Virus record (IMG/VR): IMGVR_UViG_3300032180_000020
Span: 1-41,617 of that record
Direction: 5' to 3' (one strand)
Source of the DNA: a virus
DNA length: 41,617 nt
The position numbers and the translations under genes were made by a program. Below are positions 1-41,617 of the stretch, piece by piece; positions within the stretch are counted from its first letter, which is position 1; the number at the start of each line of letters is the position of its first letter. The notes under the pieces were generated by a model. The model was given only the letters and a program-made list of their open reading frames with translations. It was not told where the DNA came from and did not search any database.

Positions 1-3000
1 GCCGAAGTCGCCAGGTTGGTGTTCGCCGTCGCGGTGCTGGTGGTGCCGGCGTTGAGCTTCGCCCAGTCAGGCGTGTTGGCCGGGTTGGCGAAGAACGCTT
101 CGAGCCCGGCCACCTGGTCGAACAGCGCCGACGCGATGACGCCCTGCGCGTAGAGGAGGTCGGTCTCCTCTTGGAGGTTGGCGAGCTGGATCTGGAAGTC
201 GATCTCTTGCAGCTTCTCCTTCTCGGCCTCGGCCTGCTTGCTGTCGCCAGCGGCGGTGTAGATCCCCTCGATCATGGTGAGGACGGCGGCCGTCCCTTGC
301 TGGCCGATCTGCGCCATCTCGGCGTTGAACTGCTGCACGCTGATGACGCCGTCTCTGAGCCCCTGGTTCAGCGCCTGGATGGCGAGCGTGTACTTGTTGG
401 CCGTAGCGGCTGTCGCGTCGAGCGGCAGTGACAAACCACCCAGAACCTGATTGATCAGGTTCCGTTCCGCCTGGGCCTCGGCAGCCCGAACGCGCCCGAG
501 CTCTGCGCTCCCGGCGCCGAGGTCTTGCTCGGTCTTGTACAGGTCGTCAAACTGCTTTCTCAGAGCAGAGAGCGAGATGGCGAAGGTGGAGAGCCCGTGC
601 GCTTGCTGGATCAGCGGCGTGACGACAGCGTCCGTGCTCGCCTGGGTCTGCTTTCTCAGCAGGTCGATCTGCGCCTGCTCGGCGGCCTCCAAATCCTTGT
701 ACGCTTGCGAGGTGGCCTTGAGTCCCTTCTCCTGGTTCGCCGTATCCGTTTCGATCTTGAGCACGGCTGCGTCGAACGGCAACATGCCGAACTGCGTCAG
801 GGCTAACAGGGACTGCGCGAGGGTCTGCGCCGCAGAGGCGAGCGAGGTGACAGAGGAGGTCGCGCTGCCGCCCGGCAACTTGATATCGCCAGCGGTCAAA
901 AACGGGATGTTGTTGAGGTGTACGAGAGTCTGACCGAGAGCGAACATCTCGTTGTTGAAATCGATCAGGGCTTGCCCTGCCAGGTTCAGCGCCTCGCGGT
1001 GCGCCTCCAGGGTGTACATATCCATCTGGATCTCGGCCCTGGCCAGGGCCAGCTTTGCGTTGAAGGCGTCAGCCTCTTCCTGGCGGATCTGTTGGTTGGT
1101 CTCCTTGTGCCCAGTTAAGGTGTCACGCTCCTGCTGGATGCCCTCTACCAGCGCGTCGCCGATCGCCTTCACCGCTATGATCAGGTCAGTCCCGCTCAAC
1201 CCTAGCTGAGTGATCGCGTCATCTAGTTTCTGGAAATTATCGATCAGGGTCTGCATCGACGAGTCGATGCTCGCCCCGGCGCCAGCTATCGCCTGCGCCG
1301 TTTGGTTCATGATGTCCTGGAACGTCGTCCCGGAAACGACGACCTGGCTCGGGTCCAGGGGTTTGATTGCGTCGAGTTGACCCTGGGCCTGCAACAGCAA
1401 GTCATACGCAGCGGCCAGATCCTTACTGCCCTGCGTCAGCGTGCCACCGTACGCCACCAGCAAATGCCCAAACCCGACGGTAGCAGCGCCAGCGCCCTGG
1501 CTCGCGGCAACGAGCCCGTTGCTCGCCTGAATCTGCGCTTGCACCTGAGCGATCTCTACCGCGATCTCTGCCTTTGCCACCGTGAGCTTTGCGTTGAAGG
1601 CGTCAGCCTCTTCCTGGCGGATCTGTTGGTTGGTCTCCTTGGTGCCGGTGAGCTTGTCACGCTCGGCCTGGATACCTGCGACCTCCGTCAGGTTGATGTC
1701 GGTCAACATCGTGATCAAGTCTTGGCCGCTGAGGTGCATCGCCGCGACCGCCGCCCGCATGTGCTCGGCGTTGTCGACGATCCCCTGGATCGCGTTCGCT
1801 ACCCCGGCGCCAGCGCCGGCCAATACGTCGGCGGCGCTTTTGATGATCCCCTCGAGCGTCGTGACATTGGCGAGGATCGCGTTGGGGTCCGCTCCCGGCA
1901 CCTTGACTGCCTGCGAAATATAATCTTGGACGGCCTGCGCCATGCCGCTGAAGTTAGCGGCCTTGAGGCCGGCGATGATCGCCGCCTGCGTCGCGTCGTT
2001 CAGGTTCTGGAAATAACCGACGAGGACGCCGCCGACCGTGACCTCGTAGTTTTTGCCGCTCGCCTCCAGGAGCACGGAGATGTTGGGGAGTTGAGTTATC
2101 AGGCCACCGGTGACGGACTCGAGGTTCGTCAAGAATGCCTTGATCGCGTCCGTGAACTGTTTGCCAACGCCGGTCAAGTCGTTGATCTGAGCATTCACGA
2201 TCCCGGGCAAGTACGGGCTCTCGTACCTTGATCGCTGGGCATCGGGGCCGACCATGCCGATGTCGCCCTGGGTGTTGAACTGCTGCGCTGCCATCGCCGC
2301 GTCGGTGCGCGCGACGTACTGCTGCATGAGGCCGACCGCCGCCGCGAACAGCCCGAGCCCAGCGAGGACGCCGCCGAAGGACGAGAAGATGCCGCCGCCC
2401 TGCGTCAGGTTGTTGGCCGTGCTAGCCGTCTGGATTGCCTGGAGCGCCGTCGCCGCGTACTGGAGGTCCTGCGCCGAGGTAACGAGGCCGGCCATCGCGT
2501 CGCCGGCTCTCGTGTGGAGGTAACCCGCACTGTTGTAGATGCCGGCGGCGCCGTCACCGAGCGCCACAGCGGAGCCGACGCTGGCAGCGTCAAGCACGCG
2601 CGCCGAATTGAGCCACGAGGCAGCCTGCGCCGCCGTGGCATCCGCCATCGTCGGTCCAAGGTCACCGAGGGACTGCACCGCCGGCTGCATTCGCGACACA
2701 GCCGACGAGAACTCCTGGACGGCGCTGCCGAACGCGGCGTCGGTGCTCCGCTGAGCCACGGCGACCTCGCCGAGCTGTGCACCAGCACTCTGGAGGGCTC
2801 CTGCGGCAGCCTGTGTGCCACCTGGGCCGCCGGGACCGCCGCCGAAGAGCACCGTCTGCAAGGTGGCGCCCTGGCCAAAGAGCGACTGGATGAAATTCGA
2901 CTCGGCGGCGTGGGCCACCATGTTGGCGATCGAGTCGACGACCTGCTTCTCCATCCCCTGCCAAACCGACTTCCAGGTGACCGCCATGCCGGCGGCCCAC

Positions 3001-5705
3001 TCGCCGAGCGAGGTGAAGAGCGTGTCCCAACTCTTGCTGATCGAGTCGGCGACGGCCTTCTCGTCGGCGACTCGCTGCTGCAGGACGGCGTCGAGTTGCT
3101 TGTACGCCTCGATCTGGCGCGAGACGCCGGCGAGGTCAGCCGCCAGGAGCTGCGCTTTGGCCTGGCCCTCCTGCGTGGCGAGGTCGATTGACCGCTTGTG
3201 GATCTCCTGGAGCAGTAGCTCCTGGTAGGCGACGTACCCCTGCGCCGTGAAGAGCGTCTGGTATTGCTGCGCGAGCGCGCCGACCGCCGGGTTGATCTGC
3301 ACGTAGAGCCCGAGGTCGGCTTCGAGCGCCGCCGTCGAGCTGGCCGCTGTCTGTAGCGCACCCTCGCGCACGGCGGCCAGGTCCTCCTCCGCGATCGTCC
3401 GATCCTTTACCGCCTGAATGCCCTGGAGCACACCGACGATCCGCTGCACCTCGGCCGCATACTCCGCCTTCTGCTGGTCGGTCGCCCTGACGCTGTTGAT
3501 ATAGCCCTCGGCGTGAGCCTGCGCCTCGGCTTTCGTAAGCTGGGCGGCAGCGATTGAGGCGGCGTTGCTCCGGGTTTCAGCGTCGGCGAGCGCTGCGAGC
3601 GCCGTGCGCATCTCGGTCGCAGCCGCATAGTCGTCCTTGATCGCGACCGCGTGGCCAGTCGCAGCAACGGTCGCCTCAGCCTCGTTCTTGGCGTGGATAA
3701 GGAACGACTCGCCGACGATGCTCCACGTCGGTATGCCGGCTGCGGCCAGCGCCAGCGTCTCCTTGGCGACGGCCGCCGCGACCTGGGAGGCGCCAGTGGT
3801 CTGGTTGATCGCGTCGGTGAGCTTGGCCTGCGCCGCAGCCTCCGAGGCGGCATCCTGCTCGCTCTGCTTGAAGATCAGGAGGCTGAGTTGCCTGCGGGCT
3901 GTCTGCTGGTCAATAGCGACGCCGAGGTCGTGAAGCTGCTGCATCTCGGTCTCATTGACCGTCAACTCGCGCTTCCCGGCTTCAGCGCGGAGCTTCATGA
4001 CCTCGGTATCAGCCGCGATCATCGCCGCGTGCTGCTTCACCGCACCCGCACCGTCGACCGCCTGGTTGGCCTCCATCGTCGCCGCGAGCAACTTCTCTCG
4101 CATCAGCGCGACCGCCTGCTGCTCGTGCTCGTTGAACGCCTGCTGTTGCTTCGTCAATGCGCCGATCTTGCCGCCAGTGTCTTCGCTGGCGTGTCCTAGC
4201 GCATCGATGCGTTCCTGCAAATTCTTGATCTGCCTAGCGCTATCGCCAGCCGCTCCTTGACTGTCGGCGAGGGCTTGCTGTAATTGCTTGAGCCTGAGCG
4301 CCGGGTCCGTAGAGGGAGCATCATAAAAAACTCGCGCGACGTTCTGCCAGAAAGTTCCGCCTGCGGCGACCAACTTCTTCGTCTCTTCGATTTGCTGCCG
4401 AATGGCCTTGGTCTGCCGGTCAGCGGATGCCTCCGCTTTGGATGCTGCCTCCAAATAGGAGATCGCGAGGTTGTACTGCGCGACGGTCAGTTTCGCAGTC
4501 TGGTCACGGATTGAGATCAGAAACTCGCCGACCCTCGCATTTTGATCAACGGCGCGTTGCTCGGCGTTCCACTCGGCGGTGACCTCGACCGTGTACTGAT
4601 GTATCGCAGCAGTGGCGAGCGCCGCGGCGACAGCGATCGCGCTGAAGACATTTGCCATGTTAAACGCAAGGAACTCTTCATCTGCGACTGCGACCGCGCG
4701 CACCGCTGCGGCCATGCCGATCAAGATCTCGGCTACTTTGATGCCGGCAAGAGCGGCGACCGCTGCCTCAACGATCCAAAAGTTCTTGCCGAGATCTACG
4801 ACTAGGCCACCGAAAACCTTGAGCGCCTCGCCAACCTCGCCCCCGAGAGCCGCCGCTAGGTCGTGATTCGCCGTCAACCAGCTAGCCAGATCCCCGGCCA
4901 CCTCCCGGACGGCCGGAATCATCGCCCCACCGAGTACCTCCATGAAGGCGTCGGTGTCGTTGCGCAGCGCCTGCACGGACTCGCCGGTCCCGCGTTGCGC
5001 CGCTGCCTGCCCCTGCAAGACGGCCTCGACGCCGTGGAGCACGACCTGGAGCACCCCGGCTTCGTCGCCCATGGCGTGCATGGACTTGATCGACGCCTTC
5101 TCCTGGTCTGAGAAGACGACGCCGATCCGCTGCAACTGCGTGACAACGCCGGTCTCGATCACGCGACCGAGCTGGATAGCCGCCTGCGGCAGGTCGCGGC
5201 CCATCTTGGCCGCGAGGTCGGCCACATCCGCCGTCACTCGGGCGAAGGCCTCGTCGCCCTTGATGGCCCGGAAGTTGGTAAGGAGGTTCTCGGCTTGGAG
5301 CGCAGCCTCGTGCGAGAAGTTGCTGGTCGCCTCGATCTGCTCGGAGATCTCCTGCATCTGACTGGCAGAGACGTGCGCGGCGCCACCGGTCGCGGTGATC
5401 GAGGCGGTGATCTGGCGGAGGGTGGCATGGTAGTCCTCGGCCTTGGAGACGGAGTCCTTCAGGAAGTCAAGCGCGGCGAAGGCGCCGAGCGTCTCGAGCA
5501 GCTTCTTGGCGACCTCATCGACCTGCGAGACCTTCTCTGCTGCGTCGCTGGCGCTGTCGCCTACATCCTTGAGCCCGGCCTGCCCCTTGGCGGAAGCGTC
5601 GGCGACGCTCTGGCCCATGCCCTCAGCGGCCGAGCCGACGCGGCCGAAGGCGGTCTCGCCGTCGCTGGTGTCGAAAGTTACCGGAACGACAAACTCGTCG
5701 GCCAC
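1..5705 (-). CDS. Tail tape measure protein (C-terminus beyond the left edge)
   Basis: This is the longest open frame in the window: 1,901 residues with no stop before base 1, so the C-terminus is missing. It begins at a GTG (5705-5703) with product MADEFVVPVTFDTSD; a GGGGTGG stretch a few bases upstream is a weak ribosome site, and another in-frame GTG lies five codons earlier. Tape measure proteins set siphovirus tail length and help deliver DNA. Support comes from its size, its position directly after the tail chaperone pair, long Ala/Gln/Glu-rich helical stretches, and hydrophobic segments near residues 300-360. At the usual ~1.5 Å per residue the visible part alone implies a tail of about 285 nm or more. 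A repeat of about 178 residues lies near its visible C-terminal end. No lysozyme or peptidase motif was recognised in the visible part. Confidence 0.93.
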   Translation of the reverse strand, partial: MADEFVVPVTFDTSDGETAFGRVGSAAEGMGQSVADASAKGQAGLKDVGDSASDAAEKVSQVDEVAKKLLETLGAFAALDFLKDSVSKAEDYHATLRQITASITATGGAAHVSASQMQEISEQIEATSNFSHEAALQAENLLTNFRAIKGDEAFARVTADVADLAAKMGRDLPQAAIQLGRVIETGVVTQLQRIGVVFSDQEKASIKSMHAMGDEAGVLQVVLHGVEAVLQGQAAAQRGTGESVQALRNDTDAFMEVLGGAMIPAVREVAGDLASWLTANHDLAAALGGEVGEALKVFGGLVVDLGKNFWIVEAAVAALAGIKVAEILIGMAAAVRAVAVADEEFLAFNMANVFSAIAVAAALATAAIHQYTVEVTAEWNAEQRAVDQNARVGEFLISIRDQTAKLTVAQYNLAISYLEAASKAEASADRQTKAIRQQIEETKKLVAAGGTFWQNVARVFYDAPSTDPALRLKQLQQALADSQGAAGDSARQIKNLQERIDALGHASEDTGGKIGALTKQQQAFNEHEQQAVALMREKLLAATMEANQAVDGAGAVKQHAAMIAADTEVMKLRAEAGKRELTVNETEMQQLHDLGVAIDQQTARRQLSLLIFKQSEQDAASEAAAQAKLTDAINQTTGASQVAAAVAKETLALAAAGIPTWSIVGESFLIHAKNEAEATVAATGHAVAIKDDYAAATEMRTALAALADAETRSNAASIAAAQLTKAEAQAHAEGYINSVRATDQQKAEYAAEVQRIVGVLQGIQAVKDRTIAEEDLAAVREGALQTAASSTAALEADLGLYVQINPAVGALAQQYQTLFTAQGYVAYQELLLQEIHKRSIDLATQEGQAKAQLLAADLAGVSRQIEAYKQLDAVLQQRVADEKAVADSISKSWDTLFTSLGEWAAGMAVTWKSVWQGMEKQVVDSIANMVAHAAESNFIQSLFGQGATLQTVLFGGGPGGPGGTQAAAGALQSAGAQLGEVAVAQRSTDAAFGSAVQEFSSAVSRMQPAVQSLGDLGPTMADATAAQAASWLNSARVLDAASVGSAVALGDGAAGIYNSAGYLHTRAGDAMAGLVTSAQDLQYAATALQAIQTASTANNLTQGGGIFSSFGGVLAGLGLFAAAVGLMQQYVARTDAAMAAQQFNTQGDIGMVGPDAQRSRYESPYLPGIVNAQINDLTGVGKQFTDAIKAFLTNLESVTGGLITQLPNISVLLEASGKNYEVTVGGVLVGYFQNLNDATQAAIIAGLKAANFSGMAQAVQDYISQAVKVPGADPNAILANVTTLEGIIKSAADVLAGAGAGVANAIQGIVDNAEHMRAAVAAMHLSGQDLITMLTDINLTEVAGIQAERDKLTGTKETNQQIRQEEADAFNAKLTVAKAEIAVEIAQVQAQIQASNGLVAASQGAGAATVGFGHLLVAYGGTLTQGSKDLAAAYDLLLQAQGQLDAIKPLDPSQVVVSGTTFQDIMNQTAQAIAGAGASIDSSMQTLIDNFQKLDDAITQLGLSGTDLIIAVKAIGDALVEGIQQERDTLTGHKETNQQIRQEEADAFNAKLALARAEIQMDMYTLEAHREALNLAGQALIDFNNEMFALGQTLVHLNNIPFLTAGDIKLPGGSATSSVTSLASAAQTLAQSLLALTQFGMLPFDAAVLKIETDTANQEKGLKATSQAYKDLEAAEQAQIDLLRKQTQASTDAVVTPLIQQAHGLSTFAISLSALRKQFDDLYKTEQDLGAGSAELGRVRAAEAQAERNLINQVLGGLSLPLDATAATANKYTLAIQALNQGLRDGVISVQQFNAEMAQIGQQGTAAVLTMIEGIYTAAGDSKQAEAEKEKLQEIDFQIQLANLQEETDLLYAQGVIASALFDQVAGLEAFFANPANTPDWAKLNAGTTSTATANTNLATS
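1051..1107. repeat. Internal tape-measure repeat, copy 2
   Basis: These 57 bases are identical to 1585-1641. The offset is 534 bp, exactly 178 codons, so both copies are read in the tape measure frame. They encode the KETNQQIRQEEADAFNAKL segment near residues 1533-1552. Flanking protein similarity extends over the whole ~178-residue unit (for example LSGTDLI here and LSGQDLI in copy 1). Confidence 0.9.
1585..1641. repeat. Internal tape-measure repeat, copy 1
   Basis: This is the partner of 1051-1107, with 57 identical bases, lying near residues 1355-1374 of the tape measure. The exact DNA identity inside more diverged flanks points to a fairly recent in-frame duplication, gene conversion between copies, or strong constraint. 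Confidence 0.9.
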
Positions 5706-5796
5706 GCGCCACCCCACTAGTCGAAGACGCGCCAGGTGCCCCAGGCGCCACGATCTACCCCGCAGAGGCACCGGTGGCCGCCCGGGGATGAGACCG

Positions 5797-6276
5797 TCAG
5801 CCCTGCCCCTCTCCCGGCGGCTTCTTCGGTGCTTCCTCGGTCGGCCGGTTGGCGTGCGCCACGTAGGCGCGGTCGAGCGCTTGGATGAGCGCCTCGGCGC
5901 GTGCCCACTCCTCGGTTCCCGGCTGGTAGCCCTGGTCGCGGAGCCACTGCGACAGCGACGGGTACCAGATCTCTCCGGTCAGCGCCGCACCGAAGCCGAG
6001 AGCCACCGTCCGGCAGCCATTGAGCGCCGCGAACGCCTGGCGCATCCGGATGAGATAGGGCGCTGTCTGGCGCACGACCGGCAGCGGCGAGTCGCGCTGC
6101 CGAGCCTTTAGCCACTCCTCCGCCTCGCCGACGGCGCGATCGCGGTCCGGGCCAGCCGGCAGCGCAAGGGCATCCGCGCGGAGGGCGTCGTAGACCTCCC
6201 GGTCCTCCGCGGCCCAGCCGTCTAGGTTCTCGCGTATCGGCCCCCACCTCAGTTCATCGGTGAGGGCGTCGGTGAG
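5797..6276 (-). CDS. Tail assembly chaperone frameshift extension (lambda T-like)
   Basis: This frame encodes 159 residues from LTDALTDELRWGP to the TGA at 5799-5797 and has no convincing start of its own. It lies in the -1 frame of the gene just upstream and is entered by slippage at GGGAAAC (6282-6276), giving a fusion of about 346 residues (187 + 159). The coding signal is continuous from the slip site onwards (YDALRADALALPAG, GEAEEWLKARQRDSP, IWYPSLSQWLRDQGYQPG). In phage lambda the G and GT products made this way chaperone the tape measure during tail assembly, and the order here (G-like, T-like, tape measure) is the same. An internal GTG at 6075 could start a 92-residue product, but it lies well inside the coding signal. 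The frame assignment is read directly; the chaperone role is inferred from position and architecture. Confidence 0.85.
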   Translation of the reverse strand, partial: LTDALTDELRWGPIRENLDGWAAEDREVYDALRADALALPAGPDRDRAVGEAEEWLKARQRDSPLPVVRQTAPYLIRMRQAFAALNGCRTVALGFGAALTGEIWYPSLSQWLRDQGYQPGTEEWARAEALIQALDRAYVAHANRPTEEAPKKPPGEGQG

Positions 6277-6282
6277 TTTCCC
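6240..6282 (-). promoter_or_regulatory. Programmed -1 ribosomal frameshift signal
   Basis: The heptamer GGGAAAC (6282-6276) sits in the zero frame as G GGA AAC, the classic X XXY YYZ form and one base different from lambda GGGAAAG. An 8-base spacer is followed by a 9-bp stem, GCCCTCACC (6267-6259) with GGTGGGGGC (6248-6240), containing one G-U pair and closing a 10-base loop. The zero-frame TGA lies at the end of the loop. Heptamer, spacing and hairpin all fit a functional -1 signal. Confidence 0.88.
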
Positions 6283-6836
6283 GCTTCGGCCGCCTGCGCT
6301 ACCGCTTCCTCTTCGGCGATCTTCCTGATGACCACCATGAGCGCGCCCTGCACCGGCGTCAGGGAGAGGAGGAGATCCAGGTTTTCGTAGTGGAACCGCC
6401 CGTCTGGAGTGCGATTCGGTAGCGTTTTGTCGCCCTGCCGGAAGTGGTCGAAGTCGGTGATGCGGCGGTCTCGCGCGATCTTGATGTTGATAGCGAAGCG
6501 ATCGTCGGTCGGGATGGGATCAGTCGGCGCCATGTTGTGTGAGGCCCGATACGCGGCCTCGAGATCGACCCCGTAAAGAAACGCTGAGGTCGAGGCCCGG
6601 CGGATGCGGAATCGGCCCCCGATCGACAGGTCGTACCACTCGCCGTCACGGTAGGATGCGACCATGCCCGCGATGTCGAGCACGCCGTCAGCGGGAGGTG
6701 CATTGGCACGGAGGAGCGCCGCCTCGACAGTGGCGTTCGAGATCGGCTCGGCTGCCTTGCCGTTCGCGCCGGAGATGGTCGGCGGCGCAGGCTGAGCTTC
6801 GGGGATTGCTGCTGGCGAGGTGGTGAGCGGGTCCAT
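6249..6836 (-). CDS. Tail assembly chaperone (lambda G-like, pre-frameshift product)
   Basis: A 195-residue protein starting MDPLTTSPAAIPEAQ, with AGGAGG about 10 bases before the ATG. The Pro/Ala-rich N-terminus leads into a folded region (residues about 50-180) resembling siphovirus G-type chaperones, which bind the tape measure before tube polymerisation. It follows the tail tube gene and precedes the T-like frame and tape measure. The zero frame stops with TGA at 6251-6249, eight codons after the slip site, so most ribosomes would make this short form and a minority the fusion. No enzymatic motif is visible. Its sequence is not one I recognise by family; the call rests on position and the frameshift signal. 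Confidence 0.82.
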   Translation of the reverse strand: MDPLTTSPAAIPEAQPAPPTISGANGKAAEPISNATVEAALLRANAPPADGVLDIAGMVASYRDGEWYDLSIGGRFRIRRASTSAFLYGVDLEAAYRASHNMAPTDPIPTDDRFAINIKIARDRRITDFDHFRQGDKTLPNRTPDGRFHYENLDLLLSLTPVQGALMVVIRKIAEEEAVAQAAEAGNSPTPSPMN

Positions 6837-6949
6837 CTGGCTGGTCCTCCTGTTAGGTGGCTGGATCGAAAAGACCCCGCCGGCGAACGGTCCCGGGCGC
6901 CAGCCACGCCAGAGACCGCCGCCTCGCCGGCGGGGCGGGAGGGATCAGG

Positions 6950-8182
6950 TCAACACTTCGACCATTGGATCATTCCGACCGCTCCGCCGTCGCTCTTGGC
7001 CCAGTACTCGACATCGATCATCTCGCGCCCGGACTGCGCGAGCCCGGAGGTCTTCGCGCTGAGCGGCTGTAGCGCCGGCAGCCAGATGTACTGCCGGTGC
7101 CCCTTGGCGTCACGGAATCCGATTCCCATCTGCACGACGGAGGCGGGGTTCTGCGCGTCGAGGTACACGGTCTCCGCCGCAGCGCTGTTGCGGAAGACCT
7201 GTAAGGCGAGCTTGATGTCGAACCGCTTGTCGGAGGAGAGGTCGATCGGACCGAGAACGCCGGCGCCGCCCTCGGCAAGGATAGGCGAGGCGATCGTCAG
7301 GTCCCACTTCTTGATGCGCAGCGTCGGCATCAGGAGCGGCAGCGTCGGCACCGCGATGCCGGAGTTGCCATAGCGGAAGCCCATGCCGGAGCCGATGGCT
7401 GTCTTGTCCCCGAAATTGGTGTTGCTGTTGATCAACGGATTGCCGGTCGGCTGCGTCGAGGTGTTCGCCAGCTGCGCGGCGATCTCGGTCTCGGTGAGGC
7501 CGACGCACTGCCACTGCATCGTGCACTTGTTGGGTTGTGGCACACCGAGGACGAGTTGCCCGACGCCGACGCCGCCCATCTGGTTGCCGACCGAGGTGCC
7601 GGTGTTCCACGACTCGTAGGCGGCGGTCAGGATCGTGGTGCCGGTGCGCCAGCGGCCGAGGTGCTCGACGGTGACCGACGGGCCGGCGGCTTCGGCGGCG
7701 AGGGGTTTGAACGACGCATCGAGGTTGAGATCGGTCGAGGTGGGAGCGCCGCTGACGCGCGCGATCCAGAGGCCGCCGTTGGTCACGAACCCAGTCACGA
7801 GCACCACGTCGCCGTCGCCGAGGCCGACCCAACTGGACGCCGGCCCGGTCAGCTTGTTGCTCGGTCCCGCGACGACTGCGGCGATGGTCGAGGCGGTCAG
7901 GCTGAACGGCGTGCCGATCGTTCCGCACATCAACTCCTCGATCAGGCCGTCGTAGTCGCCGAAGAGAAAGTCGCTCTTCGCGGTGCCGGTCACCTTGATG
8001 TCGGACGCCGGGTTGTCGGTGACCGAGCGGTCCGCGGTGACGTTGCCGGGCTGCTCGCGGGTCAGCGCGCCGGAGAGCTGGAAGGTCTCGAAGGGGACGA
8101 TCTGCATCGCCCCGCCGGGGAGGACGCCCTGCGTCACCTCCCGGATGCGGCGGACTTGGATCGCTGAAGCGTTGCCGGCCAT
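6950..8182 (-). CDS. Major tail tube protein
   Basis: A 410-residue protein (MAGNASAIQVRRIREV) with GAGAGAGG before the ATG. The N-terminal region (VTQGVLPGGAMQIVPFETFQLSG) and the following segment about DNPASDIKVTGTAKSDF resemble the phage tail tube family Phage_tube_2; the assignment is from memory of the family. It would form stacked hexameric rings around the tape measure. Position agrees: after the tail terminator genes and before the chaperones. At about 410 residues it is longer than lambda-type tube proteins, so an extra surface domain is possible. A 113-base gap follows and contains the next gene's ribosome site and GC-rich sequence, with no convincing ORF. Confidence 0.85.
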   Translation of the reverse strand: MAGNASAIQVRRIREVTQGVLPGGAMQIVPFETFQLSGALTREQPGNVTADRSVTDNPASDIKVTGTAKSDFLFGDYDGLIEELMCGTIGTPFSLTASTIAAVVAGPSNKLTGPASSWVGLGDGDVVLVTGFVTNGGLWIARVSGAPTSTDLNLDASFKPLAAEAAGPSVTVEHLGRWRTGTTILTAAYESWNTGTSVGNQMGGVGVGQLVLGVPQPNKCTMQWQCVGLTETEIAAQLANTSTQPTGNPLINSNTNFGDKTAIGSGMGFRYGNSGIAVPTLPLLMPTLRIKKWDLTIASPILAEGGAGVLGPIDLSSDKRFDIKLALQVFRNSAAAETVYLDAQNPASVVQMGIGFRDAKGHRQYIWLPALQPLSAKTSGLAQSGREMIDVEYWAKSDGGAVGMIQWSKC

Positions 8183-8253
8183 GGCTTACCTCTCTCTCGG
8201 AAAAGTGATCTGATGACTTGAGCGCACCGTCCTCTATCGACCTCCGGGTGCAG

Positions 8254-8553
8254 CTACTTGCCGGCGAGCGGCGTGGCCGCACCGGTCTGCACGCCCTTCG
8301 CGCCGGCGTCCTTGGTGGTCGTCGCGCCCTGGTCACCGCCCGTGCCTTCCTGTGCCGGGGGCGCCTTGGGCGGTGGCGGTCCCCACTCGACGACTGCGGA
8401 GAACCCGTCGATCGGGCCGCCGATCACCTTCATGTGGGTGACCTGGCCGACCGGCTCCTTGCTCTCCGGGTCGCGCACGATCGTCTCGACGATGGGTGCG
8501 CCGTTCTTCTGGTCTCTGGTGACGGAGTGGACGATCTCGATCTTGCTGGCCAT
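8254..8553 (-). CDS. Hypothetical protein between tail terminator and tube genes
   Basis: A 99-residue protein, MASKIEIVHSVTRDQKNG. The first 60 residues look folded, with alternating beta-like segments. The C-terminal 35 residues are a flexible tail rich in Pro, Gly, Thr and Ala. It lies between the tail terminator and tail tube genes, so a tail-assembly or minor virion role is plausible. No known domain was recognised. Confidence 0.75.
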   Translation of the reverse strand: MASKIEIVHSVTRDQKNGAPIVETIVRDPESKEPVGQVTHMKVIGGPIDGFSAVVEWGPPPPKAPPAQEGTGGDQGATTTKDAGAKGVQTGAATPLAGK

Positions 8554-8572
8554 GGTGGTCCTTTCAGGTTTC

Positions 8573-9028
8573 TCAGGCGACTGCCGCCTGGTCGCTGTAC
8601 TTATCGCCGCGAACGATCACCTGCACCTGGTAGTAGGGGTCAGTCGGCGCGATCTTTACCGGCACGATGTCAACCGCCGTGACGGTCAGGTCGCCCAACT
8701 GCAAGCCGCGGTACTCGCCTCGGATAGCCTCGACCCAATCGGTCGCCAAGCCGCTGCCGGCGTTTCTGGGGGTGCAGACCGTGGCGGCCCAGTGCCAGGT
8801 GGAGGCGTAGTACTGAGTGCTACCGCCCGACGCCTCCTTCCGCTCCCCGAGGTCCTCGAACGGCCAGCACTGGATGTAGCCAGGAGTCGGCGGGTCCCCC
8901 GGCGAGGCCACGTTCACGTCCTCAAAAAGCGGGAGCGGCGGCGCGAGCGGGCCGGAGGTCTGTGCCGCAGCGAACGCCTTCAGGCGGTTGACCAGGTTCG
9001 CCTCGCAGGTCGTGAGGGAGTCGGCCAT
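8573..9028 (-). CDS. Probable tail terminator / tail completion protein
   Basis: A 151-residue protein starting at the ATG at 9028 (MADSLTTCEANLVNRL), which overlaps the previous stop as ATGA. The frame is open upstream to 9172, but that extension overlaps the better-coding small gene next to it and lacks the coupling start. The N-terminal helix, long acidic/Pro loop and beta-rich C-terminus (GDLTVTAVDIVPVKIAP) fit the small tail-terminator (gpU/gp11-type) fold that caps the tube. The neighbours, an HK97 gp10-like gene upstream and the tube gene downstream, support this. The assignment relies mostly on position. Confidence 0.7.
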   Translation of the reverse strand: MADSLTTCEANLVNRLKAFAAAQTSGPLAPPLPLFEDVNVASPGDPPTPGYIQCWPFEDLGERKEASGGSTQYYASTWHWAATVCTPRNAGSGLATDWVEAIRGEYRGLQLGDLTVTAVDIVPVKIAPTDPYYQVQVIVRGDKYSDQAAVA

Positions 9029-9183
9029 CAGACGCGCCCTCGCACCTTGACGACACGCCCAGCCCAACGAGAGCTGCGCGACGGCCGCTGCCGCGGTCGA
9101 AACTCGCGTCGCCAGCGGCGCCACAGCTTCATCGTCATCAGCATGCCAAACGGCGCACGCAGGGTATGCCACTCAACCGTCAC
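9028..9183 (-). CDS. Small basic protein, 51 residues
   Basis: It starts at a GTG (9183-9181) overlapping the upstream stop as GTGA and ends in a TGA overlapping the next ATG, so it fits exactly between its neighbours. The product MTVEWHTLRAPFGMLMTMKL continues into a strongly Arg-rich half ending VVKVRGRV. The charge suggests nucleic acid or virion-surface contact, but no family was recognised. The perfect double coupling favours a real gene. Confidence 0.6.
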   Translation of the reverse strand: MTVEWHTLRAPFGMLMTMKLWRRWRREFRPRQRPSRSSRWAGRVVKVRGRV

Positions 9184-9596
9184 GAGTTCGCCCCCCGCGC
9201 CTTGGAAATTTCGTCAGAGAGAAGCGCGGGGATCCAACCGGCTGGCTGCTGCGCCGACCAGCCCGCAGCCAAGCGGCGAGCGTATTTCACGCTCATCACG
9301 CACCCCGCCGGCACGCCCAACTTCCAGTCCGCATAGGCGGCGTCGTACTCGGGCGCCCCCGCAAGTGGATAGAAGGTCTGTTTCGGCGGTGGCGGCTCCA
9401 TACCCTCGTAGCTGCCGACCCACGGTTGGACCGACCCACGGGCTCGGCCAGTGCGGAACGGCGCGTCGTGCTCGAAGCGCAGACCGACGTTGGTCATCAG
9501 TTTGCGCACCCGACCCTCAGCCATACCGCGCGCGTCGCCGACGATTCTCCCCGCCATTCCGGCGAGCTCGGACGGCTGGATCGTGATCGTGCCCAT
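9180..9596 (-). CDS. HK97 gp10-like tail completion protein
   Basis: A 138-residue protein, MGTITIQPSELAGMAGRI. The helical first part followed by FEHDAPFRTGRARGSVQP matches the HK97-gp10-like family, in which the conserved 'P..TG.L..S' turn is typical. The Tyr/Pro-rich loop and C-terminal helix also fit. Members sit between head closure and tail terminator genes, as here, and act at the neck/tail junction. It overlaps both neighbours by a few bases. Confidence 0.78.
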   Translation of the reverse strand: MGTITIQPSELAGMAGRIVGDARGMAEGRVRKLMTNVGLRFEHDAPFRTGRARGSVQPWVGSYEGMEPPPPKQTFYPLAGAPEYDAAYADWKLGVPAGCVMSVKYARRLAAGWSAQQPAGWIPALLSDEISKARGANS

Positions 9597-9964
9597 CAGG
9601 CCAGCACCGTCGCCTTGAATTCGTACGTGATCCCAGCACCTTCGGGCTTGAGGTCGAGGATCACGTACTGCTGACCGCCGAGCACCAAGAGGTCATCCTT
9701 CGTCGGGGCGATGCCCGCAGGGAGCTGGTCCGCCGGGATGACGATCTCCTTCTTGTCGGTCTGCACCAAGTTGCCGGCCGCGTCCGTCAGCACCTGGTTC
9801 TGCAAGCGACCGTAGCCGAGCGGGTAGTCGGTCGTCGTGCTCGCGTTGCGGCGGGTGGCGTCGTTGTAGCCTGCGGCCGTGACCTTGCGCAGCACGAGCG
9901 GCGCGCCGAAGTGCTCGGCCATCCTGCCGGCGGTGTCCACGGCGCGCAGGGCGAAGCTGCTCAC
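9596..9964 (-). CDS. Probable head closure (stopper) protein
   Basis: A 122-residue protein with a GTG start at 9964 (MSSFALRAVDTAGRM). The middle and C-terminus (EIVIPADQL, DDLLVLGGQQYVILDLKPEGAG) have the beta-barrel pattern of head-tail joining proteins of the SPP1 gp16/HK97 gp7 type. It follows the adaptor gene and precedes the gp10-like gene, the canonical order adaptor, stopper, neck, terminator. The role is inferred from order and pattern. Confidence 0.75.
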   Translation of the reverse strand: MSSFALRAVDTAGRMAEHFGAPLVLRKVTAAGYNDATRRNASTTTDYPLGYGRLQNQVLTDAAGNLVQTDKKEIVIPADQLPAGIAPTKDDLLVLGGQQYVILDLKPEGAGITYEFKATVLA

Positions 9965-9965
9965 C

Positions 9966-10862
9966 TCAAAGTCTCCCGCCCATCGGACGCCGGCGCCAAG
10001 CGTCGAGCGCCAGCTTGATCTCTGGGAACTGATCGAGGAACTTGGCCATCGCCGGCGAGAGGTAAGCCCGCGAGACGTTGCCGTCCGACTCGCGCGACAG
10101 GAGCCCAGCGCTCCCGCGGCGGGAGTAGAAGATGCCGACGAGCGAGGTCACCGCCAGGCGGATCTCCGGCGGCTCGGAGCCGGCGGCGTAGCCGGTCGGG
10201 TAGCTGAAGACCAGGTTCTTGACACCACGCGGCCAGCCGCCCCCGGTAAACGGCTGGTCCCCGCGCAGGTTGCCGTAGACGTTCGCCGAGAGAACCGGCG
10301 GCGAGCTCGCCAGCAGGAGCTTCCGGCCCCAGACCTCGTAGTCGCCAGCGATCGCCGGGACGCCGTAGGAGGAGGGCGGCACGAAGAGGACCGCCGCCTG
10401 CTGCATGCTCTGGCGCCAGGCGGCGACCAGCGGCGGGAAAGCTGCCGTGGTCTGACCAGGGTTCACGATCCCCGGCGCGGCGAGCAGAACCGGGTTCGCT
10501 CCTGCGACGTAGCCGGCGGCTGTCCTGACGATCTCCGATGCGGTGGAAGAGCCGGTGAGCAACAGCGGCGCGTTGGGCTGCAAGCCCGTCGGCGCCGAGG
10601 CGAGCGTGATCGAGGTCGAGCCGACGCCGGCGCCGGCCGTGACCGCGATCGGTGCCCCGAGTGGCGACGGCGCCTCGCGCAAGAACACCTCCTGCCGGCC
10701 AGACCCCGAGATCGCCTCGACCTGCGGCGCCACCGGCCCGAAGTAGCGGTCGGTGTTCGCCTCGACCAGCGAGACGACCTGCGCTTCGAGCGTGGCGAGC
10801 AGCGCCGCGTCCTGGGTGGACGGGATGCCGAGCCACGCTTGCAGGGTCGGGACGTCGATCAC
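9966..10862 (-). CDS. Head-tail connector (gp6-like adaptor)
   Basis: A 298-residue protein starting at a GTG (10862) overlapping the previous stop as GTGA: MIDVPTLQAWLGIPSTQ. The N-terminal helices (DAALLATLEAQVVSLVEANTDRYFG style) match the phage gp6-like adaptor that docks under the portal and typically has about 100 residues. Here it is nearly three times that length, with an inserted beta-rich region (residues about 60-150) ahead of the C-terminal helical part (GNVSRAYLSPAMAKFLDQFP). The extra domain may decorate the neck. Confidence 0.78.
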   Translation of the reverse strand: MIDVPTLQAWLGIPSTQDAALLATLEAQVVSLVEANTDRYFGPVAPQVEAISGSGRQEVFLREAPSPLGAPIAVTAGAGVGSTSITLASAPTGLQPNAPLLLTGSSTASEIVRTAAGYVAGANPVLLAAPGIVNPGQTTAAFPPLVAAWRQSMQQAAVLFVPPSSYGVPAIAGDYEVWGRKLLLASSPPVLSANVYGNLRGDQPFTGGGWPRGVKNLVFSYPTGYAAGSEPPEIRLAVTSLVGIFYSRRGSAGLLSRESDGNVSRAYLSPAMAKFLDQFPEIKLALDAWRRRPMGGRL

Positions 10863-11101
10863 GCATGGCGCTTTCTGCCGGCGGCCGGAGGTGGCACGAC
10901 GGGAGGCTCAGCGGCAGCCGGCCCAGGCTCTGCGGGTGCGGCCGGCGGCTGCTCGGCAAGCGCTTCAGCGGCGGCCGCGGCCCCCGCGCTCACCTGCACC
11001 GGCTGGAGCCCGTCCAGGATCTGAAGCGCGCGCACGGCGGGGTGCGTCGCGAGAGCTTCGCGGATCACCCAGGCTGGGCCGTCGTGGAGGATGAACGGCA
11101 T
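10859..11101 (-). CDS. Hypothetical protein, Ala/Pro-rich tail
   Basis: An 80-residue protein. The ATG at 11101 (MPFILHDGPAWVIREALATH) is chosen because the longer frame up to 11236 overlaps another gene and reads as low-quality Arg/Pro sequence. A compact N-terminal half is followed by a long Ala/Pro tail ending AAGRKRHA. It overlaps the adaptor start as GTGA, suggesting coupled translation with the connector. No family was recognised. Confidence 0.7.
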   Translation of the reverse strand: MPFILHDGPAWVIREALATHPAVRALQILDGLQPVQVSAGAAAAAEALAEQPPAAPAEPGPAAAEPPVVPPPAAGRKRHA

Positions 11102-11109
11102 CGCTGGCT

Positions 11110-11382
11110 TCAGTCCTCGGTCAGGAGCAGGTGACCGTTGGCGTCGAGCGGGATCTTCATGCCGTCCGGCAGCGAGCCGTGGCTCGCGTACTCCCAACCG
11201 TTCGAGCCGGCGCGGCTGGTCATGTAGTCGCCCCAACCGCCCGATGCCTCAATGCGGTAGGTGATCGTTCCATCCGCTGCGATCTCGAAGCGCTGGACCG
11301 GCAGCGGGTTGCCGTTGCCGTCGAGGCCGGAGTTCTCGACGACCATGATTCCATCGGGCTGGACGGTTACGGTTGCGGCCAT
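11110..11382 (-). CDS. Hypothetical small beta-rich protein
   Basis: A 90-residue protein, MAATVTVQPDGIMVVENSG, with AGGAGAAG before the ATG. The repeated short beta-type segments (GMKIPLDANGHLLLTED at the end) and absence of Cys suggest a small structural protein. It lies between the collagen-like fibre gene and the connector cluster. No domain was identified. Confidence 0.75.
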   Translation of the reverse strand: MAATVTVQPDGIMVVENSGLDGNGNPLPVQRFEIAADGTITYRIEASGGWGDYMTSRAGSNGWEYASHGSLPDGMKIPLDANGHLLLTED

Positions 11383-11397
11383 GAGTTTCTTCTCCTT

Positions 11398-11437
11398 TTC
11401 ATTGCCAGGCTGGGATGTTCATTGCCAGGCTGGGATG
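11398..11437. repeat. Perfect 20-bp tandem duplication at a gene end
   Basis: The 20-base unit beginning ttcattgccagg occurs at 11398-11417 and again, without change, at 11418-11437. On the coding strand the first copy encodes the end of the collagen-like protein (FIPAWQ and stop); the second copy follows the stop codon and leads into the ribosome site of the next gene. This is a duplicated gene terminus. Confidence 0.95.
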
Positions 11438-12582
11438 AATGCGGTGGTGCCGTCCGCAAGTACGACAGAGATCCAGGTTTTCGGCGCCGTGAGCGTTGAG
11501 GCTGGCGAATTGGCGCCGAGGAGCGCCGAGCCAGCGCCGGTCGTGTTGCCAACCTGAAACCGCGGTCCCCCAGCGGTGATGCGCAGGACTTCAGTGCCAG
11601 CGGCAATAAGAGCCGGTGCGCCGGCCGCAGCGCGACCGAGGCCGGACGTTTCGTCGCCCAGGAAAGCGTAGATGGGGACCGTCGCCGAGGACACCTTGTC
11701 CTGGATCGAAGGGCCGCCAGTGCCAACGTCATCAGATTCCAAGGCGCCGGCGTTGCTCGCGTTGTGACTCGCGATGTGCCAGCCGACTACCCCGTCATCG
11801 AACTGGACGATCTTGTTGCCGCCGCCTTGGCCTTTGGCAGCGATCCGGAAGCCAACGTTAGGGCTCGAGCCGCCAGGCTTGACGGTCAACTGATCGCCGG
11901 ACCCGCCCAGGGTGTTCACGAAGTCCCAGTAGTCAGTCGCCGAGGCCAGCGATTCAAAGCGGGCCACGCGCAGGCTGTTAGCCTGGATATCAACGGTATG
12001 AGCTAGTTCCTGCCAGAGGCCGTCTCCGGGCGTCACGAGCTGCAGTGCAGCTGCACCGAGGGAACCCGCGGCGAGCGGGTTACCAAGCCCAGACGGCCCC
12101 TGCGGTCCAGTCGGTCCGGTGGGACCCTGCGGACCTGTCGCGCCCGCAGCGCCGGTCGCTCCTGTCGCACCCGTTGCCCCTGTCGGCCCCGTCAGGTTCT
12201 CGATCGGCGAGCCCCACGCCCCGGCCGCCTTCTGGTACACATCGCCGGTCGCCGTCCGCAAGTAGAAGTCGCCGTTGACGCCGGTGCCGCTCCCAGGGAC
12301 ACCCGAGCCCGAGTACCAGGTCGAACCGTTGGTGCCGGCGGCACCCGTGGCTCCTGTCGCCCCTGTGGCGCCGGTGGGTCCGGTCGGGCCGGCGGGGCCG
12401 GTAGCCCCTGTCGGACCCGTTGGGCCGGTTGGCCCGGCAGGCCCTTGTAGCGCCGCCTCGGCGATCGTGCTCCAGCCGATGTCTCCGCCACCGACCGGCT
12501 GGACGTAGAGCTTCGACGTGGAAGCCGGCGTCGGGTAGTGGCCGCCGGGGGCTGCGCCGATGCCGAGGTAGGGGCCGGGCAT
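11419..12582 (-). CDS. Collagen-like virion fibre protein
   Basis: A 387-residue protein. Two Gly-X-Y blocks, residues about 47-85 (13 triplets) and 132-164 (11 triplets), are rich in GPT, GAT and GPQ and would form trimeric collagen-like rods. Between them is a linker ([32 protein letters not shown]) that is common in phage and bacterial collagen-like proteins. The C-terminal 220 residues are beta-rich and end [19 protein letters not shown], probably a distal knob. Such proteins are usually fibres or capsid/tail decorations. Its place among capsid-accessory and connector genes, far from a tail-tip region, suggests attachment to the head or neck. The ATG overlaps the upstream stop (TAATG). 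Confidence 0.85.
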
Positions 12583-12704
12583 TAGGTCACCGCTGCGAGT
12601 TGACCGCCGTCGCTGGCCTGGAGGAGGCCGCCGTCAGAGGCCGCAAGGTTGTTGTTCGCCGACGCGGCGAGTTCGCGCCACAGGTGCAGGAAATACGCGC
12701 GCAT
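12582..12704 (-). CDS. Small protein, 40 residues
   Basis: An ATG at 12704 reads [20 protein letters not shown] and continues to a TAA that overlaps the next ATG (TAATG). Third codon positions are GC-rich as in neighbouring genes. It resembles short phage virion proteins found between capsid and fibre genes, but no family is assigned. Confidence 0.55.
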
Positions 12705-12708
12705 GGCC

Positions 12709-13110
12709 TCACGCCTTGAGCGAGTAGCCGATCACCCGCTGCGCGGTCTCGTTGACGGAGGACTTGAGGACGAGGAAGCGGAACCCAGCGAGCGCGGCCA
12801 TGATCTTGCTGTCGATGCCGACGCAGGTCCCCGCCGCAAAGACTATCGGCCCCACTGCGGCACCGGTGGCGTCGAAGACTTCCTGAAAGGTGCCAGGACC
12901 CGCGCCGAGCGCTGCGGTCGCATCAGCTAGCGCCTTCGAGTCATCGGCCGAGGCCCCAGGAGCTCCAAAGGCGTAGACGGTGAAGCTCGTCCCATCCATC
13001 GCCGCCGGCATCCGCAGCCCCAGGAAGTGGTAGCCGTTGGTGTCGATGATCGTCGAGTATGGCTGACCGGCCGCAATTACGACCTGGCCGGCGGTCCACG
13101 GGCCGCTCAC
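12709..13110 (-). CDS. Hypothetical structural protein
   Basis: A 133-residue protein from a GTG at 13110, MSGPWTAGQVVIAAGQPYS. Beta-type segments (YHFLGLRMPAAMDGTSFTVYAFG) and a C-terminal helix/strand (RFLVLKSSVNETAQRVIGYS) are visible. It is one of a row of small genes after the capsid gene and is probably a virion accessory protein. No named family was recognised. Confidence 0.75.
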   Translation of the reverse strand: MSGPWTAGQVVIAAGQPYSTIIDTNGYHFLGLRMPAAMDGTSFTVYAFGAPGASADDSKALADATAALGAGPGTFQEVFDATGAAVGPIVFAAGTCVGIDSKIMAALAGFRFLVLKSSVNETAQRVIGYSLKA

Positions 13111-13113
13111 GAT

Positions 13114-13479
13114 CTACCCCGCCCTCTTGACGACTCTGCGAAGGCGCGTCGGCTCTGGCGGCTCCAGCGGCTGGACCTCACCTTCTGCGCCAGCGGCGAC
13201 CTCTGGCTCGTTGCCAGCCGTTTCGGCAGAAGCGCCGTTCGTCTCAGCGCTGCTACCGTTCGTCTCGCCAGTGCCGTCCGGTTCTATCGGAGCGGCTGCC
13301 CCTGTCGCGAAAAGCGAGGGCCAGATGTACTGTGGCAGGTCGAGCTCGGCCCCCTCCACTAGCTTCTGCTCCTGGTGACCGGTGAGCGAGACGCGACAGG
13401 CGCGCAGGATGCGGACGCGCCGGCTCCCGCCGAGCGGCTGGGGCTTCGGCACCGAACCGATAGTCACGATCTCAGCCAA
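13114..13479 (-). CDS. Hypothetical protein with acidic low-complexity linker
   Basis: A 121-residue protein with a TTG start at 13479 (MAEIVTIGSVPKPQPLGG). The first 60 residues appear folded (RRVRILRACRVSLTG, LPQYIWPSLFATG). The rest is a Glu/Thr/Ala/Asn-rich linker with a basic end (TRLRRVVKRAG). This resembles small phage head proteins with an 'L.G..Y.lP...A..L' motif next to connector genes. Function unknown. Confidence 0.72.
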   Translation of the reverse strand: MAEIVTIGSVPKPQPLGGSRRVRILRACRVSLTGHQEQKLVEGAELDLPQYIWPSLFATGAAAPIEPDGTGETNGSSAETNGASAETAGNEPEVAAGAEGEVQPLEPPEPTRLRRVVKRAG

Positions 13480-13495
13480 GCGTCAACGCCCTTCC

Positions 13496-13927
13496 TTACG
13501 CACCGGGGGTCGGGGCGAACTTGGGGTGGGAGAGAACCCAGACCGCACTGACGAGGACGGACGGGCCACCAGCGGCAGTCAAAACCAGGCGCACGAAGCG
13601 CTTGTAGCCGCGATAGCCGATGCGCTGCGTAGTGCCGTGCACATCGGAGTTGACGACTGCGGGCGGCGCGACCGCATTGAGGTAATCGGCAGCCGCCACA
13701 TCCGCCGCATCAGCCTGCGCCACAGGGTCGTTCGCCTCCTGGAGCTTTGGGGTCAGGGTGTGGGTGGCGTCGAGGGTGGTCACGGCGCCGTAATTGATGA
13801 TGGCCGTCGCCCCTTCGAAACCTCCTGCCTGCGCGGTGTCCAGCCACGGCCCGGTGACTGTGCCGGTGACTGCCTGCGGCGCGAGTGCAGGCTTGTCCAG
13901 AATGTTGCTGTGAAGGTCCCTCTGCAT
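13496..13927 (-). CDS. Capsid-associated structural protein
   Basis: A 143-residue protein, MQRDLHSNILDKPALAPQ, with GAGGGAGAA upstream of the ATG. The pattern (short N-terminal helix, a variable stretch around AGGFEGATAIINYG, then a 'TPKLQE' strand, and YRGYKRFVRLVLTAAGG near the end) recurs in small proteins encoded beside HK97-type capsids. They are presumed virion components. The family resemblance is recalled, not computed. Confidence 0.75.
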   Translation of the reverse strand: MQRDLHSNILDKPALAPQAVTGTVTGPWLDTAQAGGFEGATAIINYGAVTTLDATHTLTPKLQEANDPVAQADAADVAAADYLNAVAPPAVVNSDVHGTTQRIGYRGYKRFVRLVLTAAGGPSVLVSAVWVLSHPKFAPTPGA

Positions 13928-13953
13928 GACGTTCTCCCTCGCTCCGCGCCGCC

Positions 13954-14427
13954 TTACGGCAGCGAGTAGTGGATCGTGACCCGGGCGTGTCCGGCCGTGG
14001 CCGCAGTGCCGGTCTGGCCGTAGGTGATCTGGTAGGCGATGGCCGCTGCGAGCGCCGGGGCGACGATGCCGGCGGTCTGCCGCGTGGCGGACGCCGGGTT
14101 GATGACGCCCGAGGCGACAAGCGACCCAGGGCTGCCCGCGGTGCCGACCTGGAGCGTGTTCGTGGTGCCGGCGTTGAAGGCGATGTCGACCGTGGCCGAG
14201 ACGGTGTCGATGATGGCCCCGGCCGGAATGGTCCCGAGCGGCACGACTCCCCCGGCCGCGGCGAAGGCGATGTCCGCCGTGACGCAGAGCTGCTCGCGCA
14301 CGAAGACGCTCACGCCGTCCGCCCCGACACGCTCGTTGGTTGCCCCGGCTTCGCGGTAGAAGCCGCCCGGTCCTGGACCTACGCCCTGTCGGAAGCCGAC
14401 GCCGCCCTGCTGTAGCTTGCTGCCCAT
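13954..14427 (-). CDS. Probable capsid decoration protein
   Basis: A 157-residue protein, MGSKLQQGGVGFRQGVGPGP, with GAGGGG before the ATG. After a Gly-rich N-terminus, residues about 45-157 are almost entirely beta-like with small residues (GTIPAGAIIDTVSATVDIAF, GHARVTIHYSLP). It is immediately downstream of the major capsid gene, the normal site of a decoration or head-stabilising protein. That role is inferred from position and composition. Confidence 0.7.
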   Translation of the reverse strand: MGSKLQQGGVGFRQGVGPGPGGFYREAGATNERVGADGVSVFVREQLCVTADIAFAAAGGVVPLGTIPAGAIIDTVSATVDIAFNAGTTNTLQVGTAGSPGSLVASGVINPASATRQTAGIVAPALAAAIAYQITYGQTGTAATAGHARVTIHYSLP

Positions 14428-14476
14428 GATCCCCTCGCTTTCCGGTTCTCTTCCTGCCTCAGTTGAGGGGAGCGAC

Positions 14477-15805
14477 CTAGCTGACGCCGACGCGGAGGAT
14501 CCGCATCGCCTCGCCGAGCACCACCTGAGCGCCGATGCGCTTGCTCATCTTGAACACCACGTTGGGGTGCTGGGTCACCATGTCGCGGATGATCCGGATA
14601 CCGCGGCGATCGACGATGCGGTACGCCCGCTGCCAGTCCGCGAAGGCGACGACGGCGGCTCCGGTGGCGAAGGTGCCGGCGCCGAAACCGGTGGGGCCCG
14701 GCATCGCGAATGACTCGAACCACCTGTAGCCTGCCAAGAGTGAGGGGGCGCCCTCGCGGGTGCTCGGCTGCCACAGGTAGTTGCCGATCGCGTCCTTGAG
14801 TTGCATCAGGTAGCCGGCCGTCAGCCGCGAGAAGGTGGCGACGGCGTTGGCTGCGTACGGCGTCGGCAATGAGTAGAAGCAGGCGATCAGCGAGTCCATG
14901 CTGATGTCGGTGGCCAGCCCCGACGGCACGGTCGGGACCTCGCCGCCGTTCTGGTCGGACGCGGTGAGGAAGCCCTGCGGCTCGTTGGGCGCACCGCCCT
15001 GGCCACCGAAGACGAACCGCTGACCTTCCCAGACCGCAAAGTCGAGCTCGGCGTCGGCCCCGATCTCAGCTTCCAGATCGTAGAGAGAATCTTCCAGCAT
15101 GGTCAGCGTCACGCCCGGCTCGGCGGTGCTCTCGTAGATCGGGATCTCGAGCGCCTGGTACGTGTTCCGCGGCGTGTTCTCGGCGTTGCGGATCACCGCC
15201 TCGCGCTGGGACACGTCGCTGATCGTGAACCGCTGGGTCGAGCGCCGGATGATCCGCAGGCTCCCGGTGCCGACGGTGCTTACCCTGGCGTACTGGCGGA
15301 TCGGTGTGACCTGGAGGAGGCGGTGCATGATGCCCGCTTCCATGGTCGGCGCAGTCAGGTAGCCACCGGAGGGATCGAGGTCCGAGGAGAGCGCCTTCTT
15401 CTGCATCCCATAGAGCAGGTCGCGCTCCTGGAGAGACAGCGCTTGCTCGCCCTTGCGGAGGAAGGCGTCGAACGCCTTGTGCTCGTCCTCGCTTTCGACG
15501 TAGCCCTTGGTAGTGCCCTTCAGGATCGGCTCGCCATCGGCGCCCAACCGCGGCGCGCGGGCGAGCTTCTGGATCGCCAGCGAGGCGTTCTCGTTGGCGG
15601 CGCGCAGCATCTTGATCGCCCCCTCCTGCTCAACGATCCTGGCGCCCAAGTCCTGGAACTTTTTCTGGTACTCGGCGTTGTCCCGCTTCACCGCCTCGTA
15701 CTCCGAATGCAGGGTATGGAACTCCCCGGTCAACTGGTTGACGCCGTCGACGGCCTTCAGGATGTCGGCGGGCGAGGCGGCCGTAGCCGTAGCAGGGGTG
15801 GGCAT
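14477..15805 (-). CDS. Major capsid protein, HK97 fold
   Basis: A 442-residue protein with GAGGAG before the ATG. Residues about 10-110 form a charged coiled coil (delta/scaffold domain) expected to be cleaved off by the protease encoded just upstream. The rest has HK97-type features: GGYLTAPTMEAGIMHRL at the start of the mature part, TLTMLEDSLYDLEAEI in the spine/E-loop region, EGQRFVFGGQGGAPNEPQG, and a C-terminal VAFADWQRAYRIVDRRGI strand followed by FKMSKRIGAQVV. The order protease, capsid, accessory, connectors is canonical. High expression is expected. Confidence 0.95.
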   Translation of the reverse strand: MPTPATATAASPADILKAVDGVNQLTGEFHTLHSEYEAVKRDNAEYQKKFQDLGARIVEQEGAIKMLRAANENASLAIQKLARAPRLGADGEPILKGTTKGYVESEDEHKAFDAFLRKGEQALSLQERDLLYGMQKKALSSDLDPSGGYLTAPTMEAGIMHRLLQVTPIRQYARVSTVGTGSLRIIRRSTQRFTISDVSQREAVIRNAENTPRNTYQALEIPIYESTAEPGVTLTMLEDSLYDLEAEIGADAELDFAVWEGQRFVFGGQGGAPNEPQGFLTASDQNGGEVPTVPSGLATDISMDSLIACFYSLPTPYAANAVATFSRLTAGYLMQLKDAIGNYLWQPSTREGAPSLLAGYRWFESFAMPGPTGFGAGTFATGAAVVAFADWQRAYRIVDRRGIRIIRDMVTQHPNVVFKMSKRIGAQVVLGEAMRILRVGVS

Positions 15806-15820
15806 TCGCGATCTCCTCGA

Positions 15821-17326
15821 TTAGAGCGACTGCGGCGGCTGCGCTGAGCGCCAACCGACCAAATTGTTCACGGCGACCATGAGTTGGGCGACCTCTTCAG
15901 GCGACGCCACTTCCTCGGTGCCGGCGACCTCGCCGGCATCTTCCTCGGTGCCAGCTCCCTCGCCAGACACCGGCACATCCGGCGGGTCCTCGGCCGGCAA
16001 CCCGGCCACGACCCGCAGCGAATCCGCGGCGTCCTCGAACATGTCGATGGCCTCAAGGATCGTCTCCTCGGCCAGTTCGGCAAATGCCTCCGGTGAGGTC
16101 AGCCACTGGATCGCCCGTGGCAGCTGCCACAGCAACTGCCCGATGTCGTCGAGCGACTTCACGCCGACGACGGCCGCCTGCTCGTCCACCGGGAAGGGAA
16201 CGAAGCTGTACTCCTTGAGCTTGAGCGCCTTGAGGAACTGCGCCGACTGCCCCTGGAATGCGCCCCGTTCGGTGCCGCCAGGCCGCGGCCGGAAGCCGAT
16301 CGAGCAGTGAGTGAGGAGCTTGTCCTTGATGTCACAGAGCGTGTCGCGGCTCTTCTGCGAGGAACCGAAGCGAGAGACGGTCAGGCAACCCCTTGAGTCT
16401 TCCTCCATGTGGCGAGGGACGCAGACGAGCGAGTTCCGGTCATGGTTGTACAGCCCCTTGATCAGGCCGAGGTCCTCGATGATCGATTGCGCGAAAGCTC
16501 CCTTTATGGTCACATCGCCGTCGAGGTCCCGATGGCCGAAGGTGTTGATGTAGTGCGTGACCTCGGCCTTGCCGCTGTCCTCTTCCTTGACCTCGAACTC
16601 GACCTGCTGACTCTTGGTCAGGTAGGGCAGGCCGGCGACGCCGAAGGAGGGCGGCAAGGAGAGGTCCGGCGCGCTCTTCAGGCGGAATACCGGCTGCCAG
16701 AGGCCCTTGCCGGCGTCGCCCTTGCCGATCGACGGCCAGCGCTTGTGGACCTTGGCGGCAATGGCGTCGGCCTGGGCCTGGGTCAGCGTCTTGCCGACCT
16801 GCTGCGCCGAGCGGGCGAGTGCGTTCCTGGCCCGGTTCAGGGTGTCCATTGGGTAAGACCGATCGGGGCCGGCGAAGTCGGAGTCGGGGAGCTTGTTGCG
16901 CCGCCTGGCGTTGAGCGCCGCCTTCAGCGTCTCGACCGGGTCGGCGCCGAACGCCTGGGTCTGCATCTTCGTCCCCTGGGCGAGTCTCGCCCGCTGCGCG
17001 TGCCAGACGGCGCGGTCGTTGTGGTGCTGGATCTGGGCCTGGACATCAACCGGGCCAGCCCCGGCCATCGCACCGGAGCGCAGGGCGTCGGCGGCTGCGG
17101 CGTGAGCGGTAGCGGCTGCCCTGTGGGCCTTGGCGGCGGCGCTCTTGTCCTTCAAGCTGCCAGAGGCGAGGGCGCGGTCAGAGGCTGCTGCGGCCTCTGC
17201 GGAGCGCTTTTTGGCGGTGGCGGGAGCGGCGGTCCACTTCCCGGCGAGCCGAGGATGGCCGGGCGGAACTCCCTTGAGGTCCAATCCTTCCGCGCCGGCG
17301 AAGGCGAGCATGGTCTGCTCGGGCAT
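15821..17326 (-). CDS. Prohead maturation protease with long N-terminal domain
   Basis: A protein of 501 residues from the ATG at 17326 (MPEQTMLAFAGAEG). The frame is open to 17548, but that part is the repeat array, whose copies change frame; no strong ribosome site is seen. The protease domain (about residues 245-390) carries HK97/U35 features: INTFGHRDLDGDVTIKGAF, the His in LYNHD (295) and the Ser in THCSIGF (342), then KEYSFVPFPVDEQAAV. Ahead of it, residues 145-202 (LPDSDFAGPDRSYPM, RARNALARSAQQ) match a short module often fused to phage proteases. The Ala/Lys-rich first 130 residues may act in scaffolding. An acidic C-terminal region follows. It would cleave the capsid delta domain. 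Confidence 0.88.
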   Translation of the reverse strand: MPEQTMLAFAGAEGLDLKGVPPGHPRLAGKWTAAPATAKKRSAEAAAASDRALASGSLKDKSAAAKAHRAAATAHAAAADALRSGAMAGAGPVDVQAQIQHHNDRAVWHAQRARLAQGTKMQTQAFGADPVETLKAALNARRRNKLPDSDFAGPDRSYPMDTLNRARNALARSAQQVGKTLTQAQADAIAAKVHKRWPSIGKGDAGKGLWQPVFRLKSAPDLSLPPSFGVAGLPYLTKSQQVEFEVKEEDSGKAEVTHYINTFGHRDLDGDVTIKGAFAQSIIEDLGLIKGLYNHDRNSLVCVPRHMEEDSRGCLTVSRFGSSQKSRDTLCDIKDKLLTHCSIGFRPRPGGTERGAFQGQSAQFLKALKLKEYSFVPFPVDEQAAVVGVKSLDDIGQLLWQLPRAIQWLTSPEAFAELAEETILEAIDMFEDAADSLRVVAGLPAEDPPDVPVSGEGAGTEEDAGEVAGTEEVASPEEVAQLMVAVNNLVGWRSAQPPQSL

Positions 17327-17351
17327 CCTGGCGGGTAGTGTCGCCCCGCCT

Positions 17352-17370
17352 GGTGTGTACCGGTGTGTAC
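17352..17370. repeat. Tandem 9-bp repeat GGTGTGTAC
   Basis: The sequence ggtgtgtac occurs at 17352-17360 and 17362-17370, ten bases apart (one helical turn). It lies between the iteron-like array and the protease start. It may be part of the same control or binding region. Confidence 0.75.
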
Positions 17371-17380
17371 CGCTATCTGT

Positions 17381-17504
17381 TGGGGAAGAACGCCGCTGAC
17401 GCTGGGGAAAAACCCTCGCCGCTCTGGGGAAGAACCCAGGATCACTGGGGAAGAACCCATCTCGGGCCGGGAAAAACCTACTGCCGCTGGGGAAGAGGCG
17501 CCGG
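17381..17504. repeat. Iteron-like array: six copies of a TGGGGAAGAACCC-type motif
   Basis: Six related motifs begin at 17382, 17404, 17426, 17447, 17468 and 17489, spaced 22, 22, 21, 21 and 21 bp (two helical turns). The plus-strand consensus is TGGGGAAGAACCC; the copy at 17468 is CGGGAAAAACC and the outer two are degenerate on the non-GGGG side. All have the same orientation. The array fills the gap before the protease gene and runs into the 3' end of the helix-turn-helix gene. The spacing switches from 21 to 22, so the copies are not read in one frame; this argues for DNA-level sites such as protein-binding iterons. Each unit also carries a GGG-N5-CCC dyad. Confidence 0.85.
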
Positions 17505-17879
17505 ACGCTTGACCGCCTGCCGGCGGCGGCCCTCAAGCACGGCCGCATCCCAGGCGAGCTTGAACTCCTCGTTTGAGGCCGATGCCTTATAGGCCATCCG
17601 GCGGGTCACTCCGGCAAGATCGCTCGCCATCGTAATATCGTGGCCGGCTGCCAACTCAGCGAGGAACCGGATCTTCCAGCCGCCAGGCTCGGCAGCCTGA
17701 TCTGCCGCCTCTGCCTTCGACTCCGGTGGCCAGGTCGTGCGGAGCCACGCCTCGATGCCGGGGATGGGGAAGCCGTGGAGCTTCCACCACACGGCCGCTA
17801 CCAGGAGCGCAGCTCGCTCTCTGGCGATGCCGATGCGGCGCGCCTCGGTCAGGACGGTCGCGAGCTCGGGAAGGGTCAC
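17478..17879 (-). CDS. Helix-turn-helix DNA-binding protein next to the repeat array
   Basis: A 133-residue protein. I chose the GTG at 17879 (MTLPELATVLTEARRIG), which overlaps the previous stop as GTGA; a TTG five codons earlier is possible. The C-terminal half (WKIRFLAELAAGHDITMASD, LAGVTRRMAYKASASNEEF, KLAWDAAVLEGRRRQAVKR) has the helix-turn-helix pattern of phage small-terminase-like and transposase-like proteins: a growing helix, 'AA..AGV.R..aY', then 'F..AWd.A'. The basic C-terminus is encoded by DNA that contains the first repeat unit. It could be a regulator or a packaging-recognition protein acting on the adjacent array. Function is inferred. Confidence 0.72.
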   Translation of the reverse strand: MTLPELATVLTEARRIGIARERAALLVAAVWWKLHGFPIPGIEAWLRTTWPPESKAEAADQAAEPGGWKIRFLAELAAGHDITMASDLAGVTRRMAYKASASNEEFKLAWDAAVLEGRRRQAVKRPAPLPQRQ

Positions 17880-18475
17880 CAGGTCGTCGCCCAAGACGGG
17901 ATGACCTCGGCGCCGGTCTCGTCCCCGGGATCGCGGTCAGTCAGCGGATACTGAAAGCCGCAGTGCTTGCAGATGGCTTCAACGCCTGGATAGTCGCGAC
18001 AGAGCCATGGGCGATTCACGTAGGCGTCGCAGCGTCCGGTCGTCTCGTTCCAGTGACGGCAGGCGAAGACGGCGCGAATGTCTGGCCACTGCGCATCTCG
18101 CACCCAGGCGTAGGCGGTCCAGCCGGAGCGAATGGCGTCAGGTGCGATCCAGCCACGGCGGAGTCGCACGCTGATCTGACGCTCGCCGTTGTCGAAGGCG
18201 ACGGTGATTGATTCGCTGTTGGGCGCGGACTCAAAGTCGCGCCGCCAGTGGGTCGCTGCGCCACCGCCGTCCGCCGTCATGCCGAGCCGCTCTATCCTCG
18301 CGTCAGCCTCTTCCGGCGTCAGCGGGATCAACATCGCCAATAGAAGCGGTCCATCATCGCCCATCGGGTTGCCGAGCATCGCGTTGTACGGCTCGCCGCG
18401 TTGCACGGTCGCGAGCGTGCTCTCGTGGAGCGTGAAGACCGCGCAGCACTGCCCGGTGCAGCGACCCATGAGCAT
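17876..18475 (-). CDS. YkgJ-like cysteine cluster protein
   Basis: A 199-residue protein, MLMGRCTGQCCAVFTLHEST. It has a CxxxCC cluster at residues 6-11 and further Cys in FACRHWNETTGRCDAYVNRP followed by WLCRDYPGVEAICKHCGF. The arrangement 'C...CC ... C..Y..RP..CR.yP' is that of the YkgJ/UPF0153 family, a putative Zn- or Fe-S-chelating domain. The family has no firm biochemical function. Here the domain is interrupted by a middle segment of about 110 residues. It sits between small unknown genes and the helix-turn-helix gene and overlaps the latter's start. Confidence 0.7.
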   Translation of the reverse strand: MLMGRCTGQCCAVFTLHESTLATVQRGEPYNAMLGNPMGDDGPLLLAMLIPLTPEEADARIERLGMTADGGGAATHWRRDFESAPNSESITVAFDNGERQISVRLRRGWIAPDAIRSGWTAYAWVRDAQWPDIRAVFACRHWNETTGRCDAYVNRPWLCRDYPGVEAICKHCGFQYPLTDRDPGDETGAEVIPSWATTW

Positions 18476-18525
18476 CAGGCGATCCGTCTCTGCCCGTACA
18501 GCCAGCGGTTGCCGGGGGTGAACAT
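18475..18525 (-). CDS. Micro-ORF, 16 residues
   Basis: MFTPGNRWLYGQRRIA starts at an ATG overlapping the upstream stop (TGATG) and ends in a TGA overlapping the downstream ATG in the same way. It fills the gap exactly. It may be a real peptide or a translational bridge that keeps ribosomes coupled; size alone cannot decide. Confidence 0.35.
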   Translation of the reverse strand: MFTPGNRWLYGQRRIA

Positions 18526-18875
18526 CAGCGCGAGACGCCCGTCAGAACTCGGAACTCGGCCACCACGGACTCGAGGTCGCGCCGCTGCTCTTCCAGCTTG
18601 GCGTTGAAGTTGGCTACCTGGAGATCGGAGGCGCTCGGTCCTATCGAGAGCGGAGGCGGCAAAAACGCCGGGTGCGGCCCGTGGAGGATGCGCACCCGCT
18701 CGTCGGCAAGCTGCCGGATCATGCCGAGTTCGACCCGACGTAGTGGCGGAATGCGCAGGCTGCGCAGGACGCCATCCGGAAGTCGCGCCAGGAAGATCGA
18801 CCTACAACGCCAGCGCCAAGCGTGAAAGCGCCGTTGTCGGACCTTCAGCCGAGCGATGCGCCAGCGAAGAATCAT
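18525..18875 (-). CDS. Hypothetical protein with coiled-coil C-terminus
   Basis: A 116-residue protein. The N-terminal 60 residues are very basic (MILRWRIARLKVRQRRFHAW). The C-terminal 40 form a charged helix (NFNAKLEEQRRDLESVVAEF). It is coupled to the upstream gene by ATGA. A virion or assembly role is possible given the surrounding head genes. No family was recognised. Confidence 0.65.
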   Translation of the reverse strand: MILRWRIARLKVRQRRFHAWRWRCRSIFLARLPDGVLRSLRIPPLRRVELGMIRQLADERVRILHGPHPAFLPPPLSIGPSASDLQVANFNAKLEEQRRDLESVVAEFRVLTGVSR

Positions 18876-19159
18876 CAGTCGCCTCCGAGCAGTCGCTTCG
18901 CCTCAGCCAGGTGCCGCGCGATCTGCTGGCTCGCTAGGCGCGGGCTGATCTCGCCAGCATCGAGTGCCGTCAGCAGTGTCTGCGCTGCTGCGATCTCGGC
19001 GTGGATTGCGGCAGCTGATGGCTCCGCGCCGTGGCGCCGCCCCTGTCGTAGATGATGTCGCCGGTCGTCGGCCTCGCGTGCCCGGATACTCGGATGCATC
19101 TCGGCGTCGGCCTTGCCGCGCCGACTGGCGCTGTCGGGTCCGTAGGCGTCGAGGGCCAT
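18875..19159 (-). CDS. Hypothetical protein, helical
   Basis: A 94-residue protein, MALDAYGPDSASRRGKADAE. The charged N-terminal half includes a His/Arg-rich stretch; the C-terminal 45 residues are helical (AAAIHAEIAAAQTLLTALDA, SQQIARHLAEAKRLLGGD). It overlaps the next gene by 1 bp and probably shares its transcript. Function unknown. Confidence 0.68.
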   Translation of the reverse strand: MALDAYGPDSASRRGKADAEMHPSIRAREADDRRHHLRQGRRHGAEPSAAAIHAEIAAAQTLLTALDAGEISPRLASQQIARHLAEAKRLLGGD

Positions 19160-19162
19160 CGG

Positions 19163-20098
19163 CTACTCCGGCCTCGCCGCGGGAGGGCAGATGCAAGAGC
19201 CGCCGAGCGCATCGCACTCCGGGGTGTGGCCGCCGGCGTCGACGCCGGCCAGGACTCCGGTCGGTTCCCCGAGCGCCGCTCTCGCGCATTCCTCCTGCGA
19301 CTTGCCCTCAATCGCCTCGTGCAACTCGCGGAGGGCGCACCGAAGGTAGTGTTCTCGGATCGTCTCGCCTACCCACGGTGTCCACAACTGCGCGTCCTGC
19401 GCCTGTTGTGCAACCAGATCCCTGGCCCGCGCAAGGAGATCGAGATCAGTGCGCCAGCGCTCGCCGGTCGGATCGACGGCCGCCACAACCTCCTCCTCGG
19501 TGCCGCGCACGACGAGCGGCTGGTCGAGCATGGCGAGGTAGACGTTGCAGTAGTCGTCGGAACCGCTGCCCGCCGACGCATCGCCAGCGGCTGGCGGCCT
19601 GATGCACCCGAGACCCTCGATCGCCAGCACCTTCGTCCGATCAATCGCTATCGGCTGGTCCCGAGCGTTGCGGAGTTGGATGAAGACGGGAGCCGGCTGC
19701 GTGGCCACTGACTTGCGCAAGACGGCGAGATCGTAGCCGCCGTGCAGCAAGATCACATCGTCCCTGGTGACCGCCAGCGCCTCAGCGATGCCGCGCTCGA
19801 TCTCCTGGCAGCGAGTTTCTCCGAGGGCCTCCGGGATCTTGATCACCACCTTGTCGCCCGGCTCTAGCCGCAGAATGCGCGCATCCTTGCCGGCCACAAG
19901 ACGGTTGATCGCGGCAGCGGCTTCGGGAAGCACCCACGATGGTGCACGTGAACCGTCGACGCGCGTCACGCCCGCAGCTTCAAGGGCTGCGATGATGGGG
20001 TCCAGTGACTCCTGTTTGACGCTGTAGAAGCTTCTCTCGTCGGCCGGTTGCCAGCCGTTCTCGTCGGGTGCGGCGGATGGCGTTTTCTGTTCTGTCAT
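19163..20098 (-). CDS. Hypothetical protein, 311 residues
   Basis: MTEQKTPSAAPDENGWQPAD; at 311 residues it is one of the longest unassigned genes between portal and protease. Residues 80-130 (EPGDKVVIKIPEALGETRCQ, AVTRDDVILLHGGYDLAVL) alternate strand and helix in a pattern seen in phage proteins where such a 'GD.vvI..p' segment is common; no enzyme motif is visible. The C-terminal 100 residues are helical, then a Cys-containing end (HTPECDALGGSCICPPAARP) could bind metal. It overlaps the following 47-residue gene as ATGA. Confidence 0.72.
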   Translation of the reverse strand: MTEQKTPSAAPDENGWQPADERSFYSVKQESLDPIIAALEAAGVTRVDGSRAPSWVLPEAAAAINRLVAGKDARILRLEPGDKVVIKIPEALGETRCQEIERGIAEALAVTRDDVILLHGGYDLAVLRKSVATQPAPVFIQLRNARDQPIAIDRTKVLAIEGLGCIRPPAAGDASAGSGSDDYCNVYLAMLDQPLVVRGTEEEVVAAVDPTGERWRTDLDLLARARDLVAQQAQDAQLWTPWVGETIREHYLRCALRELHEAIEGKSQEECARAALGEPTGVLAGVDAGGHTPECDALGGSCICPPAARPE

Positions 20099-20238
20099 GG
20101 CTGGTCCCTTTCTCGGCCGATCACCTCGGCCGCCTTCTCTCTAATCTGGCGCAACTCAGCGGCGGTGATGAGGCCGGCGCGCCGGTCCAGTCTGGCGAGA
20201 ACCAACTTCATCCGTGCCCAGCGGTCGGCGTGGGTCAT
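20095..20238 (-). CDS. Small helical protein, 47 residues
   Basis: MTHADRWARMKLVLARLDRR starts at 20238, overlapping the upstream stop as ATGA. The frame is open upstream to 20448, but that part overlaps the membrane protein gene and reads as Arg-rich noise. It is a single amphipathic helix pair with mixed charge. Function unknown. Confidence 0.6.
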   Translation of the reverse strand: MTHADRWARMKLVLARLDRRAGLITAAELRQIREKAAEVIGRERDQP

Positions 20239-20480
20239 GTCCGCCACTCGAAGTGCACCTCGGCGTCCTCGATCGGTACCGACTGCTCGCCATGTTCGTC
20301 CTCGACCACGCTGCCGACGGAGAGATCCAGGATGTGCCACCAGTCGTAGCGGGGATAATCGAAGCCGGTGTTGACCTTGTACACGGCGAGGGAGACCGTG
20401 CCGAAGAGGATGGCGCCGAGTAAGACAGCGAAAGCAACCGCTGTCCACTGCGAGTTCCAGAAGCGCTCAGTTCGCCTCAC
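20235..20480 (-). CDS. Small membrane protein
   Basis: An 81-residue protein from a GTG at 20480 overlapping the minor head gene stop as GTGA. One clear membrane span (WTAVAFAVLLGAILFGTVSL, residues about 12-32) follows a basic N-terminus. The remaining 45 residues are acidic and soluble. A single-span phage membrane protein could have a lysis, exclusion or signalling role; nothing specific shows which. Confidence 0.68.
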   Translation of the reverse strand: MRRTERFWNSQWTAVAFAVLLGAILFGTVSLAVYKVNTGFDYPRYDWWHILDLSVGSVVEDEHGEQSVPIEDAEVHFEWRT

Positions 20481-21478
20481 GACTCCTCCTCCCCCGCCGC
20501 CACCAGCATTTCAGAACAGTTGCACATTGGGTGTGCCGGAGGCCCATCGCCGGCATCTCCGTCCTCGTATTCCCCGTCAATCGGCCGCGTCATGCCGTCA
20601 AGGTCCGAGCACTCAGGACACGCCGTCGGTGTCGCCGTCCAGCGGACCTCGTACGCCTCGCCATCGAGCTTACCCTGGTCCACCGCATCGTTCCAGACAT
20701 CGTTCTGTCCAGAATTTCCGGCCTTGCTGGCCTCCGTCCTTGCGATCATCTCCCCGCGGTAGTCGAGCATCTCCTGGTAGCGCTGATCGATCGCATCCCG
20801 CATGGCGGCGTCGGACATCTCCGCTCGATCAGTCTGCGAGAGCGCCTCGATGTAGTTGTCCAGCACGACCGCCTGCCGCTCGTTGAGCCCGATGAAGCCA
20901 GCCATGGTCTGCGCGTCGAGCACCCGCGACACGTCGCGCCCGACATCGTACACGTCCTTGCCGCCGCGCTCCATGGCCGAGGAGAGCAGCTGCTGGATGC
21001 CGGCCTTGGTCTCGTCGGTCAGCGCCTGGGCGAGATCGGCCCCGTGCTCGGTAAGCCAGTCTGCGGCCTCGGAGCGGATGACATTGGCGTCAAGCGTCAC
21101 GGCGACGTGGGCCGGGAGCGTCCCGAGTCCAAGCTCAACGCCGGCGTTGAAGGGCGCCGCGAGCGGACCGGGCTTGTCTCCTGAGGCCGCCAGGCCGGCG
21201 ATGGCGGACTGCAAGTCGTCGAGGGGGATGGCGCCCAGCGCCTCGTCGAGGTCGCCGGAGGCCATGGCACGCTTCAGCTGTCGGAGGTCCACGCCGTCGA
21301 TGGCGTAGGCGATCGCCGCCAGGAAGGCGTCCTTGAGCCCGGGCGCGGCCGCGTCGATCGCCTCCCCCAGGGCATCGAGCAGCTCCTGGCGGCTGATCTC
21401 CTGGATGGCGCCGGCGTAGCCCTCGGAGGTGGCCTCCGGGGCGACGGATGAACCGGAGACGACGGAGGGGTCAGGCAT
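20477..21478 (-). CDS. Minor head protein (Mu F / SPP1 gp7-like)
   Basis: A 333-residue protein, MPDPSVVSGSSVAPEATSEG. The helical N-terminal two thirds leads into a typical C-terminal domain: EMIARTEASKAGNSGQNDVW, then RWTATPTACPECSDLDG and PAHPMCNCSEML near the end. The 'RTE', 'C..C..l.G' and 'HP.C.C' elements are hallmarks of the phage Mu F-like/SPP1 gp7 family, minor capsid proteins that bind the portal and enter the head. In most phages this gene directly follows the portal gene; here about 2.6 kb of small genes lie between them. Confidence 0.85.
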   Translation of the reverse strand: MPDPSVVSGSSVAPEATSEGYAGAIQEISRQELLDALGEAIDAAAPGLKDAFLAAIAYAIDGVDLRQLKRAMASGDLDEALGAIPLDDLQSAIAGLAASGDKPGPLAAPFNAGVELGLGTLPAHVAVTLDANVIRSEAADWLTEHGADLAQALTDETKAGIQQLLSSAMERGGKDVYDVGRDVSRVLDAQTMAGFIGLNERQAVVLDNYIEALSQTDRAEMSDAAMRDAIDQRYQEMLDYRGEMIARTEASKAGNSGQNDVWNDAVDQGKLDGEAYEVRWTATPTACPECSDLDGMTRPIDGEYEDGDAGDGPPAHPMCNCSEMLVAAGEEES

Positions 21479-21692
21479 CTGGCCGCAACTCCGGCATCGG
21501 CTCGCTGAGAATCCCTACCGCGCCCCAAGGCCGCGCCAGGCGGTTCGCTCTGTGCTGGTACCGCCAGCGCTCGCGGGGCGTCATCTCGGCGAGCGGACGT
21601 GGGACATTGAGGAAGTAGATCGGTTGCCGCCGATAGGGCGATGGAATGGCGAAAGCGGCCACCAGATCCTCCATGGTGATTGACTCAGCCAT
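21471..21692 (-). CDS. Hypothetical protein, 73 residues
   Basis: MAESITMEDLVAAFAIPSPY. Aromatic and Arg-rich (TPRERWRYQHRANRLARPWG). It overlaps the minor head gene by 8 bases and the upstream gene likewise, so it belongs to the same translation chain. No family was recognised. Confidence 0.68.
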   Translation of the reverse strand: MAESITMEDLVAAFAIPSPYRRQPIYFLNVPRPLAEMTPRERWRYQHRANRLARPWGAVGILSEPMPELRPDA

Positions 21693-22002
21693 CCGCGCGC
21701 TCCCCGTCGGGCAGCAGCGAGATCTCCGTCAGGTGGAAGGTGCCGTCGCGGTTGAAGTAGCCGGACACCCCGAACATGTCCCCGCAGCGTTCCAGCACGC
21801 AGATCGGGCAGCCGATGCCGTCGGAGCACTCGACGTAGGCCAAGCGCAGGAGGACCGCGGCGATAGCTACCTCGACGGCGGCCAGCTTGGCGGCGAGCGG
21901 GTTGCCGGCGTAGCGCTGGCGCAGCTCGGCAGGCGAGGCCACGCCAGGTTCAGCGGCTCGATGCTGGAATGGGTGGTGCGGGAGGTCGAGAGCGTCAGCC
22001 AT
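21685..22002 (-). CDS. Hypothetical protein with two central Cys clusters
   Basis: A 105-residue protein, MADALDLPHHPFQHRAAEPG. A helical region (residues 25-58) is followed by ECSDGIGCPICVLERCG, which could bind metal, and a beta-type end (GYFNRDGTFHLTEISLLPDG). It overlaps both neighbours. Function unknown. Confidence 0.7.
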   Translation of the reverse strand: MADALDLPHHPFQHRAAEPGVASPAELRQRYAGNPLAAKLAAVEVAIAAVLLRLAYVECSDGIGCPICVLERCGDMFGVSGYFNRDGTFHLTEISLLPDGERADG

Positions 22003-22504
22003 CCGGCACCATCTCGCAGCCGATGTCGAGCAGCGGCCAGCCGTACATGTCGGCCGCCTGCCGCATGGCGCTCTCCGGGTCAGGAGCGGTCAGGTAGTGG
22101 GAGTCGCGAGGCTCCTTCTCGTGCCAAGCGCGGAAGCGGTGACCGCTGCCCGCCGCGTACTCGCGAAGCATCTCAAGGCGGCGCACGTCGAGATCCCTGA
22201 CGCGCTGCTCGTGCGTCTCGTCCGCGATTCCCCTTTGCGCGCTTTCGATCGCATCCTCGATCGACTCAGGCGGGGACAGGACGTTGCCGTCACTGATGGC
22301 CTTCAGGAGGGCCGGCGTCGCCTCAAACTCCTGCCAGCGGAGGACCTCGTCGTAGTAACCGGCGCTGCTGTAGATGCCAGGTGGCAACGAGGCCCAGGCT
22401 AACGGGTGAAAATCGACAAGGAGCGTCGTGTGCTCGCCATGGTCTTCCCAGGCGCCCCCTGGCTTCCGCTGGTGGCGGCGATGGGTGACCAGATAGCCGA
22501 TCAC
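21995..22504 (-). CDS. Hypothetical protein, 169 residues
   Basis: MIGYLVTHRRHQRKPGGAWE. It has a beta-rich N-terminal half (HTTLLVDFHPLAWASLPPGI) and a helical second half ending in a segment (YLTAPDPESAMRQAADMYGW) that resembles domains involved in damage or ssDNA response only superficially. It overlaps both neighbours by a few bases. No reliable assignment. Confidence 0.7.
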   Translation of the reverse strand: MIGYLVTHRRHQRKPGGAWEDHGEHTTLLVDFHPLAWASLPPGIYSSAGYYDEVLRWQEFEATPALLKAISDGNVLSPPESIEDAIESAQRGIADETHEQRVRDLDVRRLEMLREYAAGSGHRFRAWHEKEPRDSHYLTAPDPESAMRQAADMYGWPLLDIGCEMVPDG

Positions 22505-22887
22505 GACGCCTCCCGATCCGCCACAAGGATCTCAAGCGAGGCATCAGACACCACCAGCACCGGCGCCGAGATGCCCTGCCCGCGCAGGAAGGTTTCGAGC
22601 CAGTCCTTGATGCGGGCAGCCTCATCCTCGCTCAGCGCGGAGTGCGCCCGGTAGACCAGCGTGTCACCGGGCCGCAGGTGTAGGAACGCGAGGTAATTCT
22701 CGGGATGCAATCGGTCGGCGTTCTCAGCGAGATCACGGAAGGTAGCGACCATCTCCTCGCGCACCGCTGCCAGTTCAGCCGCCAGCACCAGCGCGTCCAG
22801 TGCCTGATTGCGCTCCGGGTTACGGAAGTGGTTGTCGGCGTCCTCGACGGAGCGCCAGCCACCTGCCGTGCGTGCCAGCCGTCGCAT
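22501..22887 (-). CDS. Hypothetical protein, 128 residues
   Basis: MRRLARTAGGWRSVEDADNH. The first half is helical (ALDALVLAAELAAVREEMVA); the second half has a compact alpha/beta pattern (RPGDTLVYRAHSALSEDEAA, ISAPVLVVSDASLEILV). 'PGDTLVYR...l......iKdwLe..l' is seen in small phage proteins often annotated only as hypothetical. It is coupled to the next gene by overlap. Confidence 0.7.
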   Translation of the reverse strand: MRRLARTAGGWRSVEDADNHFRNPERNQALDALVLAAELAAVREEMVATFRDLAENADRLHPENYLAFLHLRPGDTLVYRAHSALSEDEAARIKDWLETFLRGQGISAPVLVVSDASLEILVADREAS

Positions 22888-22891
22888 GGCG

Positions 22892-23329
22892 TCAGGGTCC
22901 GACGATGCCGAGCGCGTGGCGCTCGAAGATCAGCAGCAGAACGAGAACCAGGAAGAGCACCCATCCGATCACGGCCCGCACCGTCAGTGCGCCCTCGGTC
23001 GGGCAGTGGGCCATGAAAAAGAACGCGACGAAAATGAGGCTGGCGAGCACCTGCTCGATCTCGATCGGAACGGTACCGTCGCGGCGGGGCGGCTCAGCAC
23101 TCGGTACAGCGCGATGGGAAACGGCGACGAAGGCGGGCGCGGTCTTGCGCAGTCGCTCGCGGGTCTCCGCCGTCGTCTCACGGCGCGGAATGACGAGCGC
23201 CGTCTCGCCGGCTGCCAGCAGTTCAGTATTGACGCGCTCCTCTACTCGACGCGCCACAAGCTCGGCGCGATCCACCTCGCGCTGTGCTGCGCGGACACGC
23301 GCCTGGTTCATGCGCTCGGAGCGCTTCAT
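22892..23329 (-). CDS. Two-span membrane protein with coiled-coil N-terminus
   Basis: A 145-residue protein, MKRSERMNQARVRAAQREVD. Residues 1-75 are a highly charged helix. Two hydrophobic segments follow (VLASLIFVAFFFMAH, and AVIGWVLFLVLVLLLIF) separated by about 12 residues, with a short C-terminal tail. The topology is compatible with a holin or superinfection-exclusion membrane protein, but no endolysin gene is adjacent and the long charged head is unusual for a holin. The ATG overlaps the stop of the preceding gene. Confidence 0.72.
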   Translation of the reverse strand: MKRSERMNQARVRAAQREVDRAELVARRVEERVNTELLAAGETALVIPRRETTAETRERLRKTAPAFVAVSHRAVPSAEPPRRDGTVPIEIEQVLASLIFVAFFFMAHCPTEGALTVRAVIGWVLFLVLVLLLIFERHALGIVGP

Positions 23330-23529
23330 GGCGCGCCCATCGCCAGCCTGAGCATCACGGCGCTGCGCGGGTCAACGTAGAGTGCGCCTAGCCCGTCACG
23401 TACCACGAGCGCCAGCGGCTGGCTGAAGATGAGGACTACGCCTCGCGGGATGGCGTCGCAGAGGATTACCCGGCGTCGTGGTGCCGACGACGCCGGGGTT
23501 CCCTGCTGCGGGTTGGCGGCGGCGTTCAA
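23326..23529 (-). CDS. Hypothetical protein, 67 residues
   Basis: A TTG start at 23529 overlaps the upstream stop as TTGA; the product begins MNAAANPQQGTPASSAPRRR. The C-terminal half alternates beta segments (RGVVLIFSQPLALVVRDGLG). It ends ATGA-coupled to the membrane protein gene. Function unknown. Confidence 0.6.
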   Translation of the reverse strand: MNAAANPQQGTPASSAPRRRVILCDAIPRGVVLIFSQPLALVVRDGLGALYVDPRSAVMLRLAMGAP

Positions 23530-24032
23530 GAGTGCCTCGGCTCCTCAGCCAATCCCTGCCCGGGAATCTTCCTCGATAGCTGCGCGCACTGCAAGCACCA
23601 GCGCCCGACCAGAAGCGCCATCTCCCGGAACGGTCGCTGCCGCACGACCACCTCCTGACCGCAGAGCGAAGATGAGCGCGACATCAGGGAGGGCCAGGCC
23701 GCATGCGGGATGTCACCTCCGCCTAGCACAAAGCCCGTCATCAAGTCCTGGTAACGCTCCGCCGGATAGAAGGCCGGACAGGTGTCGGTGCTGTCGGTCG
23801 TGAACCGCGGTGATGCCGAGTTGAGGCAGTCGCCGTGGAGCACGACGAGCGGATCAGCCTGGGCGCCCCGCACGCGTAACTCTCCGCCGCCGTCGAAGTA
23901 CTCGCAGAAGGCGCAGGTGCGACGTGGCGGCCAGCTGCGTTCGACGGTGAAACCGGCCTCGGCACACTCCGCAGCGCGGACGAGAGATCCGTCCCGGTAC
24001 CAGTGATGCGGTAGTGCTCGCTCATGTTTCAC
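23526..24032 (-). CDS. Cys-rich hypothetical protein downstream of portal
   Basis: A 168-residue protein from a GTG at 24032, MKHERALPHHWYRDGSLVRA. Cys residues are concentrated in AAECAEAG, RTCAFCEYFDGGGEL, HGDCLNS, DTCPAFYP and RWCLQCAQL, giving two CxxC pairs plus singles. The CxFCxxFD/GxC/CPAF arrangement looks like a small metal- or cluster-binding domain. It is the first gene after the portal, where a minor head gene is usual. Function unknown. Confidence 0.68.
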   Translation of the reverse strand: MKHERALPHHWYRDGSLVRAAECAEAGFTVERSWPPRRTCAFCEYFDGGGELRVRGAQADPLVVLHGDCLNSASPRFTTDSTDTCPAFYPAERYQDLMTGFVLGGGDIPHAAWPSLMSRSSSLCGQEVVVRQRPFREMALLVGRWCLQCAQLSRKIPGQGLAEEPRHS

Positions 24033-24065
24033 CGTCAGGTTTCACGTGACACCTGTAGTTTCCAA

Positions 24066-25775
24066 CTACTCCTCCACACGCTCCGGCCAGATCCGCCCAC
24101 CCGGCGCCCCACTCGACTTGTGCCAGCCCTGCCCACGCTGCTTCTTGACCACCAGCCGTCGCTGGCCACCGCGGCCGGTCTGCCACTCGTACCGCTGGCG
24201 TTCGGTCATCTCGCTGGCCCCCTCGGGCAGCCGGTCGGCGATCCGCTTCTTCCGCAGGGCATGCAGCTCGCGGAGCGCCTTGCTCGTCGCGCCCGCGAGA
24301 GCTGCGGTGGCATCCGCGCCAGCGCCCTCCGCAGCCGGTCCGGCCTGCGGGTCGGCGACGACGGCTGCGGCGCCCCCCGTCGGCGCGGAGGTCGGCGGGC
24401 CACCTGGCATCGCGGTGACGCCGCCCTTCTTGCCGACTGTGATCGCACCGGCGAGGTCGCGCTTGAGCGGCACCAGGGTGGCTAGAATGAACGGCACGTC
24501 CCCACCATCCTGGTTTGAGACCGGGAGGTCGAGGAGCGTCAGCGCATCGTTGAGCGGCACGCCCGAGGACACAGCGTCCTTGAGCGCCGTCAACTTCTTG
24601 CCGATGTCGTCCCTGAGCGCGATGATCCCCGAGGTGTCGTAGGTGATGTAGCGGGTACGCTGCTCCTCGCGGCTGATCAGCGAGAGGTTGAGCGCCTCGC
24701 GGATGATGTCGATGAGTGGCATGACCGCGAAGTGGTACATCGCGCGATGCGCGAGCTCTGAGTTTGCGTACGTTTTCCCGGCGCGGTCGAACATCGCCGG
24801 GTCGATGTGGAGGACCATGGCCATCTCGTCGCGGAGGACGCCGCGAGAGTTGAACCAATCCATCTCCGTCGGCTTCATGCCCAGCGCCTGCCACGTCACC
24901 TCGCCGGCAGTGACGAAGGGCAGCCCGCGCTTGTCCGGCCCGACATAGGCGTCAAAGATCTCGGACCGCCACGCTTCAAGTTGGTCCTCGCCCATGGGCG
25001 CCTTGTCGATGAACATCCCCGCTGGGACGCCGAGATTGCGCGAGAGCGCCCGCTGGCCGTCGAGCATGGCGTTGTCGGCGTCGACGACGCGTGCCAGGAC
25101 CTTGAGCGGAGCGACGCCCCAGTAGGAATTGATCGGGTCCTCCATCATCGAGTGCACCAGGTCATCCGCCCGCCAGACGCGACGATTGGCGCCGTCCCAG
25201 TACAGGTAGCCCAAGATCCACTCCGTCGGGTGCGGGATCGGCTGAACGAAGACCGGCGACTCGGGCCAGAGCTCCAAGACCTTGCCGCGGTCGCGACCGC
25301 GAGCATCTGGGTCTGGGTTCTCGAAATACTTGCCGAAGAGACCGTTGCCGCCGCAGAGCATGTGGAGGACGTGGCGATAGATGATGCGGCCGCGCGACAT
25401 CTTTGGGTTCGGCCGCTCAAGCAAGTTCTCCAGGTCCGAGCTCTCAACCGGCTCCCAGCCGCCATCATCGGCTAGCTGCTGCTCGATCCAGGGGATGCCG
25501 GAGGCGAGGGTAGCGATGCGGCTGGCGCCGGCGTAGAAGACGGATGACGAGTAGTAGCCCTCGCGGACGCCCTTCTCCGTGTTCCACTCCGGGTAGATCG
25601 GGATGCCCGGCCAGAACGGGTAGGCGACATGTCGTGGGTCGTATGGCGCGACGATCGGCTGCGGCCAGGAGTAGGCGTCCACGCCGCTGTAGAGCGAGAC
25701 GAGGCCGCCAGCGTTGGCGGACACCGGGTAGGAGCCGGAGGCCGGCGGGAGCATGAGTTGGGCGGTGCCTGGCAT
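24066..25775 (-). CDS. Portal protein, HK97 type
   Basis: A 569-residue protein, MPGTAQLMLPPASGSYPVSA, with AGGAACGAGCG before the ATG. Family features: YYSSSVFYAGASRIATLAS near residue 75 (wing/stem entry), LLERPNPKMSRGRI, HMLCGGNGLFGKYFENPD, HSMMEDPINSYWGVAPLKV, a long stem helix region, and MFIDKAPMGEDQLEAWR leading to NSELAHRAMYHFAVMPLID, all typical of the HK97/SPP1 portal superfamily. The C-terminal 110 residues are Gly/Ala-rich then basic. It forms the dodecameric DNA channel at the unique vertex and docks the terminase and connector. Confidence 0.92.
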   Translation of the reverse strand: MPGTAQLMLPPASGSYPVSANAGGLVSLYSGVDAYSWPQPIVAPYDPRHVAYPFWPGIPIYPEWNTEKGVREGYYSSSVFYAGASRIATLASGIPWIEQQLADDGGWEPVESSDLENLLERPNPKMSRGRIIYRHVLHMLCGGNGLFGKYFENPDPDARGRDRGKVLELWPESPVFVQPIPHPTEWILGYLYWDGANRRVWRADDLVHSMMEDPINSYWGVAPLKVLARVVDADNAMLDGQRALSRNLGVPAGMFIDKAPMGEDQLEAWRSEIFDAYVGPDKRGLPFVTAGEVTWQALGMKPTEMDWFNSRGVLRDEMAMVLHIDPAMFDRAGKTYANSELAHRAMYHFAVMPLIDIIREALNLSLISREEQRTRYITYDTSGIIALRDDIGKKLTALKDAVSSGVPLNDALTLLDLPVSNQDGGDVPFILATLVPLKRDLAGAITVGKKGGVTAMPGGPPTSAPTGGAAAVVADPQAGPAAEGAGADATAALAGATSKALRELHALRKKRIADRLPEGASEMTERQRYEWQTGRGGQRRLVVKKQRGQGWHKSSGAPGGRIWPERVEE

Positions 25776-25784
25776 CGCTCGTTC

Positions 25785-25835
25785 CTACACGACCTCGCGA
25801 GGCCCACGCGCGTAGCGGTTGGGCGAGTCAGGCAT
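25785..25835 (-). CDS. Micro-ORF, 16 residues, before portal
   Basis: MPDSPNRYARGPREVV starts at the ATG at 25835, overlapping the previous frame's stop by 8 bases, and ends at TAG ten bases before the portal ATG. Third positions are GC-rich here, unlike the upstream part of the same frame. It may be a peptide or a coupling element. Confidence 0.35.
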   Translation of the reverse strand: MPDSPNRYARGPREVV

Positions 25836-25999
25836 TGGGAGGCCCCTGGCTGCCCTGCGCCGCCTCCTTGACCTTGCGCCGCCAGCAGGTCCATTTCCTC
25901 CTCGAACACTGAGACGAGCGAGGCGCTCAGGTAAGGGCGGTATTCGCAGTGCGCGGCGCGCGGCGGCGAGTAGCGCGTCCCGGTGAATGAGGTCGTCAG
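25828..25999 (-). pseudogene. Small gene with apparent frameshift and CTG start
   Basis: The frame starting at CTG (25999-25997, overlapping the upstream stop as CTGA) reads MTTSFTGTRYSPPRAAHCEY and on to FEEEMDLLAA with strongly GC-rich third positions. Around 25874-25894 this signal ends and the +1 frame takes over (RRKVKEAAQGSQGPPNA, stop at 25830-25828). Joined, they make a plausible protein of about 57 residues. The break lies at a GGCGGCG run. It is either an indel (real or an assembly error) or a recoding site. Other full-length frames here have poor third-position composition. The start is inferred from the overlap; CTG starts are rare. Confidence 0.4.
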
Positions 26000-26289
26000 A
26001 CACCCTCTACCTCCGCTAGCGGCGCTTCGTCCGGTTCGTCCTTGACCAGTAGCAACCCCGCCGCCGGGGCGAACGGCCATGCGGTCTGCAGCTGGACCGG
26101 CGGCTGCTTGCCAAGCACCACCAGCCAGATTCGGCCGCCCTTGGCGAGCGCCGCCAACTCCTCAGGCGACGGCTCCCAGCAGGACACAACGAAGCCCTTG
26201 CCCTCGTCGAAGGCGGGGAGTTGCTGGATGTCGCTGCCCTCGGGGCCGCGGTAGAGGCGGTTGGCGCCGACGAAGTGGACAGGCTTCAT
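25996..26289 (-). CDS. Hypothetical protein, 97 residues
   Basis: MKPVHFVGANRLYRGPEGSD, ATG overlapping the previous stop as ATGA. It includes a strand-loop-strand pattern (GFVVSCWEPSPEELAALAKG, RIWLVVLGKQPPVQLQTAWP). This layout recurs in small phage proteins but without known function. It belongs to the small-gene run before the portal. Confidence 0.72.
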   Translation of the reverse strand: MKPVHFVGANRLYRGPEGSDIQQLPAFDEGKGFVVSCWEPSPEELAALAKGGRIWLVVLGKQPPVQLQTAWPFAPAAGLLLVKDEPDEAPLAEVEGV

Positions 26290-26441
26290 CGCGACTGCAC
26301 CAGGAAGGCGTTGCCGTAGAGGAGCATCAGCAGCTCGGCGCGGACGGCGCTTGAAGTGACCAGGAAGCCGGGAGCCTCAACTACCGTTGCGGACGCCCCT
26401 GCTGGTGGCGAGCCCTTACGCCGTGTCGGCTGGTTGGTCAT
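26286..26441 (-). CDS. Small protein, 51 residues
   Basis: MTNQPTRRKGSPPAGASATV from the ATG at 26441 to a TGA that overlaps the next ATG. The C-terminal half (SSAVRAELLMLLYGNAFLVQ) is one hydrophobic helix, though short for a clear membrane span. It overlaps the upstream gene by 26 bases. Third-position composition supports coding. Confidence 0.6.
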   Translation of the reverse strand: MTNQPTRRKGSPPAGASATVVEAPGFLVTSSAVRAELLMLLYGNAFLVQSR

Positions 26442-26898
26442 CGCGGCTCAATCGTAGCATACTGGGAAGCGCGAGCGGCTCCGGCAACGGTGGAACCGGC
26501 TGTCCGCTAGATGCGAGACGCCATGCCTCCAGCTCATTTCCCCCGAGCCACCCCGGGCGGCCGTCTTTCCTGATCTGGTTGGCATCCTCACGCAGGCGTT
26601 TCGCCTCTATCGCCGCACGCTTCTCGGCCTGGACGGCGTCACGCTCCAAAAGTTGGGCCTGGATCTCGGCAACCTGAGCCAGCGATGGTCCCGGCTCGGG
26701 TTTGTGAAAGTTGCTGATGCCGTGAGGGCCAAGGATCTGGATGCGTAGAGGATCCTCATGAGTTTTGGGCACCCACTCTCCTGGCCCTTCATCAAGGAAG
26801 TTTCTCATCATGGCCTCGGCGCCACGGGAATCCCTGGCGGCGCCATACAACTCGCCATTGATGAGGACCTGATACGGAAGACTGGCGCTGCTATCCAT
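26416..26898 (-). CDS. Hypothetical protein, 160 residues
   Basis: The ATG at 26898 (MDSSASLPYQVLINGELYGA) is chosen because AAGGAGG lies 8-9 bases upstream; an ATG at 26931 would add 11 basic residues with poor codon composition. The N-terminal 70 residues look folded; residues 75-120 are a charged helix (AEIQAQLLERDAVQAEKRAA), and the end is Pro/Leu-rich. No family was recognised. Confidence 0.7.
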   Translation of the reverse strand: MDSSASLPYQVLINGELYGAARDSRGAEAMMRNFLDEGPGEWVPKTHEDPLRIQILGPHGISNFHKPEPGPSLAQVAEIQAQLLERDAVQAEKRAAIEAKRLREDANQIRKDGRPGWLGGNELEAWRLASSGQPVPPLPEPLALPSMLRLSRDDQPADTA

Positions 26899-26934
26899 GT
26901 GTATTTGCCTCCTTCGGAATATTCTGAACATGGT

Positions 26935-27357
26935 TCACCCGCGCCCTGACCGCGGCACGCCCCGTTTCAAGGCCATGACTTCCTCGACCGTGACCGGCGC
27001 CCCGGACAGCTCCGCCGCCGCCCGGGCCTGCTGCGCCGCCAACTCGGCCACCCGGGCCCGCTCCCGGTTCTCCGCTGCTGCCGCGCCGGCGACTCCTGCC
27101 CCTGCTTGGCGAGCCCGAGCCGCCGCCACAGCCCCACCGAGCCCGCGCATCGCCGCCACGCCTCGCCACAGGACGATGGCGTGAGGCCGATAGCCTGCCA
27201 GCCCGAGGAGGAGCAGGCCGCCGGATAGGGGCCAGATCCAGGTCGCCCGGAACGCCCAGACCAGCCCCCAGGTCGCGAGCCCCCAACCGGCCAGGAAGGC
27301 GGTGAGGGTGAGGGTCGCCGCGCGAGCGCCGGGGGCGAGGAGGCGGGGGAGGGCCAC
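26935..27357 (-). CDS. Membrane protein with charged C-terminal helix
   Basis: A 140-residue protein from a GTG directly after the preceding stop. Two hydrophobic segments (ATLTLTAFLAGWGLATWGLV, then TWIWPLSGGLLLLGLAGY) within residues 14-56 are followed by an Ala/Arg-rich cytoplasmic-type helix and EEVMALKRGVPRSGRG. The topology is compatible with a small phage membrane protein of the holin or anti-exclusion kind, but nothing confirms that. Confidence 0.68.
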   Translation of the reverse strand: MALPRLLAPGARAATLTLTAFLAGWGLATWGLVWAFRATWIWPLSGGLLLLGLAGYRPHAIVLWRGVAAMRGLGGAVAAARARQAGAGVAGAAAAENRERARVAELAAQQARAAAELSGAPVTVEEVMALKRGVPRSGRG

Positions 27358-27630
27358 CTACTCGGCGCTCTTCTTTCGGATCCCGTAGGCCAGGGGCAGC
27401 GGCTTGGCGATCGTCTCGGCGGCTGAAGCGACTGCCGCCCAGGCCGCCCGATCGGGAGCAAGCGCCCCCATGAGTCCGTCGCTCCTGGCTGTCTGCTCGC
27501 CGTGACCGTCGAGTTGAACCGCCTGGTGGTGACCGTCGAGGCTCGGCCCAAGCCGCTGCCCTGCCACGCTGGTGAAACTGCCGATCCCGCAGCACTCTTC
27601 GTCGCAGAATGCTTCGTCGCTCCCTGTCAT
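27358..27630 (-). CDS. Hypothetical protein, 90 residues
   Basis: MTGSDEAFCDEECCGIGSFT; four Cys/acidic residues cluster at the N-terminus (CDEECC). The middle is His/Gln/Asp-rich and the C-terminus helical (AAVASAAETIAKPLPLAYG). The start overlaps the previous stop as ATGA. Function unknown. Confidence 0.62.
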   Translation of the reverse strand: MTGSDEAFCDEECCGIGSFTSVAGQRLGPSLDGHHQAVQLDGHGEQTARSDGLMGALAPDRAAWAAVASAAETIAKPLPLAYGIRKKSAE

Positions 27631-27812
27631 CGCTTCTCCTCCTTCGTCTTCGTCTCAGATTTTCCGACAGCGTCGTCGGCGTGGCCGCCCTCAGCGAAAC
27701 GCGCGCCGCCATCCGGCAAGTAGCCCATCAGCCCTCCATCTGGCGCCGCGTACCGGCGGAAGAAGAGGCGCCAGAACTGGTCGCGGAGCGGCGTGCGCGA
27801 GGGACTGACCAT
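27627..27812 (-). CDS. Small hypothetical protein, 61 residues
   Basis: MVSPSRTPLRDQFWRLFFRR followed by Gly-rich sequence and a charged tail (VGKSETKTKEEKR). It starts 7 bases after the zinc-ribbon gene stop; no strong ribosome site. Part of the small-gene run. Function unknown. Confidence 0.58.
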   Translation of the reverse strand: MVSPSRTPLRDQFWRLFFRRYAAPDGGLMGYLPDGGARFAEGGHADDAVGKSETKTKEEKR

Positions 27813-27818
27813 GACCGG

Positions 27819-28016
27819 TTAATGCCGGAAGCAACCCTTGCATTCTGAGTGTCTGCCGTCTGTCTTCCTGATGTCGAGTGAAAATTGATCCAATGGCAGC
27901 AGGCTTCCACAGCCGCTACAGCTCTTGTGCTCAACGCCATGGAGCATGACGTGTGGAATGGGCGCGGTGCCCCTTTGGTCCGCTGCGCTGTAGATCGTCC
28001 TGCGCTTATAACTCAA
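27819..28016 (-). CDS. Zinc-ribbon protein, 65 residues
   Basis: A TTG start at 28016 overlaps the previous micro-ORF stop as TTGA: MSYKRRTIYSAADQRGTAPI. The C-terminus holds two CxxC knuckles, SCSGCGSLLPLDQFSLD and SECKGCFRH, the layout of small phage zinc ribbons often associated with HNH or regulatory proteins. It would bind one Zn. No catalytic residues are seen. Confidence 0.68.
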   Translation of the reverse strand: MSYKRRTIYSAADQRGTAPIPHVMLHGVEHKSCSGCGSLLPLDQFSLDIRKTDGRHSECKGCFRH

Positions 28017-28069
28017 CTCGGTGACCTCACGCGGTAGAACTGGCCGATGCCCCCGGCCCCCACGATCAC
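28013..28069 (-). CDS. Micro-ORF, 18 residues
   Basis: MIVGAGGIGQFYRVRSPS from a GTG overlapping the previous stop (GTGA) to a TGA overlapping the next TTG (TTGA). Third positions are GC-rich. It bridges two zinc-finger genes exactly. Existence as a peptide is uncertain. Confidence 0.38.
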   Translation of the reverse strand: MIVGAGGIGQFYRVRSPS

Positions 28070-28203
28070 ATGCCCGTCTTCTTCGCCGCGTTCACCCGCA
28101 TCGTATGCGGAGTGGACTTCTCGTTGCCAGTGGATGGAGACTTACAGGGTTCGCCGGCTTTCGCGCCGCAGAAGGCGCAACCGACATCCAACGCGCTCGC
28201 CAT
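28066..28203 (-). CDS. Phage zinc-finger protein, 45 residues
   Basis: MASALDVGCAFCGAKAGEPC, with GAGGAG before the ATG. The pattern 'C.fCGA..GePC.sp......H..R' is a small zinc-finger family widespread in phages of high-GC bacteria; Cys 9, 12 and 20 plus the His in TPHTMRV would bind Zn. The role is unknown but nucleic acid binding is likely. The frame is open upstream but has no start codon there. Confidence 0.75.
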   Translation of the reverse strand: MASALDVGCAFCGAKAGEPCKSPSTGNEKSTPHTMRVNAAKKTGM

Positions 28204-28289
28204 GGTGATCTCCTCGTGTGCATGGCCTAAGGTTCGCCGGGTGGCTCCTTTCCCGCGCGGGGCGTCTCCGCGCTTACGAGGTGGCCTGC

Positions 28290-28331
28290 CGGAGCCCGGC
28301 GGCTCCGTCGGTGTCCGGAGCGTGGCTCCGG
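28290..28331. terminator. Two adjacent GC-rich hairpins in an intergenic gap
   Basis: Two perfect 7-bp stems lie in the 163-base gap between small genes: cggagcc/ggctccg (28290-28296 with 28301-28307, 4-base loop) and ccggagc/gctccgg (28315-28321 with 28325-28331, 3-base loop). The stems share GGAGC/GCTCC, so alternative pairing between the two hairpins is possible. No U-run follows on the minus strand, so intrinsic termination is doubtful; RNA processing or a protein site are alternatives. Confidence 0.4.
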
Positions 28332-28366
28332 TCGTCGTTGCCGAAGCGACGAGGATCTCGGGTTGG

Positions 28367-28768
28367 TCAGGGGTCTGTCGCGGGAGTAGGCGGCGTCACC
28401 GGCGGCGCCGCGGGCGTCGGCGTGGTCGTGCCGGCTGGCGCCTGCGGTCCAGCCGCCGCGAGCGCGGCGGTGAGGCTCGCCGTGTGCGCCTCGATGTCGG
28501 CGGTGATCGCTGCGGCTTCGGCCGCATCGCCGGCGCTCGCCGCAGTGACGGCGGCCGCGGTGGCTGCCGGCAGTCCTTGCAGGAACGCGGCGATCTGGCC
28601 CAACAGGGTGTCCTCGGCGGCAAGGGCGGCTTTGATGGCGTCGAGCTCTGCGGACATGGATTCGATCTCCTCAGAAAGTGCAGCCAGGGCGTACCACAGC
28701 ACCGTAGCGCTGCCCTCCCGACCAGGGATGGCGAAGTGCTCGGCGGCGGCGTGGAGGTGTGGGTGCAT
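28367..28768 (-). CDS. Hypothetical coiled-coil protein
   Basis: A 133-residue protein, MHPHLHAAAEHFAIPGREGS. It has a central coiled coil (LSEEIESMSAELDAIKAALA) and an Ala-rich helix, ending in a Pro/Thr tail. An internal ATG at 28657 has a good ribosome site (GAGGAG, 7-8 bases upstream) and would give 96 residues; codon composition also supports the longer form. Short coiled-coil proteins after the terminase may be scaffolding or virion proteins. No family was recognised. Confidence 0.68.
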   Translation of the reverse strand: MHPHLHAAAEHFAIPGREGSATVLWYALAALSEEIESMSAELDAIKAALAAEDTLLGQIAAFLQGLPAATAAAVTAASAGDAAEAAAITADIEAHTASLTAALAAAGPQAPAGTTTPTPAAPPVTPPTPATDP

Positions 28769-28780
28769 CGTCGGCGTGGA

Positions 28781-28966
28781 TCATCGCCGAATCATCTTGC
28801 TCGCGTCAAGGGGGTGCCTAGCGGCCGTCGCCGTAGCGCTCCCCCACCGCGCCGCATGCTGGATCGGCTGGCCGCCGTTGAGTGCGGTCAGCTGGATCGG
28901 GAGCGGGCCTCCCTGGCCGACCAGGCAAGGCTTGCCGGGAGCGTACTCGTTCATGGAAAGAGACAT
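28781..28966 (-). CDS. Small hypothetical protein, 61 residues
   Basis: MSLSMNEYAPGKPCLVGQGG, starting 5 bases after the terminase stop with AGGGTAGGGG upstream. Beta-type N-terminal half (LPIQLTALNGGQPIQHAARW), basic end. Function unknown. Confidence 0.62.
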   Translation of the reverse strand: MSLSMNEYAPGKPCLVGQGGPLPIQLTALNGGQPIQHAARWGSATATAARHPLDASKMIRR

Positions 28967-28970
28967 GCCC

Positions 28971-30551
28971 CTACCCTCCTTGCGCCACCCTCGGCGCTGC
29001 TCGCCGGAAACTGTAGTGCCTCGGCATCTTCGCGCTCAGCGCTGCCAGTTCGTAAAGCGACCATACGAGCGCATCGAGATGACCTGGACTATGCTCACCC
29101 TTCCTGCCGGTGTAGGTCATCAATTCTTCTTCCAACTTCCGCAGGTGATCGTAAGTGAGGCCACCTCGCCCAGAGTTCGCCTTTGGCTCCCAACGGGCTA
29201 CGTGGTGGACGCGACCCTGCTCATAAAGCGCTGCCACCGGTTCTGCCCGAGCCATCTTGTTGGTCGCCGCGTGGATCTTGCGTACCGGCAAGTTGATGTT
29301 GGCTCCGCGAAGCGTCGATTCCACGAGGTCTCCGCCATTGTTGACCTCGGCCACAAGCCGATCGCCGCCAATCTCGTCCATCAGAGCAGCTGCGGACCGA
29401 GCCCACTTCTCCGCGGGCATGATTCCCGACCAATCCTCGACCACGTAAAAGTGCGCCGGTTCCGCTTTCGCGGGCGGGATCACGGCCCGCACCAACCCGC
29501 GCTTGACGCCGATGATGCCGCACTCGTCCGAGGCCGAGGTGGCCGTCACGGATGGGTCCAACCCGACCACGGCACGATCAACCTCCTCCTCCCACCAGTC
29601 GCCTTCCTCCCCAGCGGGCGCCCTGACGCGGTGCGCCGGAACCTGCTCAACGCGATGGTCGGCGATCATTCCCCAAGTCCAGAGCGCGCCTGGGACGTCC
29701 TCGAGCAGCTCGGCGGCGAGCTCCTGGCGCCCTAGGCGGGTGCCCTCAAGCGGCTCGACCACGTTCTCGATGAACTCCTGGGCGAGGTTGGCGCGGTTCT
29801 CGTAGGTGTGCCCGCGGGTCACGATCGTCGACGGCTTCGCCATCAGCTGACGCAGAAGCTTAAGCGGCTTCGGCGTTGTGGTGATGATGATCTGTGGGTG
29901 GCCGATACGAGTCATCAGGCCAATGTTCGACCAGATCGTGCCGGTTGAGTCGATCTCGCCGAGGTTCTTGCAGGCCGCGAGCTCACCGGCCCAGAAGCCG
30001 TCGAGGTTGGGGCCACGGAACCGATCAGGTTTGTCGGCGGAGAAGAGTAGTGCGCGCGCGCCGTTCGGCCAAGTCAGATATCTCTTCGATGGTTCGTAGT
30101 GCGGCCGGAACGCTGGATCAGAGCAGGCGAGGATGCCTGTCGGTCCCTCGATCATGACGGATCGAAGGTCACCAGCGGTCGGCGCAGAGATGCCGAACAG
30201 GTTCCATTTGCGCGATTCCACCATGTCGAGGACGGCGTTCGATCCACTTAGATCTTTTCCCCAACCGCGCCCCGCCATTACGAGCCAAACATAAAACGGC
30301 GCCGTCGGCATAAATTGCCCATTGCTGCGCTCGTCTTTGTCTAGTGCCGGATTCCGCGGCCGACCGGCGCCAGGCTGACCGACAGCGTGCCAGCGGACGC
30401 GGCGATCAGTGTCTGGCAGCGCGAGGTGAGGATCAGGCGCCTGGTCGGGAGTGACGACCTGCCGTGCCCGCAGATGACGGGTGAGCACCGCGCCGATGCC
30501 CGGCAGAAAGGAGCGCACTGGATCCGCGGTGAAGGCGGGGAGGCGCGCCAT
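28971..30551 (-). CDS. terL: Terminase large subunit
   Basis: A 526-residue protein from the ATG at 30551 (MARLPAFTADPVRSF), which overlaps the previous stop as TGATG; the longer open frame to 30755 overlaps the radical SAM gene. The ATPase domain has a Walker A-like GRGWGKD (94-100), a Walker B position FWAGE (186-190) and the coupling motif ITTTPKP (223-229). The nuclease domain has Asp332 in VVGLDPS, Glu402 in LVAEVNNGGDLV and Asp493 in HLDALVWSLY. It cuts concatemers and pumps DNA through the portal. Walker A normally ends in Thr/Ser and Walker B normally has Asp before Glu; here they are Asp and Gly, although the nuclease residues are intact. Confidence 0.92.
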   Translation of the reverse strand: MARLPAFTADPVRSFLPGIGAVLTRHLRARQVVTPDQAPDPHLALPDTDRRVRWHAVGQPGAGRPRNPALDKDERSNGQFMPTAPFYVWLVMAGRGWGKDLSGSNAVLDMVESRKWNLFGISAPTAGDLRSVMIEGPTGILACSDPAFRPHYEPSKRYLTWPNGARALLFSADKPDRFRGPNLDGFWAGELAACKNLGEIDSTGTIWSNIGLMTRIGHPQIIITTTPKPLKLLRQLMAKPSTIVTRGHTYENRANLAQEFIENVVEPLEGTRLGRQELAAELLEDVPGALWTWGMIADHRVEQVPAHRVRAPAGEEGDWWEEEVDRAVVGLDPSVTATSASDECGIIGVKRGLVRAVIPPAKAEPAHFYVVEDWSGIMPAEKWARSAAALMDEIGGDRLVAEVNNGGDLVESTLRGANINLPVRKIHAATNKMARAEPVAALYEQGRVHHVARWEPKANSGRGGLTYDHLRKLEEELMTYTGRKGEHSPGHLDALVWSLYELAALSAKMPRHYSFRRAAPRVAQGG

Positions 30552-31519
30552 CAGAGCGCAGCCTCCGCGAACGGGCGAGGCTCGCCGAGGCGGGGAAGAT
30601 AGTCGCGCAGCTCGAGCGAGCGCCAGAGATGGCGGTTGAAATAGCGAGCGAAGTCGCGGAGGAGTGCCAACGTCCAGTCGTGGCGGATCATCACCTGGTC
30701 GCGGCTGAGAGCGTTCAGCGGCATCACCGGCTGGCAGTAGGGCTCGCCGCCCCATTCGATCACCTTGCGTGCACGCTCGTAGCAGCTAGCGAGCGGCTCG
30801 TTGCCGATGAGAACATAAACCTGCTTCCGACGCGCAGACTCGCCAGCCAGGGTGCCCATCATGCGCTTGACGTGGAACGCCTCGCTGGCGGTATCGAGAG
30901 CGAAGCGCCAGGGACCAATTAGGTGTGGGCGCCAGCGCTGATAGGTCTCCTCGGTGAAGGAACGCGGCTCGAAGCCGCTGTTGGCATCGACGAGACGCAC
31001 CCCGGCCGCGGCATAGCGGGCCAGGATCTCAACCTGGAAGTCGTCGGGGAGCGCCGAGAGGTTGTTGTCGCAAAGGATCGGCGCCGGCTGGAAGTCGTGA
31101 TCCAGCGTGAAAGTCAAACCCTCGATCCGCGGCACCACGCAGAACCAGCAGTTCACCGGGCAGCCACGAGAGGCGAAGGTCATCCGGTAGTCGCCGCGCT
31201 GGCGCTCGAAGCGCCAGTCTAGGCCGGTCGTCGCTTCGAGCCCCGTCTCCCGCAGCCACCACTTCGCGAGGGCGAAGATGCCAGGGCCGCCGACGCTCAC
31301 CTCGGCGTGCGATCGAACGCGCAGAGCGATCTCTCGGGCAATCGGCGCATGCCATGAGAAGACCAGTGAGAGATAAACGTGATCGAAGCCGCACGCGAAC
31401 AGCCCGGGGTCGCCCTGCTCGACCGTGACGCTGTGGCCCTCCGCGACCAGCCAGTCCCGGAGCTTGAGCGCACCCAGGTTGTAGTGAGGGGCCGAGCAGT
31501 TGACGACGATGGCGCGCAT
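30551..31519 (-). CDS. Radical SAM enzyme, phage-encoded
   Basis: A 322-residue protein, MRAIVVNCSAPHYNLGALKL. The N-terminal 110 residues have an alpha/beta pattern like the cobalamin-binding-type domain of many radical SAM proteins (VYLSLVFSW, VSVGGPGIFAL) but lack the cobalamin DxHxxG motif. The cluster motif is Cys120, Cys124 and Cys127 in ASRGCPVNCWFCVVPR, the canonical CxxxCxxC that holds a 4Fe-4S cluster and binds S-adenosylmethionine. A TIM-barrel-like remainder includes LCDNNLSALPDDF and QVYVLIGNEP. The substrate cannot be told. It lies between the terminase small-subunit candidate and TerL and overlaps TerL by one base. Possible roles include DNA or tRNA modification or virion peptide modification. 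Confidence 0.87.
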   Translation of the reverse strand: MRAIVVNCSAPHYNLGALKLRDWLVAEGHSVTVEQGDPGLFACGFDHVYLSLVFSWHAPIAREIALRVRSHAEVSVGGPGIFALAKWWLRETGLEATTGLDWRFERQRGDYRMTFASRGCPVNCWFCVVPRIEGLTFTLDHDFQPAPILCDNNLSALPDDFQVEILARYAAAGVRLVDANSGFEPRSFTEETYQRWRPHLIGPWRFALDTASEAFHVKRMMGTLAGESARRKQVYVLIGNEPLASCYERARKVIEWGGEPYCQPVMPLNALSRDQVMIRHDWTLALLRDFARYFNRHLWRSLELRDYLPRLGEPRPFAEAAL

Positions 31520-31849
31520 CTACTCACCCAACTCCCGCCAGCCGACCCAAGAGCCAGAGCGGATGAAGAGGCGCGGTCCGAAAGCGCTAGCTAGGGCTCG
31601 GTCTACGCTGGGCCCAGCGCAGCGGTCAGGAAAGTCACCATCGCCACGGCAGTTGAGGTAGTTGCCGTCCGGCTCCCGGCTGATGACGCCGTGATCTGAG
31701 ACACTTCCAAGGTCGAGGATGGATCTGCCACGCTCAACTGTGGCATCGGCGGTGAACATAAACAATGAAGCCGTGCAGGTGGGACACAAGATCTCCTCCC
31801 CAGCCCGCGCGATCAGAACGCCCTCTAGGGGCTCAAGGGCGGCCATCAC
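31520..31849 (-). CDS. Hypothetical protein upstream of radical SAM gene
   Basis: A 109-residue protein, MMAALEPLEGVLIARAGEEI. It has CPTC at residues 22-25 and a single Cys in YLNCRGDGD; the second half is mixed (SAFGPRLFIRSGSWVGWREL). The stop directly abuts the radical SAM start, so co-translation is likely. It could be a small metal-binding partner. No family was recognised. Confidence 0.65.
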   Translation of the reverse strand: MMAALEPLEGVLIARAGEEILCPTCTASLFMFTADATVERGRSILDLGSVSDHGVISREPDGNYLNCRGDGDFPDRCAGPSVDRALASAFGPRLFIRSGSWVGWRELGE

Positions 31850-31850
31850 C

Positions 31851-32612
31851 TCAATTCACCTCAGGCGGTGGAACCAGCTGCTGCAACTCCGCCGCAAACT
31901 CGCCAAGTGCGGCGCGCCCACTCTCCGCCGCCTCCGCAACCGGAATGCCACGCGCCGCCATCTTGCTTTCCATCATCGTGATTACCCCTGCTGCCAAGTC
32001 CGCAAACCTAAACGTGAGAGCTTGGAGTTGCTCGATTGTTACCATCGCCTGTCGCTTGGCGATGATCCGCATTTCAGACTCCGCCAACTTCCGCCGTAGG
32101 TCCGTCGTCTTTCGTACCTGCTCCTCGGCCTCGAGCGCAGCGCGCCGGCGTTGTTCTGCGGTCACGCCTTCCGCGAGGACGTTCCTGAGTCGACGCAGAA
32201 TCTCCTCGACGGCATCCTTGTCGTCGTTCGGTAGCGCTGTCAGGAGTTCCTTGAAGATTGTCTGGGCCGAGAGCAGCGCCGCGCCAGCGGCGGCTTCGTC
32301 CAATCCTTGGCCGATACGCTGGAACTGCATCGACAGCACCGTTGCAGCGATCGCTTTTTCCTCCCGGAGCTCGCTTGCCTCTGGATCGGCCATGAATCGC
32401 GCGTGCCGCTCGCGTAGGGCTTCCGGAACGAAGGCCGCAAACTTGCTACGGTTACCATGTTTGTAACCGGGAGCTGCTGTGCCTCGCGCAGCCCTTCCGT
32501 TGTGGATGCGACAGCGCTCTCGACCACGGATCGGCCACTCAGTGCAGAACTGTCCCGGCTTCTTACGGAGCGGACTGCCGCACTTACCGGGAATAGGATG
32601 GTCAGAGGGCAT
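31851..32612 (-). CDS. Terminase small subunit-like protein
   Basis: A 253-residue protein from the ATG at 32612 (MPSDHPIPGKCGSPLRKKPG); an ATG at 32672 would add 20 residues with poor codon composition. The N-terminus (KCGSPLRKKPGQFC, RGRERCRIHNGRAARG) has the Cys/His pattern often present at the start of phage packaging-associated proteins, then a Lys/His/Gly linker (YKHGNRS). Residues 60-245 are all helical with a long coiled coil. Position three genes before TerL fits a packaging initiator, though a helix-turn-helix gene at 17.5-17.9 kb is a rival. The call rests on context and pattern. Confidence 0.6.
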   Translation of the reverse strand: MPSDHPIPGKCGSPLRKKPGQFCTEWPIRGRERCRIHNGRAARGTAAPGYKHGNRSKFAAFVPEALRERHARFMADPEASELREEKAIAATVLSMQFQRIGQGLDEAAAGAALLSAQTIFKELLTALPNDDKDAVEEILRRLRNVLAEGVTAEQRRRAALEAEEQVRKTTDLRRKLAESEMRIIAKRQAMVTIEQLQALTFRFADLAAGVITMMESKMAARGIPVAEAAESGRAALGEFAAELQQLVPPPEVN

Positions 32613-32658
32613 AGGGTAGCGTCGGTGTCTTAGGTGCGCGGGCTGCCTTCCTACTGGT

Positions 32659-33375
32659 TCAGCCGCCATCCCGCTTCGACTCGCCGCGCACCTCGACGAG
32701 CCAACCTTCACGCAGCCGGTCCAGGAGCGGGAGGTTGGCCTTCGCGATCAACTCAAGCGCTAGGTTAGTCGTCGCAACTGTCGGTCGCTCGTGCTCGTAC
32801 CGATGATAGAACAACTCAGCCACCACCTCCCAGGCCGCGGCCGCCGCGTGACCTCGCCCGAAGTCGTCAACGAACAGCCACGACACCCGTTGATACCGCT
32901 CAATCTCCCCGGACCCAGCGAAAACCATGGCCGGGACCTGCGCGGCCCGCACCCACAAGCAGCCCGTCTTGCGGCCGAGCGCTTGCCACGCGATCTCCGC
33001 TGCGGCGAAGCTCTTGCCGACCCCCGCCTCGCCGTACAGCAGCACTGACCACGGTTCACCGCGCCAAGCGAGGAGATCACGCCCTTCAAGGACTGGCCAT
33101 CCAGGCGGAGCGAGCTGCGGCGCGAAGGGATGCTGGACGCGGGGAGGGACGCCAACCTTAGCGAGCCTAACGGCGCGCACCAAGTCCGGGTTCTCCTCCG
33201 CCCGTCGACGCTCAACGGCTGCTTGGCAACTCGCGCAGGTATCGCCAGCTACGGAGACGGCATCAAGGCAGCCGCCAGCGCAGGGATGCCAGGTTGGGCC
33301 GTCCGGGAGCGGGAGCCCCGCTGCGGCGAACTCCTCTGCGGCTTTGACAGCGAAGAGTTTCGGCTTCTCGCTCAC
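32659..33375 (-). CDS. dnaC: DnaC-type helicase loader ATPase
   Basis: A 238-residue protein, MSEKPKLFAVKAAEEFAAAG. An N-terminal Cys cluster (Cys32, 36, 47, 50) probably binds Zn. The AAA+ domain has Walker A GEAGVGKS (115-122), Walker B SWLFVDDFG (165-173) and sensor-1 ATTN (201-204), followed by a short C-terminal part. This architecture is that of DnaC/IstB-like loaders that deliver the replicative helicase to origin DNA opened by the phage initiator, whose gene is immediately upstream and overlaps it as ATGA. No phage helicase gene is in the window, so host DnaB may be used. Confidence 0.9.
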   Translation of the reverse strand: MSEKPKLFAVKAAEEFAAAGLPLPDGPTWHPCAGGCLDAVSVAGDTCASCQAAVERRRAEENPDLVRAVRLAKVGVPPRVQHPFAPQLAPPGWPVLEGRDLLAWRGEPWSVLLYGEAGVGKSFAAAEIAWQALGRKTGCLWVRAAQVPAMVFAGSGEIERYQRVSWLFVDDFGRGHAAAAAWEVVAELFYHRYEHERPTVATTNLALELIAKANLPLLDRLREGWLVEVRGESKRDGG

Positions 33376-34382
33376 GGTGGCTTGACCCCTTTCGACTTCT
33401 CGATCGCTCGACGGAGGATGTTCTCGGTGGCCTCAGCGGAGGCGACAGGAAGGGGGACATGCCGACTCGACCCGGGCAGCGATACCTGCCGACCATTGCC
33501 GGCGGCCTCGCTCTGAACCGCCCTGAAGATGTAGCCCTCGCCCTTGCTGAGACAACCACGTGGCCCCTCGTCCTCAAGTAGCCGGCACAGTCTCTCAGCA
33601 TCACCATTGAAGACCTTTAGCCAACTCCCGATCACACCTGGAAGTGGGCGCCTCGCGTCGAAGCGGTCATAGATCCCCCAGGCTCGCTCAACTACTTTCT
33701 GCTGCGCTGTGAGCTTCTTTGCAGGGGCATCGGCGGGCGGCTTTGCCGCCGGAGTCGTAGACTCCGGTATTGCTTCTTCTTTGGAGGAAGAAGAAGAAGA
33801 AGAAGAGGTATCCGACTTTTGTGCATTTGCATCAAGTGGTTCTAGACTCAGCGATTTACAGGTTGTTTCAGCGCCGTTTTCGGCCTCATTTTCGAGGTCA
33901 TTTTCGGGGACTCGGAATGCGACAGTTGGAACCATCGGAGTCCGACTTTTGTGCATTTGCACTGCATTTGCTCTCGCGGCCTTTGTTTTCCATCGCTTAC
34001 GTGAGCTTGCGCTCCTAGACCTCCGCACTACCATGGCCGAGAGATAGCCCTTCACCAACCCCACCTGCCAAAGCCTCCCGCCACGTTCCCGCCAAGCCTC
34101 CTGAACCTCAAGCCAGATCTCATCCCATCCTGCGGGATGGTGGCAAAGAGCGCTGAGCTTACGCTGGTCGTTAGGCAAGCTACATGGTGGCCGCTGCCTC
34201 CATGCGACGCCAAGCAAGTGATGGTGAACGCCACGAGCCGCCCAACCCATCATCATCACCACGTCATCGCTATACCATTGGCTAAAGTACCACTGCACGG
34301 CTGGGGGGGCTGCGGCATCGAAGCCAGGCTCCTCCTGAAGCGCGATCACTTGGTCAACGAGCATCTCCCAACTGTTCGCCAT
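33372..34382 (-). CDS. Replication initiation protein, DUF1376-like
   Basis: A 336-residue protein, MANSWEMLVDQVIALQEEPG. The N-terminal part (VQWYFSQWYSDDVVMMMGWA, WRQRPPCSLPNDQRKLSALC) matches the DUF1376/YdaU-like winged-helix region of phage replication proteins. A basic linker, an acidic/Asn-rich segment and a run of eight Ser (SSSSSSSS, from a GAA repeat) follow. The C-terminal domain (KLTAQQKVVERAWGIYDRFD, PGVIGSWLKVFNGDAERLCR) is a typical partner. It likely binds the origin and recruits the loader encoded next. The AT-rich middle of the gene contains direct repeats that may be the origin, as in lambda O. Confidence 0.82.
   Translation of the reverse strand: MANSWEMLVDQVIALQEEPGFDAAAPPAVQWYFSQWYSDDVVMMMGWAARGVHHHLLGVAWRQRPPCSLPNDQRKLSALCHHPAGWDEIWLEVQEAWRERGGRLWQVGLVKGYLSAMVVRRSRSASSRKRWKTKAARANAVQMHKSRTPMVPTVAFRVPENDLENEAENGAETTCKSLSLEPLDANAQKSDTSSSSSSSSKEEAIPESTTPAAKPPADAPAKKLTAQQKVVERAWGIYDRFDARRPLPGVIGSWLKVFNGDAERLCRLLEDEGPRGCLSKGEGYIFRAVQSEAAGNGRQVSLPGSSRHVPLPVASAEATENILRRAIEKSKGVKPP
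33811..33971. repeat. Direct repeats inside the replication gene, candidate origin
   Basis: A 21-bp sequence starting tccgacttttgtgc is perfectly repeated at 33811-33831 and 33941-33961, and a 9-bp piece (tgcatttgc) recurs at 33963-33971. The copies are 130 bp apart, not a multiple of three, and are read in different frames (ANAQKSD and VQMHKSRT). The constraint is therefore on DNA, not protein. Two copies of tcattttcg (33886, 33898) lie between them in AT-richer sequence. This resembles origin iterons and the adjacent unwinding region in lambdoid initiator genes. Confidence 0.65.
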
Positions 34383-34392
34383 CGCCGACCGC

Positions 34393-34638
34393 CTACTCCC
34401 CTACCGCTGCGACCTGCGGCTGCTCACCTCCCGATGGCTGACTCTGCATCCAGGTGTCAAGGTCTCTCCTCGCGTAGCGGGCATGGCCGTCACCATTTAG
34501 CCGGTAGAAGCGCGGGCCGCGCCCAGAGGACCTGAGACGGGAAAGGAACTGGCGCGAGACCCCCAGGTAAGTCGCCGCCTCCCCTGGACCGTAGTAGTGC
34601 TGCTCGACCACGCGACCGCCGATGCTGATAGCCTCCAT
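34393..34638 (-). CDS. Excisionase-like helix-turn-helix protein
   Basis: An 81-residue protein, MEAISIGGRVVEQHYYGPGE, with GGAGG before the ATG. Residues 16-68 (YYGPGEAATYLGVSRQFLSR, then GPRFYRLNGDGHARYARRDL, DTWMQSQ) are a MerR/excisionase-type winged helix (HTH_17 class). It might be an excisionase or a transcription factor. No integrase is seen, and the position directly before the replication gene and after a likely promoter favours a regulator. It ends 10 bases before the replication gene start. Confidence 0.78.
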   Translation of the reverse strand: MEAISIGGRVVEQHYYGPGEAATYLGVSRQFLSRLRSSGRGPRFYRLNGDGHARYARRDLDTWMQSQPSGGEQPQVAAVGE

Positions 34639-34667
34639 CGCGCCGATCCTCCGATGTCAGGATGCAA

Positions 34668-34696
34668 AATATAGCGGGCTGCGTCCCTGAAAGCAA
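34668..34696 (-). promoter_or_regulatory. Probable sigma70-type promoter
   Basis: In the 69-base gap before the excisionase-like gene, TTGCTT (34696-34691) and TATATT (34673-34668) are separated by 17 bases. The -10 matches 5 of 6 consensus bases and the -35 3 of 6. It is unusually AT-rich for this window and points toward the helix-turn-helix and replication genes. Confidence 0.5.
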
Positions 34697-34707
34697 GGCC
34701 CCCAGCT

Positions 34708-35199
34708 TCACCACAGCCGCCGCGGCCTGTCCTCGCGGATGTAGGTCACGCCGAGCCGAGCCGCCTCCGCCCCGCCAACCCTGAACGCCTCGGCTACCGA
34801 GCCGACTGTCGCAAGGTGGCGCCAACTACCAGCCTTGTCCGCCACTCCGGCGCGCCACTCCTTCTTGCCGCGCGTCTTCTCGATCATGAACCGGGGATAG
34901 GCTACCGTACCGACGCCCCAGCGAGCAGCCTTATGTTCCAGCTTCGCAGCAGCAGCCGCAATCACGGCTGCGGCGCCGCCATGGTAGCCGTGCTGCCCCC
35001 ATCCCTCATGCGCTTCGAGACGCGCTCCGTTTGTAGTGAGTGCCATCGCCGTGCAACCGCTCGCGTCGAGCCGCAGCGAGCCATGCTGGTGGAATATGAC
35101 GCCGCGAATTGCGGCATCCAGCTTCGCCGCCGCCTCGTTCTTTGCGAACAAATCCTCCCACCGGAGCGCCAAACCCGAGAATGTAATCGAAGGGATCAA
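34708..35199 (-). CDS. Hypothetical protein, possibly fused remnant
   Basis: A 163-residue frame with a TTG start at 35199. The first ten codons overlap the part where the upstream zinc-ribbon frame continues past its stop; from ALRWEDLFAKNEAAAKLDAA onward codon composition is good. The C-terminal half (KTRGKKEWRAGVADKAGSWR, VAEAFRVGGAEAARLGVTYI) is compact alpha/beta. The true start may differ if the junction near 35160-35200 is damaged. Function unknown. Confidence 0.6.
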   Translation of the reverse strand: MIPSITFSGLALRWEDLFAKNEAAAKLDAAIRGVIFHQHGSLRLDASGCTAMALTTNGARLEAHEGWGQHGYHGGAAAVIAAAAAKLEHKAARWGVGTVAYPRFMIEKTRGKKEWRAGVADKAGSWRHLATVGSVAEAFRVGGAEAARLGVTYIREDRPRRLW

Positions 35200-35206
35200 C
35201 TGGTCG

Positions 35207-35476
35207 TCAGCAATCAGCGCATCGAAGACGGCGCGGCCCCTCCCTGATCTCGACGTTGATGTGGCGGCAAGGATGAGGGTCGAAGCTGCGATCGACGCGC
35301 AGACTCGGCGTGGCTGTCGGCGCGAAAGGGATCACCTTCGCATCGGTGTCATCGTCGCCCTCGTCACTCACAAGAACACCTCGCTTCACTCCTTCAACGG
35401 CGGCTCCTTCAACGGTCCTCGTTTTAGCTGCCAATCTTCTTCTCCGCTGTTCCTCAATTTGCCGCCTAAAATTCAT
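35207..35476 (-). CDS. Zinc-ribbon protein, apparently truncated by an in-frame TGA
   Basis: An 89-residue protein, MNFRRQIEEQRRRRLAAKTR, with CAGGAG before the ATG. A charged helical N-terminus, an acidic/Thr middle, then a zinc ribbon HPCRHINVEIREGPRRLRCA ending CADC and TGA. Beyond the TGA the same frame reads RPVDPFDYILGF, just what usually follows the CxDCG in this phage family ('C.DCG..lDP...L'), so GGA may have mutated to TGA. The truncated form still keeps all Cys/His ligands. The next gene's coding signal then begins in another frame. Confidence 0.62.
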   Translation of the reverse strand: MNFRRQIEEQRRRRLAAKTRTVEGAAVEGVKRGVLVSDEGDDDTDAKVIPFAPTATPSLRVDRSFDPHPCRHINVEIREGPRRLRCADC

Positions 35477-35540
35477 GCGGGCTCCTGTGGGGGCGCTTGT
35501 ATTTCACTCCTTGCCTCCTCTCCCATCCAGCGGGGATCAC
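35466..35540 (-). CDS. Possible micro-ORF, 24 residues
   Basis: From a GTG overlapping the RecT stop (GTGA), reading MIPAGWERRQGVKYKRPHRS to a TAG 11 bases into the zinc-ribbon gene. An internal GTG preceded by GGAGGCAAGGA would give a 13-residue peptide. Codon composition is only moderate, so this may be just leader sequence. Confidence 0.25.
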   Translation of the reverse strand: MIPAGWERRQGVKYKRPHRSPHEF

Positions 35541-36817
35541 CGCCTGCCGAAGAGCCTCTGCTGCGCCTGGATCGCCCGCGTCAACTCAAGCTCGCAGTCC
35601 GTCGCCGACTGGCCTACGGCGAGAGGGAGCCGGCTCAGCCAGGCGTAGTCAGGCTCGCCCTCGACCAGCGCGACGCCGAGATGCTTGGCCAGCGCCGCGG
35701 AGGACACCTTCGCCTGCCTGGCCGCCCTGGTGAGGCGCTCGGCCATGTCGGCCGGCAAGAACCCTAGGGGGGCTGTAGGCGGGGGAACCGATGGCCCCTG
35801 GGGGTCGGTCTGGGCCTGTGGCTCCGCTGCGACCGACGATGCTACCGTTGCGCTCGGGGAGGGCAAATCTAGCACGCTCGAAGCCACGACCGCCTCATCC
35901 GCACCCCCGGGAGGATCAGTCGAAAGCGAGGCGCTCATCGCTGCCGGTAGCGCCGCCGAAGGAGCCGCGAAGGCGTCCAGCTGCGAGCCGACCCGCTTCG
36001 GCTGGCGTGAAGCCTCCTCCGCCATCTGGCGCTCGATGTCATCGTCGGTCTGGATGCCGAGCACGATCTCGGGGCACCAGCGCCGCGCCCACTTGACGAC
36101 GCCGCTGTAGATGAGCTTCTGGTCAGGGTCCTTCCGCCACATGTCGTTGTCGGTGCGGGCATCTTTGAGCCGGAGATCTACCGTCTTCGGCGCAGCCTCG
36201 CCCTTGAAGGTCGCGGATACGGTCACTGTGCGGTCGTCGCCGGCGCCGCTGAAGGTATAGTCGAGGCGTCCCTCGATGGGAGCGCGAGCGTTGATGACGG
36301 CCGCGACGAGCTTGCCCTGCGAAGCGAGTTTCCCACCCACCTCGTAAGTCTCGCCCATCGTCGAAAAGGGATTCATCCCCCACCGTAGGGCCTGGTCCAC
36401 GACCAGGATGCAGTTCGCGACCGTCCGCTGGTCCGCCTGCCGGTAGCTCTCCTCGAACCGGTCGACACCGAGCTTCTCGCGCCATTCCTTGATCTCGGCC
36501 GGCGAAGGATCGCCTTTCTTCGGGTACCAGTACGGCCGGGAGCGCAAGTGTTTCGGGAGGAGGTCCATCTTGGCCATAAGCTGACCGATGCGCTGCATGT
36601 GCTCGAAGCTCGCGGTGTCGAGCAATGCGATGTCGCTTTGCACTACGAGCCTCTCCGGGGACTGCCGCGCGAGCGCTTTCTCGGCCGGTGGCTTGTCGGG
36701 CGGCTTCGCCTCGGCAACTAGCGGCAGAACCGTGACTGCGCCAACCGGGCCGTTAGCCGGTGCAGCGACGGGGGATGTGTCGGGTTGGACGGTTACGCCC
36801 GTGGCCTGATCGCTCAT
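35537..36817 (-). CDS. recT: RecT-family ssDNA annealing protein
   Basis: A 426-residue protein, MSDQATGVTVQPDTSPVAAP. Residues about 60-265 carry RecT features: VANCILVVDQALRWGMNPFS, TMGETYEVGGKLASQGKLV, AAVINARAPIEGRLDYTFSG, and LIYSGVVKWARRWCPEIVLG. The final 160 residues are a Pro/Ser/Ala linker plus a helical C-terminal domain (AERLTRAARQAKVSSAALAK) that could mediate protein contacts. It would anneal strands resected by the exonuclease encoded immediately upstream, with which it overlaps by ATGA. The pair supports phage recombination and concatemer repair. Confidence 0.9.
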   Translation of the reverse strand: MSDQATGVTVQPDTSPVAAPANGPVGAVTVLPLVAEAKPPDKPPAEKALARQSPERLVVQSDIALLDTASFEHMQRIGQLMAKMDLLPKHLRSRPYWYPKKGDPSPAEIKEWREKLGVDRFEESYRQADQRTVANCILVVDQALRWGMNPFSTMGETYEVGGKLASQGKLVAAVINARAPIEGRLDYTFSGAGDDRTVTVSATFKGEAAPKTVDLRLKDARTDNDMWRKDPDQKLIYSGVVKWARRWCPEIVLGIQTDDDIERQMAEEASRQPKRVGSQLDAFAAPSAALPAAMSASLSTDPPGGADEAVVASSVLDLPSPSATVASSVAAEPQAQTDPQGPSVPPPTAPLGFLPADMAERLTRAARQAKVSSAALAKHLGVALVEGEPDYAWLSRLPLAVGQSATDCELELTRAIQAQQRLFGRR

Positions 36818-37791
36818 CTCCTTGTCCTTCCTTTCTTCTGCGTGAGCCGGAAGTCCCGATATGGCTCCCGGAAATAACTGATCGAACAGCCCTCGATCGT
36901 TTTTGCCGAAACCGAAAAGCCGTCGTCGAGAACGGCACGCTCCGCCGTCCCGGTGAGGTGGAGGAGCTTCGCCTTCGCCGCCTCCATGCGTTCCTTGGCT
37001 TCCTTCGCTACGGCGCGCGCCTCGTCGTAGTCCTGCGCGGCTTCGCTCGCCAGAGCATCACCGCGCAAGTCCTTGACCAGGCCAGGCGTCGAAAACCCGA
37101 GCAGCGCCGCAATCGTAGCGCCGTCGAGTTGCCAGTCCGGCGAAGGTGGATCGTTGGCCTCGATCGACTTCCAGAACGCGATCACCTCCGCCTCGATGCG
37201 CGCCGCGACGCCGGGGTGGGCCGCCATCCGGTAGAACTGCGGATCGTTACCGCCGATCAGTGCGCCGAGGAGGCCGATCTGATGGCCCGTGCAAGCTAGT
37301 TGGTGCTGCAATTGCAACTTGATCCGGAATGGCGGCTGGCGCCGCGCCTCCTGCCATGAGCCATCAGACCAGATCCACACACCGGGTTCGATCCGCTCTG
37401 GCCAGTCCCTATATTCGAGCCGGTCCACGTTCTTCACCTCTAACGTAGCAGCCTGCGTCACACCAGCACCGATGGTCGCGCAGTAGTCTGGCGTGCAAGA
37501 CATGCCGGGCACCCCAGGATGTTCCGTGAAGCGACCCGGCACAAGCTGCCAGCCGGTCAACTCCTGGATGCCGGCGGCGATAGCGGGCTCAAGGTGCCGT
37601 CCCCAGAAAGTGCGGGGGGTGTCAACGGCGACATCCGGCAGTCTCCCGGCCTTCCGCTGCCAGAGATGGAAGCGCGTCTCAAACGGCTTGAACCGGTCCT
37701 CACCAAACTCGACGCCCCAAGGGAGCGAGAAGAGCGCGGGGCATTCCGACGCTCCGATGTTTTGCGCTCGGCGCGCGTCTAGGTTGGTCAT
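36814..37791 (-). CDS. YqaJ-type recombination exonuclease
   Basis: A 325-residue protein from the ATG at 37791 (MTNLDARRAQNIGASECPAL), coupled to the previous stop as ATGA with GGAG just upstream; the open frame to 37833 is rejected for that reason. PD-(D/E)XK motifs of the lambda Exo/YqaJ family are visible: GASECPALFSLP at the start, FWGRHLEPAI (Glu68), CTPDYCATI (Asp102), TLEVKNV (Glu118 and Lys120) and KLQLQHQLACTG. The C-terminal part is helical and continues to FRLTQKKGRTRR. It resects double-stranded ends 5' to 3' for the RecT partner. Confidence 0.88.
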   Translation of the reverse strand: MTNLDARRAQNIGASECPALFSLPWGVEFGEDRFKPFETRFHLWQRKAGRLPDVAVDTPRTFWGRHLEPAIAAGIQELTGWQLVPGRFTEHPGVPGMSCTPDYCATIGAGVTQAATLEVKNVDRLEYRDWPERIEPGVWIWSDGSWQEARRQPPFRIKLQLQHQLACTGHQIGLLGALIGGNDPQFYRMAAHPGVAARIEAEVIAFWKSIEANDPPSPDWQLDGATIAALLGFSTPGLVKDLRGDALASEAAQDYDEARAVAKEAKERMEAAKAKLLHLTGTAERAVLDDGFSVSAKTIEGCSISYFREPYRDFRLTQKKGRTRR

Positions 37792-38354
37792 CTCATCTCC
37801 TGCGTCTTCAATGGGGAGAATTGCTGCTCGCACAGAATCTCGTTGATGAGGTCATCGCCATTTGCGGCCGCGACCGCCACCAGCGCCCGCGCCGGAACCT
37901 CCTTGGACGTGAACCCTCGCCACTCACGCGGGAAGGTGAGCATGCAGAAGGTCGCGAGAGCTTCACCCACCGTCAGCGTCGGCCAGCATCGCAGGGTCGC
38001 CCCGACGCCAATAGGGGCGGAGACATCGAAGTAGCCGCGACCGTACAGCGGTGGGCTCGGGCCAATCTCAACGGCCAGCTCCCAGCCGCCGCCGTCAGGC
38101 GGTTCAAGGTAGCGCGCCTGGGTATAGAGAGCGGCTGGACAGACAACGGCGAAGACGACGGTTTGCAGCGCCTCATCCCAGCAGCAACCCTGATCAGAGC
38201 GCAAAGAGTCTGCGTCCTCGCCAGCATCGATCAAGTGACGCCGGAGGTCACGGTAGGTGTGGGAGTCGCCGATTGAAACATGCCACTCGCGGTAGCCAGC
38301 ACCCCCGAGAAGGCCAGGCGCTTGGCGTTTCCAGATACGGATGCTGTCGCTCAT
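37788..38354 (-). CDS. Hypothetical protein, 188 residues
   Basis: The start at ATG 38354 (MSDSIRIWKRQAPGLLGGAG) is preceded by GAGGGGGG; a GTG at 38429 overlapping the upstream stop would add 25 residues. Mixed alpha/beta with several Cys (SDQGCCWDEALQTVVFAVVC, TLRCWPTLTVGEALATFCML). It is coupled to the exonuclease. It may be a single-strand DNA or recombination accessory, but no motif shows it. Confidence 0.68.
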   Translation of the reverse strand: MSDSIRIWKRQAPGLLGGAGYREWHVSIGDSHTYRDLRRHLIDAGEDADSLRSDQGCCWDEALQTVVFAVVCPAALYTQARYLEPPDGGGWELAVEIGPSPPLYGRGYFDVSAPIGVGATLRCWPTLTVGEALATFCMLTFPREWRGFTSKEVPARALVAVAAANGDDLINEILCEQQFSPLKTQEMR

Positions 38355-38425
38355 GTTACCCCCCTCGCCCACGGAGCGATCGCGGGCTGCTCTTAGGACC
38401 TCCTTGGGTGTTCTCGCGGCGCAGC

Positions 38426-38884
38426 TCACGTCGGCCTCCCTTCACCCTGTGGGATCTCGAAGAGGTGGAAGACCAGGGCGCCGCTGGCCAACTGAAAGGT
38501 GCCGATGAACCGGCCGGCGAAGTCAACGGGCTGGCCAGTCCCGACGAGCCGGAAGCGCCGCGGCACCGCCGGTTCCTCGGTTGAGATGAGCGCCCAAATG
38601 CAGGGCGTTTCGCGCTGCACCTGCACGGAGAGCACTTCGGCGCCCGCTGGCAGTGCAATCTCGAAGGCGCCTTCGACTAGAAACGGGTACTTGAACACTC
38701 TCTTCATGATCAGTTCTCCTCTCCCGCCTGCCGGCAGGGCCTGCGGTTCAAGCCATGCCAGCCGATGCTGGCCGCGGGCTTGGTCGATGGGCGTTGGCTG
38801 CCAGACATCGAGCCTGGCCGCCGCTTCGAGGGCGATCTGGGCGAGCAGTGACATGACCTGGTGCGGGCGGAGGGGAAGGCGCAT
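38426..38884 (-). CDS. DUF7352-like protein with upstream in-frame extension
   Basis: The well-recognised part starts at the internal ATG 38707 (MKRVFKYPFLVEGAFEIALP), preceded by GGAGAA. Its 93 residues (EVLSVQVQRETPCIWALIST, GRFIGTFQLASGALVFHLFE) match the small beta-rich phage family DUF7352. The same frame is open back to an ATG at 38884 (MRLPLRPHQVMSLLAQIALE) with good codon composition and no stop, so the extension may be an N-terminal helix or a former separate gene. A different-frame 32-residue ORF (38808-38710, MSGSQRPSTKPAASIGW) overlaps it. Biochemical role unknown. Confidence 0.7.
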   Translation of the reverse strand: MRLPLRPHQVMSLLAQIALEAAARLDVWQPTPIDQARGQHRLAWLEPQALPAGGRGELIMKRVFKYPFLVEGAFEIALPAGAEVLSVQVQRETPCIWALISTEEPAVPRRFRLVGTGQPVDFAGRFIGTFQLASGALVFHLFEIPQGEGRPT

Positions 38885-38890
38885 CGTCAG

Positions 38891-39694
38891 CTAACCCCTC
38901 AACAGCGTTATTGCGACATCCGCACCAGGCGCCAGGGCGGCTGCCGCCATGAGTAGCGCGAGGGCGGTCGCCGTACCGACGAGCAGGATGGTCGATCTGC
39001 AAATCTCGCGCCTGGTCATCGCCGCCAGCGGCTGCGCCCGCTTCCATTCGACGGCCACTTCGATTCCGCCGGCGAGCGTGAGCACGAAGAAGATAGCGAA
39101 GCCGCCCATCAGCGCTAGCCCCATGGAAAGGAACATGCCAGCAGACAAGAAGAGCATCCCGGTATAGCGATCGGGAGACGAGTAGACGATCGATTTTACA
39201 ATCCTGCCGCCGTCAAGAGGATTGATCGGGAGCAGATTAAAGAGATTGATCATCGCCGTCATGCTCGCCATCGCCGCAACCTCCGGTATCCTTGTCATTA
39301 AGTAAAAGAGCGCGGCAGCAGCGGCCAATGCGCCACCCCAAATCGGGCCAGCGATGGCGATGACGGCCTCGGCATTGCGCGACGGAAAACTGTCTTTGGA
39401 TACCGCCGCTGCGCCGAGGAACGGTATGAAGTAGATTCCCTTCGTCCTGAGCCCGTAACGCTTCATCGCCCAGATATGTCCGCTCTCGTGGACGAAGAGT
39501 GCGACGGCCAGCGCCAAGGAAAACCTCCAGGTGAACATATAGGCATAGGAGGCAATGGACAACGCCGCCAACGTTACCTTCCCGAGCTTCATAAGCTTAA
39601 AGAGCTTTAACAGCCAAGGGAGGGCCTTCGCCCCCACTTTGCCACCGAGAGCGAAGATGCCCGCGCGCGACGGTCGCTGATTCTTATCGTTCAT
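38891..39694 (-). CDS. Site-2-protease-like membrane metalloprotease (M50)
   Basis: A 267-residue polytopic membrane protein, MNDKNQRPSRAGIFALGGKV, ATGA-coupled to the previous gene. The zinc motif HEXXH is His69-Glu70-Ser-Gly-His73 in VALFVHESGHIWAM, and the third ligand lies in NLLPINPLDGGRIV (Asp161). Around five to six hydrophobic segments surround them. These are diagnostic of M50/S2P intramembrane proteases, which cut membrane-embedded regulators such as anti-sigma factors. No PDZ or CBS domain is present. Codons appear somewhat less GC-rich than neighbours, suggesting acquisition from a cellular host. The substrate is unknown. Confidence 0.87.
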   Translation of the reverse strand: MNDKNQRPSRAGIFALGGKVGAKALPWLLKLFKLMKLGKVTLAALSIASYAYMFTWRFSLALAVALFVHESGHIWAMKRYGLRTKGIYFIPFLGAAAVSKDSFPSRNAEAVIAIAGPIWGGALAAAAALFYLMTRIPEVAAMASMTAMINLFNLLPINPLDGGRIVKSIVYSSPDRYTGMLFLSAGMFLSMGLALMGGFAIFFVLTLAGGIEVAVEWKRAQPLAAMTRREICRSTILLVGTATALALLMAAAALAPGADVAITLLRG

Positions 39695-39990
39695 CTTACG
39701 GGCGCCTGCATGTTGAGCTTCGAGCGGTCGTAGAGCCCGAGCCGCTCTGCGACCCGCATCAACTGGTTCGAGCGGCCGCGCTTTTCGAGGTAGATCAGTG
39801 CGCCAGCGCAGGCGAGGCTGCCATGGGTCGCCAGGTAGTCGCCCGTCTCCTCATCCTCCTTTCCGGTCTGGTGGCAATGGAAGGCGCCGGCGGCAAACTC
39901 TTCCAACCGCAAAAGATCGAAGCCGCGCGCCATCTTCTCCAGGAACGGGCACTCAGCGCAAGGCGTGACAAGAGTGTAGCGCATCGTCAC
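39691..39990 (-). CDS. Conserved phage protein with CPF motif
   Basis: A 99-residue protein; the GTG at 39990 overlaps the previous stop (GTGA) and an ATG two codons later is an alternative. It has PCAECPFLEKMARGFDLLRL, AAGAFHCHQTGKEDEETGD and SLACAGALIYLEKRGRSN followed by AERLGLYDRSKL. This 'C..CPF ... fhCHqT ... CaGal...ek' layout recurs in phages of many hosts and suggests a metal site (Cys, Cys, Cys-His, Cys). Function not established. Confidence 0.75.
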   Translation of the reverse strand: MTMRYTLVTPCAECPFLEKMARGFDLLRLEEFAAGAFHCHQTGKEDEETGDYLATHGSLACAGALIYLEKRGRSNQLMRVAERLGLYDRSKLNMQAPVR

Positions 39991-40865
39991 CCCTCCTCGG
40001 CTGCGGTAGCGCTCTGCTCGCCCACCAAGGGCTTTCCGTCAATCGTCACCTCGAAAATCGGCGCGATAACGCGCGGCGCCTTGCACTTCTCTGGATAATC
40101 GCCATCGGGATGAACGACGATTTCAGCCAGCGCGACGGTACAAGCTACGTAGTGCGTCGCGGTCGGGCAGAAGCGCAGGGCCATGACGGGATGCGGAGAG
40201 AAGTGCATACCACCTCCGCACTCGGGCACTGGATTCCAGTCCGGCTCTACCGGCATGTCGCCGGGCTTGTAAGTGATCACTTTCTTCCAACTCCCGCGCC
40301 AGTCGTCGTCGACCGCCTTATAGAGGACGACCGTTCCATCAGGCAGCGGATCGACGCCGTAGTACTCGCACCACTCGGCGCCGGTCTTGGGCCGCTCTCG
40401 TCGGACCACGTACCCGCCGCCATCGACGCTGATACCGGTACCGGTCGCCAGTACGGCGACCTTCGGGCCGGCCTTCAACTCGATTGCAGCGGTTCCGAAC
40501 TGCTCGGCGGCGACCTGGGCGAATGCAGAGGCCACCACGTGCGGCTGGCTCGACACCCAGGCCTCCACGTGCGGCTGGCTCGACCCCCAGGCCACCACGT
40601 GCGGCTGGCTCGACCCCCAGGCCACCACGTGCGGCTGGCTCGACCCCCAGGCCTCCACGTGCGGCTGGCTCGACCCCCGGGCCTCCACGTGCGGCTGGCT
40701 CGACCCCCAGGCCACCACGTGCGGCTGGCTCGACCCCGCGGTCCTAACCTTCGTCGCCTTGCTGATGTCAAGCCGCGCATTGCTTACGATCTCTGGCACT
40801 TCATCGGCGGCGAGAGCCGCATCGAATTCCGCTTGGTCCCTTACCTTCCGAATAGTCTTGCTCAC
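39987..40865 (-). CDS. Tandem-repeat protein with DUF7666-like C-terminal domain
   Basis: A 292-residue protein from the GTG at 40865 (MSKTIRKVRDQAEFDAALAA), preceded by AAGGAGGAACC; the frame to 41078 is open but lacks coding character. Residues 45-115 consist of seven 10-residue repeats with core SSQPHV and alternating VAW, EAW and EAR ends, likely a small beta-helix or solenoid. A linker (ELKAGPKVAVLATGTGISVD) leads to a C-terminal domain (LPDGTVVLYKAVDDDWRGSW, ECGGGMHFSPHPVMALRF) that resembles DUF7666, known from phages in similar repeat contexts. It may be a regulatory or immunity-related protein; no enzyme motif. Confidence 0.75.
   Translation of the reverse strand: MSKTIRKVRDQAEFDAALAADEVPEIVSNARLDISKATKVRTAGSSQPHVVAWGSSQPHVEARGSSQPHVEAWGSSQPHVVAWGSSQPHVVAWGSSQPHVEAWVSSQPHVVASAFAQVAAEQFGTAAIELKAGPKVAVLATGTGISVDGGGYVVRRERPKTGAEWCEYYGVDPLPDGTVVLYKAVDDDWRGSWKKVITYKPGDMPVEPDWNPVPECGGGMHFSPHPVMALRFCPTATHYVACTVALAEIVVHPDGDYPEKCKAPRVIAPIFEVTIDGKPLVGEQSATAAEEG
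40531..40740. repeat. Seven tandem 30-bp repeats in coding sequence
   Basis: Seven consecutive 30-base units (first 40531-40560, last 40711-40740) share the core ccacgtgcggctggctcgac. They differ mainly at gcc-a/t-cc near the unit start and in the final bases. Each unit encodes ten residues with SSQPHV. There are no spacers, so this is not a CRISPR array. Confidence 0.95.
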
Positions 40866-40951
40866 GGTTCCTCCTTGCCGATGAAGAAGGCGCGCTCTGC
40901 GCCCGACAGTCGCGAGACCTCCCGTCGGGAATGGAAGAGAATTCCACTCAC
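40862..40951 (-). CDS. Small protein, 29 residues
   Basis: MSGILFHSRREVSRLSGAER from a GTG overlapping the upstream stop (GTGA), ending in a TGA overlapping the next GTG in the same way. The 'F.S......LSG.ERA' pattern resembles the start of small conserved phage proteins found in early regions. Double coupling and that match make a real gene more likely than for the other very short ORFs. Confidence 0.5.
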   Translation of the reverse strand: MSGILFHSRREVSRLSGAERAFFIGKEEP

Positions 40952-41616
40952 CGCACGCCTCCCGCCACGCCAGCATCCACGGCGGTCGTCGCGATGTCCT
41001 CTGGTGATCCAGCCTCCTCCTCAGTGGCGGCGGACTGCGCCCCGTACCACAGCAGTTGCGGCTCCGGTGCCTCGGCAACGCCAGCGGGCAGCTCGAAGAA
41101 CAGCCTCATCTTCTTCGCCGCAGCCCGAGCGTTGACCTCCCGCCGGCCATCGTCGTCGATCAGGAGCATGATCCGCTCGTCCACGACGACGTTCTGTCCT
41201 GGTGCGCATCGTTCGAGGTAGAAGTCCAAGAACGCGCGACGCAGCCGGCCGGCCGACAGCCGCTCCGGGTCGTCCACGTCGAGCCAGCGCCCATCATCGT
41301 GAAGGACCTCAATGCGGCCCTCCTGGATGCGCACGATGCTGGACTGCAGGGCTGCGGTGATGAGGTCTCCGAGCCTGTGCCAGACCAGCCTGACCTCCTC
41401 GCGGAGGATCTTCGCCACGTCCTCGAGCCGCTCCCGCTCGCGCTGCTGGTCCACCAGCGCTTCCCGAGCCTGGCGATAGGCGGCGCCGGCCGCGGCCAAC
41501 TCGTGCTGGCGCTTGGCGGCGGCCAGGGCCTTCTCTGCGGTGGCCAGGGCCTCAGCGGTCGGTCCCTCGATCGGCGCGGCCAAGCGGTCGGCAACGGCCT
41601 GCCAGGAACCAGCCTG
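40948..41616 (-). CDS. Coiled-coil protein, N-terminus beyond the right edge
   Basis: There are 222 visible residues; the frame is open to the window end (AGSWQAVADRLAAPIEGPTA), so the start is missing. The first ~100 residues form a charged coiled coil (LATAEKALAAAKRQHELAAA, DQQRERERLEDVAKILREEV). Then come IQEGRIEVLHDDGRWLDVDD, LSAGRLRRAFLDFYLERCAP and NVVVDERIMLLIDDDG. A coiled coil followed by 'LS.G..lR.a' and 'VVDE' recalls the C-terminal ATPase half of SMC/SbcC-like phage proteins, but the signature is degenerate. A C-terminal acidic region ends it. It could be an early recombination or repair protein. Confidence 0.65.
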   Translation of the reverse strand, partial: QAGSWQAVADRLAAPIEGPTAEALATAEKALAAAKRQHELAAAGAAYRQAREALVDQQRERERLEDVAKILREEVRLVWHRLGDLITAALQSSIVRIQEGRIEVLHDDGRWLDVDDPERLSAGRLRRAFLDFYLERCAPGQNVVVDERIMLLIDDDGRREVNARAAAKKMRLFFELPAGVAEAPEPQLLWYGAQSAATEEEAGSPEDIATTAVDAGVAGGVR

Positions 41617-41617
41617 C

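Follow-up and report, generated by a model that had tools for sequence, protein, structure and literature searches.

The window analysed here is a 41.6-kb virus record with a GC content of 66%, and its late genes all lie on the minus strand. Amongst these are a candidate TerS gene (31851-32711), identified through a weak HGGxSTG match, the TerL gene (28971-30755), the portal gene (24066-25775) and the genes of a Mu-F-like protein (20477-21478) and a CxxCxxCC protein (17876-18475). The gene order that follows on the same strand is a gene for a TerS-type helix-turn-helix (HTH) protein of 138 aa (17478-17894, although translation may in fact begin downstream of 17894), an array of short repeats, the gene of a prohead protease (Peptidase_S78, Pfam E=6e-15; 15821-17326) directly downstream of the array, and the gene of an HK97-type major capsid protein (Pfam E=3e-46; 14477-15805). 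An inverted repeat, GGCGGG-N9-CCCGCC, is located at 17330-17350. Most of it falls inside a block (17298-17345) that also spans the protease start codon and is near-identical in the related phage described below. No sigma-70-like promoter was found in the array region; the promoter type of the host may differ. Elsewhere in the late region, an open frame between the candidate TerS and TerL genes (30551-31519) matched a radical-SAM family (phrog_9298, E=3e-15), and in the related phage the candidate TerS and TerL genes are adjacent without this frame between them. The window also contains seven 30-bp tandem repeats, 96% alike, within an open frame (40529-40737), and a perfect 20-bp tandem duplication (11398-11437) at the end of a tail-fibre/collagen-like gene.

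The repeat array comprises TGGGGAAnAACC in five good copies and a sixth, degenerate copy, all in the same orientation, with start-to-start distances of 22, 22, 21, 21 and 21 bp. On the plus strand, the sites are TGGGGAAGAACGC at 17381-17393, which is unchanged in the related phage, TGGGGAAAAACCC at 17403-17415, TGGGGAAGAACCC at both 17425-17437 and 17446-17458, and CCGGGAAAAACCT at 17467-17479, where the motif copy reads CCGGGAAAAACC and the site overlaps the stop codon of the upstream HTH gene. The degenerate copy, TGGGGAAGAGGCG, lies within the 3' end of the HTH gene (17488-17500) and is poorly kept in the relative. Since the late genes around the array are on the minus strand, the motif in transcript sense is TTnTTCCCCA. 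When the whole window was searched motif-blind for 10-mers of any sequence with at most one mismatch and at least four copies at 19-24 bp, this array was the only chain returned, and the same 10-mer criterion found a comparable chain in none of 60 Markov-simulated windows. The repeat array before the protease and capsid genes is real, and the same-orientation arrangement at 21-22 bp spacing reported in the first-pass annotation was thereby confirmed. The annotation had counted six copies, of which five are convincing and the sixth is only degenerate. The tandem repeat that it had placed beside the array is also present, with a unit of 10 bp and not 9 bp (GGTGTGTACC twice, 17352-17371), and is partly conserved in the relative, where the counterparts on the same strand are GGTGTCTACC and TCTGTCTACC.

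Searches of viral contigs with the protease, capsid, HTH and portal proteins identified one close relative among the matches listed, IMGVR_UViG_3300032174_000002 (85,090 bp), a contig with a 127-bp end repeat that was taken as circular. The capsid proteins of the two phages are 82% identical, the proteases 78% and the HTH proteins 74%, within a range of 46-87% for head and terminase proteins across the shared module, a term that is likewise based on these two genomes, from which the arrangement is known. A scan of the viral collection with a looser motif gave no additional relative with this gene order among the matches listed, and a search for prophages with the capsid, covering about 1,080 genomes from three phyla, gave no capsid above 38% identity at the thresholds used.

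Related phages had been proposed as the place to look for the motif, and five boxes were indeed found at the same HTH-protease junction of the relative, spaced by 22, 21, 21 and 21 bp. The HTH stop codon marks the start of the array in both phages (the counterpart of the fifth site, TGGGGAAGAACTA, also touches it in the relative), and the conserved block at the protease start follows immediately downstream of the array. Between window and relative, 43 of 50 positions in the box cores are identical, as compared with 14 of 33 in the spacers (Fisher p=7e-5), the spacer value being the better of two ungapped alignments and thus slightly flattering the spacers. The two arrays differ by a 1-bp indel between boxes, and the 21-22 bp spacing is still kept. 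High-scoring motif sites occur only at 17381-17480 in the window and only at 11854-11952 in the relative, besides single weaker matches. Altogether, these observations support a constraint that would act at the DNA level, on sequence and helical phase, and not on an encoded peptide.

The first-pass annotation had reached a constraint on DNA or RNA by arguing that the change of spacing breaks any reading frame. That argument was insufficient alone, because a 575-aa minus-strand frame is open through the array in the window and coding was therefore not excluded. It was the comparison with the relative that carried the DNA part of the claim: a stop codon within the corresponding frame, together with the 1-bp indel, excludes a conserved peptide, and the coding repeat (FFP peptide) was rejected. 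The annotation had envisaged relatives keeping the peptide without the DNA motif, or the gene order without the array. Neither was seen: in the relative the motif is retained and the frame interrupted, and this phage, the sole relative of this gene order that was found, does carry the array.

The array is very probably a docking site for a DNA-binding protein, judging from its sequence and conservation. The two phages have structural genes in common, including the HTH gene, and no detected initiator homologue in common, which suggests that the binder would come from the shared structural module or from the host. The most likely binding protein, and the best candidate, is the product of the adjacent HTH gene. 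This protein carries a C-terminal TerS-type helix-turn-helix, and the proteins of both phages match the phrog_4044 terminase small subunit over the HTH portion only (E=0.0098 for the window, 2.3e-4 for the best member). Unlike in the TerS profile, no oligomerisation domain follows the HTH. The protein had no Pfam match, no significant match in a PDB sequence search and no match in cultured phages, and a structure model of mediocre quality (pLDDT 70) gave no significant structural match in Foldseek.

We favour a single-locus array on double-stranded DNA that would be bound cooperatively by the adjacent HTH protein and would control the protease-capsid unit, and we assign this reading a probability of about 0.4. 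The five TGGGGAAnAACC boxes, two helical turns apart (21-22 bp), would each form part of a protein-binding site, and at this spacing the boxes would lie on the same side of the helix, where an oligomeric protein could occupy them cooperatively. The HTH gene is co-conserved with the array (74% identity of its product) and encodes an HTH with relatives among terminase small subunits, and on these two grounds cooperative binding by its product is proposed. The bound array would then govern transcription of the unit that opens here with the head protease and capsid genes, an output favoured by the position of the array before these genes. The only family resemblance of the HTH protein, however, is to terminase small subunits, which speaks against transcription control and would fit packaging.

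That resemblance favours a role in packaging, in which either the TerS-type HTH protein or the TerL-adjacent candidate TerS would bind the boxes as a pac- or cos-like site and guide the terminase, so that packaging would begin in the vicinity of the conserved inverted repeat. We regard this as the foremost of the alternatives, if on balance an unlikely one. The array abuts the gene of the TerS-type HTH protein, both phages' HTH proteins match the terminase small subunit family, and the inverted repeat beside the boxes is conserved. In phage SPP1, the pac site likewise has sets of direct repeats that overlap the gene of the small terminase (PMC4737164), and the SPP1/SF6 pac site and small terminase thus resemble the array in that direct repeats adjoin a TerS-type HTH gene. 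The SPP1/SF6 pac site lies before terS-terL (PMC4737164), whereas the array lies before the protease gene, and unlike in SPP1/SF6 a second TerS candidate is found beside TerL in the window. This candidate, 46% identical in the relative, occupies the position usual for TerS, immediately upstream of TerL and about 14 kb from the array, and the C-terminal position of the HTH without a following oligomerisation domain is also at odds with a TerS function of the array's neighbour. The 127-bp end repeat of the relative, if its contig is indeed circular, is compatible with headful packaging and weakly against fixed ends at the array.

The array could represent the iterons of a replication origin, to which a phage initiator would bind, a reading we consider rather improbable. 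The array has tandem same-orientation boxes at about two helical turns, as do the iterons of lambda O, of HTH_36 phages and of Rep_3 plasmids, and replication iterons with very similar boxes (GGGGAAnnAC) lie in or beside initiator genes of other viruses and plasmids. An unbiased pattern search returned several non-microsatellite arrays of this type, at about two turns, in or next to initiator genes: L009 at a Phage_rep_O gene (E=5e-23), L007/L101 and L010 at HTH_36 protein genes, L061 at a Rep3 gene (E=2e-28) and, assigned by eye only, one beside a large primase/helicase-like gene on a 64-kb contig. The similarity of the boxes was partly built into the search pattern and can also be explained by such arrays being common: origins of phages and plasmids in general often have arrays spaced by about two turns, so that a similar box constitutes weak evidence for an origin.

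Unlike replication iterons, the array is located between late structural genes (its neighbours are the HTH, protease and capsid genes, with no cognate initiator adjacent), at a distance from the window's putative initiator gene (33372-34382, 336 aa), which was called by its position beside a DnaC-like loader only and has no family match. No homologue of this putative initiator was found in the relative, which nevertheless keeps the array and has a repeat-bearing gene of its own beside a DnaC-like loader, weakly resembling ribbon-helix-helix proteins. An adjacent AT-rich unwinding region is also lacking at the array, near which the lowest GC content over 60 bp is 0.55, as compared with a window minimum of 0.38 at 33768, inside the putative initiator gene. 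The absence of a detected shared initiator and the position of the most AT-rich stretch thus disfavour a simple replication origin at the array. The segment 33700-33970, which holds this lowest-GC 60-mer along with a 21-bp direct repeat whose exact copies lie at 33811 and 33941, and with repeats of 12 bp, is a candidate origin and appears better placed than the array. In the relative, the ribbon-helix-helix-like gene (38026-39111, equivalent to L093:18026-19111) contains an 11-bp repeat array (CCGGTGCCCTG).

Replication initiator genes belonging to several unrelated families contain or adjoin iterons of the GGGGAA type at 20-24 bp (L007, L009, L010, L018, L061, L088 and L120, with L018, L088 and L120 assigned mainly by eye). 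The 64-kb contig, IMGVR_UViG_3300038701_003016 (G002, equivalent to L002/L003; 64,159 bp, 38% GC), carries two adjacent GGGGAAGAACCC arrays at 22 bp, downstream of a 776-aa gene that by eye is primase/helicase-like. These arrays span the contig ends, from which the genome is probably circular, and they possibly represent its replication origin. No homologue of the HTH protein was found in this contig. Because tandem arrays at 20-23 bp are numerous, a chance match is plausible, and the exact GGGGAAGAACCC arrays were not taken as independent support.

A variant that combines elements of expression and packaging appears doubtful: the TerS-type HTH protein, an orphan in the sense that its gene belongs to the head module and is distinct from that of the candidate TerS next to TerL, would recognise its own array and couple capsid expression or procapsid assembly to genome selection for packaging. 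More doubtful still is a role in which the neighbouring HTH protein has no part and the array serves a host protein as its set of binding sites or acts as a partition-like (centromere) site. A binder encoded elsewhere than in the shared module, for instance by the host, would account equally well for conservation despite different early genes, but no partition module was recognised in the window and a late structural operon is an unusual place for a centromere.

An RNA element in the protease leader, whether the repeated GGG-N5-CCC mini-hairpins raised in the first-pass annotation or an RNA-protein site, is very improbable: the near-identical inverted repeat immediately before the protease start would suit it, but the GGG-CCC pairs are broken in several boxes with none compensated (no box pair changed on both sides between window and relative), the leader folds no better than shuffles (z=0.27) and Rfam gave no match above threshold, which together make hairpins unlikely. 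The stoperator-like element raised alongside them was rejected, since the motif forms one cluster at one locus in each genome and is not dispersed. Mycobacteriophage stoperators (cluster A-type repressor sites) share with the array that they are short asymmetric sites in a phage genome, and they are bound as DNA, but they comprise many sites distributed across the genome (PMC9283540).

In phages, origins and repressor regions are the places where iteron-like arrays are expected. One that is conserved within the head operon, next to a terminase-like HTH gene, would instead point to an undescribed control or packaging step in uncultured GC-rich phages, and the array and the HTH gene together provide a prediction of binding between one protein and one DNA.
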